A model generated the notes under the pieces. The model was not told where the DNA came from. It saw only the letters and a program-made list of their open reading frames with translations, and made no database searches. Of a stretch of 49,868 nucleotides of DNA, positions 1 through 49,868 are shown piece by piece (positions within the stretch are counted from its first letter, which is position 1; each line of letters begins with the position of its first letter). The DNA is from an uncultured Puniceicoccaceae bacterium. GTDB lineage: Bacteria > Verrucomicrobiota > Verrucomicrobiia > Opitutales > Coraliomargaritaceae. The stretch is from assembly GCA_913044165.1 (NCBI GenBank), contig CAJWMY010000005.1:1-49868 (forward strand), written 5' to 3'. The translations under genes were made by a program, and so were the position numbers.

Positions 1-62
1 ACTCGAACCCGCGACCTCCTGCGTGACAGGCAGGCGCTCTAACCAACTGAGCTACTACCCCC
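1..62 (-). tRNA. tRNA-Asp (GTC anticodon), 3' part cut off by window edge
   Basis: Read on the minus strand from position 62, the sequence gives a GGGGGTA acceptor strand, a D-arm (GCTC/GAGC) and an anticodon stem CCTGC/GCAGG closing the loop CTGTCAC. The anticodon is therefore GTC, for aspartate. The T-arm starts before the sequence runs off the left edge, so the 3' acceptor strand and any CCA are not seen. GUC-anticodon tRNA-Asp is the tRNA that receives queuosine at position 34 and is then glutamylated by GluQRS. Both queF and gluQ are in this window. Confidence 0.95.
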
Positions 63-76
63 TTGGAAAACAATCG

Positions 77-104
77 AGAGTATGAGGGCATTGATTGAAG
101 TCAA
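77..104 (-). promoter_or_regulatory. putative promoter of tRNA-Asp
   Basis: On the minus strand a TTGACT box (99-104) is followed after 16 bases by TACTCT (77-82). This places the expected transcription start about 8 bases before the tRNA 5' end at 62. The -35 box is close to the TTGACA consensus and the -10 box is weak. The same TTGACT hexamer sits upstream of the other tRNA in this window. Confidence 0.45.
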
Positions 105-172
105 GAGGAGTTTTTTATTATTTTGGAGTGTTTTTGGTTGCTGATCAATGCTGCGGTTGACTTATTGATTAT

Positions 173-1339
173 GTGATTGTTGATTCAGAATTTGGCCTCA
201 AGGAAGTTGTAAAAAAGGCAATGGATTCTGGTTCTGTTGCCCTTGATACTGAGTTTGTTTGGGATCGTACATATTATCCAAAATTAGGGCTTATCCAATT
301 AGGTTATACTGATGGTTCTAGTGATCTAATTGACGGCATATCAATCAAAGACTTTTCTTCATTAGGCCAATTGTTGTCTGACACAAATACCATAAAAATT
401 TTACATGATGCGGTCCAAGATTTAGTAATTTTAAGTCGAATTACAAAGACCTTACCGGTTAGTATTTTTGACTCACAGCGTGCGGCAGGATTTATTGGCT
501 TAAGTTCTACTATATCTTTAGGGCAACTTCTTAAAGAGGTACTAAATGTGCATTTAGATAAATCTGAAACACAATCTGATTGGTGTGCGCGCCCTTTAAG
601 CGAAAAACAAATTAGTTATGCCAAGGAAGATGTATGTCATGGCGTGGCCTTAATGGAGGCTATTTTAAAATTAGCGGATGAAAGAAACCATAAAGAATGG
701 TTGATTGAAGAAATGAAGCTATATAACACTGAGTCTCATTATATTGAAAGAGAGCCAAAAGAAATGGCGCCTAAAGTAAAAAGGAGTGGCGACTTATCCT
801 ATGTCCAAAAGAAACTAATGAGAGTTTTGTTTATTTGGAGGGAATCTTTAGCAAGAAAAGAAAATCTCCCGAGAACATTCATTCTTCCGGATGAAATCTT
901 AGTGCAGTTGTCAAAATATCCTCCTAAAACTTTAGCGGAACTCAGGAAAAAGAATTTAGGGAAGCGCTTTTATCGAAAGTTCATTAATTCACTTTGGGAT
1001 GCAATTGATCAATCAGAATTAAAACCTTTAAAGCCATTAGAAATTCTAAATCGCAAGCATAATAAGAGTGATTCTTTAGAAGCGCAGGTTGATCTAGCTT
1101 TAGCTTTTATAAAAGGTGTATCTTTAGCTGCTGGCATAGATCCATGTTTAATTGGCAATCGCGCCTCTATTACTAGATTTGTCTATGAAGTCTCCGAAGA
1201 TAATAATAATTTAGATAGTTTAGAGCTCTATAAAGGCTGGCGAAAAGTATTTTGTGGAGAGTCTTTGTCTGCATTATTAAGTGGAATAGGCTCAATTCAA
1301 GTTGATGCTTCAAGAAAAGTACCTATTTATGTTACCTAA
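173..1339 (+). CDS. rnd: ribonuclease D
   Basis: This is a 3'-5' exoribonuclease of the DEDD family that trims tRNA 3' ends. The three exonuclease motifs are visible: D25-x-E27 in LDTEFVWD, D83 in LHDAVQDL, and Y149-x3-D153 in YAKEDV. An HRDC-type helical RNA-binding region follows at about residues 212-290 (WRESLARKENLPR... and LAELRKK). The length of 388 residues is normal for the family. The start is GTG: in-frame stop TGA at 158-160 and the out-of-frame ATG codons nearby leave no better choice. No Shine-Dalgarno sequence is visible. The gene is convergent with rsmI 25 bases downstream and follows a divergently transcribed tRNA gene, a plausible substrate class. Confidence 0.93.
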   Translation: MIVDSEFGLKEVVKKAMDSGSVALDTEFVWDRTYYPKLGLIQLGYTDGSSDLIDGISIKDFSSLGQLLSDTNTIKILHDAVQDLVILSRITKTLPVSIFDSQRAAGFIGLSSTISLGQLLKEVLNVHLDKSETQSDWCARPLSEKQISYAKEDVCHGVALMEAILKLADERNHKEWLIEEMKLYNTESHYIEREPKEMAPKVKRSGDLSYVQKKLMRVLFIWRESLARKENLPRTFILPDEILVQLSKYPPKTLAELRKKNLGKRFYRKFINSLWDAIDQSELKPLKPLEILNRKHNKSDSLEAQVDLALAFIKGVSLAAGIDPCLIGNRASITRFVYEVSEDNNNLDSLELYKGWRKVFCGESLSALLSGIGSIQVDASRKVPIYVT

Positions 1340-1364
1340 GTCTTTTTATTTAATATAAGAGATC

Positions 1365-2072
1365 TTAGAGGCTAAAAGAGTCTTTTGCTATTAGGACTAC
1401 AAATTCACCTTTTTTACTTTTCGTTTTAATTGACTCTAGTACAAATTTAGAAGTTCCAGTGAATACAGTTTCGTGTAGTTTTGTCATTTCTCGGCACACT
1501 GAAATTATACGTTGGGGTCCTAGTACAAAAATAATATCTTCAAGGCATTTTTCGATACGATGGCAGGATTCATAAATTATTAATGTGTAAGGCTGGTTTT
1601 GATGGAGGGTGAATGTTTTTTTTCGAGCGGATGTCTTTGCTGGCAAAAATCCAAGAAACAAAAAAGAGTCTGTTGGTAAGCCTGAAAGGCATAGAGCGTT
1701 GATCAGTGCGCAGGCTCCAGGTAGAGCAGTGATTGGGACATTTGCTTTTTGGCATGCAGAAATTAACCGGAAGCCTGGATCTGAAATTGCTGGGGTTCCT
1801 GCATCTGAAACTAAACTTACACTTTTGCCTGCTTGAATCTCGGAGACTATTTGTTCAGCAATATGCTGCTCGTTTTCATCTCTGTAGGATCGAAAGGCAC
1901 CTTTTTTTTTGAGATTGAGTTTTTCTATTAACTTCCCTGTTACACGAGTGTCCTCGCACGCAATAATGTCATTATTCTCTAAATGAAATTTGGCTCGTTC
2001 TGAAATGTCATTAAGGTTGCCAATGGGTACGGATATTATATATAATCCTCCTTGGGAATTAAGTTCTTTCAT
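1365..2072 (-). CDS. rsmI: 16S rRNA (cytidine1402-2'-O)-methyltransferase RsmI
   Basis: RsmI 2'-O-methylates C1402 in the decoding centre of 16S rRNA using S-adenosylmethionine. The tetrapyrrole-methylase fold is recognisable from GLYIISVPIGNLNDIS at the N-terminus, CEDTR at 39-43, and the SAM-loop sequence SDAGTPAISDPG near residues 89-100. LPGACA follows at about 117. At 235 residues it is slightly shorter than many homologues, which carry a C-terminal extension of about 50 residues. It is the last gene of a five-gene minus-strand run starting at ilvD and lies 15 bases after the small lipoprotein gene. Confidence 0.94.
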   Translation of the reverse strand: MKELNSQGGLYIISVPIGNLNDISERAKFHLENNDIIACEDTRVTGKLIEKLNLKKKGAFRSYRDENEQHIAEQIVSEIQAGKSVSLVSDAGTPAISDPGFRLISACQKANVPITALPGACALINALCLSGLPTDSFLFLGFLPAKTSARKKTFTLHQNQPYTLIIYESCHRIEKCLEDIIFVLGPQRIISVCREMTKLHETVFTGTSKFVLESIKTKSKKGEFVVLIAKDSFSL

Positions 2073-2087
2073 TATTATTTAGGGGGT

Positions 2088-2231
2088 TTACCCGCCATAA
2101 TAGGGGGAACCGCTTTCCCAGTCAGCAGGTCGGCCCCAAGGAACTGTTTGTTCGTCAGGGTTTGTTGCCATACATCCAGAGAAGATAAAGCTCATGATTA
2201 GAGTAATGAATACAATGAGTATATTTTTCAT
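2088..2231 (-). CDS. small lipoprotein, 47 residues
   Basis: This short gene reads ATG (2229-2231) to TAA (2088-2090). It begins with MKN, has a hydrophobic stretch at about residues 4-17, and then a lipobox F-S-G-C with Cys20 as the expected lipidation site. The mature peptide of 28 residues is rich in Trp, Pro, Gly and acidic residues (VPWGRPADWESGSP) and ends in YYGG. It sits between the coiled-coil gene (14-base gap) and rsmI (15-base gap) in one operon. I infer an outer-membrane or periplasmic-face lipoprotein. I do not know its function. The signal peptide, the lipobox and its fit in the operon support a real gene despite its size. Confidence 0.75.
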   Translation of the reverse strand: MKNILIVFITLIMSFIFSGCMATNPDEQTVPWGRPADWESGSPYYGG

Positions 2232-2245
2232 ATTTTATTTTTGTT

Positions 2246-2611
2246 TTATAGCTTTTTTAAAAGTTCATTTTTGAGAACCAGTATTTCTTGGTCTTTCTGT
2301 TCGTTACTTTCCTTAGTTGATTTTATTGAGTTTTTTAAGCTGTTAATTTGTTGGCTAAGTTTATTTTTTTCCAATTTTAAGGCAGATATTCGTTTTTTTT
2401 GATTAGCTATTTGGTTGTTCAATTCAGAAACTTTCATTTCTTTTAATTGAAGTTTCTTGCTGAAGCTATTTCTATTATTTTCGTGATACAAGACCGCTGA
2501 CTCCGCATTTTTAAGAGCAATATTAAGACCGTCATTTTTTCTGTAAGTTTTATTTAATAAGTAACCTTGAATGACAAGTAATATAGCTGTGATTAAAATA
2601 GTAAATTTCAT
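2246..2611 (-). CDS. membrane-anchored coiled-coil protein of unknown function
   Basis: The 121-residue product has one N-terminal hydrophobic segment (about residues 3-18, ILITAILLVIQGYLL) followed by a polar Lys/Glu/Asn-rich helix with heptad-like spacing of Leu/Ile from about 45 to the end. This predicts one membrane anchor or uncleaved signal and a long periplasmic coiled coil. No enzymatic motif is seen and I cannot assign a family. The gene starts 6 bases after the pgi stop and 14 bases before the small lipoprotein gene, so the two small envelope genes are embedded in a metabolic operon. Confidence 0.7.
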   Translation of the reverse strand: MKFTILITAILLVIQGYLLNKTYRKNDGLNIALKNAESAVLYHENNRNSFSKKLQLKEMKVSELNNQIANQKKRISALKLEKNKLSQQINSLKNSIKSTKESNEQKDQEILVLKNELLKKL

Positions 2612-2617
2612 GCTGAA

Positions 2618-4198
2618 TTATTCGTGATAGAAGGTGCTTTCAGTGTGAGACTTGGAATCAGTTGCATGAATGAGGGTTGATGAATTATTAGCTAATCGAT
2701 TTAATAATTTAAACACTAATTCCTCTTTACCAGGATGATTGACCTCTATGGCAATTTCTTCTATTGATAGTGCTCTAGGTGAATTTTTCTTAAGTATTTG
2801 GCATATTAATTCTTTCATCTTTAATATTTTATTAGCCGCCTTTTTACCTGCTTCTACTCCAGGCTGATGATAGGGATTTATATTAATTAGATGAGCATAG
2901 AGCCCTACTGCTCTTTCAAAAAGAGCGATTAATTGACCAACGGATTCGGGACTTATTTTTTGAATAGTTACTGTGATCGATTCACGATTTTTCTCTGTAA
3001 GTGCTTCTCGAGTTCCAAGATAAAATCCCTGTAAATAATCGCCAGTGGTATTACCTGAATCGTCTACAGGAATAGGTTGGCCTTCTCTATCTTCTAAAAC
3101 TTCGACAAAAGTAACGAAAAAGTTATGCACTCCATCCCTTAGTTGCTGAACGTAGGCATGTTGGTCGGTAGAACCTTTATTTCCATATACGGTAATACCT
3201 TGGTTTACAGTGGCGCCAGCTAAGTCGGTTTCCTTTCCAAGGGATTCCATTATTAATTGCTGCAGGTATTTGGAGAATAATGCTAGTCTATCTTTGTAGG
3301 GGATAATAACCATATCCTTATTTCCATTTCCATTAGTAAGTTGATACCAAGATAAGGCAAGAAGGGCAGCAGGATTATTTTTTGTTTCTCTATTACGCGT
3401 GGCATCGTCCATTGCATTAGCACCTTTCAGCATTTCTCTAATAGATATACCTTGTAGTGCAGCTGGTAGTAATCCGACGGTAGCAAGTTCGGATGTTCTG
3501 CCTCCAACCCAATCCCACATTGGCAAGCGATAGAGCCATGAGTCTTCTTGTGCAGTTTTATCTAGAGCTGAATTTTTGCCTGTAATAGCGATGGCATGTT
3601 TAGCAAAATTTAGGCCTGCCATTTGGTAAGCATTTTGTGCCTCAAGCATACCATTTCGAGTTTCAGCTGTACCTCCTGATTTAGAAATAACAATAGATAG
3701 GGTCTGCCCTAGATTTCCTTCTAAAAATTCAAGTGTACGTTCGATGCCGTTAGGGTCAGTATTATCGAAATAATAAGTTTTAATACGATCTTGGTTTGGG
3801 CTTCCTAGTGCATCGCTAACAAATTGGGGACCTAGAGCTGATCCACCAATGCCAATAATAAGAAGATTTTTAAATTTACCCGATTCACCTAAGCATGAAC
3901 CATTGTGAATAGATTCAGCGATTGATTCTATGGCCATCAATGAATCATTAATAGCGTCCTTAATTTCCTTATTAGGAGCTATATTTGGATTACGTAACCA
4001 ATAGTGTCCTACTTGTCTGCCTTCATCGGGATTAGCAATCGCCCCTGATTCGAGGGATTTCATTTCCTCAAATGCAACTTGAATTTTTGGTTCAAAGTGT
4101 TGAAAAAAATTATCATTAAAATTTATGCGACTATAATCAAGGGCGAAGGCCAAGGATTCTAATTCCAAATTATGACTCTTAAAATGTTTCCAATTCAT
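2618..4198 (-). CDS. pgi: glucose-6-phosphate isomerase
   Basis: This enzyme interconverts glucose 6-phosphate and fructose 6-phosphate in the cytoplasm (glycolysis and gluconeogenesis). Family signatures are present in order: GIGGSALGPQFVSDAL, the phosphate-binding VISKSGGTAETRNG, WDWVGGRTSELATVG, the QQLRDG block, and a C-terminal GVEAGKKAA that carries the conserved lysine region. The 526-residue length resembles the bacterial isoform found in cyanobacteria and PVC bacteria. After the PGI fold there is a tail of about 70 residues with a helical, winged-helix-like look. The gene is 6 bases downstream of ilvD. Confidence 0.95.
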   Translation of the reverse strand: MNWKHFKSHNLELESLAFALDYSRINFNDNFFQHFEPKIQVAFEEMKSLESGAIANPDEGRQVGHYWLRNPNIAPNKEIKDAINDSLMAIESIAESIHNGSCLGESGKFKNLLIIGIGGSALGPQFVSDALGSPNQDRIKTYYFDNTDPNGIERTLEFLEGNLGQTLSIVISKSGGTAETRNGMLEAQNAYQMAGLNFAKHAIAITGKNSALDKTAQEDSWLYRLPMWDWVGGRTSELATVGLLPAALQGISIREMLKGANAMDDATRNRETKNNPAALLALSWYQLTNGNGNKDMVIIPYKDRLALFSKYLQQLIMESLGKETDLAGATVNQGITVYGNKGSTDQHAYVQQLRDGVHNFFVTFVEVLEDREGQPIPVDDSGNTTGDYLQGFYLGTREALTEKNRESITVTIQKISPESVGQLIALFERAVGLYAHLININPYHQPGVEAGKKAANKILKMKELICQILKKNSPRALSIEEIAIEVNHPGKEELVFKLLNRLANNSSTLIHATDSKSHTESTFYHE

Positions 4199-4204
4199 AT
4201 TTGT

Positions 4205-5923
4205 TTATAAGGTTAAATTTTTATCGGTCACTGCGCCTTCAGAAGCTGTTGAAACTAAGGCGGCATATTTAGCTAAAACACCCCTAAGCTCTTTTGGTTC
4301 TTGTGGAACGTAGGCCTTCATTCGATTTTTATACTCACTATCGGATATAAGCAGGTTAATAGAATTTTTTTCAGCATCAATTTCGATAATGTCACCTTCT
4401 TTAACGATTCCAATTGGACCGCCCTTGGCTGCTTCTGGCGTTATGTGCCCTACATCAAATCCATGGCTACCTCCAGAAAAACGTCCATCAGTTATTAAGG
4501 CTACATCTTGAATCAATCCGCGACCAGCAACGGCACTTGTAGGGGATAGCATTTCTCGCATACCAGGCCCTCCCACAGGTCCTTCATTACGAATAACAAC
4601 AATATCACCTTTATCAACCGTACCATTTAAGATCCCATGGAGAGCATTTTCCTCACTTTCATAAACTTTTGCAGTGCCTTTAAAATATAAACCTTCTTTC
4701 CCTGTTATTTTACCTACGGCTCCATCCGGTGCTAAATTACCTCTAAGAATCCTAAGGTGGGTACTTTCTTTAATTGGGTTATCCCAAGGACGAATGATGT
4801 CTTGTTCATTTGGGTAAGTTCCGTAGTGGGTAACTTCTTCCAATGATTCTTTAATGGTTTCTCCTGTAACAGTTAAGCAATCGCCATGTATCAGTCCACG
4901 CTCAAGGAGAAGTTTCATCATAGGCCGAATACCGCCAATACGAATTAAGTGGCTCATATGATATTTCCCAAAAGGTTTTACATCAGCTAAGAGTGGTATT
5001 TTCCGTCCTATCCGATCAAAGTCATCGATGGATAATTTAATTTCAGCAGAATGGGCAATAGCTAGCAAATGAAGGATGAGGTTAGTTGATCCACCAAGTG
5101 CTAGACATGTAGTAATTGCATTTTCAAAGGCTTTTCGAGTCATAATATCTCTTGGTAGAATATTTTTTTTAAGCAAATTTAAAACAGCTTTACCTGCATC
5201 TTCGCAGTCTTTTTTCTTACTTTCTCCAACTGCTGTTTGGGCGCTACTTCCTGGTAGACTCATGCCCAAGGCTTCAATAGCGCTTGCCATAGTGTTTGCT
5301 GTATACATGCCACCGCAAGAACCTGGTCCAGGGATAGCACTTTCCTCTACATCTTTCAGGCCTTTAGAATCCAAGCTTCCCTTAGCGTATTGTCCAACTG
5401 CCTCAAAAACAGAAACTATGTCCATCGGATTGCATTTTTCTTTGTCTGTTTTTACAAAGCCCGGCAATATTGTCCCTCCATAGACAAATACAGAAGGGCG
5501 ATTGAGCCTTGCAAGTGCTATCATGCAGCCAGGCATATTCTTATCGCAACCTCCAATTGCTATTAGTCCATCAAAACCTTCTGCTGCAGTAGTGGTTTCA
5601 ATTGAGTCTGCTATAACATCCCTTGATACCAAGCTATAGCGCATACCTTTGGTGCCCATAGATATACCGTCAGATACAGTTATAGTACTAAAATTAATCG
5701 CTTTACCACCGGCATTATTCACACCATTTGTAGCATGTTCAGAGAGTTTTCCTAAGTGCATATTACAAGGAGTTAAATCGCTTGGAGAGCTTGCAATCCC
5801 TACTTGCGGCTTGGTGAAATCTTCATCAGTGAATCCGACAGCCCGAAGCATTGAGCGCGCTGGTGCACGATCAACTCCGTCTACTACTTTAGAGGAATAA
5901 TTCCTTGTGTTTATTTCTGACAT
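4205..5923 (-). CDS. ilvD: dihydroxy-acid dehydratase
   Basis: IlvD removes water from 2,3-dihydroxy-acids in the third common step of isoleucine and valine synthesis. It uses an iron-sulfur cluster. The three expected cluster cysteines are visible: TPCNMH near residue 53, GGCDKNMPGC near 125, and GPGSCGGMYTANTM near 200. The C-terminal GRFSGGSHGFDVGHITPEAA block is also intact. The length of 572 is normal. It is the first gene of the minus-strand operon ilvD-pgi-coiled coil-lipoprotein-rsmI and is divergent from scpB across about 130 bases. No other ilv gene is in the window. Confidence 0.96.
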   Translation of the reverse strand: MSEINTRNYSSKVVDGVDRAPARSMLRAVGFTDEDFTKPQVGIASSPSDLTPCNMHLGKLSEHATNGVNNAGGKAINFSTITVSDGISMGTKGMRYSLVSRDVIADSIETTTAAEGFDGLIAIGGCDKNMPGCMIALARLNRPSVFVYGGTILPGFVKTDKEKCNPMDIVSVFEAVGQYAKGSLDSKGLKDVEESAIPGPGSCGGMYTANTMASAIEALGMSLPGSSAQTAVGESKKKDCEDAGKAVLNLLKKNILPRDIMTRKAFENAITTCLALGGSTNLILHLLAIAHSAEIKLSIDDFDRIGRKIPLLADVKPFGKYHMSHLIRIGGIRPMMKLLLERGLIHGDCLTVTGETIKESLEEVTHYGTYPNEQDIIRPWDNPIKESTHLRILRGNLAPDGAVGKITGKEGLYFKGTAKVYESEENALHGILNGTVDKGDIVVIRNEGPVGGPGMREMLSPTSAVAGRGLIQDVALITDGRFSGGSHGFDVGHITPEAAKGGPIGIVKEGDIIEIDAEKNSINLLISDSEYKNRMKAYVPQEPKELRGVLAKYAALVSTASEGAVTDKNLTL

Positions 5924-6056
5924 AGTTCCTTATTTTGTATGTTTATTGAAAAGTATTAGTTTAGAACAAATAGTGTGCCTTAGGACAATATCCTTTTTTC
6001 TGTTCTTTTTTTTATTTTTGATTTTAATTAACTTTTCCCTTTTAATATTTATAGAC

Positions 6057-6839
6057 GTGAATTTAAAAAAAATAGTAGAAGCCTTATTGATATCAACATC
6101 AGATCCATTGTCGATTAAAGCATTATTAGCCTTATTTGCTAATTTTAAAGAGCAAAACATAGAGGCTCAACCGAATCAGAAAGAGGTTTCTGAAGAAATA
6201 AAAGAGGTGAACGAATATCCTAGCTTAGTCAGAAAGAAGGATATTGAGGATGTATTGCGTACTATTATGGAAGAAGCTGAAACAGAAGATCGTCCCTACC
6301 GTTTAGTTGAAGGAGAGGAGGGCTTTTATTTAGCAACAGCACCTCAATACGCTGATTACATTCGATTATTAAGAGCAGTCCCCAAGCCGATGAAATTAAC
6401 AATGGCTACATTGGAAACGCTTTCAATAATAGCCTATAGACAGCCCGTTACTCGAGCAGAGATAGAATCAATCCGGGGTGTTTCTGTAGATAGTCCAATC
6501 AACCGTCTTTTGGAAATTGAACTCGTAGAGATTATGGGTCGAGCAGAACTTCCAGGTAGGCCTATTCAATACGGAACAGGGTCCAAGTTTTTGGAATTTA
6601 CGGGTATTAAGGATCTCGAGGATCTACCAACTTCTGATATATTAACTAATATTCAGATTGATAATTTTATGAGGAAAGGAGTGGAATCAAATTCAGCGAT
6701 TACAGACGAGACAGTTGGGCTTGCTAAAGAAAGTAAACCTACGGATTTACCACTTGATGAAACATTTGTTAAGGTTGATTGGCAGAAAGAAAATATTGAA
6801 AGTGATGCATTATTAGAAACAACGGAAGGAGAATCCTAA
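6057..6839 (+). CDS. scpB: segregation and condensation protein B
   Basis: ScpB binds the kleisin ScpA as part of the SMC condensin that organises and segregates the chromosome. The product has the two winged-helix domains: N-terminal LKKIVEALLISTSDPLSIKAL and the second domain with LETLSIIAYRQPVTRAEIESIRGV, which is diagnostic. I place the start at GTG 6057. The open frame extends to 5907, but those 50 residues come from a T-rich intergenic run and look like a false membrane helix, whereas the family starts at the LKKIVEALL helix. The C-terminal tail of about 50 residues is acidic and not conserved. scpA is not adjacent. The stop codon overlaps the pheA start (TAATG). Confidence 0.9.
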   Translation: MNLKKIVEALLISTSDPLSIKALLALFANFKEQNIEAQPNQKEVSEEIKEVNEYPSLVRKKDIEDVLRTIMEEAETEDRPYRLVEGEEGFYLATAPQYADYIRLLRAVPKPMKLTMATLETLSIIAYRQPVTRAEIESIRGVSVDSPINRLLEIELVEIMGRAELPGRPIQYGTGSKFLEFTGIKDLEDLPTSDILTNIQIDNFMRKGVESNSAITDETVGLAKESKPTDLPLDETFVKVDWQKENIESDALLETTEGES

Positions 6840-7912
6840 TGAGTGAAGACAATTTAAGTAATCAAAGAAAAATGATTGATGCGATTGATGCTGATATTGT
6901 AAGAGCGTTGAACAAACGTTTATCTATAGCAAATGAGATAGGTCAAATTAAGCAGCAGGAAGGAAGTGATTTTTATGATCCTGCCCGAGAAGCACAGGTG
7001 CTTGAAAAGATTAATCAATTAAATTCTGGTCCGATTACTAAAGAGGCATTAAGTGTTATTTATAGAGAAATTATTTCCGCTTCGATTGCCTTAGAAAAAG
7101 CTTTGAAAGTTGCTTTCTTAGGTCCGGAATCGACATATACACATCAGGCAGTATTAAAGAATTTTGGTGCAAGTTTAAAAGCTATTTCTATGAAAACAAT
7201 ACCGGATGTATTTTCTGCAGTTGAGTGTGGAGAGTGTCAATACGGAGTAGTCCCAATTGAAAATTCAACGGAAGGGGCAGTCTTTCATTCTATGGATCAA
7301 CTAGTTGAATCAGATTTGAAGATTTGTGCACAAGTTTATTTACCGATCGAACACTGTTTAATAGCTCAATCCTCGCTAGAAGAGATAAAAGAAATACACT
7401 CAAAGGATCAAGCTATTGGCCAATGCCGTGATTGGCTAAGAAGGAATTTACCGAATGTTAAAATCATAGAGTCAGATAGTACAGCAAGTGCAGTGGCTAT
7501 TGCTAAAAAAAGGCCTGAAGTTGCTGCTATTGCTAGTTCGATTGCGGCAGAAACCTATAAGGTTCCTATACTTCAAATAGGAATACAAGACAGTTCAGAA
7601 AATGTTACACGTTTTTTGGTTATCGGGAAAACAGAAGTGAGATCATTAGGCAATGGCAATGATAAAACTAGTTTAGTACTCTCCTTGAAAGACCAGTCTG
7701 GGGCGCTAGAGAAAGCACTTGCACCATTTGCTAAAAGAGGAATTAATTTGTCAAAAATAGAATCGAGGCCTAGCCGTAAAAAAGCTTGGGATTATTTTTT
7801 CTTTATCGATCTCATTGGTCATATTGAAGAAGCCAATGTACAAGATGCAATAGAAGAGCTTAAGCAATGTTCTTCTTTTGTTAAATGCCTGGGAAGTTAT
7901 CCTAATGTTTGA
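6839..7912 (+). CDS. pheA: bifunctional chorismate mutase/prephenate dehydratase (P-protein)
   Basis: This protein converts chorismate to prephenate and then to phenylpyruvate, for phenylalanine synthesis. Residues 1-85 are an AroQ-type chorismate mutase with the conserved basic residues (QRKMID, NKRLSIANEIGQIK). Residues 90-270 are the dehydratase, with VPIENSTEGAV and the catalytic Thr-Arg-Phe motif in ENVTRFLVIG. Residues 280-357 are an ACT domain with GALEKALAPF and ESRP, the usual phenylalanine feedback site. A good Shine-Dalgarno sequence (GGAAGGAG) ends 8 bases before the ATG, inside the end of scpB. This is one of the few clear ones in the window. Confidence 0.96.
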   Translation: MSEDNLSNQRKMIDAIDADIVRALNKRLSIANEIGQIKQQEGSDFYDPAREAQVLEKINQLNSGPITKEALSVIYREIISASIALEKALKVAFLGPESTYTHQAVLKNFGASLKAISMKTIPDVFSAVECGECQYGVVPIENSTEGAVFHSMDQLVESDLKICAQVYLPIEHCLIAQSSLEEIKEIHSKDQAIGQCRDWLRRNLPNVKIIESDSTASAVAIAKKRPEVAAIASSIAAETYKVPILQIGIQDSSENVTRFLVIGKTEVRSLGNGNDKTSLVLSLKDQSGALEKALAPFAKRGINLSKIESRPSRKKAWDYFFFIDLIGHIEEANVQDAIEELKQCSSFVKCLGSYPNV

Positions 7913-7959
7913 TTTCTGCTTTACCTTTTTGACTTAACTTTCTTATTAACTGAAATTTC

Positions 7960-8352
7960 ATGATGCAAATTAGTCTTTTAAAATCAAAATTATTAAGAGC
8001 GGAGATCACTGACCGCGCCTTACATTATGAGGGAAGTTTGGCAATAGATAGAGCATTAATGGGTGCAGTTGGCCTACTGCAACATGAAAAAATTCTTGTA
8101 GCGAATATTTCAAACGGGGAGCGATTCGAAACTTACGCAATTGAAGCACCTGAGGGGTCACATATTATTTCATTAAATGGGGCGGCAGCTCATAAAGGAG
8201 AGATTGGTGATCGAATTGTTATTATGTCTTTTGCCCAGGTTGATACTTCAGAGGCTAAAAATTGGAAACCTAAAGTTTTAGTTTTATCTGAGAAGAATAG
8301 CCAAGTCATTCGAGCGGATAATGTATTAATAGCTGAAAATCTATCTATTTAA
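7960..8352 (+). CDS. panD: aspartate 1-decarboxylase
   Basis: PanD makes beta-alanine from aspartate for pantothenate and CoA synthesis. It is made as a proenzyme that cleaves itself at Gly-Ser to form a pyruvoyl group. The site is visible in [10 protein letters not shown]. Two ATG codons are adjacent (7960 and 7963). Starting at the second puts cleavage at Gly24-Ser25, exactly as in Escherichia coli PanD, so 7963 may be the true start. The NGERFETY segment carries the substrate-binding Arg and Tyr. It probably shares a transcript with scpB-pheA (47-base gap). No other pantothenate gene is nearby. Confidence 0.95.
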
Positions 8353-8410
8353 ATCATTTAAAGGATTATTGAGAAATTAGTTAAAATTATTCTTGTAAGC
8401 ATTTATTGAG

Positions 8411-8430
8411 ATTGATTTTCATAAATCAAT
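8411..8430. promoter_or_regulatory. perfect inverted repeat, candidate Fur-family operator
   Basis: The arms ATTGATTT and AAATCAAT form an exact 8-base inverted repeat around TCAT. The repeat lies 41 bases before the ATG of a TonB-dependent receptor gene whose downstream neighbour encodes a Fur-family repressor. Fur-family proteins bind AT-rich palindromes of about this size with TGAT...ATCA half-sites, so this is a likely operator for metal-responsive autoregulation. The resemblance is by eye only. I see no convincing cobalamin riboswitch in this gap. Confidence 0.5.
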
Positions 8431-8470
8431 TTAAACTTGATAAAAATACATATTCTAGTTGTGTCACAAT

Positions 8471-10402
8471 ATGCGTTTCTTAGGCTTAATTCTTTGTATA
8501 TTTTCATTTTCAATTAGCTCTTTTGGCGATTCAGATCAAATGCCTGTGCATAATTTAGATGCTTATATTGTTACAGCATCCCGTATAGACCAAAAGCTTT
8601 TTGATATAAGTCCTTCTTCTGTCGTTTTTTCTAAAGAGGATATCGAAAAGTCTAATTATATAAATCTATCTAATATTCTTTGGCAAGTTCCGGGGAATTT
8701 CTTAGTACCCAATGGTGGTATAGGTAAAGCTACCTCTCTTTTTACACGAGGTAGCGAAAGTAATCATACAGCTATTTTACTTAATGGGCGTAGGTTGCCA
8801 ACGGGTTTCTCTGGTCAATATGATTTAGGTCTTTTAGGATTAGTGAATATCGATTCAGTTGAATATATTAAAGGAGATAATTCTAGTCTTTATGGTGGTG
8901 CAATAGGAGGTATTATAAACCTTAGGAGCTCGGAATTAATAAATGGAATAAAGAAGAACATAAAAGTTGAAGGAGGATCAAATGCTTTTGTGAATACAGG
9001 CTATAATTATGCTTATGGAGATGGAAATATTTCATTTACCATTGGTATAGAACAACTTAATAGTGATGGATTTCAGCAGAATTCTGATTTTGACCGTTTA
9101 TCAAATAATTTATATTTTAATTACAAAGTTTCTAAGCGACTTAACATTGATTTTCAGCTTTATGGTTATAAAGCAAAATTAGGAGTTATTGGGGATAGTA
9201 GATATCCGCCGCCCTCCGAAGAACAGAATGATACGAATGCTTGGCTTATTTCTCCTGGACTAAGCTATGAGTTATCAAACAGAGTAAAGTTTAAAATGAT
9301 GGTTAATTTTAACCAGAATCAATTAGAAGCAGATTCAGTGACAAGGTATGATCCATCGACATATATTGGCTACACTCCCAAAAATAACCATTATGGCCTA
9401 TTAGATAACACCGATAAACTCTTTAAAGAAAAAATTGAGGGATTTGAATCTTATTTGGAGTTTGAATCAGAAGATCAGAAGTCTACAAGCATTTTAGGGA
9501 TTATGCTTGAGGGACGAAAGTATAATGCACAGCCATTGGATGGAAATGAAAATCAGTCTAATCAATTTTTAAATCTAACGTATGATACACGTTCCATGTT
9601 TTATCAAAGACTTCATCAATTTGATGATATGATGATGCTCAAGTTTGGGGCCCGTATTGATAGCTATGGTGGTTTATTTAAGTTTAGCGAGACTGGTAAT
9701 ATAGAGATCAGCCGCTCTCTTAATGCAGATCATGACTTTAAGCTTTTTATTAAAGCATCTTATGGAATGATCCCACCTGATATTAACTCGTTAATAATGT
9801 TTAATAATTTTGATTCGCTGGATTTTAAATTAGAAAAAATTCGTTCAAGAGAAATCGGTATAAAAAAGAGCCTAGGAACTCAAGAATTAGGCATCATCTA
9901 TTATAATAATAAAATTAAAGATTTGGCTGATAGTAGTTATGATGATAATTGGAACGCTGCATATTCCTTAGTGAATACAAAACAACAAGGATTCGAAGCT
10001 TATCTAGGTGGATCGATTTTAAATCAGTTTGATTACACATTTTCTTATACTTATTTAGATGCTGATATTGAATCAGGTCAGTATTTTGCTGGGGCAGCAG
10101 GTGGAAGGGGTGCGCAATTGATCCGACGTCCAATGCACAAATTTACAGCTTCGGTAATTTGGGAGCCATATTCTAAATATAATTTAGGGGCAAATTATAT
10201 TGCAGGATGGAATAGAGAGGATTCTGTGGGAATGCGTTTTGAAGCTTTGAAGGTTCTTAGGCTTTTTGGAGCTTATAATTACTCAGAAGATACATCTTTA
10301 TTTTTTAGAATAGAAAATGCTCTTGATGAAACATATCAATATACGGCAGGCTTTCCGGCGCCACCAAAGCAAACATTCATTGGGGTAAAGTTAAGTTTTT
10401 AA
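8471..10402 (+). CDS. TonB-dependent outer-membrane receptor, BtuB/metal-chelate type
   Basis: This is an outer-membrane active transporter powered by TonB. It has a signal peptide (MRFLGLILCIFSFSISSFG), a TonB box-like DAYIVTASR resembling that of BtuB, a plug domain to about residue 150 (FTRGSESNHTAILLNGRR; GDNSSLYGGAIGGIINL) and a 22-strand-type barrel ending in a terminal Phe (GVKLSF), the usual signal for outer-membrane insertion. The open frame starts at TTG 8459, but ATG 8471 gives the clean signal peptide and 643 residues. The substrate is not clear. The Fur-family gene 8 bases downstream and the operator upstream suggest iron, zinc or another metal chelate. Cobalamin is possible from the BtuB resemblance. 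Confidence 0.88.
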   Translation: MRFLGLILCIFSFSISSFGDSDQMPVHNLDAYIVTASRIDQKLFDISPSSVVFSKEDIEKSNYINLSNILWQVPGNFLVPNGGIGKATSLFTRGSESNHTAILLNGRRLPTGFSGQYDLGLLGLVNIDSVEYIKGDNSSLYGGAIGGIINLRSSELINGIKKNIKVEGGSNAFVNTGYNYAYGDGNISFTIGIEQLNSDGFQQNSDFDRLSNNLYFNYKVSKRLNIDFQLYGYKAKLGVIGDSRYPPPSEEQNDTNAWLISPGLSYELSNRVKFKMMVNFNQNQLEADSVTRYDPSTYIGYTPKNNHYGLLDNTDKLFKEKIEGFESYLEFESEDQKSTSILGIMLEGRKYNAQPLDGNENQSNQFLNLTYDTRSMFYQRLHQFDDMMMLKFGARIDSYGGLFKFSETGNIEISRSLNADHDFKLFIKASYGMIPPDINSLIMFNNFDSLDFKLEKIRSREIGIKKSLGTQELGIIYYNNKIKDLADSSYDDNWNAAYSLVNTKQQGFEAYLGGSILNQFDYTFSYTYLDADIESGQYFAGAAGGRGAQLIRRPMHKFTASVIWEPYSKYNLGANYIAGWNREDSVGMRFEALKVLRLFGAYNYSEDTSLFFRIENALDETYQYTAGFPAPPKQTFIGVKLSF

Positions 10403-10410
10403 TCAGTTCA

Positions 10411-10770
10411 ATGAATACTCGTCAAAAACAGCTCATTCTCAAAATATTAACCCAATCAGAACGTCCTTTAAGTAAAAGGGAAATAATTAGTATTGGTCGC
10501 AAGTATATACCCAAAATAGGACCTGCAACAGTAGATAGGATAATTAGGAATATGCGTGAAAAATCTGAATTAGTCGGACTTAGTTTTCCAGGACAGCCAA
10601 CTAGATATGAACTTACCTCTGATAAAGAACACCCTCATTTTATCTGTCGCGTATGTGAAAAAGTCTATGATCTAGATATCCCAATGATAATTCCAAAAGT
10701 TAATTTACCTCAAGGCTTTAAAGTATTAGGGGGGGAAGTAGTTTATTCAGGAACATGCCCAAAATGTTAA
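10411..10770 (+). CDS. Fur-family metal-responsive transcriptional regulator
   Basis: The 119-residue product has an N-terminal winged helix (to about residue 68, ending QPTRYEL) and a C-terminal dimerisation domain with EHPHFICRVC. Cys79 and Cys82 pair with a second CxxC (Cys116, Cys119) that is the very end of the protein, giving the usual Cys4 structural zinc site. His74 and His76 could take part in the sensory metal site. Whether it is Fur, Zur, PerR or another subtype cannot be decided here. The domain is short at the N-terminus compared with Fur of about 140-150 residues. It is 8 bases after the TonB receptor stop, so co-transcription and control of its own operon are likely. Confidence 0.87.
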   Translation: MNTRQKQLILKILTQSERPLSKREIISIGRKYIPKIGPATVDRIIRNMREKSELVGLSFPGQPTRYELTSDKEHPHFICRVCEKVYDLDIPMIIPKVNLPQGFKVLGGEVVYSGTCPKC

Positions 10771-10789
10771 GGTGAATTTTACTTATTCA

Positions 10790-11305
10790 TTAAGCAAAAT
10801 TCGTCGGTTCAAGTATCTTTTTATCTTTATTTAAAAATTGATCAACTGCGGATTTGGTGATATAAAATATGCTACTAAATATTAGTGTACTAATTAGTAG
10901 GCGAAAGTCGAAAGGTATTGCAGCCAAATAGATTTCGGTAGGTGAAACAATACCTGAACTGTTAATGTAAACTCCGAAATTTACGATAACATGCCAAATC
11001 AAGACGCTATATACCGATGTTTTTAAAATGCCTGTAAATTTTGTATCGTAAGTTTTTTGTGAAAGAACACTGATTAATAAAAGTGTACCATAGACAAAAA
11101 TCATTGTTAAGCCATAAAACCCTAAAAAGATATCTGTAAGAAATAAAATTCCTACGGGAAGTAGTCTTTGAAGATGTTTATTTTTCGTTATATGAGGGAG
11201 GAAAACTGCCATGGCAATAATAGGGGTTATGTTTGCTGGCAAGGCGAAGCGCGTTAGAATTATACTTGCCAATACAAATGCCGCACTCTTAATAATTTCA
11301 TTCAT
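10790..11305 (-). CDS. DUF6580-family membrane protein, putative transporter component
   Basis: The 171-residue product has about five hydrophobic helices and no signal peptide. The pattern [14 protein letters not shown], then [18 protein letters not shown], then HVIVNFGVY and YLAAIPF matches what I recall of the DUF6580 family, which resembles substrate-binding S components of ECF vitamin/metal transporters. Function is unproven. It is convergent with the Fur-family gene (19 bases between stops) and divergent from lysA. Its position beside a TonB receptor and metal regulator suggests an inner-membrane uptake partner, but this is inference from neighbourhood only. No ECF energising module is in the window. 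Confidence 0.65.
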
Positions 11306-11345
11306 AATTTCATATTTTTATAAGTTTATTTATCTAGTTTATACG

Positions 11346-12605
11346 ATGATTAATTACAATCTAAATCCGCTAGTCGACTTCACGAAGGCACAATCAATTG
11401 CTTCTTCCTTTGGGACTCCTTTATATCTTTACGATGAAGCCCGTTTGCGTTTAGCAGCTGAAGCAGTTCTAGATTTTCCTAACGCTTTTGGGTTAACAGC
11501 ACGTTTTGCTATGAAGGCCTGTCCTAATAAATCTATTCTTCAACTCTTTGATAAATTAGGGCTCCATATAGATGCTAGTTCTGGTAATGAAGTAAGGCGG
11601 GCTATAAATGCAGGGATATCCCCCAGGAAAATAAGTTTGAGCGCTCAAGAAATACCACAAGATCTCGGAAATCTTCTCGAAATGGGGATTCAGTTTAATG
11701 CATGTTCTCTGAAGCAAATTGAGTACTTTGGAAAAATTAAGCCAAACAGTAATCTTGGAATTCGTTTTAATCCTGGATCAGGATCAGGGGGAAATAATCG
11801 AACTAATGTTGGTGGAATATCCTCAAGTTTTGGTATATGGCATGAATGTGTTTTAGAAGTCAAAGCGCTTTGTGAAATTTATAATTTAACAGTTAAACGG
11901 ATTCATACTCATATTGGATCCGGAAGCGATCCTAAGGTATGGCTTAAGATTGCTATGATGAATTTTGATTTAGTTAATCAATTTAAATCAGTAGAAATCT
12001 TGAATTTGGGCGGAGGGTATAAAGTTGGACGCATTCAAGATGAGGCTTCAACGGATCTTCAGGTTATAGGTGCACCTGTGCGTGATGCCTTTATTTCTTT
12101 TGCTGAAAGAACAGGGCGAAAAATTCATTGTGAAATTGAACCTGGCACTTTTTTAACAGCTAATGCTGGAGCAATTCTTAGTAAGGTTCATGACATTGTC
12201 CATACAGGTCCATCAGGTTATAACTTTATTAAGTTAAACATGGGAATGACCGAATTATTGAGGCCTTCAATTTATGGATCACAACATCCAATTAATTTAC
12301 TTAAAGATAGAATAACTGGATCAGGGAAAGTATCTTATATAGTGGTTGGTCACTGTTGTGAATCAGGAGATATTCTAACGCCAGCTCCAGGGGAACCAGA
12401 GTTGCTTGCTCCAAGAGATTTACCTCAAGCTGAAATTGGAGATCTAGTTTTAATTGGAGGTACCGGGGCTTACGCGGCCTCAATGAGCTCTAAGCATTAT
12501 AATTCTTATCCTGAAGCTAGTGAAATACTTCTTCAGGAAGATGGTGAAAATCGATTAATACGAAAGCGTCAATCTCTTGAAAGTATTTGGGAGAATGAGT
12601 GTTGA
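11346..12605 (+). CDS. lysA: diaminopimelate decarboxylase
   Basis: LysA performs the last step of lysine synthesis, decarboxylating meso-diaminopimelate with pyridoxal phosphate. The PLP lysine lies in [11 protein letters not shown] near residue 46. [25 protein letters not shown] and the dimer-interface [11 protein letters not shown] follow in the normal order for the alanine-racemase-like fold type III family. The open frame extends upstream to 11211 through the start of the DUF6580 gene. I chose ATG 11346, which gives a normal start (MINYNLNPL) and 419 residues. No Shine-Dalgarno sequence is seen. Some distant homologues act on carboxynorspermidine, but CESGD and the overall length favour LysA. 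Confidence 0.88.
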
Positions 12606-12621
12606 TTGTTTAAGAAATAAA

Positions 12622-14439
12622 TTAAATCAATTCAGGCTTTCTTACAGATTCGATCTTCTCTTGCATTTGTTTGCTAGGAGGAGGGAATAAAGGTGTCAGT
12701 AATAAAGTTACAGCAAAATTTACCAACATCCCTATCATACCAAATGCTTCAGGTGCAATTCCGTTTTCTATTATGCCAAATGTCCATGGGGAACCACTTA
12801 AAAAGACACAATATATGATGTAGTAGGCAGTCAGGATAATTCCTGAAAGCATGCCAAAAATAGCAGGTATTGTTCCAACGCGTTTGTTAAAGATACCAAG
12901 TAAAATTGCCGGAAAAAAACTTGCAGCCGCTAATCCAAAAGCAAAGGCAACAACCTGGCCAACAAATCCGGGGGGATTAAGACCAAAATATCCTGCAATT
13001 ATAACAGCAAACGCAATTGAACATCGTCCCACTAAGAGTTGGTTTTTTTCAGAAGCTTTAGGGTTAATAGTTCGATAGTAAAGGTCGTTAGCAACACTCG
13101 AAGAAATTACTAGCAACAATCCGCTTGCAGTTGAAAGTGCAGCTGCTAATGCTCCGGCTGCAACAAAAGCTATAATCCAGTTAGATAGATTTGCCATTTC
13201 TGGGGCTGCTAGCATGATAATATCTCGATCGGGCCCGTTGAGTTTTTTATCTAGCATAATTGCTCGGCCATCAGTGCCTTCCATATAATTAGAATTAAGC
13301 CATAATTCATGTTCTGATTTAATCTGATTAAGTTGGCTTGGATTTAGTTTACCAGATCGAAAGATTTCATTACTCGAGTCTCCAGTATAACGCACTTGAT
13401 AATCGCCATCATCCAACCACAAAATGAGGCCAGTTTTTTCCCAACTCTTAAACCAATTAGGTAGGTTGTTCTCGCTTGTGCCGTTTAAACTGTGGATCAT
13501 ATTGTATCGTGCGAATGAAGCTAGTGATGGTGCGGATAGGTAAAGGATTGAAATAAAAAACAAAGCCCAAAAAGCACTCCAACGAGCTGCTTGAACGTTT
13601 TTTACGGTGTAGAATCTTACAATTACATGAGGTAATCCCGCGGTACCGACCATAAGGGTTAGGGCAGTTGCAAAAACATTAAACTGGCTCCATTTACCTT
13701 TAAATGATTCAGTGTAAGCATGCCATCCAAAGTCTCTCAAGCTATCATCTAGGGCATCGAGAAGAAATTTACTCTGATCCGATATAGAATTTTCGATTAA
13801 ATTTGAACCCATTCCTATTGAAGGAAAAGTGTGGCCTGTCAGTTGTATGCTTATAGCTATGGTAGGCACTAAAAAAGCAGTTATTAAAACCCAATACTGG
13901 GCAACTTGAGTCCAAGTAATTCCTTTCATACCTCCAAGGGTTGCATAGACAAATACTATAGCCATGCCAATATAGACTCCCATCGAAATATCCACATTTA
14001 GAAAACGGCTAAAGACTACACCAACACCTCGCATTTGACCAGCAACGTAGGTGAATGAAATAAAAATTGCACAGAGGATAGCAATCAATCTAGCAGGATT
14101 GCTTTCAAATCTATCACCAATAAACTCAGGGACAGTAAAATGTCCTAGTTTCCGTAAATAAGGAGCTAGGCATAATGCTAGCAAAACAAAGCCGCCAGTC
14201 CAACCCATTAAATAGACACTGCCAGCATACCCCATTGTTGAAATTAGGCCTGCCATAGAGATAAATGAGGCAGCGCTCATCCAGTCCGCAGCTGTAGCCA
14301 TACCATTAGCATAAGCCGGCACGCCACGACCAGCGACATAAAATCCTTGGGTATCTTTTACTCGGACGCGCCAAGCAATATATAGGTAAAGGGAAAAACT
14401 TAGCCCAACAAATAAATAAGTCCAATTCAGAATGCTCAT
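12622..14439 (-). CDS. sodium/solute symporter large subunit (SSS family, VC_2705-like)
   Basis: This is an inner-membrane sodium-coupled transporter with about 13 membrane helices. Family features include GFYVAGRGVPAYANGMATAADWMSAASF near the N-terminus, LGGMKGITWTQVAQYW, and ALAAALSTASGLLLVISSS, the sodium-site helix. A hydrophilic stretch of roughly 90 residues (about 330-420) sits between two helices, as in the VC_2705 subfamily. The gene follows a DUF4212 small-subunit gene by 10 bases, and this pairing is typical of transporters for acetate, lactate and other short organic acids. The substrate is not determined. It is convergent with lysA 16 bases away. Confidence 0.87.
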   Translation of the reverse strand: MSILNWTYLFVGLSFSLYLYIAWRVRVKDTQGFYVAGRGVPAYANGMATAADWMSAASFISMAGLISTMGYAGSVYLMGWTGGFVLLALCLAPYLRKLGHFTVPEFIGDRFESNPARLIAILCAIFISFTYVAGQMRGVGVVFSRFLNVDISMGVYIGMAIVFVYATLGGMKGITWTQVAQYWVLITAFLVPTIAISIQLTGHTFPSIGMGSNLIENSISDQSKFLLDALDDSLRDFGWHAYTESFKGKWSQFNVFATALTLMVGTAGLPHVIVRFYTVKNVQAARWSAFWALFFISILYLSAPSLASFARYNMIHSLNGTSENNLPNWFKSWEKTGLILWLDDGDYQVRYTGDSSNEIFRSGKLNPSQLNQIKSEHELWLNSNYMEGTDGRAIMLDKKLNGPDRDIIMLAAPEMANLSNWIIAFVAAGALAAALSTASGLLLVISSSVANDLYYRTINPKASEKNQLLVGRCSIAFAVIIAGYFGLNPPGFVGQVVAFAFGLAAASFFPAILLGIFNKRVGTIPAIFGMLSGIILTAYYIIYCVFLSGSPWTFGIIENGIAPEAFGMIGMLVNFAVTLLLTPLFPPPSKQMQEKIESVRKPELI

Positions 14440-14449
14440 AAGAAGGCTT

Positions 14450-14728
14450 TTAGCGTTTTATTTGATAGCGCTTATCAATTCGGTTCATTAAAAGGGCATA
14501 GATTAAAACAATGAAGACAAATGCTATTATACTTCCTTGTTGAGCAAACCAAAATCCTAACTTAAACCCAGAACCAAACAACGAAAATTGATTAAGAAAA
14601 TCAACCCACAAAATACCAAAACCTAGACTAAATAAGAACCAAAAGAAAAGCAGTGTAATTAATACTTTAAGATTTGTTTTCCAATAAAGGTTATTTTTTA
14701 TTGGAAGATTATTAGTTTTATTTTTCAT
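14450..14728 (-). CDS. DUF4212 small subunit of sodium/solute symporter
   Basis: The 92-residue protein has two membrane helices with the conserved DUF4212 features: YWKTNLKVL, the FLFSLGFGILWVDFLN helix, GFWFAQQGSI and ending ALLMNRIDKRY. Such proteins accompany VC_2705-type symporters and are read as an accessory subunit. I chose ATG 14728 (MKNKTNNLP). A longer frame to 14794 adds 22 residues that overlap the glycosyltransferase gene more deeply and look unlike the family. Even so, the chosen start lies 11 bases inside the end of the upstream glycosyltransferase gene, which suggests translational coupling. Confidence 0.85.
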   Translation of the reverse strand: MKNKTNNLPIKNNLYWKTNLKVLITLLFFWFLFSLGFGILWVDFLNQFSLFGSGFKLGFWFAQQGSIIAFVFIVLIYALLMNRIDKRYQIKR

Positions 14729-15875
14729 TGGGGTATTTATAGATGTTGTGTTTAATAAGAGCTTTTTTAAGTTCAACTGCAAAATTTTCAACAATTTTAA
14801 TCCAGTTTAATGTCTCTGCTTTTGTTCGAACAGCTCGGCTAATGATTGGCCAAGTGGATCTTTTCTCTAATGCAAGGTTCACTTTAATGAGAAAATCTTC
14901 TTCATTATCATATTCTGCAAGGAAGGGGTTATATTTTGTATCTATAAGTTCTTGAGCGGCTGCGTAATTATAAGCAATTGGAACAATCCCCGATGCCATA
15001 GCTTCAGTAATAACATTACCAAATGTTTCGGTGGCGCTAGGGAAAACAAAGAGATCTCCCGAGGCATAATAAGCCGCAAGCTTTTCTCCTGTTTGCATGC
15101 CAACGAATTTGAAATTAGGATACATTTTTTCCAATTTTACTTTCTCTGGTCCATCACCCACAAATACGCAAATGCTGTCGGGATATTTACTTTGAATTTC
15201 ATTAAATGCTTTAATTGCTAGTGGGATGTTCTTTTCTGCTGCAATTCGGCTAACAAAAATAGCAATAATTTGATTTTTGGATTTAGCTCCTAAGGAGTGT
15301 CTAAGCTCACTGCTTCTTTTATTTGGATTATAAAGATCGCAATCAACACCGCGGCCGAAGAGTCTAGTGTTCTCTACCCCCATTTTATTTAATTGATTCA
15401 TTACTTCTTTGGTTGGGGCAAAGGTGCTGAGGGTTCGATTATGCGTTTTTCTTAAAAATCGTTCGGCAATTTTCGCCATGCCAGGGAGAAAATAATGGCG
15501 CATATATTTATGAAAATTTGTATGAAAACCAGAGGTTACCGCTATTTCTAATTCTAAAGCTACGTCAATAGCAGATAAGCCAAGTGGGCCTTCAGTTGCT
15601 ACATATATAATGTCAGGTTGTTCGGTCTGCCATAGTTTTCTTAGTCTATTTCGGCAAGGAAGTCCAAAATTCAAACCCCTGTAAACTGGAATTGGTAAGG
15701 AGGGAACAATTGTTTCGTTTGGAATAATAGAGTTCTTGTCTTCCCCTTTTTTCCGAGGTCGAACAATACTCACAGAATGGCCAATTTGTTTTAGATATTG
15801 GTATACCTTATTTAAAGTTTTTGCTACACCATTGATTTCTGGAGGGAAGGTTTCAGTAACGATGCAAATTTTCAT
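14718..15875 (-). CDS. GT4-family glycosyltransferase, possible glycolipid mannosyltransferase
   Basis: This is a GT-B fold retaining glycosyltransferase with two Rossmann domains. The N-terminus has TETFPPEINGVAKTL, HTNFHKYMRHYF is central, and the C-terminal domain holds VSRIAAEKN, VFVGDGPE and the nucleotide-sugar E-x7-E motif in PSATETFGNVITEAMASG. The closest recognisable relatives are the MgtA/PimB/SqdX-like group that glycosylates diacylglycerol or phosphatidylinositol. Donor and acceptor are not determined. It heads a minus-strand unit with the two symporter genes and is divergent from miaA across 81 bases. Confidence 0.82.
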   Translation of the reverse strand: MKICIVTETFPPEINGVAKTLNKVYQYLKQIGHSVSIVRPRKKGEDKNSIIPNETIVPSLPIPVYRGLNFGLPCRNRLRKLWQTEQPDIIYVATEGPLGLSAIDVALELEIAVTSGFHTNFHKYMRHYFLPGMAKIAERFLRKTHNRTLSTFAPTKEVMNQLNKMGVENTRLFGRGVDCDLYNPNKRSSELRHSLGAKSKNQIIAIFVSRIAAEKNIPLAIKAFNEIQSKYPDSICVFVGDGPEKVKLEKMYPNFKFVGMQTGEKLAAYYASGDLFVFPSATETFGNVITEAMASGIVPIAYNYAAAQELIDTKYNPFLAEYDNEEDFLIKVNLALEKRSTWPIISRAVRTKAETLNWIKIVENFAVELKKALIKHNIYKYPNEK

Positions 15876-15956
15876 TTATGCTAATTGACAATAAATATAC
15901 AATTTTGATTCCTAAAGAATAGACAAGTTTCTTTAATCATATTTTAAATATTTATT

Positions 15957-16853
15957 GTGCAAAATATAATCCATTTAATTTCAGGAGCTACAGCAGTGGG
16001 TAAAACAGAATTTTCTCTTAAGTATGCGAAGGAAAATAATGCCGAGATTATTTCCTGTGATGCAACTTTAGTTTATCAAGGTATGGACATAGGTACGGCT
16101 AAGCCCACCAAAGATGAATTAGATTGTGTTCAGCATTATTGTATAGATCTGCATCCGGTAGACAAACCCTTTGATATAAGACTTTATAATGTGTATGCTC
16201 AAAATGCTGTTAAAACCATCTTAAATAAAGGGAAATCTGTTGTAGTTACAGGTGGTAGTGGGTTTTATTTAAAAAGTTTTTTTGAACCAATTATAGATAG
16301 TATTGAGATTCCTAAGTCTATCCGAAATCAATCTAAAAATCTTTTTTTAGAGAAAGGCTTAGAAGGCTTAAAAGAGGCTCTTAAAAGTGCAAGTCCAGAA
16401 GGATTAGGCAATCTAGACATTTTTAATCCTAGACGAGTCCAGAGGGCATTAGAGCGGTGTTGGGCATCAGGAAAATCATTGCCAGAATTACAACGTGAAT
16501 TTTTAGAAAGGCCTAAGCCATACGAGCATTTAAAGAAAAACCATATACACTTAGAACGTGATAAAGATGAATTAAAAAGACGATTAGAATTTCGGGCAGA
16601 AGAAATGCTTAAAAATGGATTAATTGATGAAGTTAAGAGATTACTAACTAAAGGTATCGAAAAAAATCCTAATGCTGCTAATGCAATTGGATATAGCGAA
16701 ACTATTGCTTTTTTGAAGGGTTCAATACCTAGAGATAAATTGTTACCTGAGATCATCAAAAACACTAAAAGGTTAGTTAAAAAACAAAAGACTTGGTTTA
16801 GGTCTCAGTTGCCCAAAGCAGACCAAATTGTAGACATGGATAATGAGCCATAG
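15957..16853 (+). CDS. miaA: tRNA dimethylallyltransferase
   Basis: MiaA prenylates A37 of tRNAs that read codons starting with U. The P-loop GATAVGKTE is at residues 10-18. It is followed by CDATLVYQGMDIGTAKP, HYCIDL, the GGSGFYLKSF block and NPRRVQRALE. The C-terminal KRLVKKQKTWFR is the conserved tRNA-binding end. The length of 298 is normal. The start is GTG 15957, because an in-frame stop lies just upstream (15945-15947) and no ATG fits. It is convergent with gluQ, another tRNA-modification gene, with a 13-base gap. Confidence 0.95.
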   Translation: MQNIIHLISGATAVGKTEFSLKYAKENNAEIISCDATLVYQGMDIGTAKPTKDELDCVQHYCIDLHPVDKPFDIRLYNVYAQNAVKTILNKGKSVVVTGGSGFYLKSFFEPIIDSIEIPKSIRNQSKNLFLEKGLEGLKEALKSASPEGLGNLDIFNPRRVQRALERCWASGKSLPELQREFLERPKPYEHLKKNHIHLERDKDELKRRLEFRAEEMLKNGLIDEVKRLLTKGIEKNPNAANAIGYSETIAFLKGSIPRDKLLPEIIKNTKRLVKKQKTWFRSQLPKADQIVDMDNEP

Positions 16854-16866
16854 ATTATAATTTTAA

Positions 16867-17730
16867 TTAATTAAAACCTGACCACCAATCATCTGATTTT
16901 CTTAATAATTCAGGTGTGTAACCAGATTCTTTTAATTCTCGTAAAGCCATTGATTTTTGCATCTTTGATAGGCGTATGCCTTTTGAATCAGTGACTAATG
17001 GTGCATGGTAAAATTTTGGAGATTTTTTATCAAAAGCATCATAGATTAATAGTTGTCTAGCTGTTGAAATAAGAAGGTCTTCGCCTCGGACAATTTCTGA
17101 AATTTGCATTGCAATATCATCGACTACAACTGCTAATTCATAAGAGGGAACCCCATCTTTTCTCCAAATTAAAAAGTCTCCAAAATCTTTACCGCTGGTA
17201 AATTGACATGGACCTAAGCAAGCATCTTCAAAATAGATTTTTTTATCTGAAGGGACTCTGAATCTCCAATTATAGCCATCGGGAATTTTTATGTTAAAAT
17301 AGTCTATTTTAGTAGGTCTCCAGACTTCAGGGTAGATAGGTTCATTATGAAAATTTTCCATATTTTTTGAGGCTTTCTTGATTGATTTTCGTGATTTGGA
17401 ACACGGATAAATTAAACCCATATTTTTTAAATATTCCCACGCTTCAAGATAGATTGGCATACGCTCACTTTGTCGGTATGGTCCGAATTTGTTTTCTTGT
17501 TCTGGTCCTTCCTGCCACTTGCAACCAAACCATTTTAAGTCCTCAATCGCTGCATGACTAAATTTTTTACGGCAGCGGTTTAAGTCTAGGTCTTCTTCAC
17601 GATAAATTAAGGTTCCTTTTTTCTCTTGTGACCGCTCCATTGCAATCCAAAAAGTCCTGGCATGGCCCAGATGTAGGTATCCAGTTGGGGAAGGAGCTAT
17701 ACGCCCTCTATAAGAAGAATACATATGCAT
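16867..17730 (-). CDS. gluQ: glutamyl-queuosine tRNA(Asp) synthetase
   Basis: GluQRS is a shortened glutamyl-tRNA synthetase paralogue that attaches glutamate to queuosine in the anticodon loop of tRNA-Asp. It keeps the class I signatures: RIAPSPTGYLHLGHA (HIGH-like HLGH at residues 20-23) and RLSKMQKS (KMSKS-like, 253-260). It ends at 287 residues without an anticodon-binding domain, as expected. The usual zinc site of the family (CxC ... YxxxC) is degraded: only Cys110 remains, with Lys at 112 and Trp at 137. The start codon ATG 17730 lies in the loop of a strong hairpin, and a second in-frame ATG (17724) follows. No Shine-Dalgarno sequence is seen. Confidence 0.9.
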   Translation of the reverse strand: MHMYSSYRGRIAPSPTGYLHLGHARTFWIAMERSQEKKGTLIYREEDLDLNRCRKKFSHAAIEDLKWFGCKWQEGPEQENKFGPYRQSERMPIYLEAWEYLKNMGLIYPCSKSRKSIKKASKNMENFHNEPIYPEVWRPTKIDYFNIKIPDGYNWRFRVPSDKKIYFEDACLGPCQFTSGKDFGDFLIWRKDGVPSYELAVVVDDIAMQISEIVRGEDLLISTARQLLIYDAFDKKSPKFYHAPLVTDSKGIRLSKMQKSMALRELKESGYTPELLRKSDDWWSGFN

Positions 17731-17748
17731 ATGTATGTATTCTTCTTA
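17711..17748 (-). promoter_or_regulatory. 14-bp perfect hairpin spanning the gluQ start codon
   Basis: TAAGAAGAATACAT (17711-17724) and ATGTATTCTTCTTA (17735-17748) are exact inverted repeats around a 10-base loop. In the gluQ transcript the candidate start ATG at 17730 falls in the loop and the second ATG at 17724 starts the 3' arm. With 14 uninterrupted pairs the structure should be stable despite low GC. It could modulate translation initiation or be a DNA operator. Confidence 0.6.
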
Positions 17749-17776
17749 AAAAATGCAAGATTCAATAAAAACAACT

Positions 17777-17804
17777 ATAATATTTCGTAATTCTATAATG
17801 GCAA
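17777..17804 (-). promoter_or_regulatory. putative gluQ promoter
   Basis: On the minus strand TTGCCA (17799-17804) is separated by 16 bases from TATTAT (17777-17782). Each differs from consensus at one position. Transcription would start near 17770 and give a leader of about 40 bases containing the whole hairpin before the gluQ ATG. Confidence 0.5.
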
Positions 17805-17884
17805 CTTCAACGTACACGCTTGCATAATGTTTTTTTATGCCTAGAGCTAGTTTATTAATTTAATTGTTCGCTTTATATGATATT

Positions 17885-19126
17885 ATGATATTTCAAAAAT
17901 TAGGCCTTAATCCTAAAATTCAAAATGTTCTTGATCGCATTGGATTTATTGAAGCTACTCCAATTCAAAAGGAAGCGATTCCAAAAATTATTAAGGGCCA
18001 TGACTTAATTGGTTCTGCGCAAACGGGTACTGGAAAAACCGCTGCTTTTGCATTACCTATTTTACATCTTCTCGAAACCAATCCAAAATTACCAAGTGGA
18101 CATTTTAGTAAAAATATGCCTGTACGATGTCTATCGATTGGACCGACTAGGGAATTGGCGGCTCAAATAAAAGAACAATTTGAGATTTTTGGTAAAGGGT
18201 GCTCCCATAATGTATGTTTGCTGCACGGAGGGGTTGGCTACAAGGAACAAAATGATTGTTTGAGATTAGGCGCAGATGTAGTGGTTGCAACACCGGGTCG
18301 TTTAATCGATCACGTAAAAAATAAAACAATCGATTTGAGTGCAGTTGAATTTTTAGTTTTAGATGAGGTTGATAGAATGTTGGATATGGGTTTTATCGAA
18401 GATGTTTTGAAAATAATTAAATATTGCTCTAACCCAAATCGTCAAACTTTGCTGTTTTCCGCAACAGTGTCTGATTCAATTAAACATATAATTAAAAAGC
18501 ACTTAAAAAGTCCCATTGAGGTTAATATTGGAATTCAATTAAGCCCAGCAAAAACTGTAAAACACGTTGTTTACCCAATTGGTGCTTTGCAGAAATTTGA
18601 TTTATTAATGGCTTTGATAGAACAGAAAGATGAAGGAAATATGATAATATTTTGTCGAATGAAAGAGGGGGCTGATCGAATTGCCCGTTGGCTGAAAGCA
18701 AGTAATCATAAGTGTGCTGTAATGCACTCAAATCTTTCTCAAAAGATGAGAGAAAGTGCACTTAAGGATTTCAAAGAGAGTAAAGTACGTATTTTAGTAG
18801 CCACAGATATCGCTTCCCGCGGTTTAGATATAGCAAATGTAATGCATGTTGTAAATTATGATGTGCCAGAGAATAGTGAAGATTATGTACATCGAATAGG
18901 TAGAACAGGACGAGCTCAAAAGGAAGGAGATGCTGCAACACTTGTGGCACTAGACGAGTTTTCCCATCTGGAAGCTATTGAAAAATTAATTAAGAAGCCT
19001 ATCCCTCAAGTAAAATTAGAAGCTTTTAATTATTTACAAGAGCCTATAATTCGGATTGCGAATTCTCTTCCTGTAAGACGGCGCCGTAATAGCCGTTCAA
19101 GTAAATTTGGGCGACGTCGTTCATAA
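17885..19126 (+). CDS. DEAD-box-family ATP-dependent RNA helicase (RhlE-like)
   Basis: All core helicase motifs are present in order: Q motif (FIEATPIQKEAIP), motif I AQTGTGKT, PTRELA, TPGR, motif II, SAT, the ATDIASRGLDI block and HRIGRTGR. Motif II reads DEVD (residues 160-163 from the chosen start) instead of DEAD. The short basic C-terminus (RRRRNSRSSKFGRRRS) is typical of RhlE-type RNA-binding tails. The family unwinds RNA in ribosome assembly and decay. The frame opens at TTG 17864, but ATG 17885 gives the normal start MIFQKLGL and 413 residues. The stop codon overlaps the rsmE start (TAATG), so ribosome-related functions are translationally coupled. Confidence 0.92.
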   Translation: MIFQKLGLNPKIQNVLDRIGFIEATPIQKEAIPKIIKGHDLIGSAQTGTGKTAAFALPILHLLETNPKLPSGHFSKNMPVRCLSIGPTRELAAQIKEQFEIFGKGCSHNVCLLHGGVGYKEQNDCLRLGADVVVATPGRLIDHVKNKTIDLSAVEFLVLDEVDRMLDMGFIEDVLKIIKYCSNPNRQTLLFSATVSDSIKHIIKKHLKSPIEVNIGIQLSPAKTVKHVVYPIGALQKFDLLMALIEQKDEGNMIIFCRMKEGADRIARWLKASNHKCAVMHSNLSQKMRESALKDFKESKVRILVATDIASRGLDIANVMHVVNYDVPENSEDYVHRIGRTGRAQKEGDAATLVALDEFSHLEAIEKLIKKPIPQVKLEAFNYLQEPIIRIANSLPVRRRRNSRSSKFGRRRS

Positions 19127-19911
19127 TGAATCTTATTTTATTTAAAGAAAGTTTTAAATTAAAACACCTAGATTTACGTGATCCTAGAACACAGCACATC
19201 AAAAAGGTTTTAAAACTAGACCAAGGAGACATATTTTTTATTGGATTTGTTAATGGAGAACGAGCAGTTGCTGAAATTTTTGAAATTAAATCAGATGGTT
19301 CTATTTTAATTAAGGTCATTAAAACTGAATCAATAGCTTCTTTATTTCCTGTTGATCTACTAATCGGATTGCCTAGGCCACAAACTGCTAAAAAAGTTCT
19401 TTATGAAGCAAGTTGTTTTGGAGTACGCTCATTACATTTTTTTCAATCAGATCAAACAGAACCATCTTATACTCAAAGTAAGCTTTGGAAAAATGAAGTA
19501 TACATGAATTATCTATACAAGGGAGCAGAACAAGCTTTTCATACCCATATACCAAAAGTGTATTTTTATAAAGATTTAGTTACTGCAGAATCTAATTTTA
19601 CTAAGAAATTTTATAGAATAATTTTAGATAACTATGATGGGATTTGCAGTCTTGGTCAGTTCACTTCAAAACTGAAATTAGATAAACCCAATCTTATTCA
19701 AAATGACTGCGTTTTAGGTTTTGGAGCAGAACGCGGTTGGTCGGCGAGAGAACGTGAACTTTTAAAGAAAAATAACTGGAATTTAGTTCATCTAGGCCCT
19801 AGGGTATTCCGCCTTGAGAGTGCAGTAATATCTTCGTTGAGTTTAGTAGCAGACGCTCTAGAATTCTACGATAAAGGCACGGATTCTAGTTTATTGGATC
19901 TTTACAATTGA
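19126..19911 (+). CDS. rsmE: 16S rRNA (uracil1498-N3)-methyltransferase
   Basis: RsmE methylates U1498 of 16S rRNA with S-adenosylmethionine through a knotted SPOUT fold. An N-terminal PUA-like domain (RDPRTQHIKKVLKLDQGD) leads into the SPOUT domain, with GLPRPQTAKKVLYEASCFGV and the knot sequences LGFGAERGWSARE and LGPRVFRLESAVISSLS. The first knot block is a variant of the usual GPEGG. The length of 261 is normal. The gene overlaps the helicase stop by one base and is followed by a short AT-rich inverted repeat. Confidence 0.9.
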   Translation: MNLILFKESFKLKHLDLRDPRTQHIKKVLKLDQGDIFFIGFVNGERAVAEIFEIKSDGSILIKVIKTESIASLFPVDLLIGLPRPQTAKKVLYEASCFGVRSLHFFQSDQTEPSYTQSKLWKNEVYMNYLYKGAEQAFHTHIPKVYFYKDLVTAESNFTKKFYRIILDNYDGICSLGQFTSKLKLDKPNLIQNDCVLGFGAERGWSARERELLKKNNWNLVHLGPRVFRLESAVISSLSLVADALEFYDKGTDSSLLDLYN

Positions 19912-19914
19912 CCG

Positions 19915-19943
19915 AAAATCTTAGTTAAATATTTTAAGATTTT
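19915..19943 (+). terminator. weak AT-rich hairpin after rsmE
   Basis: AAAATCTTA (19915-19923) pairs exactly with TAAGATTTT (19935-19943) across an 11-base loop, 4 bases after the rsmE stop. The stem has only two G-C pairs and there is no long T-tract beyond it, so termination is uncertain. Confidence 0.3.
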
Positions 19944-19969
19944 ATGTATTCATATTATTTATTTTTGAA

Positions 19970-20764
19970 ATGCATCGTTTTTTTATCAGCTTATTATTTT
20001 TTTGGCTCATCGCGTGCGCTCCGCAGAAAGCTTCTTTGATTAGTGAGTTAGACGAACGGCAATTTAAAATTGCCAAAGAATTACAAAGTCAAGGGAGATA
20101 TGAGGATGCTTTGATTACCTATCTTGGGTTAATTGCTTTTCGTCAAGAATCACCAGAATCACATTTAGAAGTTGGCTATATATATTTAGAAATCTTAAAA
20201 GATCCAATTCGTTCCATTTATCATTTTGATCGATATTTAGGACTTAAGCCTGATTCGGAGAGGACGATTCAAGTAAAACAATTAATAGAAACTGCAAAAA
20301 TAAATTTTTTAAGACAACTTCCGACTAAACCATTTCAATCAAATGTAGACCGCATTGATTTACTAGATATGATTAGTAGTTTAAAAAAAGAAAATGAAGG
20401 CTTAAAATTTAAATATAACCAAGCTTTAAGGCAATTGGAAAACCATGATGGTTTTCAAGATTTAAAAAAACCATCAAGCTTAATAGGGGATACAGATACT
20501 TTAAACCGAGTGTCACAAATTAGGAATTCTAACGAAAATCTTAATCTGAATGCTTCTACAGTTATTAATCAAAGATCTTTCAATATAATCGATCCTCAAA
20601 ATGTCCCTAAAAATTATGTTGTAAGGCCTGGGGATACGCTGAGTAAAATTAGTAAAATGTTTTATGGTACAGCTAGCCGTTGGAATGATATCTACCAAGC
20701 TAATCGTGATCAGCTCTCTAGTGCGCAAGCATTACAAGTTGATCAAGAATTATTAATCCCATAA
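19970..20764 (+). CDS. LysM-domain lipoprotein with TPR-like N-terminal region
   Basis: The N-terminus carries a lipoprotein signal with Cys16 in LIAC. Residues 30-95 look like tetratricopeptide helices (AKELQSQGRYEDALITYLGLIA; HLEVGYIYLEIL), and 130-160 is a short coiled coil. The last ~48 residues are a LysM peptidoglycan-binding module (NYVVRPGDTLSKISKMFYG ... WNDIYQANRD). I infer an envelope lipoprotein that contacts peptidoglycan. No catalytic domain is present. It ends 11 bases before the recF ATG, so the two may share a transcript although they have no obvious functional link. Confidence 0.85.
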   Translation: MHRFFISLLFFWLIACAPQKASLISELDERQFKIAKELQSQGRYEDALITYLGLIAFRQESPESHLEVGYIYLEILKDPIRSIYHFDRYLGLKPDSERTIQVKQLIETAKINFLRQLPTKPFQSNVDRIDLLDMISSLKKENEGLKFKYNQALRQLENHDGFQDLKKPSSLIGDTDTLNRVSQIRNSNENLNLNASTVINQRSFNIIDPQNVPKNYVVRPGDTLSKISKMFYGTASRWNDIYQANRDQLSSAQALQVDQELLIP

Positions 20765-20775
20765 TTTACTAAGAC

Positions 20776-21852
20776 ATGGAGCTTACTCACGCACGTTTTC
20801 TTAATTTTAGAAATATTTCTTTTTGTGATTTAGATTTAACTGGGCAGAGCCATTTTATGTTAGCTAGCAACGGGCAAGGGAAGTCTAGCTGCCTTGAGGC
20901 AATTGGATTTATTTCTGCATTACGTTCTTTTAGAACTCAATCAACAAGATCACTATTTAAAAAAGAGACCGAAGAATTTCGGCTCTTTTATCAAATTAAG
21001 CATGAAATGCTAGGTGAATCTAAAGTAGAGTTACAAATTAGCACTAACAAAAAGATATTACTAATTGATGGTGAGGTTATTAAGCGTTTAGGAGATTTTA
21101 TTGGTTTATTTCCGGTTGTACCTATGCATTCAGCAGACATGATGATTCTTAATGGAACACCAACGGAAAGAAGACGTTTTTTTGATATGACTTTAGCCTC
21201 GATAGACCCAGATTATTTTTCTGCACTTAGGCATTATCATCGAACATTGCTAGAAAGAAATAAAACACTTAAGATTACTACTAATCAGAAAACAATTGAA
21301 GCTTTTGAGATTGAATTATCAAAGTATGCTTTTCAACTTGTTAAAAAACGATCACATAGAGTTGTTGAAATCGAAAAGATTCTAAAACGTGTGTATAAGT
21401 CTTTTTCGCACGAGAAAGAATCTCCTGAGCTAGTTTACAAATCGGATAATTCTTTGTCTTCGGAAGAGGCATATAGATCCTTTTATGCTGAATCTAGGGA
21501 AAGAGATCGGATTATGGGTGCAACTCAGAGAGGGCCGCATCGTGATGATTATAAGTTTTCTTTGGCAATTGGAGGAGCCAAAGAGTATGGATCGGATGGA
21601 CAACAAAGGGGTCTTTGTGTTGCCTTAAGATTAGCTCAAGCGGAACTTTTCCAAAAAATTTTAGGCGTCAATCCAATCTTACTTGTTGATGATATTTTGG
21701 GAGAATTAGACCCTAAAAGGAAAGAAAGTTTTTGGGAATTTTGTCCTAAGGAATTTCAAGTTATTGCTTCCGGAACAGAGTTTTCGGTTGGAGGAAAAAA
21801 TAGAGATTGGTCTATTTGGAATGTTTCCGATGGATCATTTAATAAAACTTAA
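20776..21852 (+). CDS. recF: DNA replication and repair protein RecF
   Basis: RecF is an ABC-type ATPase that helps load RecA at single-strand gaps. The start MELTHARFLNFRN is typical. Walker A is present as a variant ASNGQGKSS near residues 34-42. GTPTERRRFFD, the HRDD block with YGSDGQQRGLCVALRLAQAE (ABC signature) and Walker B LLVDDILGELD follow in order. The length of 358 is normal. It is not next to dnaA, dnaN or gyrB, so this locus gives no sign of the replication origin. It is convergent with the Nudix gene. Confidence 0.94.
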   Translation: MELTHARFLNFRNISFCDLDLTGQSHFMLASNGQGKSSCLEAIGFISALRSFRTQSTRSLFKKETEEFRLFYQIKHEMLGESKVELQISTNKKILLIDGEVIKRLGDFIGLFPVVPMHSADMMILNGTPTERRRFFDMTLASIDPDYFSALRHYHRTLLERNKTLKITTNQKTIEAFEIELSKYAFQLVKKRSHRVVEIEKILKRVYKSFSHEKESPELVYKSDNSLSSEEAYRSFYAESRERDRIMGATQRGPHRDDYKFSLAIGGAKEYGSDGQQRGLCVALRLAQAELFQKILGVNPILLVDDILGELDPKRKESFWEFCPKEFQVIASGTEFSVGGKNRDWSIWNVSDGSFNKT

Positions 21853-21875
21853 AGCTTGGACCTTATAAAGCGTCT

Positions 21876-22391
21876 TTATTGCATGGATAATTCTTCGGTA
21901 TACTCAAGTTTATTTTGGAGACCTAGATTGCAGTTTGCGCGGATTCCGATAAATCCTGATTTATGGCTATCGTAATAGGGCCAAAGAAGAGTTTTATCGG
22001 TTTTAGGGATATTGAGTGCACTGATTTGTTCCCTACTAAAATAATCAAAATAACCTTCATTAATTGCTTCAGGCAATCTATTTATCTTTTTCTTCACTTT
22101 AAAAAGAAACATTAGCCAATGCCCAGTTCCTTCGTAGTTTTTTTCTGAAATGTATCCAAAGCAGTGAAGATCTTCATCTCTCACTAGAAGCGTGGTTTCT
22201 TCATGGGTTTCTCTTCGTGCGCATTCATAGGGAGATTCTCCTAAATCCATATTCAGTTTTCCTCCTATTGGACTCCAAAATCCTTTATTAGGTGCCTTAG
22301 CACGCTTAATTAGAAGATGTTCATCTTTGGCGTTTGTAATAAATACTAAACAACTAATTTTAAACGGAAGTGATTGTGTATTTTTGATCAT
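21876..22391 (-). CDS. Nudix hydrolase
   Basis: The Nudix box is recognisable as GGKLNMDLGES-x6-RRETHEET. The E-x7-RE-x2-EE metal-binding core is intact, but the spacing between the conserved Gly and Glu is two residues longer than the usual G-x5-E. The family cleaves nucleoside diphosphates linked to another group. The presence of RAKAPNKGFWSPIGG suggests an 8-oxo-dGTPase or nucleotide-cleaning type, but the substrate cannot be assigned. At 171 residues it is a single-domain member. It is transcribed divergently from the pilus-like operon across a 231-base AT-rich gap. Confidence 0.85.
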   Translation of the reverse strand: MIKNTQSLPFKISCLVFITNAKDEHLLIKRAKAPNKGFWSPIGGKLNMDLGESPYECARRETHEETTLLVRDEDLHCFGYISEKNYEGTGHWLMFLFKVKKKINRLPEAINEGYFDYFSREQISALNIPKTDKTLLWPYYDSHKSGFIGIRANCNLGLQNKLEYTEELSMQ

Positions 22392-22483
22392 TAATTTTAA
22401 ATTTTTTTAAATATATGACTATTTTTTTGCAATTTTTTTTTATTTTGGTTGCATTATTTTACATAAACCATAGCTAGTTGTTC

Positions 22484-22512
22484 TTTTCATTGCGTCTTGG
22501 TTAAATTATAAT
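22484..22512 (+). promoter_or_regulatory. putative promoter of the pilus-like operon
   Basis: A perfect TATAAT (22507-22512) lies 17 bases after TTTTCA (22484-22489), which matches four of six positions of the -35 consensus. Transcription would begin about 105 bases before the first ATG at 22623. The rest of this 231-base gap between the Nudix gene and the operon is AT-rich. I see no other structured element or small gene in it. Confidence 0.4.
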
Positions 22513-22622
22513 TTTAGTCATTATCTATTTAGACTCCAATTTAACTATATTTAAGGCTTTAATTCACCCTCATATCTAGTTATCCAATAGTACTATATTT
22601 TTAATCTACCCAGTTTCTTCAA

Positions 22623-23201
22623 ATGCCATTAACCCGTATATTAGTTCTAATAAGTATTTTTTTAGCTTATTCATCAGTATCGATAGCACAATTAGTTTCT
22701 GTACAACAAGTAAAATTTACATTTCTTAAAAATAATTGGTTTGTCGGAGAAATTCAGATTCTTACAGATCGCAATACAGATCCCCAGGCAATTTCAGATA
22801 AGTTTGTTGAGAATGTTAACATTAGGCTTTATCTGGGCTTTCAAAATGATAATTTAGCTGAAAATATAGATTACTATGTAGCCCAATCAGATATTATGAT
22901 TTTAGAGCAAGGAGACAAAAATACAGTACGCTTTTTTATTCCTGATAAAATTATAAAGATGCATCGTTATAGAATGCCACAATTTTATTACGCTGAAGTT
23001 GTGGTTAATAAAAAAGTTCAAAAATTAAATTCTCGGGCATTTAGCTCAAATATTAATAGCAAGCAAAATTTAGATGTTTTTATGCAAAAAGCGCGCCAAG
23101 GTATGAAAAGAAATCTAGGTAGACTTATGCCAAGTTACCATGCTCCCAATAATATTCAAGGTAGTGATCCTGGCGCCCCAATCTATTTTAATAGCCTTTA
23201 A
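22623..23201 (+). CDS. Amuc_1102-family pilus-like periplasmic protein
   Basis: The 192-residue product has a cleavable signal peptide (to about residue 22, ending SVSIA) and then a compact beta-rich domain beginning LVSVQQVKFTFLKNNWFVGEIQIL, followed by a stretch with VNIRLYLGFQN and MPQFYYAEVVV. The sequence style, length and especially the gene order match Amuc_1102 of Akkermansia muciniphila, the first gene of its pilus-like cluster. The exact role is unknown, and I infer an accessory periplasmic part of the secretin complex. It is the first gene of a five-gene operon and is 21 bases before the PilM-like gene. Confidence 0.78.
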   Translation: MPLTRILVLISIFLAYSSVSIAQLVSVQQVKFTFLKNNWFVGEIQILTDRNTDPQAISDKFVENVNIRLYLGFQNDNLAENIDYYVAQSDIMILEQGDKNTVRFFIPDKIIKMHRYRMPQFYYAEVVVNKKVQKLNSRAFSSNINSKQNLDVFMQKARQGMKRNLGRLMPSYHAPNNIQGSDPGAPIYFNSL

Positions 23202-23222
23202 TTTAAAAAAATTAATTTACAG

Positions 23223-24959
23223 ATGAGCCAAGAACAAAATAGATTAATTATAAACTGCGGATCCAGTCATGTATCGGCTACTATGGTTTCTCATAAAGCT
23301 AGTGAATTGAAAATCGAAAAATCATTATCAATTCCTTTAGAGTATGATTTTCAGAATGAAGATGCTTGGATAGATGCAGTATCTGATGGTATAAGAGACG
23401 TCGTACGGGAAGGGAAATTAAGTGGCAATGCTCACTTTATTATTCCCGGCAATCAGGTTTTAACTAAAACATTACACATCCCAAGTGTTGAAAAAGCTAA
23501 ACAACCACAAGTTATAGCATTTGAGGCACAGCAAAACCTACCTTACGATCTAGATGAAGTGGTTTGGGATAGCCAAATATTGAACGATGATGGCATGGAA
23601 ACCGATATACTTTTGGGGGCTTGTAAGAATGAAACAATCAATGAGTTTTGTGGGGCAATCCAGAAAACAGGGTTAGTCATAGAATCTATTAACACATCTT
23701 CCGTACTTACATATGCTGCATTAGAATATTCAGAGCCTGATTTAGAAGAAGATGTTCTTTTAATTAATGTAGGCGCACGTTCCTCAACGCTTTTGTTTAA
23801 AAGCGAAGAAGGATTTTTTGTACGGACTATTAATCTCGGTGGTAATACTCTAACCCAATTTATTTCAGACACTTTAGGGAAAGATTTTGTGGAATCAGAT
23901 GATATTAAAAATCGATTTTTTGTTGAAGAAGATTCGTTAGAAGAGGAAAGCTCAGCAGTAAAATTAATGCAAACAAGTATCGCTAATTTTTCTCGTCGAT
24001 TTGCGCAAGAAATCACTAGATCTATTGTGATGTACCAGAGAAAAAAAGGGGGTGATTCTATTAAGCGCATCTTCATTACCGGCAAAGGTTCAAGTTCTCC
24101 AATGGTCCGAGAAAAATTAGCTAATGCTCTAGACCATAAGATAGAATTATTTAATGCCTTAAGTGGGGTTGATTTAGCGCCGGAGCTAGATCTTGATAGG
24201 GATACTTTAAGTTTCGAGCTTAGTGAAGTTGTTGGCGAAGCAATAAAAGAATTTAAATTAACTGAAAACTATGGAAATTTAAATCTATTGCCCATAAGTA
24301 TAAGACAAGAACTTAGATTTGTTAGGCAGAAGCCATTTTTGGCAGTTGCGGCTTTTATTATTTGTATTTTCCCATGGCTAATTTTTTCTGGCATTTCAAA
24401 AGAATCTCAACTAAATCAGGATTATGACACTGAATTAAAGCAGGATCTGGCCCCTTTAAAAAGTAATAAAATATTGTTATCAGAAAATAAATTGAAGGCT
24501 CAGATTTTAAGCGAATCAATTAGTCAAGTAGAGGGTCTAGTTAATACAAAAACAAATTGGATTCAGTTTTTTGCTGATTTGCAAAACAGCATATATAATG
24601 CTAGGGATGTTTGGATTGATGACCTTACTGTAATTCGACCAGAAGTCTATATAGATGAATATGACGACGAGTATGGAGATGATTATGGCTACTCTGACAA
24701 TGAAGGTTTAATGAACAATAAAGACTCTCTTGATTACGAAGTCATCTTAAAAGGGAAGATGCTTGTTCGTGAACCATCAAATTCAATAAATCAAGATGTT
24801 TTAGCCAATCGAATTAAACAATTACAAGCAAGTTTTGAAGATTCAAATTTTGTTGTTGCATCTAAGCCGCCTAAGATTTCATGGAAGTATTTAACTGACG
24901 GGCTCAAAGTGCTGCCATTTGAAATCAATCTCATTATTGATACAGAGAAACCTTTATAA
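23223..24959 (+). CDS. Amuc_1101-family PilM-like ATPase fused to PilN-like domain
   Basis: Residues 1-345 form a PilM-type actin-like ATPase. Visible parts are the first phosphate loop (NCGSSHVSA, 11-19), the inner helix region KQPQVIAFEAQQNLPYDLDE, the second phosphate loop (INVGARSSTLLF, 181-192) and the adenosine loop (FITGKGSSSPMV, 284-295). The PilN hallmark NLLP is at 354-357, followed by a single membrane helix (about 371-391) and a periplasmic domain. The fusion of PilM and PilN functions in one chain is the Amuc_1101 arrangement. A very acidic segment (D/E/Y-rich, about 477-494) lies in the periplasmic part. I infer the inner-membrane platform of the complex. Confidence 0.85.
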   Translation: MSQEQNRLIINCGSSHVSATMVSHKASELKIEKSLSIPLEYDFQNEDAWIDAVSDGIRDVVREGKLSGNAHFIIPGNQVLTKTLHIPSVEKAKQPQVIAFEAQQNLPYDLDEVVWDSQILNDDGMETDILLGACKNETINEFCGAIQKTGLVIESINTSSVLTYAALEYSEPDLEEDVLLINVGARSSTLLFKSEEGFFVRTINLGGNTLTQFISDTLGKDFVESDDIKNRFFVEEDSLEEESSAVKLMQTSIANFSRRFAQEITRSIVMYQRKKGGDSIKRIFITGKGSSSPMVREKLANALDHKIELFNALSGVDLAPELDLDRDTLSFELSEVVGEAIKEFKLTENYGNLNLLPISIRQELRFVRQKPFLAVAAFIICIFPWLIFSGISKESQLNQDYDTELKQDLAPLKSNKILLSENKLKAQILSESISQVEGLVNTKTNWIQFFADLQNSIYNARDVWIDDLTVIRPEVYIDEYDDEYGDDYGYSDNEGLMNNKDSLDYEVILKGKMLVREPSNSINQDVLANRIKQLQASFEDSNFVVASKPPKISWKYLTDGLKVLPFEINLIIDTEKPL

Positions 24960-24970
24960 TTTTAAGTGCT

Positions 24971-25930
24971 ATGGAATTTTTTAAAAAACACCCACTCTTT
25001 TTAACTAGTATATTGAGCTTTGCACTAGTTTTTCTTATTGGATTAGTATTTACCATTTTATCTTTTATTGACTTAATTAAGGTTAATAATGATGTTGATA
25101 AAACAGAAAAAAATTTCTTGCAAATCATTGAGGGAACTCCCTCTTACACTTCAGAAAATGTCGTAGCATCAGATTTAAATGTTCTAGCATTAACAGAGAA
25201 ACTAGAGGCTATGCGCTCTGAATTAGAGAGAGGAGCAGAAGCCCAAGCTTCAATAGATGGGGTTAATGTGACTGCAGGGATACAGCAATATATTTCTAAG
25301 TTTAAGAGATTAGCAGGATCAAAAGCAGATGATGATGGATCTCCTATTATAGAAATTCCGGATGGGTTCGCTTTTGGATTTGATCGTTTTAGTTTGGAAA
25401 CAAAAGTCCCTGAAAGCCCAGAAGAAATCTTATTATTAGATAAACAGAGAGATATTTTAGATTTTTTAATGACAGAGTTATTTGATACCAATCCCAAGGG
25501 AATTTTAGAGGTGAAGCGTGAATCAGCGAAATATATATCAGATACAGAAGGAGAGGAATATTCCAGTGATCCATCTATATTTAAAATAAGTTCATCTGTA
25601 ACTTCACGAGTAGAGGGGGCAATAAAAACAATTCCATTCCAAATTTCTTTTTCTGGTAAAACTAATTCTTTAAGAGAATATCTTAATCGTTTAGCTAATT
25701 TCGATCGGCCAATTGTTGTTCGAAGTATAAATGTTTCCCGTCCTAATGAAAGCGTTAAAACAAAATTCAAGGATCAGAGAAATGATAAGATTGCTGCTAT
25801 ATTTGGTGATAAAGTTAAAGATATTAATAAAGACCAAAGGAAAGATCCTGTGGTAACAGAGAATGTTTCAGAATTTACGCTTACACTTGAATATATTGAA
25901 ATTGTTTTACAAGAGGAGGAGAGTTTGTAG
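24971..25930 (+). CDS. Amuc_1100-family PilO-like pilus protein
   Basis: The 319-residue protein has one N-terminal membrane helix (about residues 10-33) and a periplasmic region with a coiled-coil start (TEKLEAMRSELERGAEA) and two ferredoxin-like alpha/beta halves (FRFSL... and VEGAIKTIPFQISFSGKTNSL; RPIVVRSINVSRP). It ends with a strand EFTLTLEYIEIVL. Length, topology and position between the PilM-N fusion and the Amuc_1099-like gene match Amuc_1100 (about 317 residues), known from Akkermansia as an abundant envelope protein that signals to human TLR2. Here the likely role is structural, as the PilO-like inner-membrane partner of PilN. Confidence 0.84.
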   Translation: MEFFKKHPLFLTSILSFALVFLIGLVFTILSFIDLIKVNNDVDKTEKNFLQIIEGTPSYTSENVVASDLNVLALTEKLEAMRSELERGAEAQASIDGVNVTAGIQQYISKFKRLAGSKADDDGSPIIEIPDGFAFGFDRFSLETKVPESPEEILLLDKQRDILDFLMTELFDTNPKGILEVKRESAKYISDTEGEEYSSDPSIFKISSSVTSRVEGAIKTIPFQISFSGKTNSLREYLNRLANFDRPIVVRSINVSRPNESVKTKFKDQRNDKIAAIFGDKVKDINKDQRKDPVVTENVSEFTLTLEYIEIVLQEEESL

Positions 25931-25976
25931 AGATAATTTAATTTATAATATGTCGAATAGTTCCATTTAAGTAATA

Positions 25977-26849
25977 ATGAAAAACTTTAATATAAAAGTA
26001 ACAATAGCAATTTCAGGAGGACTTCTAGTCTTTGGATTATTATTTTATTTTATCTTTCCATCTGAAAAGATAGTCATCTCTAAAAGCTCAATGCTTACTA
26101 AAAAGTTCAATCCTATTATATTGCCCCAATCTGCAGTAAATGAAGTAGATTGGCCTGAGGCTATGGAACAAGCAAAAGGTGAATTATATGATTTATTTAC
26201 GCCTCCTGAAATTTATCTAAATGCTCTCGGAGAGTTTGTTTTCCGAACTCCCTATTTTATTTCCTCTGACGATCCTTTTGGCATTGAGTTAGTTGAAATA
26301 AATAGAAACCCTTACCGTTTTCAATTAGACGGATTTATTGAAGAAGATCGCAGTGATGACAGCCAGACAGTAATTCTTATTCACAGCGTTGAAGACGGAA
26401 AGAGTTTACGATTAAGTCCAAATGCATCGAATTCGAAATACCAAATTAAGTTACTAGATTGGTCAGTAAGAACTATAAATGAGAGAGATGGAAATATGAG
26501 GGTTGTTGCAAATCTGAAGTTGCAGGATTATAAGTTAGATCGAATAGTAAATCTTCGGCATGACAAAAAATTATTTGAAGAAAAAATCTCAGTTGTACTA
26601 GCTGTAGAAGAAAGTGCTGAGCAATATATTTTAGAAGGCGAGAATTCTAGTTTTTTTATTGGGGATATTGAATATCGACTAGATGCTATTGATTCCGAAA
26701 ATCAAACTGTTTTAGTGACTAAATTAATTCCTGACAATGATCCCATTTCTGAATTATTAGAAATTGAAGCAATAGTTGATAATTCTAAAATAGAAACTGA
26801 CGACTCGGGTAACCTTGATTTTGAGGACGCATTTGATTCGTTCTTCTAA
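25977..26849 (+). CDS. Amuc_1099-family pilus-like system protein
   Basis: The 290-residue product has one N-terminal membrane helix (about 8-28, IAISGGLLVFGLLFYFIF) and a periplasmic domain that contains two similar beta-rich parts (PYRFQLDGFIEE...VILIHSVEDGKSLRL and GDIEYRLDAIDSENQTVLVTKL). The motif LYDLFTPPEIYLN...FRTPYF is prominent before the first part. By position (between the PilO-like gene and the secretin gene) and topology it corresponds to Amuc_1099. A PilP-like bridge between the inner-membrane platform and the secretin is a reasonable inference. Gene spacing is 46 bases upstream and 65 downstream. Confidence 0.78.
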   Translation: MKNFNIKVTIAISGGLLVFGLLFYFIFPSEKIVISKSSMLTKKFNPIILPQSAVNEVDWPEAMEQAKGELYDLFTPPEIYLNALGEFVFRTPYFISSDDPFGIELVEINRNPYRFQLDGFIEEDRSDDSQTVILIHSVEDGKSLRLSPNASNSKYQIKLLDWSVRTINERDGNMRVVANLKLQDYKLDRIVNLRHDKKLFEEKISVVLAVEESAEQYILEGENSSFFIGDIEYRLDAIDSENQTVLVTKLIPDNDPISELLEIEAIVDNSKIETDDSGNLDFEDAFDSFF

Positions 26850-26914
26850 GCTTAATTTTTAAAAACAAACACATTAGATAATTTTAATTTGCTCAAATAA
26901 AAGGAAAACAAAAT

Positions 26915-29461
26915 ATGAAAAAATCGCCTGCTTATAAAATCCATTGTATAGCACTATTATTTGCTATGCCTTTGGTTCTAGCCCTATCAACTCCATCGGT
27001 ATTCGCACAAGAATCTAATACCTCGGAAAAGATACAACTTATGTCGGAAGCACTTCGTGCTCGTGATTCTGGAGATTTGCTACTAGCTCGTCAAAAAACG
27101 GAAGCTTTAATTGCACTAGCTCCTAGTGATCCTAATGTCCAATCTCTCCTTCTTTCAATAAATGAAAGCCTTGAGAAAGAAGGTATTACAGTGCCTAACA
27201 TCTCAAACCCCCAAATAAACAATAAAGAAAATTTAGGTACAGAAAAAAAATTTACTGAAACCCGTGGGCAAAGTGTGTCAATGAAACAGAAGGTTTTGGA
27301 TTTAGTTAGATTAAATAAGTTTCTTCCTGGGAAAGAGGGTTCTCCAGAATTCATTGAACAATCTAAAATTATTAAAAATCTTCTTGGATTCTGCCGTTTC
27401 CAAATAGCTTCTGATGATTATATCGGGGCTCTAAATACATTAAATGAAATAGAGGCGCGTGATCCTAATAATACAGAAGCAAAAGCTTTATCGCTTAAAT
27501 TATCGAAAATCCTTGGTGATATTCAAAGTGTAAATTTGTATAAAACGAGAGAGGATATGTTAAACGCAGTAGACGATAATTGGGAAAGACCTAAGGTATT
27601 TAAGCTAGAAAATAAAGTACAGGCAAGTGAAGCAGAAATACCTAGGCTTGTTCGAAAACTGGATAGTATTATTTTACCCAGGATTAATTTTAATGGAATG
27701 GAGCTGTCTAGAGTGGTTGAAACACTTTCTGAATTATCTGTTGAATATGACAAAGATGGAGAGGGAGTTAATATCGTTGTATTATTTAATCCAACAGAAT
27801 TAGATCCAGAAATTAATATTACATTAAGAAATTTGAGCCTTAATAAGATATTGAAATACGTGACTCAGCAGGTAAATTTCACGTATGATATCGGTGATGA
27901 AGTTGTGACTATTCAGCCTAGTGATTCAATTGGTGGTACTGCTTCAACAATTACAGAATTTTTTCCTATTACACGAGCAGCAATAATTCGTCTTACTGGA
28001 TTTAGGGAAGAGGCGTCTTCTTCAGCTATTACAGATCCATTTGCTGATATGGGTTCTAGTTCTTCTGGGCCAAGTCAGGACGAAGAAACGGAAGCCCTCA
28101 AAAAATTCTTTCAAAAGGCGGGCGTTAATTTCGAGGGTGTTACAGGATCGAGTTTAGCCTTCGATGGGAAACAACTTATAGTTACTCAGACTCCCCCCAA
28201 TATCGAGCGACTACGTACTATTCTAGGGAATTATAGTAAAGTTAAACAAGTTGAAATAGAGGCTAAGTTTATAGAGGTTGCCCAGAATGACCTCGATGAA
28301 CTTGGATTTAATTGGGGTATTATGAATGTAAATGATAATACTACTAACAGATATAATATTATTAATGATCCAATTGCTGCGAATCAGTATACTTCATATA
28401 CGGATGCAAACGGAAATTTAGTTCAAAAACAGGTTTTGCCATATAATCCAGCAGTGGGAGTAAATAGCACTGGGGCAGCTAGTAATGCTGCTTTAACGGG
28501 TCAATTAGGGGCGTCTATCTTTCAAGATAGAGGATTGCCTGCTACAGCAAAAACTCAGTTTAGAGGTTTAGGAGATATTGAGCCCAATAGTGGGGCTTCA
28601 AAAGAAGCTATTGTTGGGGGATCAACTGTTTCTATAGCGCCACCAGAGATAAGTGGAGCACTTGATTTTGCCGAAAATATCCTACCATTTTTTACTGATA
28701 CATTTACAGATGGAGATTATTCTATAGACCTTCAGCTAAATGCTATTGCACGTAAAACTGGATCAGACTTAATGAGTGCTCCAAAAGTAACAGTCCTTTC
28801 AGGCAAGCGCGCTGAGATTGTCGTTGCTCAAGAGTTGCGTTATCCTGAATCCTATGGAGATATTCAGTCGACAGTCTCATCTGGGGGAGATGTGCTGTCT
28901 GGGGGAAGTTCTGCAATTTCTATAACAGCAGGTACGCCTCAAGATTTCCAAATGCGTCGTGTTGGTGTGGAGATGGCGGTTACTCCAAATGTTGAAAGTG
29001 ACGATAGTATTAGTTTGAAACTTGAGCCTAAAGTAACAGAGTTTGAAGGCTTTGTTGAATACGGTGGACCGAGTATTGCACTTACTGGGAATCAAACTGC
29101 AGTAGTTCCTGCAGGTTTTTATCAACCTGTTTTTTCAACTCGTGAAATCAAAACGGAAGTAACTATCTTAGATGGTGCTACAGTAGTAATGGGGGGGTTG
29201 ACTAGGGATGAAGTTCGTTCAATTGATGATCGTGTACCCTTCCTTGGAGATATTCCGGTCATTGGTAGACTTTTTAGATCAGAGGGCGAGACGAGGCAAA
29301 AACGCAATCTCTTAATCTTTGTGACAGCAAATTTAGTTAGTCCAGGGGGAACTTTATCCAATCAATCTTATAATAATATTAAGTCTAAAACATTATACCA
29401 AGCACCAACAATAACGACTCCATCGGGAAATCGTTATAGGAATGTGACTATAAAAGATTAA
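26915..29461 (+). CDS. Amuc_1098-family secretin, outer-membrane pilus-like channel
   Basis: This is an outer-membrane secretin of 848 residues. It has a signal peptide of about 31 residues, a TPR-like helical stretch (50-190), a secretin N0-type domain (about 250-335, RINFNGMELSRVVETLSEL ... TYDIGDEVVTIQPSD), an N1 domain with GKQLIVTQTPPNIERL, and the secretin core from about 600 (LMSAPKVTVLSGKRAEIVV; MAVTPNV; GATVVMGGLTRDEV; VPFLGDIPVIGRLF). Length and layout match Amuc_1098. An A/G-rich ribosome site (AAAAGGAAAA) precedes the ATG. An intrinsic terminator starts 7 bases after the stop codon. Confidence 0.9.
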   Translation: MKKSPAYKIHCIALLFAMPLVLALSTPSVFAQESNTSEKIQLMSEALRARDSGDLLLARQKTEALIALAPSDPNVQSLLLSINESLEKEGITVPNISNPQINNKENLGTEKKFTETRGQSVSMKQKVLDLVRLNKFLPGKEGSPEFIEQSKIIKNLLGFCRFQIASDDYIGALNTLNEIEARDPNNTEAKALSLKLSKILGDIQSVNLYKTREDMLNAVDDNWERPKVFKLENKVQASEAEIPRLVRKLDSIILPRINFNGMELSRVVETLSELSVEYDKDGEGVNIVVLFNPTELDPEINITLRNLSLNKILKYVTQQVNFTYDIGDEVVTIQPSDSIGGTASTITEFFPITRAAIIRLTGFREEASSSAITDPFADMGSSSSGPSQDEETEALKKFFQKAGVNFEGVTGSSLAFDGKQLIVTQTPPNIERLRTILGNYSKVKQVEIEAKFIEVAQNDLDELGFNWGIMNVNDNTTNRYNIINDPIAANQYTSYTDANGNLVQKQVLPYNPAVGVNSTGAASNAALTGQLGASIFQDRGLPATAKTQFRGLGDIEPNSGASKEAIVGGSTVSIAPPEISGALDFAENILPFFTDTFTDGDYSIDLQLNAIARKTGSDLMSAPKVTVLSGKRAEIVVAQELRYPESYGDIQSTVSSGGDVLSGGSSAISITAGTPQDFQMRRVGVEMAVTPNVESDDSISLKLEPKVTEFEGFVEYGGPSIALTGNQTAVVPAGFYQPVFSTREIKTEVTILDGATVVMGGLTRDEVRSIDDRVPFLGDIPVIGRLFRSEGETRQKRNLLIFVTANLVSPGGTLSNQSYNNIKSKTLYQAPTITTPSGNRYRNVTIKD

Positions 29462-29467
29462 TTTACT

Positions 29468-29496
29468 AAAGCCCATTTATTTTAATGGGCTTTTTT
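29468..29496 (+). terminator. intrinsic terminator of the pilus-like operon
   Basis: AAAGCCCATT (29468-29477) pairs perfectly with AATGGGCTTT (29484-29493) across a 6-base loop. The T-run extends three bases beyond the arm. It lies 7 bases after the secretin stop. This is the clearest rho-independent terminator in the window. Confidence 0.92.
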
Positions 29497-29536
29497 AGCA
29501 CCAATTTCTATATTTAACTAATAAAGAATTAGATTT

Positions 29537-30346
29537 GTGATTGAGTGGATTGATAGTCATTGCCATTTAGATGGGTTTTTAAAAAAAGGGGAATTAGTTT
29601 CAGTTTTACAAAAAGCTGAAGAATCTGGTGTGCATCAAATGATCGCAATTGGTACTGAGCCGTATGACTGGGACATCAATCATGATCTGAAGTTAGAATT
29701 CCCTAGCCGTATCGATTACACTGTCGGCATGCATCCATGCTACGTTAAACCTGGCTGGCATAAATTAGTAGACAAATTAAAAGCATATTTTCATAAAGCC
29801 CAAAAGCCTGTAGCTTTGGGTGAAATTGGACTGGATTATTACCATTTGCCCATAGATCAGTCTGAAGCAGAAGCGCATAAAATGGAACAACACGATGCCT
29901 TTGAGGCTCAATTAGCGATTGCCCGTGAGCTTGATTGTCCTGTCGTGATTCATAGCCGAGATGCCTTTGAGCAAACGCTTCATATGATCGATAATTCAGA
30001 AATTAATTGGACTAAAATCGTAGTGCACTGCTTTAGTTACTCCTCCGAGCAGATCAAGCAGATTATAAAAAGAGGGGGCAGGGCGTCCTTTACTGGAATC
30101 GTCACTTATAAAAATGCTCCTAATGTAAAGAAGGCTTTAATTGAACAAGGTGTTGACCGATTGATGATTGAGACGGATAGTCCTTATTTATCACCAGAAC
30201 CGCACCGAGGAAAATCTAATCAGCCAGCATACGTTGCGGATATAGGTTTAAAGTGTGCGGCTTATTTTGGGTTGGAAGTAGAAACTTTTGCTCAAAAGCT
30301 TGCAGAAAATACGCGTAGCTTTTTTGGCTTAGATAAGCTCAATTAA
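29537..30346 (+). CDS. TatD-family metal-dependent hydrolase (DNase)
   Basis: The TIM-barrel metallohydrolase signatures are all present: SHCHLD at the N-terminus (the H-x-H metal pair), GEIGLDYY near residue 96, VVIHSRDA, VVHCFSYS and the metal-binding ETDSPYLSPEPHRGKSN. The family has 3'-5' DNA exonuclease or deoxyribonuclease activity in characterised members. The start is GTG 29537, because no in-frame ATG precedes the conserved IEWIDSHCHLD. The length of 269 is normal. Its 3' end overlaps the convergent rsmD gene by 8 bases. Base composition rises inside this gene relative to the pilus operon. Confidence 0.92.
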   Translation: MIEWIDSHCHLDGFLKKGELVSVLQKAEESGVHQMIAIGTEPYDWDINHDLKLEFPSRIDYTVGMHPCYVKPGWHKLVDKLKAYFHKAQKPVALGEIGLDYYHLPIDQSEAEAHKMEQHDAFEAQLAIARELDCPVVIHSRDAFEQTLHMIDNSEINWTKIVVHCFSYSSEQIKQIIKRGGRASFTGIVTYKNAPNVKKALIEQGVDRLMIETDSPYLSPEPHRGKSNQPAYVADIGLKCAAYFGLEVETFAQKLAENTRSFFGLDKLN

Positions 30347-30929
30347 ACCGCTCAAAAAAAGCGACACTCGGCTTACCTCTTCCTGAAGCGCCAATTCGTT
30401 TAAATTCATTCCATTGAGTACTTTGGATTATTAAGTCGCTGGGTAATTCTAAGATAAGCCTTGTTTGGGTATTGGCGAAATGATCGGCTAAATGATCTAA
30501 AATATAAGAAGCCTCAGTCTTCAATAATTCATATGGAGGATCTACGAAAATGAAATCAGCTTTTAGTGTTTCTTGAAGAGAATTTTCACTCCTTAAATCC
30601 GTAGAGCCTTGCATCAGATTAATCCTTGATAATTGCATAGCGTTGGGGGCTAGCTGGGCGCTTTTTGCGACAGCTTCTTGGTTAGACTTAAGACAACTTA
30701 TCGCTTCAGGGCTATTTTCAATAAAGAGACAATACTTGGCTCCGCGGCTGAGCGCTTCAAGACCATAGCTTCCAGTCCCAGCAAAGAGATCAACACATAA
30801 AGTGTCTTTAATATTTGAACTGATACTTGAAAATATCGCCTCTCTGAATCGATCAGTTGCCGGGCGAGTGTTTGCGCCTTTAGGGACCATTAGTCGAATA
30901 CCTAGGGCTATACCTCCAGTGATGCGCAT
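30339..30929 (-). CDS. rsmD: 16S rRNA (guanine966-N2)-methyltransferase
   Basis: RsmD methylates G966 of 16S rRNA. The start MRITGG, the RPATDRFREAIFSSI segment and the SAM motif DLFAGTGSYGLEALSRGA (about 47-64) are typical. The catalytic N6/N2-type motif is VDPPYELL. The length of 196 is normal. It is the last gene of a minus-strand run ribE-trxB-pdxH-kdsA-rsmD and lies 5 bases after kdsA. Confidence 0.93.
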   Translation of the reverse strand: MRITGGIALGIRLMVPKGANTRPATDRFREAIFSSISSNIKDTLCVDLFAGTGSYGLEALSRGAKYCLFIENSPEAISCLKSNQEAVAKSAQLAPNAMQLSRINLMQGSTDLRSENSLQETLKADFIFVDPPYELLKTEASYILDHLADHFANTQTRLILELPSDLIIQSTQWNEFKRIGASGRGKPSVAFFERFN

Positions 30930-30934
30930 AAATT

Positions 30935-31735
30935 TTAAGTGGTTTTAATCAGAGCTAACTTGATTTTTAAAAGCGCCTCAACTAATGCTGGCAGAGCTTC
31001 AAGCGGAAGCTGTGTGGCAGCGTCGGATAAGGCATTCTCAGGATCGGGATGCGTTTCTAAAAAAAGACCATTGGCTCCTGCAGCAATTGCTGCCTTAGCA
31101 AGGAGCGGTACAAATTCTCTTTGTCCGCCACTTTTCCCATTTCTGGCACCAGGTAGCTGGACACTATGTGTTGCATCCATAATTGTAGGATGGCCATTAC
31201 TCTCGAGGATTCCAAAACTTCGCATGTCTACAACCAAGTTCTGATAGCCGAAGCTGGAACCGCGCTCGGTCTGCCATATTTCTTTTGCTTTAAAAGATTC
31301 TAATTTCTTAACAACAAAAGCCATTTCCTGAGGGGATAGAAATTGTCCTTTTTTTATATTAACAACGCGTCCTGTCTCAGCTGCGGCTTCTAGTAAATCG
31401 GTTTGGCGACACATGAAGGCAGGGATTTGAAGGACTTCAACAACCTCAGCTACGGTTTTCGCCTGCTCCGGCAAATGAATATCGGTTAAAGTATTGAATC
31501 CATATTCCTCTTTAATTGTCTGGAATATTTTAAGGCCTTCTTCGAGTCCAATGCCTCGTTTACTACTCACTGAAGTTCGATTGGCTTTATCAAATGAGCC
31601 TTTAAAAACGATATTCAAGGCAGGGTAGGTTTGCTGCAACTTAGTTAAGCTATCGGCAACTCGGCGGCATAAATCAATGCTTTCTAACGAGCAGGGACCA
31701 GCAATTAGTAATAATTTATCAGATTGATAGAGCAT
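30935..31735 (-). CDS. kdsA: 3-deoxy-8-phosphooctulonate synthase
   Basis: KdsA condenses phosphoenolpyruvate with arabinose 5-phosphate to make Kdo 8-phosphate for LPS inner core. It therefore supports an LPS-bearing outer membrane. Signatures are [49 protein letters not shown] and [13 protein letters not shown]. Cys15 in AGPCSLES occupies the position that is Cys in the metal-dependent class (as in Aquifex) and Asn in the E. coli class, so a metal-dependent enzyme is expected. It lies between pdxH and rsmD. Confidence 0.95.
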
Positions 31736-31756
31736 AATAATTTCCTGTGAGTTTAT

Positions 31757-32392
31757 TTAAGGGGCTAATCGGTTAATTGTCCACGTATCCTTGGTGAGCA
31801 GATATTCAAAGCGATCATGCAGGCGGTTATCCCGGCCTTGCCAAAATTCAAATCTTGAAGGAATGATACGAATGCCACCCCAGTTATCGGGAAGAGGGAT
31901 CGGCTTACCTTCAAAGCGTTCTTCAAATTCTTTTAAGCGCCCTTCTAGTACGGCGCGTGATTCAATGATTGAACTCTGGGGAGATACCCAAGCCCCCAAC
32001 TGACTACCTCTAGGTCTACTTTGGAAATATTGATCGGAAGTCTCTTGGGTTACTTTTTCAGTTCGTCCTTGAATATTGATCTGCCTTTGCAAGGGATGCC
32101 AAAGGAAATTAACCGATACATCTGTGTGAAGGTCCATTGCTTGAGATTTTGCACTTTTATAATTTGTGTAAAAGATCAGTCCATCTTTTGAGAAGTCTTT
32201 AACCAATACAATTCGTGTTCTCGGTTTGCCTTGAGCAGATTTGGTAGCCAAGCACATGGCATTAGGCTCATCTAATTTCGATTCCAATGCTTCAGAAAAC
32301 CATTTTTCAAACTGGGAAAAAGGACAATCAAGGCGGTCAGCTTCGCTGAAGCTGTCTTTAGTGTAACGTATTCTTAAGTCCGATAAATCCAT
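31757..32392 (-). CDS. pdxH: pyridoxamine 5'-phosphate oxidase
   Basis: PdxH oxidises pyridoxine or pyridoxamine 5'-phosphate to pyridoxal phosphate with FMN. Conserved blocks are EPNAMCLATKSAQGKPRTRIVLVK, GLIFYTNYKSAK, FLWHPLQRQINIQG, SRPRGSQLGAWVSPQSS and the C-terminal FEFWQGRDNRLHDRFEY. The frame stays open to 32437 across the end of trxB, but ATG 32392 gives a normal 211-residue protein starting MDLSDLRIRY, so I use it. The gap to trxB is 10 bases. Confidence 0.94.
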   Translation of the reverse strand: MDLSDLRIRYTKDSFSEADRLDCPFSQFEKWFSEALESKLDEPNAMCLATKSAQGKPRTRIVLVKDFSKDGLIFYTNYKSAKSQAMDLHTDVSVNFLWHPLQRQINIQGRTEKVTQETSDQYFQSRPRGSQLGAWVSPQSSIIESRAVLEGRLKEFEERFEGKPIPLPDNWGGIRIIPSRFEFWQGRDNRLHDRFEYLLTKDTWTINRLAP

Positions 32393-32402
32393 TTTTTTGA
32401 AA

Positions 32403-33338
32403 TTAAGTTTTTTCAGCCAACCATCGCTCTGCTTCAATGGCTGATTGGCATCCCATTCCAGCTGCTGTTATAGCTTGGCGGTAGACGTGGTCAACGCAGT
32501 CACCAGCTGCATATAGGCCTGGGACCGATGTTCTAATCTGACTTCCTATTTCAGGGACAATATAGCCATTCTCATCACGTTCCAAAAGTTCTTCGACAAA
32601 ATCTGTATTTGGGATGTGTCCAATGGCAATGAAGACGCCTTTGCATGGAATATCAACTGAGTTTCCTGAATCCAATTCTTTAACTTTTAAGGCACGTGCA
32701 TTTCCTGATTCATCGGCCAGAACGGCTTCTGGGCTGGCATTCCAGTAGACCTCAATCTTGTCATGTGCTAGGGTACGTTCCGCCATTATTTTTGAAGCCC
32801 TTAAAGTATCCCTTCGATGAACTAAAGTTACCTTCGAGCAAAAGCGTGTTAAAAATAAAGCTTCCTCACATGCGGAGTCACCGCCACCAATTACAGTAAC
32901 GTCCATATCTCGGTAAAAGGCGCCATCACAGGTTGCGCAGGTTGTTACGCCTTTTCCGCCGTACATTTCCTGTTCACCTGGAATACCTAATAATCTTGGT
33001 CGCGCTCCTGTTGCTATAATGACAATCCGAGCTTCAAAAGTCTTATCGCCTGCGTGCAAGATCTTTTTATCTCCATCGAGCTCAATAGAATCTACCTTTG
33101 CGTGTTCATAGCGTGCTCCAAAACGGGCTGCTTGTTTGCGTAGATTATCCATCATCATATAGCCATCAATACCATCGGGGAATCCGGGAAAATTCTCGAC
33201 TTCAGAGGTCGTGGTTAGTTGACCACCAGGTTGAGAGCCTTCCAGCACTAATGGGTTTAGTTGGGCACGCCCGGTGTAAATAGCGGCTGTCAGTCCAGCA
33301 CAGCCAGTTCCTAAAATAATAATGTCTTCTATTGCCAT
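32403..33338 (-). CDS. trxB: thioredoxin reductase
   Basis: TrxB is an FAD flavoprotein that reduces thioredoxin with NADPH. The FAD-binding [16 protein letters not shown] is near residue 10. The redox-active pair lies in [10 protein letters not shown] (Cys134, Cys137), the NADPH site is [13 protein letters not shown], and [10 protein letters not shown] closes the FAD domain. The length of 311 is normal. It belongs to the ribE-trxB-pdxH-kdsA-rsmD run, and no thioredoxin gene is adjacent. Confidence 0.96.
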
Positions 33339-33397
33339 GAGGATAATTTTACAGAATTCCGAATTGATACAAGCTCAATGAAATTTCTGCTAAAAGA

Positions 33398-33991
33398 TTA
33401 TTGGTTAAGGCTAAGTTTTTCGACGTACTTAGCCACTAAGTCATATTCAATATTTATTGCATCATTGACCGCTTTATATTGAAAGTTGGTCACTTCTAAA
33501 GTATGCGGGATTAGCCAGACTGTAAAACTTGAATCGCTAACATCGTAAATCGTTAGAGAAATTCCATCTAGGGTTATGCAGCCTTTAGGCACAACATATT
33601 TTAAAGCCTCTAAATCATTTGGCTGAATCTCAAAGATCATATCTTTACCCTTCTGTTCAATTATTTTGATTGTACCTGGACCATCAATATGTCCGGATAC
33701 AAAATGCCCGCCCATTCGTGTGGTCGGAAGTAGGGCGCGTTCAAGATTCACTTTAGTTCCATCGGTGGCAGATTCAATCGATGTTTTGCGAATTGATTCC
33801 TCTAATAAGTCAAATGAGAGCAGCGAATCTTCAACCTGAACTACAGTTAAGCAGCATCCATTGACCGATACACTATCTCCGAGCTTTATATCGCTGAGTA
33901 TGAGGGATGCTTCGATTACTAGGCGCCAAGCATCACTACGTTCCTCAAAAGAACGGACGACGCCTGTTTCTTCTACAATACCTGTAAACAT
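33398..33991 (-). CDS. ribE: riboflavin synthase alpha chain
   Basis: Riboflavin synthase dismutates two 6,7-dimethyl-8-ribityllumazine molecules. The protein is the classic two-barrel repeat: [10 protein letters not shown] starts the first lumazine-binding half and [13 protein letters not shown] the second, with [10 protein letters not shown] and [11 protein letters not shown] at equivalent places. The start is ATG 33991 (197 residues). The reading frame stays open upstream right through the tRNA(CAU) gene, but that part is not protein. The ATG is only 11 bases from the tRNA CCA end, so ribE must be co-transcribed with the tRNA or start inside it. Confidence 0.94.
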
Positions 33992-34002
33992 CTTTAAAAT
34001 AA

Positions 34003-34080
<78 letters not shown>

Positions 34081-34088
34081 GAATGGCT

Positions 34089-34117
34089 TATGAAAACTAA
34101 CGGCGCTTTTAAGTCAA
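34089..34117 (-). promoter_or_regulatory. putative promoter of tRNA(CAU)-ribE
   Basis: On the minus strand TTGACT (34112-34117) lies about 35 bases before the tRNA 5' end, and after 17 bases TTCATA (34089-34094) takes the -10 place. The -10 box is poor. The -35 hexamer is identical to the one upstream of tRNA-Asp in this window. Confidence 0.33.
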
Positions 34118-34131
34118 GGCTTCTTAGTCTT

Positions 34132-35967
34132 TCAGGTTTGAGGATCTGGCAGTACTTTATCTATAATATTTTCTCTAAGTGCTTCAGTGAATGCCTCTAA
34201 GGTATCAAAAGCCTCGAGCGATTTATTGGCCCTCGATCTTACGGAAATCTTATTTTCTTCAGCTTCTTTTTTGCCAAGAATAATCATGTGGGGCACTTTT
34301 TCGATTTCTGCTTTTCTGATTTTTGCCCCTAGTTTATCGGCAACTCCATCAACGCTGCAGCGAATCTTATACTGCTTTAGTTGACTTTTTATTTCCTGAG
34401 CTTTTTCTACTAGATCGTCATTCATAGGAAGAATCCTTACTTGTTCTGGTGCAAGCCATGTTGGGAAATTCCCCGCAAAGTGTTCTATTAGAAGGCCACA
34501 GAAACGTTCCATTGAACCAAAAGGGGCTCGGTGAATCATCACTGGGCGGTGTTTTGCATTGTCTTTGCCAACATAGTTTAGGTCAAAACGCTCGGGTAAG
34601 CTATAGTCAACTTGGACTGTCCCAAGTTGCCATTCGCGCTCGATGACATCTTTTACTACAAAATCAATTTTTGGCCCGTAAAAGGCAGCTTCTCCTTGCT
34701 CTTCTGTGTATTCAACGTCGAGATCTTTGGCAGCGTCTCTTAATGCATTTTCTGCCCGATCCCAGAGTGCTGGATCGCCAACATACTTATTCGAATCCGC
34801 GTCACGCAATCCAATGCGCACGCGATAATCTTTCATGCCGAGTGTATCAAAAACAAGTTTTACTAGGTCAAGGCACCCTCTGATCTCTTTAGAAAGCTGG
34901 TCTTCAGTACAGAATAGATGCGCATCGTCTTGAGTAAATCCTCTAACTCTAGTCATCCCACTAAGCTCGCCTGATTGTTCCCAGCGGTAAACAGTTCCAA
35001 ATTCAAAAAGCCTTACCGGTAAGTCTCTATAAGAGTGTGGTTGGCTATCAAATATTTTGATATGCATGGGGCAATTCATGGGTTTAAGGAGATACCCATC
35101 AATATTTCCGTCATCAATTTGATTCGATAATTCATTACAGGAACTGCCATTAGTAGCCAGTTCTTCAATCGTCCTTGGTTCAACAACTGGAGGGAATTGA
35201 GAATCTTTATAATACGGGAAATGACCAGAGGTGCGATAAAGTCCAAGCTTTCCTATATGAGGAGTAAAAACTTGTTCGTAGCCGGTCTTTATTAATTCAT
35301 CGGTAATGAAGTATTGTAGTTCATTACGAATTACAGAGCCCCTTCCAGTCCATAAAATCATTCCGGAACCAACGGTTTCATCAATATGAAATAGGTTTAA
35401 TTCCTTCCCTATTTTCCTATGATCTCTAGCTCGTGCTTGTTCAAGTTTTTCAAGATAATCTTCGAGTTCTTGAGCAGAGGGGAATGCGGTTCCATATATG
35501 CGCTGAAGTTGTTTATTATTTTCATCACCCCTGTGATATGCCCCAGCAATTGATAAGAGCTTAAAGGCTTTAATCTTTTTGGTATAGTTTACGTGAGGCC
35601 CAGCGCAAAGATCTATAAAGTCCCCATTTTGATAAAAGCTGATAGATTCATCTTCTGGAATGTCTTCAAGGCGACCGATTTTATAAAGACTCTGGCCGCT
35701 GGCTTTTATTTTATCGATGGCTTCTTCTCGACTAGACTCTATGCGAATAAATTTTTGATTTTCTTTAATCACATTTTTCATTTCTTTTTCAATATCTTCA
35801 AGGTCAGAAGCATCGAATTTTTTCTCACAATCAATATCGTAGTAAAATCCATTATCGGTCGGTGGTCCGATATCGATTTGAGTGTCCGGGTAGAGCCTAA
35901 GAATAGCGGTTGCTAAAACATGGGAGCATGAGTGACGTAAGGTTTCTAATGGGGACATTTCTTTCAT
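34132..35967 (-). CDS. thrS: threonyl-tRNA synthetase lacking the TGS domain
   Basis: This class II synthetase charges tRNA-Thr. The protein begins directly at the editing domain (H12-SCS-H16 and C121-AGP-H125), then the catalytic core with zinc ligands Cys299 (PMNCPMH), His350 (DDAHLFC) and His479 (MIHRAPFGS). It ends with the anticodon-binding domain (LAPEQVRILP; DKLGAKIRKAE). The usual N-terminal TGS domain of about 60 residues is missing: an in-frame TAG lies two codons before the ATG, so no upstream extension exists. About 35 residues (roughly 257-291) are inserted before the motif YLLKPMNCP. It sits below cysS and the SMP-30 gene. Confidence 0.94.
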   Translation of the reverse strand: MKEMSPLETLRHSCSHVLATAILRLYPDTQIDIGPPTDNGFYYDIDCEKKFDASDLEDIEKEMKNVIKENQKFIRIESSREEAIDKIKASGQSLYKIGRLEDIPEDESISFYQNGDFIDLCAGPHVNYTKKIKAFKLLSIAGAYHRGDENNKQLQRIYGTAFPSAQELEDYLEKLEQARARDHRKIGKELNLFHIDETVGSGMILWTGRGSVIRNELQYFITDELIKTGYEQVFTPHIGKLGLYRTSGHFPYYKDSQFPPVVEPRTIEELATNGSSCNELSNQIDDGNIDGYLLKPMNCPMHIKIFDSQPHSYRDLPVRLFEFGTVYRWEQSGELSGMTRVRGFTQDDAHLFCTEDQLSKEIRGCLDLVKLVFDTLGMKDYRVRIGLRDADSNKYVGDPALWDRAENALRDAAKDLDVEYTEEQGEAAFYGPKIDFVVKDVIEREWQLGTVQVDYSLPERFDLNYVGKDNAKHRPVMIHRAPFGSMERFCGLLIEHFAGNFPTWLAPEQVRILPMNDDLVEKAQEIKSQLKQYKIRCSVDGVADKLGAKIRKAEIEKVPHMIILGKKEAEENKISVRSRANKSLEAFDTLEAFTEALRENIIDKVLPDPQT

Positions 35968-36028
35968 TATCTAAGAGAAAGGAGATGATCTTTTAAGGGT
36001 CAATGCTGTATTACAGTGGATCTATATT

Positions 36029-36901
36029 TTAGGCTTTATAATTGTGAGCTACATGCCCTAAAATAGGGAGTCCATCGATGACAAATATCTTACCGGCATT
36101 TTTTTCAGGGGTATCCTTTTTTATACCAGTTGTTACAAATAAGCGGTTAAGCTTTTGTCCACCAAAAGTGCAAGAAGTCGTTTCAATAACCGGTATTTTA
36201 ATTATCCGCATTAGAGATCCGTCATTTGAGCTAAAGCAGGCAACACAACCTCCGTGACAGAAAGCAACCCATAGATTATTATTTTGATCAGTCGTCATAC
36301 CATCTGGAGACCCTTCTATCCCGGAGACTTCGGTATCCACTAAAATAGTCGGCTCGCTAATTTCCGCAGTTGCTTGATCAAAAGTATAACGCTTAATCGT
36401 TTTTGTAGGGGTATCGATATGAAACATTTGTGAACCATTAGAAGACCATGCGAGTCCGTTGGAATTGGTCAGGTTTTCAACTTTTTTTGTCAGTACTTTA
36501 TTTTTGTTAAGGCAATAGAGCGCAGCTGTTCCTTGAGTTTTTTTAAGGCTAATTGTCCCAGCCCAAAATCGTCCTCGGGGATCGCATTTTCCGTCATTAA
36601 ATCGATTCTCCGATAGATGTGCTTCTGGATCAGAGATCATTTCTGATTGCTCATCGATAGGATCAAAAAAAGCAATACCTTTGTCGCCAGCATAGAGTAG
36701 GCGACCATCTCGACAAGGAGCAACACATCCGATTCTTTGATCGAATTGCCAAGTTAACTCGTTTCCAGTTTCAGGCTGAAGGCGTATAATTGCCCGGCCT
36801 TCTATGTCTACATAATACAAATGCTCATTCCACCAAACTGGACTTTCTCCCCAAGTGGAATGCCTTGATCCAATAGCTTTGATCTCTAGTTTCGCATTCA
36901 T
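36029..36901 (-). CDS. SMP-30/gluconolactonase/regucalcin-family protein
   Basis: The product is a six-bladed beta-propeller lactonase of 290 residues. The metal ligands expected for the family are visible: Glu19 in WGESPVWW, Asn148 in NSNGLAWS and Asp200 in EGSPDGMT, along with the substrate-loop NRFNDGKCD (99-107). Members hydrolyse sugar lactones such as gluconolactone. The substrate here is unknown. It lacks a signal peptide, so it is probably cytoplasmic. Its gene lies between cysS (6 bases upstream) and thrS in the same orientation, which is probably operon packing and not pathway linkage. Confidence 0.88.
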   Translation of the reverse strand: MNAKLEIKAIGSRHSTWGESPVWWNEHLYYVDIEGRAIIRLQPETGNELTWQFDQRIGCVAPCRDGRLLYAGDKGIAFFDPIDEQSEMISDPEAHLSENRFNDGKCDPRGRFWAGTISLKKTQGTAALYCLNKNKVLTKKVENLTNSNGLAWSSNGSQMFHIDTPTKTIKRYTFDQATAEISEPTILVDTEVSGIEGSPDGMTTDQNNNLWVAFCHGGCVACFSSNDGSLMRIIKIPVIETTSCTFGGQKLNRLFVTTGIKKDTPEKNAGKIFVIDGLPILGHVAHNYKA

Positions 36902-36907
36902 AAAATA

Positions 36908-38350
36908 TTAATCAATGGGGTGTATCTCATAATCGGCGGAAGAATCTTTAATTTCCCAACCTGCTGATTTAAGTTTATTTCTCAATGTGTCAGCCTTAGC
37001 ATAATCTTTATTTTGTTTCGCATCCCAACGAGCTTTAGCAAGTTCTAAAATAGCATTAGGTATAATTGAATCTTTAGTAGTTTCGGTAAATAAATTAATC
37101 CCAAGTGCGTATAAAATCGTTCCGATAGACTTAAGTAGATTTTCTGATTCTTCTGCATCCATTTTGGAAATAGGGTTTGAACCAATTAATCCAAAAATTG
37201 ATCCAAGGCAGGCTGCCGTGTTCAAATTATTACAGAGAGATTCCCAAGCATCTTGTAATAAACCATGATTCTTAATTACGTCAGCTTTTACATAGTCGTG
37301 GTTAAAGTTATCTGTATCTTTACCAAGCTTATTAAGTAAGGCTTTAGCAAAGCGTTCGATTTTTGTCAGAGCACTTTGAGATGCGCGTAATCCATCGAAG
37401 GTAAAATTCAGTGGTTGCCGATAACTCGATGAAATTAAGGTATAGCGAATCGCTGTTGGTGAATATCCCTTATCTAGTAATTCGTCTAAAGTATAAAGAT
37501 TCTTAAAGCTTTTAGACATCTTTTTGTTTTCTACTCTTAAATGTGCGCAATGGAACCAATGATTACACAAAGTTTTGCCATACGCAGATTCTGATTGCGC
37601 AATTTCGTTTTCGTGATGAGGAAAACTAAGGTCAATCCCACCGCCATGTAAATCAATAGTGTTTCCGTCAAAGCTTTTATATATCATAGAGCTGCATTCG
37701 AGGTGCCATCCTGGACGTCCTTCACCCCAGGGACTTTTCCAATAGTTCTCCCCATCTTCTTCTTTGCGAGACTTCCAAAGTGCGAAGTCGCTTATCGATT
37801 CACGACCGTATTCGTCGGCCAAATTTGCGCTACCGGCAGAATTGTTATTCTGAGTTTTAAGTTCGGACTGATCAATTCTATTAAGTTTCCCATATTCTTT
37901 ACATGACTTCACGCTAAAATAAACGGAGCCATCGCTTCCTTGGTATGCAAATTTTTTCTCAACTAATTTCTGAGTAAGTTGAATCATTTCATTAATATGT
38001 TCAACGGCTCTAGGTTCAAGGCTAGGGGTAAGAAGGTTTAAGATTTTGCAATCATTGTGGAATTTATTAGTCCAATAGTTAGTGAATTCTTGAAGATTTT
38101 GTTTTTTTGCTCTCGATTGGCGAATTGTTTTATCGTCTACATCTGTAATATTACGGACATGTTTTACGGAATATCCAGCCACTTTAAGAACTCTTACAAG
38201 TAAATCCTGAATTAAAAAAGTTCGGAAATTTCCTATATGTGCTGGTCCGTAGACCGTAGGACCACAACAGTAAAAATATAAAGGCCTATCTGATGTTTGA
38301 GCTAAAGTTTTAACTGCTCTTGTTTGAGTATCGTATAGCTTTACAGGCAT
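36908..38350 (-). CDS. cysS: cysteinyl-tRNA synthetase
   Basis: This class I synthetase charges tRNA-Cys. It has the zinc cysteine and HIGH region YFYCCGPTVYGPAHIGN (HIGN at residues 38-41), the WHLECS zinc-site segment, HHENEIAQSE and the KMSKS loop KKMSKSFKN. A C-terminal helical domain ends with LAKARWDAKQNKDYAKADTLRNKLKSAGWEIKD, which is typical. The length of 480 is normal. It is the first gene of a minus-strand group cysS-SMP30-thrS and is divergent from hemB across 79 bases. Confidence 0.95.
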   Translation of the reverse strand: MPVKLYDTQTRAVKTLAQTSDRPLYFYCCGPTVYGPAHIGNFRTFLIQDLLVRVLKVAGYSVKHVRNITDVDDKTIRQSRAKKQNLQEFTNYWTNKFHNDCKILNLLTPSLEPRAVEHINEMIQLTQKLVEKKFAYQGSDGSVYFSVKSCKEYGKLNRIDQSELKTQNNNSAGSANLADEYGRESISDFALWKSRKEEDGENYWKSPWGEGRPGWHLECSSMIYKSFDGNTIDLHGGGIDLSFPHHENEIAQSESAYGKTLCNHWFHCAHLRVENKKMSKSFKNLYTLDELLDKGYSPTAIRYTLISSSYRQPLNFTFDGLRASQSALTKIERFAKALLNKLGKDTDNFNHDYVKADVIKNHGLLQDAWESLCNNLNTAACLGSIFGLIGSNPISKMDAEESENLLKSIGTILYALGINLFTETTKDSIIPNAILELAKARWDAKQNKDYAKADTLRNKLKSAGWEIKDSSADYEIHPID

Positions 38351-38429
38351 AATTATAGGAAAATAGTATTTAATAAAAGGTGAAGATCAAATACTTGATA
38401 AGTGTAAATTTTTATTTAAATTAATTCTT

Positions 38430-39449
38430 ATGTCAGATAAAAAAAAGTATGATTTGGGTTTAATTCGTCGTCCGAGAAGGCTACGACAAACTTTATCTTT
38501 ACGCTCTATTACCCAAGAGACACATTTAGAGATTTCTAAATTAGTTCAACCTCTTTTTGTAATTAATGGGGAACACTGCACTGAGTCCGTTGAATCAATG
38601 CCTGGAATTAATCGATATTCAATTGATCTATTAGTTAAAGAATGTAAAAAATTAATTGATCTAGGTTTGGGTGGTGTAGCCTTATTTCCTAAAGTAGATT
38701 CAAGTTTAAAGTGTAATTTAGCAAAAGAAGCATTAAATCCAAATAGCCTGATTTATTTGGCAATTAGTGAATTGAGGAAAAATTTTCCGGAACTAACAAT
38801 CATAGCAGATTTAGCCCTAGATCCCTATACGAAAAATGGCCACGATGGCATTTTTGAGGTTGGGGGAGTCTCTCCAGTAAATGATGCTACAGTAGAAATC
38901 ATTGAAGAAATGGCTATTTTATCCGCTCGTGCAGGGGCAACTATGGTTGCTCCTTCTGATATGATGGATGGAAGAGTAGCAGCTGTAAGAAGTGCCTTGG
39001 ACGCTAATGGTTTTAAATCTACTTTGATCTTAGCCTACTCGGCCAAATTCGCGTCTGCATTTTATGGTCCATTTAGGGATGCAATTGGAAGCAAAACAGA
39101 TAATTCTAAAAATAAAATTGATAAAAGTACCTATCAAATAAATCCTCCCAATCGAAGGGAAGCATTATTAGAATTAGGTTTAGATGAGGACGAAGGCGCT
39201 GATATTCTAATGGTAAAGCCTGCAGGTCCATATTTGGACATTATCAGGGAGGCGCGGGAATCAACGGAATTACCAATAGCAGCATATCAGGTTTCTGGTG
39301 AATACTCTCAAATGGTTGCTGCGGCTGAAAGAGGATGGCTAGATCTAAAATCTTGTCGTGACGAGTCTCTTATAGCAATCAAAAGGTCAGGAGCCGATAT
39401 AATTTTAAGCTATTTTGCAAAAGATTACGCTATTGATTTAAGTGAATGA
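38430..39449 (+). CDS. hemB: delta-aminolevulinic acid dehydratase (porphobilinogen synthase)
   Basis: HemB joins two 5-aminolevulinate molecules into porphobilinogen for haem and other tetrapyrroles. The Schiff-base lysines are Lys206 (AYSAKFASAFYGPFRDA) and Lys263 (MVKPAGPYLD). The metal loop reads ALDPYTKNGHDG (129-140), with Asp in place of the zinc-binding cysteines. This is the plant/Pseudomonas-type site associated with magnesium instead of zinc. The length of 339 is normal. It is convergent with a CBS-domain gene, with two inverted repeats between them. Confidence 0.95.
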   Translation: MSDKKKYDLGLIRRPRRLRQTLSLRSITQETHLEISKLVQPLFVINGEHCTESVESMPGINRYSIDLLVKECKKLIDLGLGGVALFPKVDSSLKCNLAKEALNPNSLIYLAISELRKNFPELTIIADLALDPYTKNGHDGIFEVGGVSPVNDATVEIIEEMAILSARAGATMVAPSDMMDGRVAAVRSALDANGFKSTLILAYSAKFASAFYGPFRDAIGSKTDNSKNKIDKSTYQINPPNRREALLELGLDEDEGADILMVKPAGPYLDIIREARESTELPIAAYQVSGEYSQMVAAAERGWLDLKSCRDESLIAIKRSGADIILSYFAKDYAIDLSE

Positions 39450-39510
39450 TTTATAAAACTTCTACACTAGGATTTTATAAATAGAGGCTTAATGGCTACA
39501 TTAGCTCTAT
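39449..39510. terminator. inverted repeats between convergent hemB and CNNM-type gene
   Basis: Two structures fill this short gap. The first is an exact 10-base repeat ATTTATAAAA/TTTTATAAAT (39449-39458 and 39473-39482), almost entirely A/T. The second, 39481-39510, pairs ATAGAG with CTCTAT outside and AATG with CATT inside, with two single-base bulges. Neither has a strong T-run, so bidirectional termination is only a possibility. Confidence 0.35.
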
Positions 39511-39511
39511 C

Positions 39512-40543
39512 TTAGAGATTAGGTTTCTCTTTTGATTTTGCAAGTTCCCGCATATCTACTGCAGGGTCATCGTCTTCGAAAATCTCTTCGCCTATTATAT
39601 GCTCTATTACATCTTCCATAGATATTACGCCGACTGTATTTCTTTGGGAATTAACAACTATTGCGAGTTGTTGTCTATGTTTGAGAAATATCTCTAATGC
39701 TTTTGAAGCAACGGTACTTTTTTCAATATAAATGGGTTTTTGGGCAAAAGATCTAACTTTAAGTTCATCTTGATCTCTTGCTTTAGCACTTAATAAATCT
39801 CTTCGTCTGACAACTCCTACAATCGTATCTAGGTTTTTATAATAAAGAGGTATTCTCCCGAATGGTAATTCTTTAGCTTTGTCAAATAAGGTGCCTATTG
39901 TTTCTTTTTCAGAAATTGAATAAATTACAGATTTTGGTGTCATTATATCATCTATAGCAATATCATCGAGCGTTAGGGCGTTACTAATCATATCCGCTTC
40001 ATTTTCTGTGAGTATGCCATCTTTCGCGCTTTTTTCTGCCATTAATATAATTTCTTCATCTGTATTCTGTTCATTCTTTTTGCGCTTTAATACTAATTTA
40101 ACAAATGTTCCAACCAACCTTGATAATGGGGTCATTAAAGAACAAATTATATTAAGTGGATGAACAAACATGGGTAGTAGCTCCGCTTTATATATTAAGC
40201 CAATATTTTTGGGAATAATTTCTGAGAAAAATAAAATGGCTATTGCCATAAAACTAGAAATTTTAAGTAAAATATTCGTCTCTTCTGGCCATAATTTTAC
40301 CGCCAGTCCTCCCACAAGAGTTGCTCCAAGTGTATTAGCAATAGTATTTAGGCTTAGTATAGCTGAGCTGGTTTCTTCTATATTGTTTTTTAGCTTTTCT
40401 AGGATTTGACTGCGATTAGGGCTCGATTTATTTAGCCTTTCAATATCAGCAGGTGTCGTACTTAATATCATTGCTTCAAGAATTGAGCACAGCGCAGATA
40501 CCACTATTGTAAATATAAGTGCTAGAAAAAATAATGCGATCAT
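39512..40543 (-). CDS. CNNM/CorB-type membrane protein with CBS pair
   Basis: The 343-residue protein has an N-terminal DUF21 (CNNM) transmembrane domain with about four helices. Its first helix is followed by SILEAMILSTTPADIE and later SLNTIANTLGAT and FFSEIIPKNIG, the conserved DUF21 signatures. Two CBS motifs follow (about 197-320: DDIMTPKSVIYSI and LAIVVNSQRNTVGVISMEDVIEHIIGEEI), which in relatives sense adenine nucleotides. Characterised family members act in magnesium transport or haemolysin-like roles. The C-terminal CorC/HlyC domain is absent, so this is a short form. It is convergent with hemB. Confidence 0.85.
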   Translation of the reverse strand: MIALFFLALIFTIVVSALCSILEAMILSTTPADIERLNKSSPNRSQILEKLKNNIEETSSAILSLNTIANTLGATLVGGLAVKLWPEETNILLKISSFMAIAILFFSEIIPKNIGLIYKAELLPMFVHPLNIICSLMTPLSRLVGTFVKLVLKRKKNEQNTDEEIILMAEKSAKDGILTENEADMISNALTLDDIAIDDIMTPKSVIYSISEKETIGTLFDKAKELPFGRIPLYYKNLDTIVGVVRRRDLLSAKARDQDELKVRSFAQKPIYIEKSTVASKALEIFLKHRQQLAIVVNSQRNTVGVISMEDVIEHIIGEEIFEDDDPAVDMRELAKSKEKPNL

Positions 40544-40654
40544 TAGTTAAGTTGATATTTCATATAATAACCAACAATTAAAATTATCCTAAAAAAAACA
40601 ATAGTAACAAGTTTAAAACTTTAAATTTAAGTAACAATACCTACATTCCTGATT

Positions 40655-41164
40655 ATGAATAAGTCTTTTATTTTATTTTTAGTCACTGTGTTTATAATTA
40701 TCTTAGCAAGTTGCTCTGCAAATGTAACCAATGGATTAAAATCTAGAGAAGTAGTAGAAGTAGAATCAATTCCATCAGGAGTCAGTATTTTTATTCAAGG
40801 AGAATTTGTTGGTGTGACTCCTTTATCATTAAATTTAGATACTGGTATGGTCCATGAATTATTGTTTAAGAAGAAAGGATTTAGCAGCGCTAAAGGTTAT
40901 TTTGAGCCGGTTCAAAAAAATAGTGAAAGAAAGATTATTCAGTTTGGGATGGCAATAGATCTTGGTTTTTATTATGAATTATCCCCAAAGAAATTATTCG
41001 TTGAGCTGAATTGGGATGAATTGCCTGATACGAAAGGTATTATGCCATTTGAAAAGATGGGAGAATTGATTTCTAGAGCAGATGTACTTAAATCAAATGG
41101 TGCTTTAACAGAAGAAGATCACGAGATGGTAATTAATCAAATAATAAGGCTATTCCATGAATAA
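40655..41164 (+). CDS. PEGA-domain lipoprotein
   Basis: The N-terminus is a lipoprotein signal with Cys20 in LASC. Residues 35-75 match the PEGA surface-layer repeat (EVESIPSGVSIFIQGEFVGVTPLSL), and the rest is a small alpha/beta region. The last ~35 residues (LKSNGALTEEDHEMVINQI) resemble a SHOCT-like helical tail. PEGA domains are common in envelope proteins, but no function is established for this one. No clear operon partner: the next gene, speA, begins 76 bases later and is metabolic. Confidence 0.8.
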   Translation: MNKSFILFLVTVFIIILASCSANVTNGLKSREVVEVESIPSGVSIFIQGEFVGVTPLSLNLDTGMVHELLFKKKGFSSAKGYFEPVQKNSERKIIQFGMAIDLGFYYELSPKKLFVELNWDELPDTKGIMPFEKMGELISRADVLKSNGALTEEDHEMVINQIIRLFHE

Positions 41165-41240
41165 AACTACGATATTTATATATTTAATGAGTGTTCTATT
41201 ACCTTTATTTTAAATTTTAAAAATCTATTATTTTTTTAAA

Positions 41241-43193
41241 ATGAGTTTAAAGAAAAATTTTGATTTTAATAATTCTTGGAGTATCGAGAAAGCTAGTAAG
41301 TATTTTGGGTTAAAATATTGGGGTAAAGACCATTTTAAGATTAGCAATGAGGGATTTCTCGAAGTCCATCCATCTATTCAAAAAAGAACAATTAATAAAT
41401 CTACTTTAAAGCAAGGGATTCGTCTTACGGATGTTATTCAGGAGGCAAAAGCTAAAGGCCTAAGCTTGCCTTTGACAATTCGGATACAAGATCTTTTGAA
41501 AGCAAATGTTCAAAAGCTAAATGAGAATTTTAAATCAGCAATTAAAGAAGAAAATTACACGGGAAAATTTAAAGGCGTTTTCCCAATTAAAGTAAATCAG
41601 ATGCGTGAAGTTTTAGAGGAAGTACTATCAGCTGGAGAATCCTATGATTATGGTTTAGAATGCGGTAGTAAACCAGAACTCATGATTGCATTGGCTTATC
41701 ATAAAAACCCTCAATCATTAATTATCTGCAATGGATACAAGGATGAAGATTTTATTCGCCTAGCACTTCAGGGACTACTTTTAGGAAAGTCTATTTTTTT
41801 AGTGATCGAGCAATTTAGTGAGTTAGCCCATATTATTAAACTTAGTAAATCAATGGGAGTTGTTCCTAATATTGGAGTTAGAGTTAAATTAGCTGCTTCG
41901 GGTGAAGGCATTTGGTCGCGATCATCTGGGGAAGAAGCTAAATTTGGCTTAACTAGTCCGGAAATTTACGAAACTTCGAGAATTCTTAAGCAAGAGGGAT
42001 TCCAACAGAGTCTTCAATTAGTTCATTTTCATATTGGCTCTCAAGTAACTAATATTCAAACTATTAAGAAGGCTACAGTCGAGGCAACGCGTTATTATTG
42101 TGAATTAGATCTACTAGGTTTCCCAATGCGCTTTATAGATGTTGGTGGTGGATTGGGTGTGGATTACGACGGTTCTAGAAGTAATTTTGAGAGTTCTATG
42201 AATTATACATTGGAAGAATACGCTAGGGATATAGTTCATAACGTAAAATCTGTTTGTAACGAGGCTTCAGTTTCATGCCCAAACATTATTACTGAGAGTG
42301 GGCGTGCTGTAGCTGCTTCACATTCTATTTTAGTAACCGAGGTATACGATAAGATTTCGAAAAGTTCCATTGAACCTAAGATTAGCTCTAAAAAGTATGA
42401 ACCTGTTTTAGAAAGCTTAATTAGGATATATAATGAAGGGTTTAGAGGGAATCTATTAGAATGCTACCATGGTGCAGTTCAAAAGAAAGAGGAAGCTGAT
42501 AATCTTTTTAATTTAGGATATTTGAAATTATCGGACAAGAGTTTAGCTGATTCAATTTTTTGGAAAATATGCCATAAACTTGTTCTAGCGCATAGTGATA
42601 AAAAAAATACACCAGAAGAATTTGAAGAGCTTAGAGAAATTATGGCCAGTCAATATATCTGTAATTTCTCAGTTTTTCAATCTTTGATCGATCATTGGGC
42701 TTGTGGTCAATTGTTTCCAATTACCCCACTACAAAGATTAAATGAAAAACCTACAGTTGATACAACATTGGTAGATATTACTTGTGATAGTGAGGGTAGG
42801 GTTGGATCTTTTGTGGATATAGAGGATAGGAGAAATACTTTACGGTTGCATGAATTAGTTGAGAATGAACCATACTATATCGGTATATTTTATGTTGGCG
42901 CCTATCAGGATATTATGGGGGATTTACATAATTTATTTGGGCGAGTTAATGAGGTTCATGTGTTTCATTCTGAGGAGGAAGAAAATGGGTTTTATATCGA
43001 AGATCGTATATCGGGCTTTTCGGTTAATGATGTTCTTAATCTTACACAATATGATGGGAAATTGCTGTCTCGTAAGATCAAAAAACAAATCGACCAAGCA
43101 ATAGAACATAAGATAATTAAGCCAAGAGTAGGAATAAAGATTTTAGATGAATATACAGAGCTTTTGAAATCCCATACTTATTTAAGTAATTAA
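41241..43193 (+). CDS. speA: biosynthetic arginine decarboxylase
   Basis: SpeA converts arginine to agmatine, the entry to polyamine synthesis. It is a PLP enzyme of the alanine-racemase-like fold with the cofactor lysine in GVFPIKVNQ (Lys117) and the HFHIGSQ and GGGLGVDYDGS phosphate-binding blocks. The C-terminal substrate motif TCDSEGRVG is near residue 510. Its length of 650 is typical, as these enzymes have an insertion and a long C-terminal domain. No speB or agmatine deiminase gene is nearby. No Shine-Dalgarno sequence is visible; the leader is nearly all A/T. Confidence 0.94.
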   Translation: MSLKKNFDFNNSWSIEKASKYFGLKYWGKDHFKISNEGFLEVHPSIQKRTINKSTLKQGIRLTDVIQEAKAKGLSLPLTIRIQDLLKANVQKLNENFKSAIKEENYTGKFKGVFPIKVNQMREVLEEVLSAGESYDYGLECGSKPELMIALAYHKNPQSLIICNGYKDEDFIRLALQGLLLGKSIFLVIEQFSELAHIIKLSKSMGVVPNIGVRVKLAASGEGIWSRSSGEEAKFGLTSPEIYETSRILKQEGFQQSLQLVHFHIGSQVTNIQTIKKATVEATRYYCELDLLGFPMRFIDVGGGLGVDYDGSRSNFESSMNYTLEEYARDIVHNVKSVCNEASVSCPNIITESGRAVAASHSILVTEVYDKISKSSIEPKISSKKYEPVLESLIRIYNEGFRGNLLECYHGAVQKKEEADNLFNLGYLKLSDKSLADSIFWKICHKLVLAHSDKKNTPEEFEELREIMASQYICNFSVFQSLIDHWACGQLFPITPLQRLNEKPTVDTTLVDITCDSEGRVGSFVDIEDRRNTLRLHELVENEPYYIGIFYVGAYQDIMGDLHNLFGRVNEVHVFHSEEEENGFYIEDRISGFSVNDVLNLTQYDGKLLSRKIKKQIDQAIEHKIIKPRVGIKILDEYTELLKSHTYLSN

Positions 43194-43244
43194 ATAAATT
43201 GATTTTTCCCTTATCCCCTAACAAGCTTAATTTATTATTTAATT

Positions 43245-44384
43245 ATGAATGATTCTGAATCAATTAGCCATAAAATAGACGACGGAGAGGTTGGGCTTGT
43301 TGAATTTCAAGATTTTACTTATAAAAAGCCTTTTCAATTTGAATCTGGTGGAGAGATTCCAGAGTTTACTCTGCGCTATGAAGCTTATGGAAAACTTAAT
43401 AAGGCAAAAGATAATGCCATCTTGATTTGCCATGCACTCACAGGTGACCATCATTGTGCTGGAGTTAATGATATTAATGAACGTAAAAGTGGTTGGTGGA
43501 ATTTTATGGTTGGCCCAGGTAAACCGATTGATACCAGCCGAAATTTTGTAATTTGTTCAAATGTTTTAGGGGGCTGTCAGGGTTCTACTGGACCAAATTC
43601 TATTAATCCAAATACAAATAAGCCCTACCACTTAGATTTCCCGAAATTAACTCTAGGTGATATGGTCAAGGCTCAGTCTAAACTTATTGATTTTTTTGGA
43701 ATTGAGAAGTTACATGCAGTGATTGGAGGCAGTATGGGAGGCATGTTAACATTACAATGGGCAAAAGACTTCCCTAATAGATTGAATCGATATATTGCTC
43801 TTGCAAGTGGAGCAAAACATACTGCACAAACAATTGCCTTTAACGAAACTGGACGTCAAGCGATTATGCGTGATCCGAAGTGGAATCAAGGAAACTATAG
43901 CATAGGTAAAGGCCCTTTTGAGGGACTTTCAATTGCTCGAATGATGGCGCATATTACGTATTTATCGGATGTAGGTTTGGAGAATAAGTTTGGCAGAAAG
44001 CTTAGGCAAAGTGAAATAGCTAAAGAGCAATTCGATATAGAATTTGAAGTAGAAAGCTATTTGCACTATCAAGGGAAAAGCTTTGTCAGTCGTTTTGACG
44101 CTAATTCTTATTTATACCTTACAAAAGCTTTAGATCGATTCGATTTTTATGAAGGACAGGATCCTAAAATAATCAGTGATAAGATCAAAGCAAAAGGACT
44201 TGTAGTTGGCTTTGATTCTGATTGGTTATACCCACCGGAAGGTAATAGGGGATTAGTAGAAAATTTGTTAAAGTGCGGCAAGGAAGCTTCATATGTTGAA
44301 TTGTCCATGGACTATGGTCATGATTCATTCCTTATGCGTTCTCCAGACCTTTACCAATTAATACAAACCTATTTGAATTTTTAG
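43245..44384 (+). CDS. metX: homoserine O-acetyltransferase (MetX family)
   Basis: This alpha/beta-hydrolase activates homoserine for methionine synthesis. The nucleophile is Ser163 in GGSMGGM, and the acid-base partners are in VGFDSDWLYPPEG (Asp) and YGHDSFLM (His). Substrate-shaping blocks are HALTGDHHCAG and NVLGGCQGSTGP. Whether it uses acetyl- or succinyl-CoA cannot be decided by eye, because some MetX proteins are succinyltransferases. It is followed by metW after 4 bases, the common metXW arrangement. Confidence 0.93.
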   Translation: MNDSESISHKIDDGEVGLVEFQDFTYKKPFQFESGGEIPEFTLRYEAYGKLNKAKDNAILICHALTGDHHCAGVNDINERKSGWWNFMVGPGKPIDTSRNFVICSNVLGGCQGSTGPNSINPNTNKPYHLDFPKLTLGDMVKAQSKLIDFFGIEKLHAVIGGSMGGMLTLQWAKDFPNRLNRYIALASGAKHTAQTIAFNETGRQAIMRDPKWNQGNYSIGKGPFEGLSIARMMAHITYLSDVGLENKFGRKLRQSEIAKEQFDIEFEVESYLHYQGKSFVSRFDANSYLYLTKALDRFDFYEGQDPKIISDKIKAKGLVVGFDSDWLYPPEGNRGLVENLLKCGKEASYVELSMDYGHDSFLMRSPDLYQLIQTYLNF

Positions 44385-44388
44385 AGAT

Positions 44389-44997
44389 ATGGCTAAATCA
44401 AAAGATAAGCGTCAGGTAGATTTGAATATCATCTCAGAATGGGTCAATCCAGGTGAAAGAGTATTAGACTTGGGCTGTGGCCGCGGTGTATTACTAGAGT
44501 ACTTAAAGAAGAAGAATAATGTTTATGGCATAGGTATTGATATCGATTTTAAAAAAATCCTTTCATGCCTTAAACGTGGTGTCAGTGCATATCAAGGGGA
44601 TATTAAAACTCTCCTTGAAAAATTTGACGATAATTCTTTTGATCATGTTATTCTTAGTAGAACAGTAGATCAGCTAGATGAACCTGATTGGATTTTATCT
44701 AAAAGTTTACAGGTTGGAAAAAGAGTTACAGTTGGATTTGTCAATAATGGCTTTTGGTTAAATCGATATAATGCATTATTTAAGGGCTCGAGAACTATCA
44801 ACGAGGTTTATTCTAAGCCTTGGTATGAATCACTGCCAAATAATTCTTTCTCCATTAAAGAATTTGAGCTTTATTGTGAATCTAAAAAAATAACTATAAG
44901 AAATCGTATTTGTTACGCAGGGGATTGGGAAAAAAAACAAAATATTTTCTGTAATCTCTTGTCTGGGTATGCCATCTATGATTTATCAAAAACTTAA
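44389..44997 (+). CDS. metW: MetW methyltransferase-like protein
   Basis: The 202-residue protein has a class I SAM-dependent methyltransferase fold with VLDLGCGRGVLLEYL as motif I and YGIGIDID as motif II. The MetW family sits beside metX in many bacteria and is linked to methionine synthesis, although its biochemical role is not settled. In some proteobacteria MetX needs MetW as a partner. The gene starts 4 bases after metX and precedes queF by 24. Confidence 0.91.
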   Translation: MAKSKDKRQVDLNIISEWVNPGERVLDLGCGRGVLLEYLKKKNNVYGIGIDIDFKKILSCLKRGVSAYQGDIKTLLEKFDDNSFDHVILSRTVDQLDEPDWILSKSLQVGKRVTVGFVNNGFWLNRYNALFKGSRTINEVYSKPWYESLPNNSFSIKEFELYCESKKITIRNRICYAGDWEKKQNIFCNLLSGYAIYDLSKT

Positions 44998-45021
44998 GAC
45001 GAATACTATAAGCATTTAGAT

Positions 45022-45396
45022 ATGGATATTGAAACTTTCCCTAATCCCAATATTAGCCAAAATTATATAATTCAGCACATACAAGAGGAATTCACTTCTA
45101 CGTGCCCGATGACAGGGCATCCAGATTATGCAACAGTTGTCTTTACATATGTGCCTAATGAAATTTGCGTGGAGTTAAAAGCAATGAAATTATATCTTCA
45201 CGGATATCGAAATAAAGGTATTTTCTTCGAGGCAGCTACTAATAAAATTTTTAAAGATTTATTTTCTGTAACAAAACCAAAATGGGCCCGCCTTGAAACA
45301 TTATGGCGCGGACGTGGAGGTATTCGATCTAATGTCATTATTGAAGATCAAATAAAGGATTATCAGGGACCTAAAGCGGAACTATTTAAGGATTAA
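45022..45396 (+). CDS. queF: NADPH-dependent 7-cyano-7-deazaguanine reductase (unimodular QueF)
   Basis: QueF reduces preQ0 to preQ1 in queuosine synthesis. It belongs to the T-fold family. The catalytic thioimide cysteine is Cys28 (STCPMTGHPDYA), with Asp35 next. The QueF motif reads ELKAMKLY (51-58) followed by YRNKGIFFEAATN. The position usually occupied by a conserved His before the substrate-binding Glu is Phe69 here (FFE instead of HE). The 124-residue length fits the unimodular class. The end overlaps the convergent symporter gene by 11 bases. No other queuosine-synthesis gene is in the window. Confidence 0.88.
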   Translation: MDIETFPNPNISQNYIIQHIQEEFTSTCPMTGHPDYATVVFTYVPNEICVELKAMKLYLHGYRNKGIFFEAATNKIFKDLFSVTKPKWARLETLWRGRGGIRSNVIIEDQIKDYQGPKAELFKD

Positions 45397-46717
45397 TTAT
45401 AGAGCGATTAGGTTTTTTATAGGGGGTTTCTCCTTCTGATTTAGCAATTATAACCGCAGCAACCGTATCGCTAAAGACATTAACGGATGTACGACACATG
45501 TCTAGAAGTCGATCGGTGATCCAGATAACGCCTATTGCTTCTACAGGCAATCCAACTGCCGGTAAAATAATAGAAATAGCAACGAGACTAGCGGAAGGGA
45601 TGCCAGCAACACCAATACTAGTAGTTAATGCAAGTAGAACTACAATAAGTTGCTGCCCTAAAACTAAATCTATACCATTTATAGAGGCGTAAAGCTGTGA
45701 TATGAAAAGAACTACAATACATTCATATAAGGCAGTTCCATCCATATTGATAGTTGCACCTAGGGGAAGGGTAAAGGCAGATGTGTTTTTAGAAATATTT
45801 GCTTTTGATTGTACAGTATCAATTGTTAAAGGTAAAGTGGAAGAAGAACTAGCAGTAGAAAATGCTGTTAGTAAAACGGGCATCATAGCTTGAATGTGCT
45901 TTAAAGGTTGGATTCCTCCTAATATTTTTAAAGTAATAGATAAAACGACAAAAAGATGAAGCATTAGACCAAGTAAAACGGTCAAAAAGAAAATAGACAA
46001 GGTCCCAGCTAATTCTCCAATAGGAGCCCTATAAAGGATAGGTAGAGTCAGTCCGAAAATCCCAATGGGAGCAAATGAAATAACCCATTCAGTAATTTTC
46101 AATATTGTGCATTGAGAACTTTCCCAGAAGTTCATTTGAAAGTTCCGCATTCTATCCGGTAGTTTGGTGGAGAAAAATCCGAAAAGTATTGAGAAAAAGA
46201 TAATCCCTAAAAGTTGTCCATTATCTGTAGCCGCTTTAAAAATATTACTTGGGAACATACGATGAAATATTGCAAATAGGTCATCTGAGTCTTTCCCTTC
46301 TATCTTTGTTAAAAGATTTGAATTGTTCGTTATGTTTGAAGCTTCTCCTAGTAATGCTTGGGCAACTTGAGCATCAACTTTCCCAGGTTGAATTAAATTT
46401 GCCAATAATAAACCGATAAGAACCGCTGCAAGACCGCTGAATGTATAATATAATAAAGTTTTAAGGCTTATAGATCCAATTTTTGTCGAAGAACCCAATT
46501 GTAAAACTCCAACAATCACAGAAGTGACTATTAATGGAACAATCATCATCTTTAATGCATTCATAAATAATTCTCCACCAAAGCTGGCTATTGATAGGAT
46601 CAGTCCCGTCCATTGATCATTCACTAAAGGAAATATCAATAAAGCTAGAATTGCCGACGTGATTAGAGAAAAAAGGATTTGCCAATGCAAATCCCATTTA
46701 ATGGGGTTAATTTGCAT
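45386..46717 (-). CDS. dicarboxylate/amino acid:cation symporter (DAACS family)
   Basis: This is an inner-membrane sodium- or proton-coupled carrier for glutamate/aspartate or C4-dicarboxylates. Membrane helices start near LHWQILFSLITSAIL, and the two re-entrant serine-rich hairpins are visible in FSTASSSSTLPLTI and GIPSASLVAISII. The TM7-8 region has LPLGATINMDGTALYE, and the substrate helix contains ITDRLLDMCRTSVNVFSD. I chose ATG 46717 (443 residues) over the frame's first ATG at 46810, since the longer form overlaps rsmA and adds a non-conserved head. The chosen start still overlaps the rsmA end by 11 bases. Confidence 0.92.
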   Translation of the reverse strand: MQINPIKWDLHWQILFSLITSAILALLIFPLVNDQWTGLILSIASFGGELFMNALKMMIVPLIVTSVIVGVLQLGSSTKIGSISLKTLLYYTFSGLAAVLIGLLLANLIQPGKVDAQVAQALLGEASNITNNSNLLTKIEGKDSDDLFAIFHRMFPSNIFKAATDNGQLLGIIFFSILFGFFSTKLPDRMRNFQMNFWESSQCTILKITEWVISFAPIGIFGLTLPILYRAPIGELAGTLSIFFLTVLLGLMLHLFVVLSITLKILGGIQPLKHIQAMMPVLLTAFSTASSSSTLPLTIDTVQSKANISKNTSAFTLPLGATINMDGTALYECIVVLFISQLYASINGIDLVLGQQLIVVLLALTTSIGVAGIPSASLVAISIILPAVGLPVEAIGVIWITDRLLDMCRTSVNVFSDTVAAVIIAKSEGETPYKKPNRSIINP

Positions 46718-47561
46718 GCTTTTGTTTATAGCCCAATAATTGCCATGATGAAAGGTCAATCTCTTCAGCACGAATATTTTTTTCGTACCCCCTATCCCAT
46801 AATTTATCAAGCCAACTATTAATTACTTTAGAATTTATCTTTCTACAGATTGATGAAATTTGTTTCCTTCTTTGGGTAAATATAATGCGAATGAGCTTTC
46901 TTGATTCTGTAGAAAAGTAAATTGGGTTATCTCTTAAATTAAGGCGAATCAGGGTAGAATTTATTTTTGGTTTTGGGTGAAAGCAAGATGCAGATACTGT
47001 ATGTGTTGAATGAATATAGTAAGCAGATTGTAGGAATATTGAAATAGCCCCAAAACTTTTACTATTTGGTAAAGCATTATATCGTTCAGCAGCCTCTTTT
47101 TGTAGCATTAATACCATGATCCCAGGAAGTGGGGAAGCAATATCAAGAACATTTTCAAGCCAATTTGATGCAACAGCATATGGAAGATTTGCAACAATTT
47201 TGAAAAGATTTTTCGTTTTGTTTTTTTGGATTTCCCCAAGTGGAAATTGGATACAATCTGCTTCTAATATATGAAAATTATTATATTCTGGACTTAAGCT
47301 GTTTTTTAGAAAATTAGCTAAAGTTTTATCTTTTTCTACAGCATATAGTGTACATCCTTTGAGCAGGATAGCTTTTGATAAGGTACCAAGCCCGGGCCCT
47401 ATTTCCAAGATTTTATCACTTTCCTTTATTTCAGCTAGGGCAATTGATTTGTTAACAATATTGCCATCAATTAAAAAATTCTGCCCTAATCTTTTTTGAG
47501 GTGAATGGCCAAGCGTGTTAAGAATTTCTTGAGTCTGTTTAGGATTGAGTGGCAATGTCAA
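46707..47561 (-). CDS. rsmA: 16S rRNA dimethyladenosine transferase
   Basis: RsmA (KsgA) adds four methyl groups to A1518 and A1519 of 16S rRNA during small-subunit maturation. Conserved blocks are LGQNFLID, the SAM motif ILEIGPGLGTLSKAIL, VANLPYAVAS (the catalytic NLPY) and the C-terminal FTQRRKQISS. The length of 284 is normal. It starts one base after the trpC stop and its own 3' end overlaps the symporter start, so trpC-rsmA-symporter is one tightly packed unit. Confidence 0.94.
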   Translation of the reverse strand: MTLPLNPKQTQEILNTLGHSPQKRLGQNFLIDGNIVNKSIALAEIKESDKILEIGPGLGTLSKAILLKGCTLYAVEKDKTLANFLKNSLSPEYNNFHILEADCIQFPLGEIQKNKTKNLFKIVANLPYAVASNWLENVLDIASPLPGIMVLMLQKEAAERYNALPNSKSFGAISIFLQSAYYIHSTHTVSASCFHPKPKINSTLIRLNLRDNPIYFSTESRKLIRIIFTQRRKQISSICRKINSKVINSWLDKLWDRGYEKNIRAEEIDLSSWQLLGYKQKHAN

Positions 47562-47562
47562 A

Positions 47563-48354
47563 TTATAATGAGTGAAAATTTTGTAGTAGTTGTTCGGGAT
47601 TTTTTGAGCGCATTAAAGCTTCTCCAACTAAAATAGCATCAGCTCCACAAGCTCTAGCACGTGAAGCATCAGACACTGAAAAAATACCGCTTTCACTTAC
47701 TTTAATAACAGAATTTGGTATTTGAGGAATTAATCTCTCGGATTCAGCAATGTCAGTTACAAAACGAGTTAAATCTCGGTTATTTACGCCGATGATTTTA
47801 GGATCAAAAGAAAGTGCTCTTTCTAATTCTTTTTCGTTGTGTACTTCATATAAAATATCAAGTTTAGCATGATACGCAGCTTCTCTTAAATATTTTATAG
47901 TGTCATTTGATATGGCTCTCACGATAATAAGGATACAATCGGCCCCGGCTTCTAAAGCTTCTAAAACTTGTAGTGGATGGAGCATGAAATCTTTTCTTAA
48001 AGAAGGGATACTTGATTGGTGATCTCTCAGAAAATCAACCACATTCCATAAATCATTAAGGCTACCTCCGAAGTAGTCCATGTCTGTTAAAATTGAAAGT
48101 GCATCTGCTTTTGCGTTATGATATATCCTTGCTTGCTCTACTGCATCGGCACCTTTAGATATATAACCGGCGGAAGGAGATTTTCTTTTAATTTCAGCTA
48201 TAACAGATAGGGATTCAGGAGAATTAAGTGAATTTAAAAACCTTGAAGGAATTTTTGATTCAGATAAAATTTCCAATTCTCTCATTTTTATTGGACGCAA
48301 TCGGTGTTTAAGTGACTTTTGCTTTGCCCTTATAATTTCTTCAAGTTTATCCAT
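47563..48354 (-). CDS. trpC: indole-3-glycerol phosphate synthase
   Basis: TrpC closes the indole ring in tryptophan synthesis. The TIM-barrel signatures are AEIKRKSPSAGYI (catalytic Lys and Glu region), ADALSILTDMDYFGGS, LRKDFMLHPLQVLEA, GVNNRDLTRF, VSESGIFS and AILVGEALMRS. The length of 263 is normal. No other trp gene is in the window, so the pathway is dispersed. It lies 33 bases after pyrG. Confidence 0.95.
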   Translation of the reverse strand: MDKLEEIIRAKQKSLKHRLRPIKMRELEILSESKIPSRFLNSLNSPESLSVIAEIKRKSPSAGYISKGADAVEQARIYHNAKADALSILTDMDYFGGSLNDLWNVVDFLRDHQSSIPSLRKDFMLHPLQVLEALEAGADCILIIVRAISNDTIKYLREAAYHAKLDILYEVHNEKELERALSFDPKIIGVNNRDLTRFVTDIAESERLIPQIPNSVIKVSESGIFSVSDASRARACGADAILVGEALMRSKNPEQLLQNFHSL

Positions 48355-48387
48355 AGTTTCGGCCTTAGTATTTTTAAGGATAGCTTA

Positions 48388-49868
<1,481 letters not shown>

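Follow-up and report, generated by a model that had tools for sequence, protein, structure and literature searches.

An Amuc_1098–Amuc_1102-type operon of an uncultured Puniceicoccaceae bacterium as the probable static base of a type IVa-type pilus

Results

Five co-directional genes between NUDIX and recF

The window studied here is a stretch of 49,868 nucleotides from an uncultured Puniceicoccaceae bacterium (contig CAJWMY010000005.1 of assembly GCA_913044165.1), in which counterparts of Amuc_1102, Amuc_1101, Amuc_1100, Amuc_1099 and Amuc_1098 had been predicted, in that order, at positions 22623–29461. Five co-directional open reading frames (ORF1–ORF5) were indeed found on the forward strand of this interval, encoding proteins of 192, 578, 319, 290 and 848 amino acids separated by gaps of 21, 11, 46 and 65 bp, and the family and fold matches described below confirmed the order. 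The operon is flanked by NUDIX and recF genes, and in both a second genome of the genus (G205) and a genome of the sister genus (G001) the five genes are kept and adjoin the same NUDIX and recF genes, the G205 proteins being 46–63% identical to those of the window.

The strong terminator expected at the end of the operon proved to be real: an intrinsic terminator is located at 29468–29493 (forward strand) and consists of a 10-bp stem followed by a T run, with a folding energy of −13.9 kcal/mol and a z score of −4.2 against shuffles. At the other border, the promoter candidate (TTTTCA-17-TATAAT, 22484–22512, forward strand, 111 bases upstream of ORF1) does match the consensus at 10 of 12 positions but is weak, since a scan for promoter-type sites returned 23 against 28.5 expected in shuffled sequence, and such sites are not over-represented. 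As a separate observation, the operon of genome G116 is in two parts, with the PilM-N/PilO-like pair on contig C59 and the secretin on contig C46 (loci L163 and L189).

Identity of the five proteins

ORF1 (22623–23201, forward strand) encodes a secreted, 192-residue beta-sandwich protein resembling Amuc_1102 (MUL2A). A profile of its own family matched a set of Amuc_1102 proteins from the Verrucomicrobiales (Prob 85%, E 6e-6), and the best solved structure for the predicted ORF1 model was Amuc_1102 itself (7dsz, Z 15.6; next entry 9.1). Note that the alignment used to build this model consisted of Amuc_1102 relatives, for which reason the structural match is supportive and not independent. As predicted, the protein begins with an ordinary signal peptide, starting MPLTRILVLISIFLAYSSVSIAQ. 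The class III prepilin signal motif of type IV pilins was not found in ORF1 in an N_methyl search, and this result together with the ordinary signal sequence ruled out ORF1 as an N-methyl pilin; the absence of an archaeal pilin among the best 50 VIA-align matches for ORF1 proves nothing either way.

ORF2 (23223–24959, forward strand) encodes a 578-residue protein resembling Amuc_1101 (MUL2B; Amuc_1101_fam 4.7e-80), and the claim that it is a PilM-PilN fusion was borne out. Residues 11–323 match PilM_2 (3.7e-27), and the family profile matches PilM structures as well as the PilM,PilN entry 5eou. The PilN-like part, which has no Pfam match, begins with an NLLP motif (residues 354–357) and a membrane segment seen by hydropathy (residues about 373–391), together spanning 24282–24395 on the forward strand. 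An NLLP motif followed by one membrane segment is a hallmark of PilN, and ORF2 therefore carries the features of both PilM and PilN of a type IVa pilus.

ORF3 (24971–25930, forward strand) occupies the pilO position and encodes a 319-residue Amuc_1100-like protein (Amuc_1100_fam 5.7e-15; positional profile 91 bits) with a single N-terminal membrane segment. Its score against the Pfam PilO model was sub-threshold (14.5 bits against a threshold of 22 bits), and a PDB profile search with the Amuc_1100 set returned no PilO.

ORF4 (25977–26849, forward strand) encodes a 290-residue Amuc_1099-like protein and fits the description of an anchored periplasmic protein, in that an N-terminal membrane anchor and a linker are followed by a PilP-like beta domain (residues about 99–268). 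The profile of its own family matched the Amuc_1099 set (Prob 96%, E 2e-9), while crossed control comparisons of the ORF1 and ORF4 families gave 0.7% and 0.2%. At the level of sequence, no PilP was found in a PDB profile search with the Amuc_1099 set, and neither the Amuc_1099 nor the Amuc_1102 set yielded a PilP or pilin model when scanned with Pfam; PDB sequence searches with ORF1, ORF3 and ORF4 individually likewise gave no useful result. The top two solved structures for the ORF4 model were both meningococcal PilP (2ivw, Z 7.8, and 4av2_M, Z 7.4, with Foldseek probabilities of 0.91 and 0.80), although a Z below 8 is by itself weak evidence. The next row scored 5.2, the match spans 73–74 residues of the small domain, and the gene lies where pilP sits in pilMNOPQ; on these grounds, the Amuc_1099-type ORF4 models as holding a PilP domain of the type IVa kind. 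Read in this way, the gene order becomes the standard pilM-N-O-P-Q. Other Amuc_1099-type proteins vary in the linker region: a TSP3 repeat of the bacterial, calcium-binding type lies between the anchor and the PilP-like domain in 25 of 47 of them, and is absent from ORF4 of the window. It was the one common Pfam match in these scans (alignment A3, columns about 150–230, e.g. L059:12504-13481 and L131:6650-7738).

ORF5 (26915–29461, forward strand) is the expected secretin. The 848-residue protein resembles Amuc_1098 (Amuc_1098_fam 4.7e-105) and is of the PilQ type, with a secretin domain at 28751–29338 (Secretin 2.6e-36); the genome encodes just one other secretin.

Membership of the Amuc_1098–Amuc_1102 family

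A search with the NCBIfam models for Amuc_1098–Amuc_1102, as had been advised, was only partly sufficient. The best models for ORF2, ORF3 and ORF5 were Amuc_1101_fam, Amuc_1100_fam and Amuc_1098_fam, which ranked above the pilM, gspD and pilQ models, while ORF1 and ORF4 matched no NCBIfam model and were supported by the profile comparisons instead. All three scores fell well under the NCBI equivalog cut-offs (ORF2 270 of 650 bits, ORF3 55 of 180, ORF5 352 of 750), which makes these proteins diverged relatives and not equivalogs in the NCBI sense. In the broad sense, taken as gene order on one strand plus homology of each protein, the operon belongs to the Amuc_1098–Amuc_1102 (MUL2) family. An operon of this type therefore does occur outside Akkermansia, in a host of the same class and another order.

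Across the phylum, 80 loci were collected together with an alignment of the PilM-N fusion protein, and the same five-gene order recurs among them. The reference locus L045 matches the Amuc_1102 and Amuc_1100 crystal entries and was on this basis taken as an Akkermansia-type locus. Of 289 genomes examined in the phylum, 260 gave an Amuc_1101 match at E<=1e-10, in line with the proposal that the family predates gut life; the loosest of these matches are not diagnostic, because E<=1e-10 is attained even by the ordinary PilM proteins of four control genomes. The operon and PilD are missing from families f8 and f10, as is PilT except for two weak hits in G008.

Motor genes and pilins elsewhere in the genome, and a peptidase in the congener

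It had been claimed that pilin, PilB/PilT motor, PilC and prepilin peptidase are all missing from the machine in the window, and a genome-wide search had been suggested. The claim holds for the window. In the genome, an assembly (G000) of 1.26 Mb in 78 contigs that is 86.65% complete, the search did find PilB, PilC and pilins, and it did not find PilT or PilD. Contig C8 encodes PilB', PilB and PilC in a row after coaE-rho, and both ATPases carry the double CxxC typical of PilB/GspE. The C8 PilB and PilC score about equally against the GspE/GspF and the PilB/PilC models.

Six pilins with a class III signal were identified by the N_methyl search outside the type II secretion system (T2SS) cassette. 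Five are consecutive on contig C11 after alaS (L027 6716–10217); all five are kept in G205 and four in G001, and weak scores were obtained with this cassette against the GspG and GspH models and, for some of the five, against the Verru_Chthon cassette models. The sixth is a single pilin adjoining glyA on contig C3 (L025 5743–6453), with a C terminus of the form H-X9-DG and the same placement in G205 and G001, and is a candidate for the major pilin. Also on C3 is a gene of another kind (L026 12910–14091, 393 amino acids), whose product resembles, to the eye, the oxygenase domain of a bacterial nitric oxide synthase. No PilD was detected in the 86.65% complete assembly of the window's genome, but the peptidase is present in the congener G205 (97% complete), where it adjoins aroE, as well as in G001 and G146; its absence here is probably a matter of incompleteness, given its presence in G205 and the sister genus.

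The genome also holds a separate T2SS cassette on contig C24, with its own secretin and L, M and C-like proteins. ATPases of the GspE type are encoded on two further contigs, C9 and C41, and C3 carries a GspF. The ATPases of C41 and C9 each form a pair with mutY (L022 209–3010 and L023 8842–11537); identity is 81% between the two ATPases and 56% between the MutY parts, and G205 shows one such ATPase. The two pairs are either paralogous, or one of them lies on a stray contig that belongs to a relative.

Genomic links between the base operon and the motor genes

In two loci from Verrucomicrobia (L068 and L126), the operon is followed immediately downstream by pilC, pilB and pilT, which face toward it. 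Their PilB and PilC are 52–54% and 45–46% identical to the C8 copies, compared with 22% for the other PilC/GspF protein. Loci L130 and L077 carry a PilT-family gene immediately upstream of the operon. Among the 45 loci whose sequence extends far enough beyond the secretin gene, the pair coaE-rho comes next after the operon in 23; in the genome of the window and in its relatives, this pair instead precedes pilB'-(pilT)-pilB-pilC. The simplest reading of these arrangements would be an ancestral joint cluster of base and motor, divided differently among the orders. Since the T2SS on C24 has a secretin and L, M and C-like proteins of its own, the C8 motor would be left without a base unless it works with this operon.

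The two halves are not strictly coupled. Genome G108, for example, which is of the same family, carries the block coaE-rho-pilB'-pilT-pilB-pilC (L186), and neither PilM nor an Amuc_1098-type secretin was detected in it by the models used. A strict coupling of the operon to PilT was likewise considered and rejected, as PilT is present in genomes without the operon, among them G108, G010, G088, G143 and G284.

It had been suggested that the five proteins may be a secretin complex rather than a classical pilus, that is, an envelope channel or secretion device that works without pilin or motor. The window itself, free of pilin, motor, PilC and PilD genes, could be taken this way, as could the placement of the motor genes on another contig of this assembly and the occurrence of motor block and base apart in G108. 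PilM and PilN parts, however, are not known to be used in the absence of a PilB/PilC motor. The genome does contain a motor, PilC and pilins, relatives keep pilC-pilB-pilT adjoining the operon, and ORF4 models as PilP, so that the suggestion finds no support and a stand-alone complex is very improbable. Of the outcomes that the original prediction had named as counting against it, a motor and pilin set was found to exist; a better match to the canonical models was not observed, as the Amuc models score higher.

Absence of pilT from the genus

PilT was found above cut-off in 40 of the 52 genomes sampled; among these 52, it was not found in G000 or G205, which are both genomes of the genus, nor in G116. 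PilT is a usual and not a universal part of type IVa systems. In G001 (L165) and G108 (L186), pilT lies between pilB' and pilB, whereas in the genus this spacing is 35 bp in G000 (L021 10734–10770, C8) and 27 bp in G205 (L164 7853–7881). The remaining C8 ATPases were considered as PilT and excluded, since both bear the PilB/GspE double CxxC. Gaps in the assemblies are an unlikely cause of the missing gene because the congener is 97% complete and the slot is empty in both genomes. As read from these genome sequences, the loss of pilT is specific and common to two species of the genus.

Retraction of type IVa pili is normally carried out by PilT (PMC9815625); motor-driven pulling is therefore not expected where PilT is lacking. 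It is quite possible, if a little short of probable, that an in-place deletion removed pilT from a pilB'-pilT-pilB-pilC block that otherwise stayed intact, with the Amuc-type base retained. A retractable pilus would then have given way either to an extend-only device, whose task of holding or capturing glycans or particles would not depend on motor-driven retraction, or to a system in which PilB' took over the role of PilT.

The absence of PilT is also a trait of type II systems, and it could be that the base, PilB/PilC and the C11 pilins form a second type II-like secretion system that builds a short pseudopilus instead of a long pilus. The weak matches of the C11 pilins to GspG, GspH and Verru_Chthon models, and the nearly equal scores of PilB/PilC against GspE/GspF, would fit such a system. 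Note, however, that C24 already carries a complete T2SS cassette, that the operon has PilM and PilP-like parts, that relatives with the same operon carry an adjoining PilT, and that the Akkermansia proteins have been reported on type IV pili (PMC10688800). A pseudopilus is accordingly considered improbable.

Discussion

The interpretation favored here, and held to be very likely, is that the five genes supply the static part, or base, of a pilus of the type IVa kind whose moving parts are encoded elsewhere in the genome, with the role of the Amuc_1102-like protein left unsettled. The PilM-PilN fusion would sit at the inner membrane, the PilO-like and PilP-like proteins would form the periplasmic bridge, and the PilQ-type secretin would lie in the outer membrane. 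PilB, acting on PilC, would push pilins up via the PilM/N/O/P ring and out through the secretin, the pilins being supplied by the five-gene cassette on C11 and the single glyA-linked gene and processed, as the congener suggests, by a PilD encoded beside aroE. All of these parts are presumed to assemble into one pilus, which without PilT would extend and not be retracted by a motor. Set against a pilus are the lack of Pfam recognition of PilO and PilP, the absence of PilT from two genomes of the genus, and the absence of PilD from this assembly.

Type IVa pilus bases with PilM–Q serve competence in many bacteria, and the entry 2ych, a relative of PilM, bears the name of a competence protein; the same pilus machine could in this case be used for DNA uptake rather than for attachment and glycan capture. 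Competence usually depends on PilT retraction, which is absent in the genus, and the reported phenotypes of Akkermansia MUL2 concern mucin (PMC12418764), so that a role in DNA uptake is judged unlikely.

The Akkermansia locus has been described as a type IV pilus cluster (PMC10688800). The Akkermansia MUL genes, this locus included, are reported to be needed to accumulate mucin products inside the cell (PMC12418764). A 2026 study found the locus in aquatic Akkermansiaceae and demonstrated uptake of labelled fucoidan, while terming amuc_1099 and amuc_1100 uncharacterized (PMC13174399). Based on the mucin data and the aquatic fucoidan study, the best guess for the pilus base described here, by analogy, is a role in attachment to particles and glycan capture, as has been proposed for the homologous MUL2 of Akkermansia.

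Amuc_1100 has been studied as an immune-active protein, and the operon points to an envelope job for it, as the PilO-position part of a pilus base; this job would be common to most Verrucomicrobiota and older than gut life. With a PilP identity for Amuc_1099 and the neighborhood tie to PilB/PilC/PilT, MUL2 would no longer be an oddity resembling a pilus locus but a type IVa pilus that can be put to the test. In having lost pilT alone, the genus also offers a natural experiment on whether retraction of the pilus is required for glycan capture.

The occurrence of the locus in aquatic Akkermansiaceae is already known (PMC13174399), and apparently new are the reading of the Amuc_1099 type as PilP, the tie of the operon to PilB/C/T through its genomic neighborhood and the in-place loss of pilT in the genus. 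The present operon shares with Amuc_1098–Amuc_1102/MUL2 of Akkermansia muciniphila its five genes, their order and direction and the types of parts, and the ORF1 fold fits the Amuc_1102 crystal structure. It differs in that ORF2 is 26% identical over 377 amino acids while ORF1, ORF3 and ORF4 could not be aligned by BLASTP, in its scores below the equivalog cut-offs, in the lack of PilT from the genus, and in its NUDIX/recF flanks, which stand in place of the coaE-rho of Verrucomicrobiales. With the loci of aquatic Akkermansiaceae (PMC13174399) it has in common a setting in Verrucomicrobiota that is presumably non-gut here as well and a predicted role in attachment and glycan uptake; those loci belong to Akkermansiaceae and other orders such as Verrucomicrobiales, whereas the present one represents a different order within the class, and in the present work amuc_1099 is identified with PilP and the place of the motor genes is established. 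Finally, the type IVa pilMNOPQ operons of, for example, Neisseria, Pseudomonas, Thermus and Myxococcus show the same M-N-O-P-Q order, PilM fold, NLLP motif, PilP-like domain and secretin. In the operon described here, by contrast, M and N are fused, O and P are not seen by Pfam, an Amuc_1102-like gene stands in front, the motor genes lie in another place, and PilT is missing from the genus.
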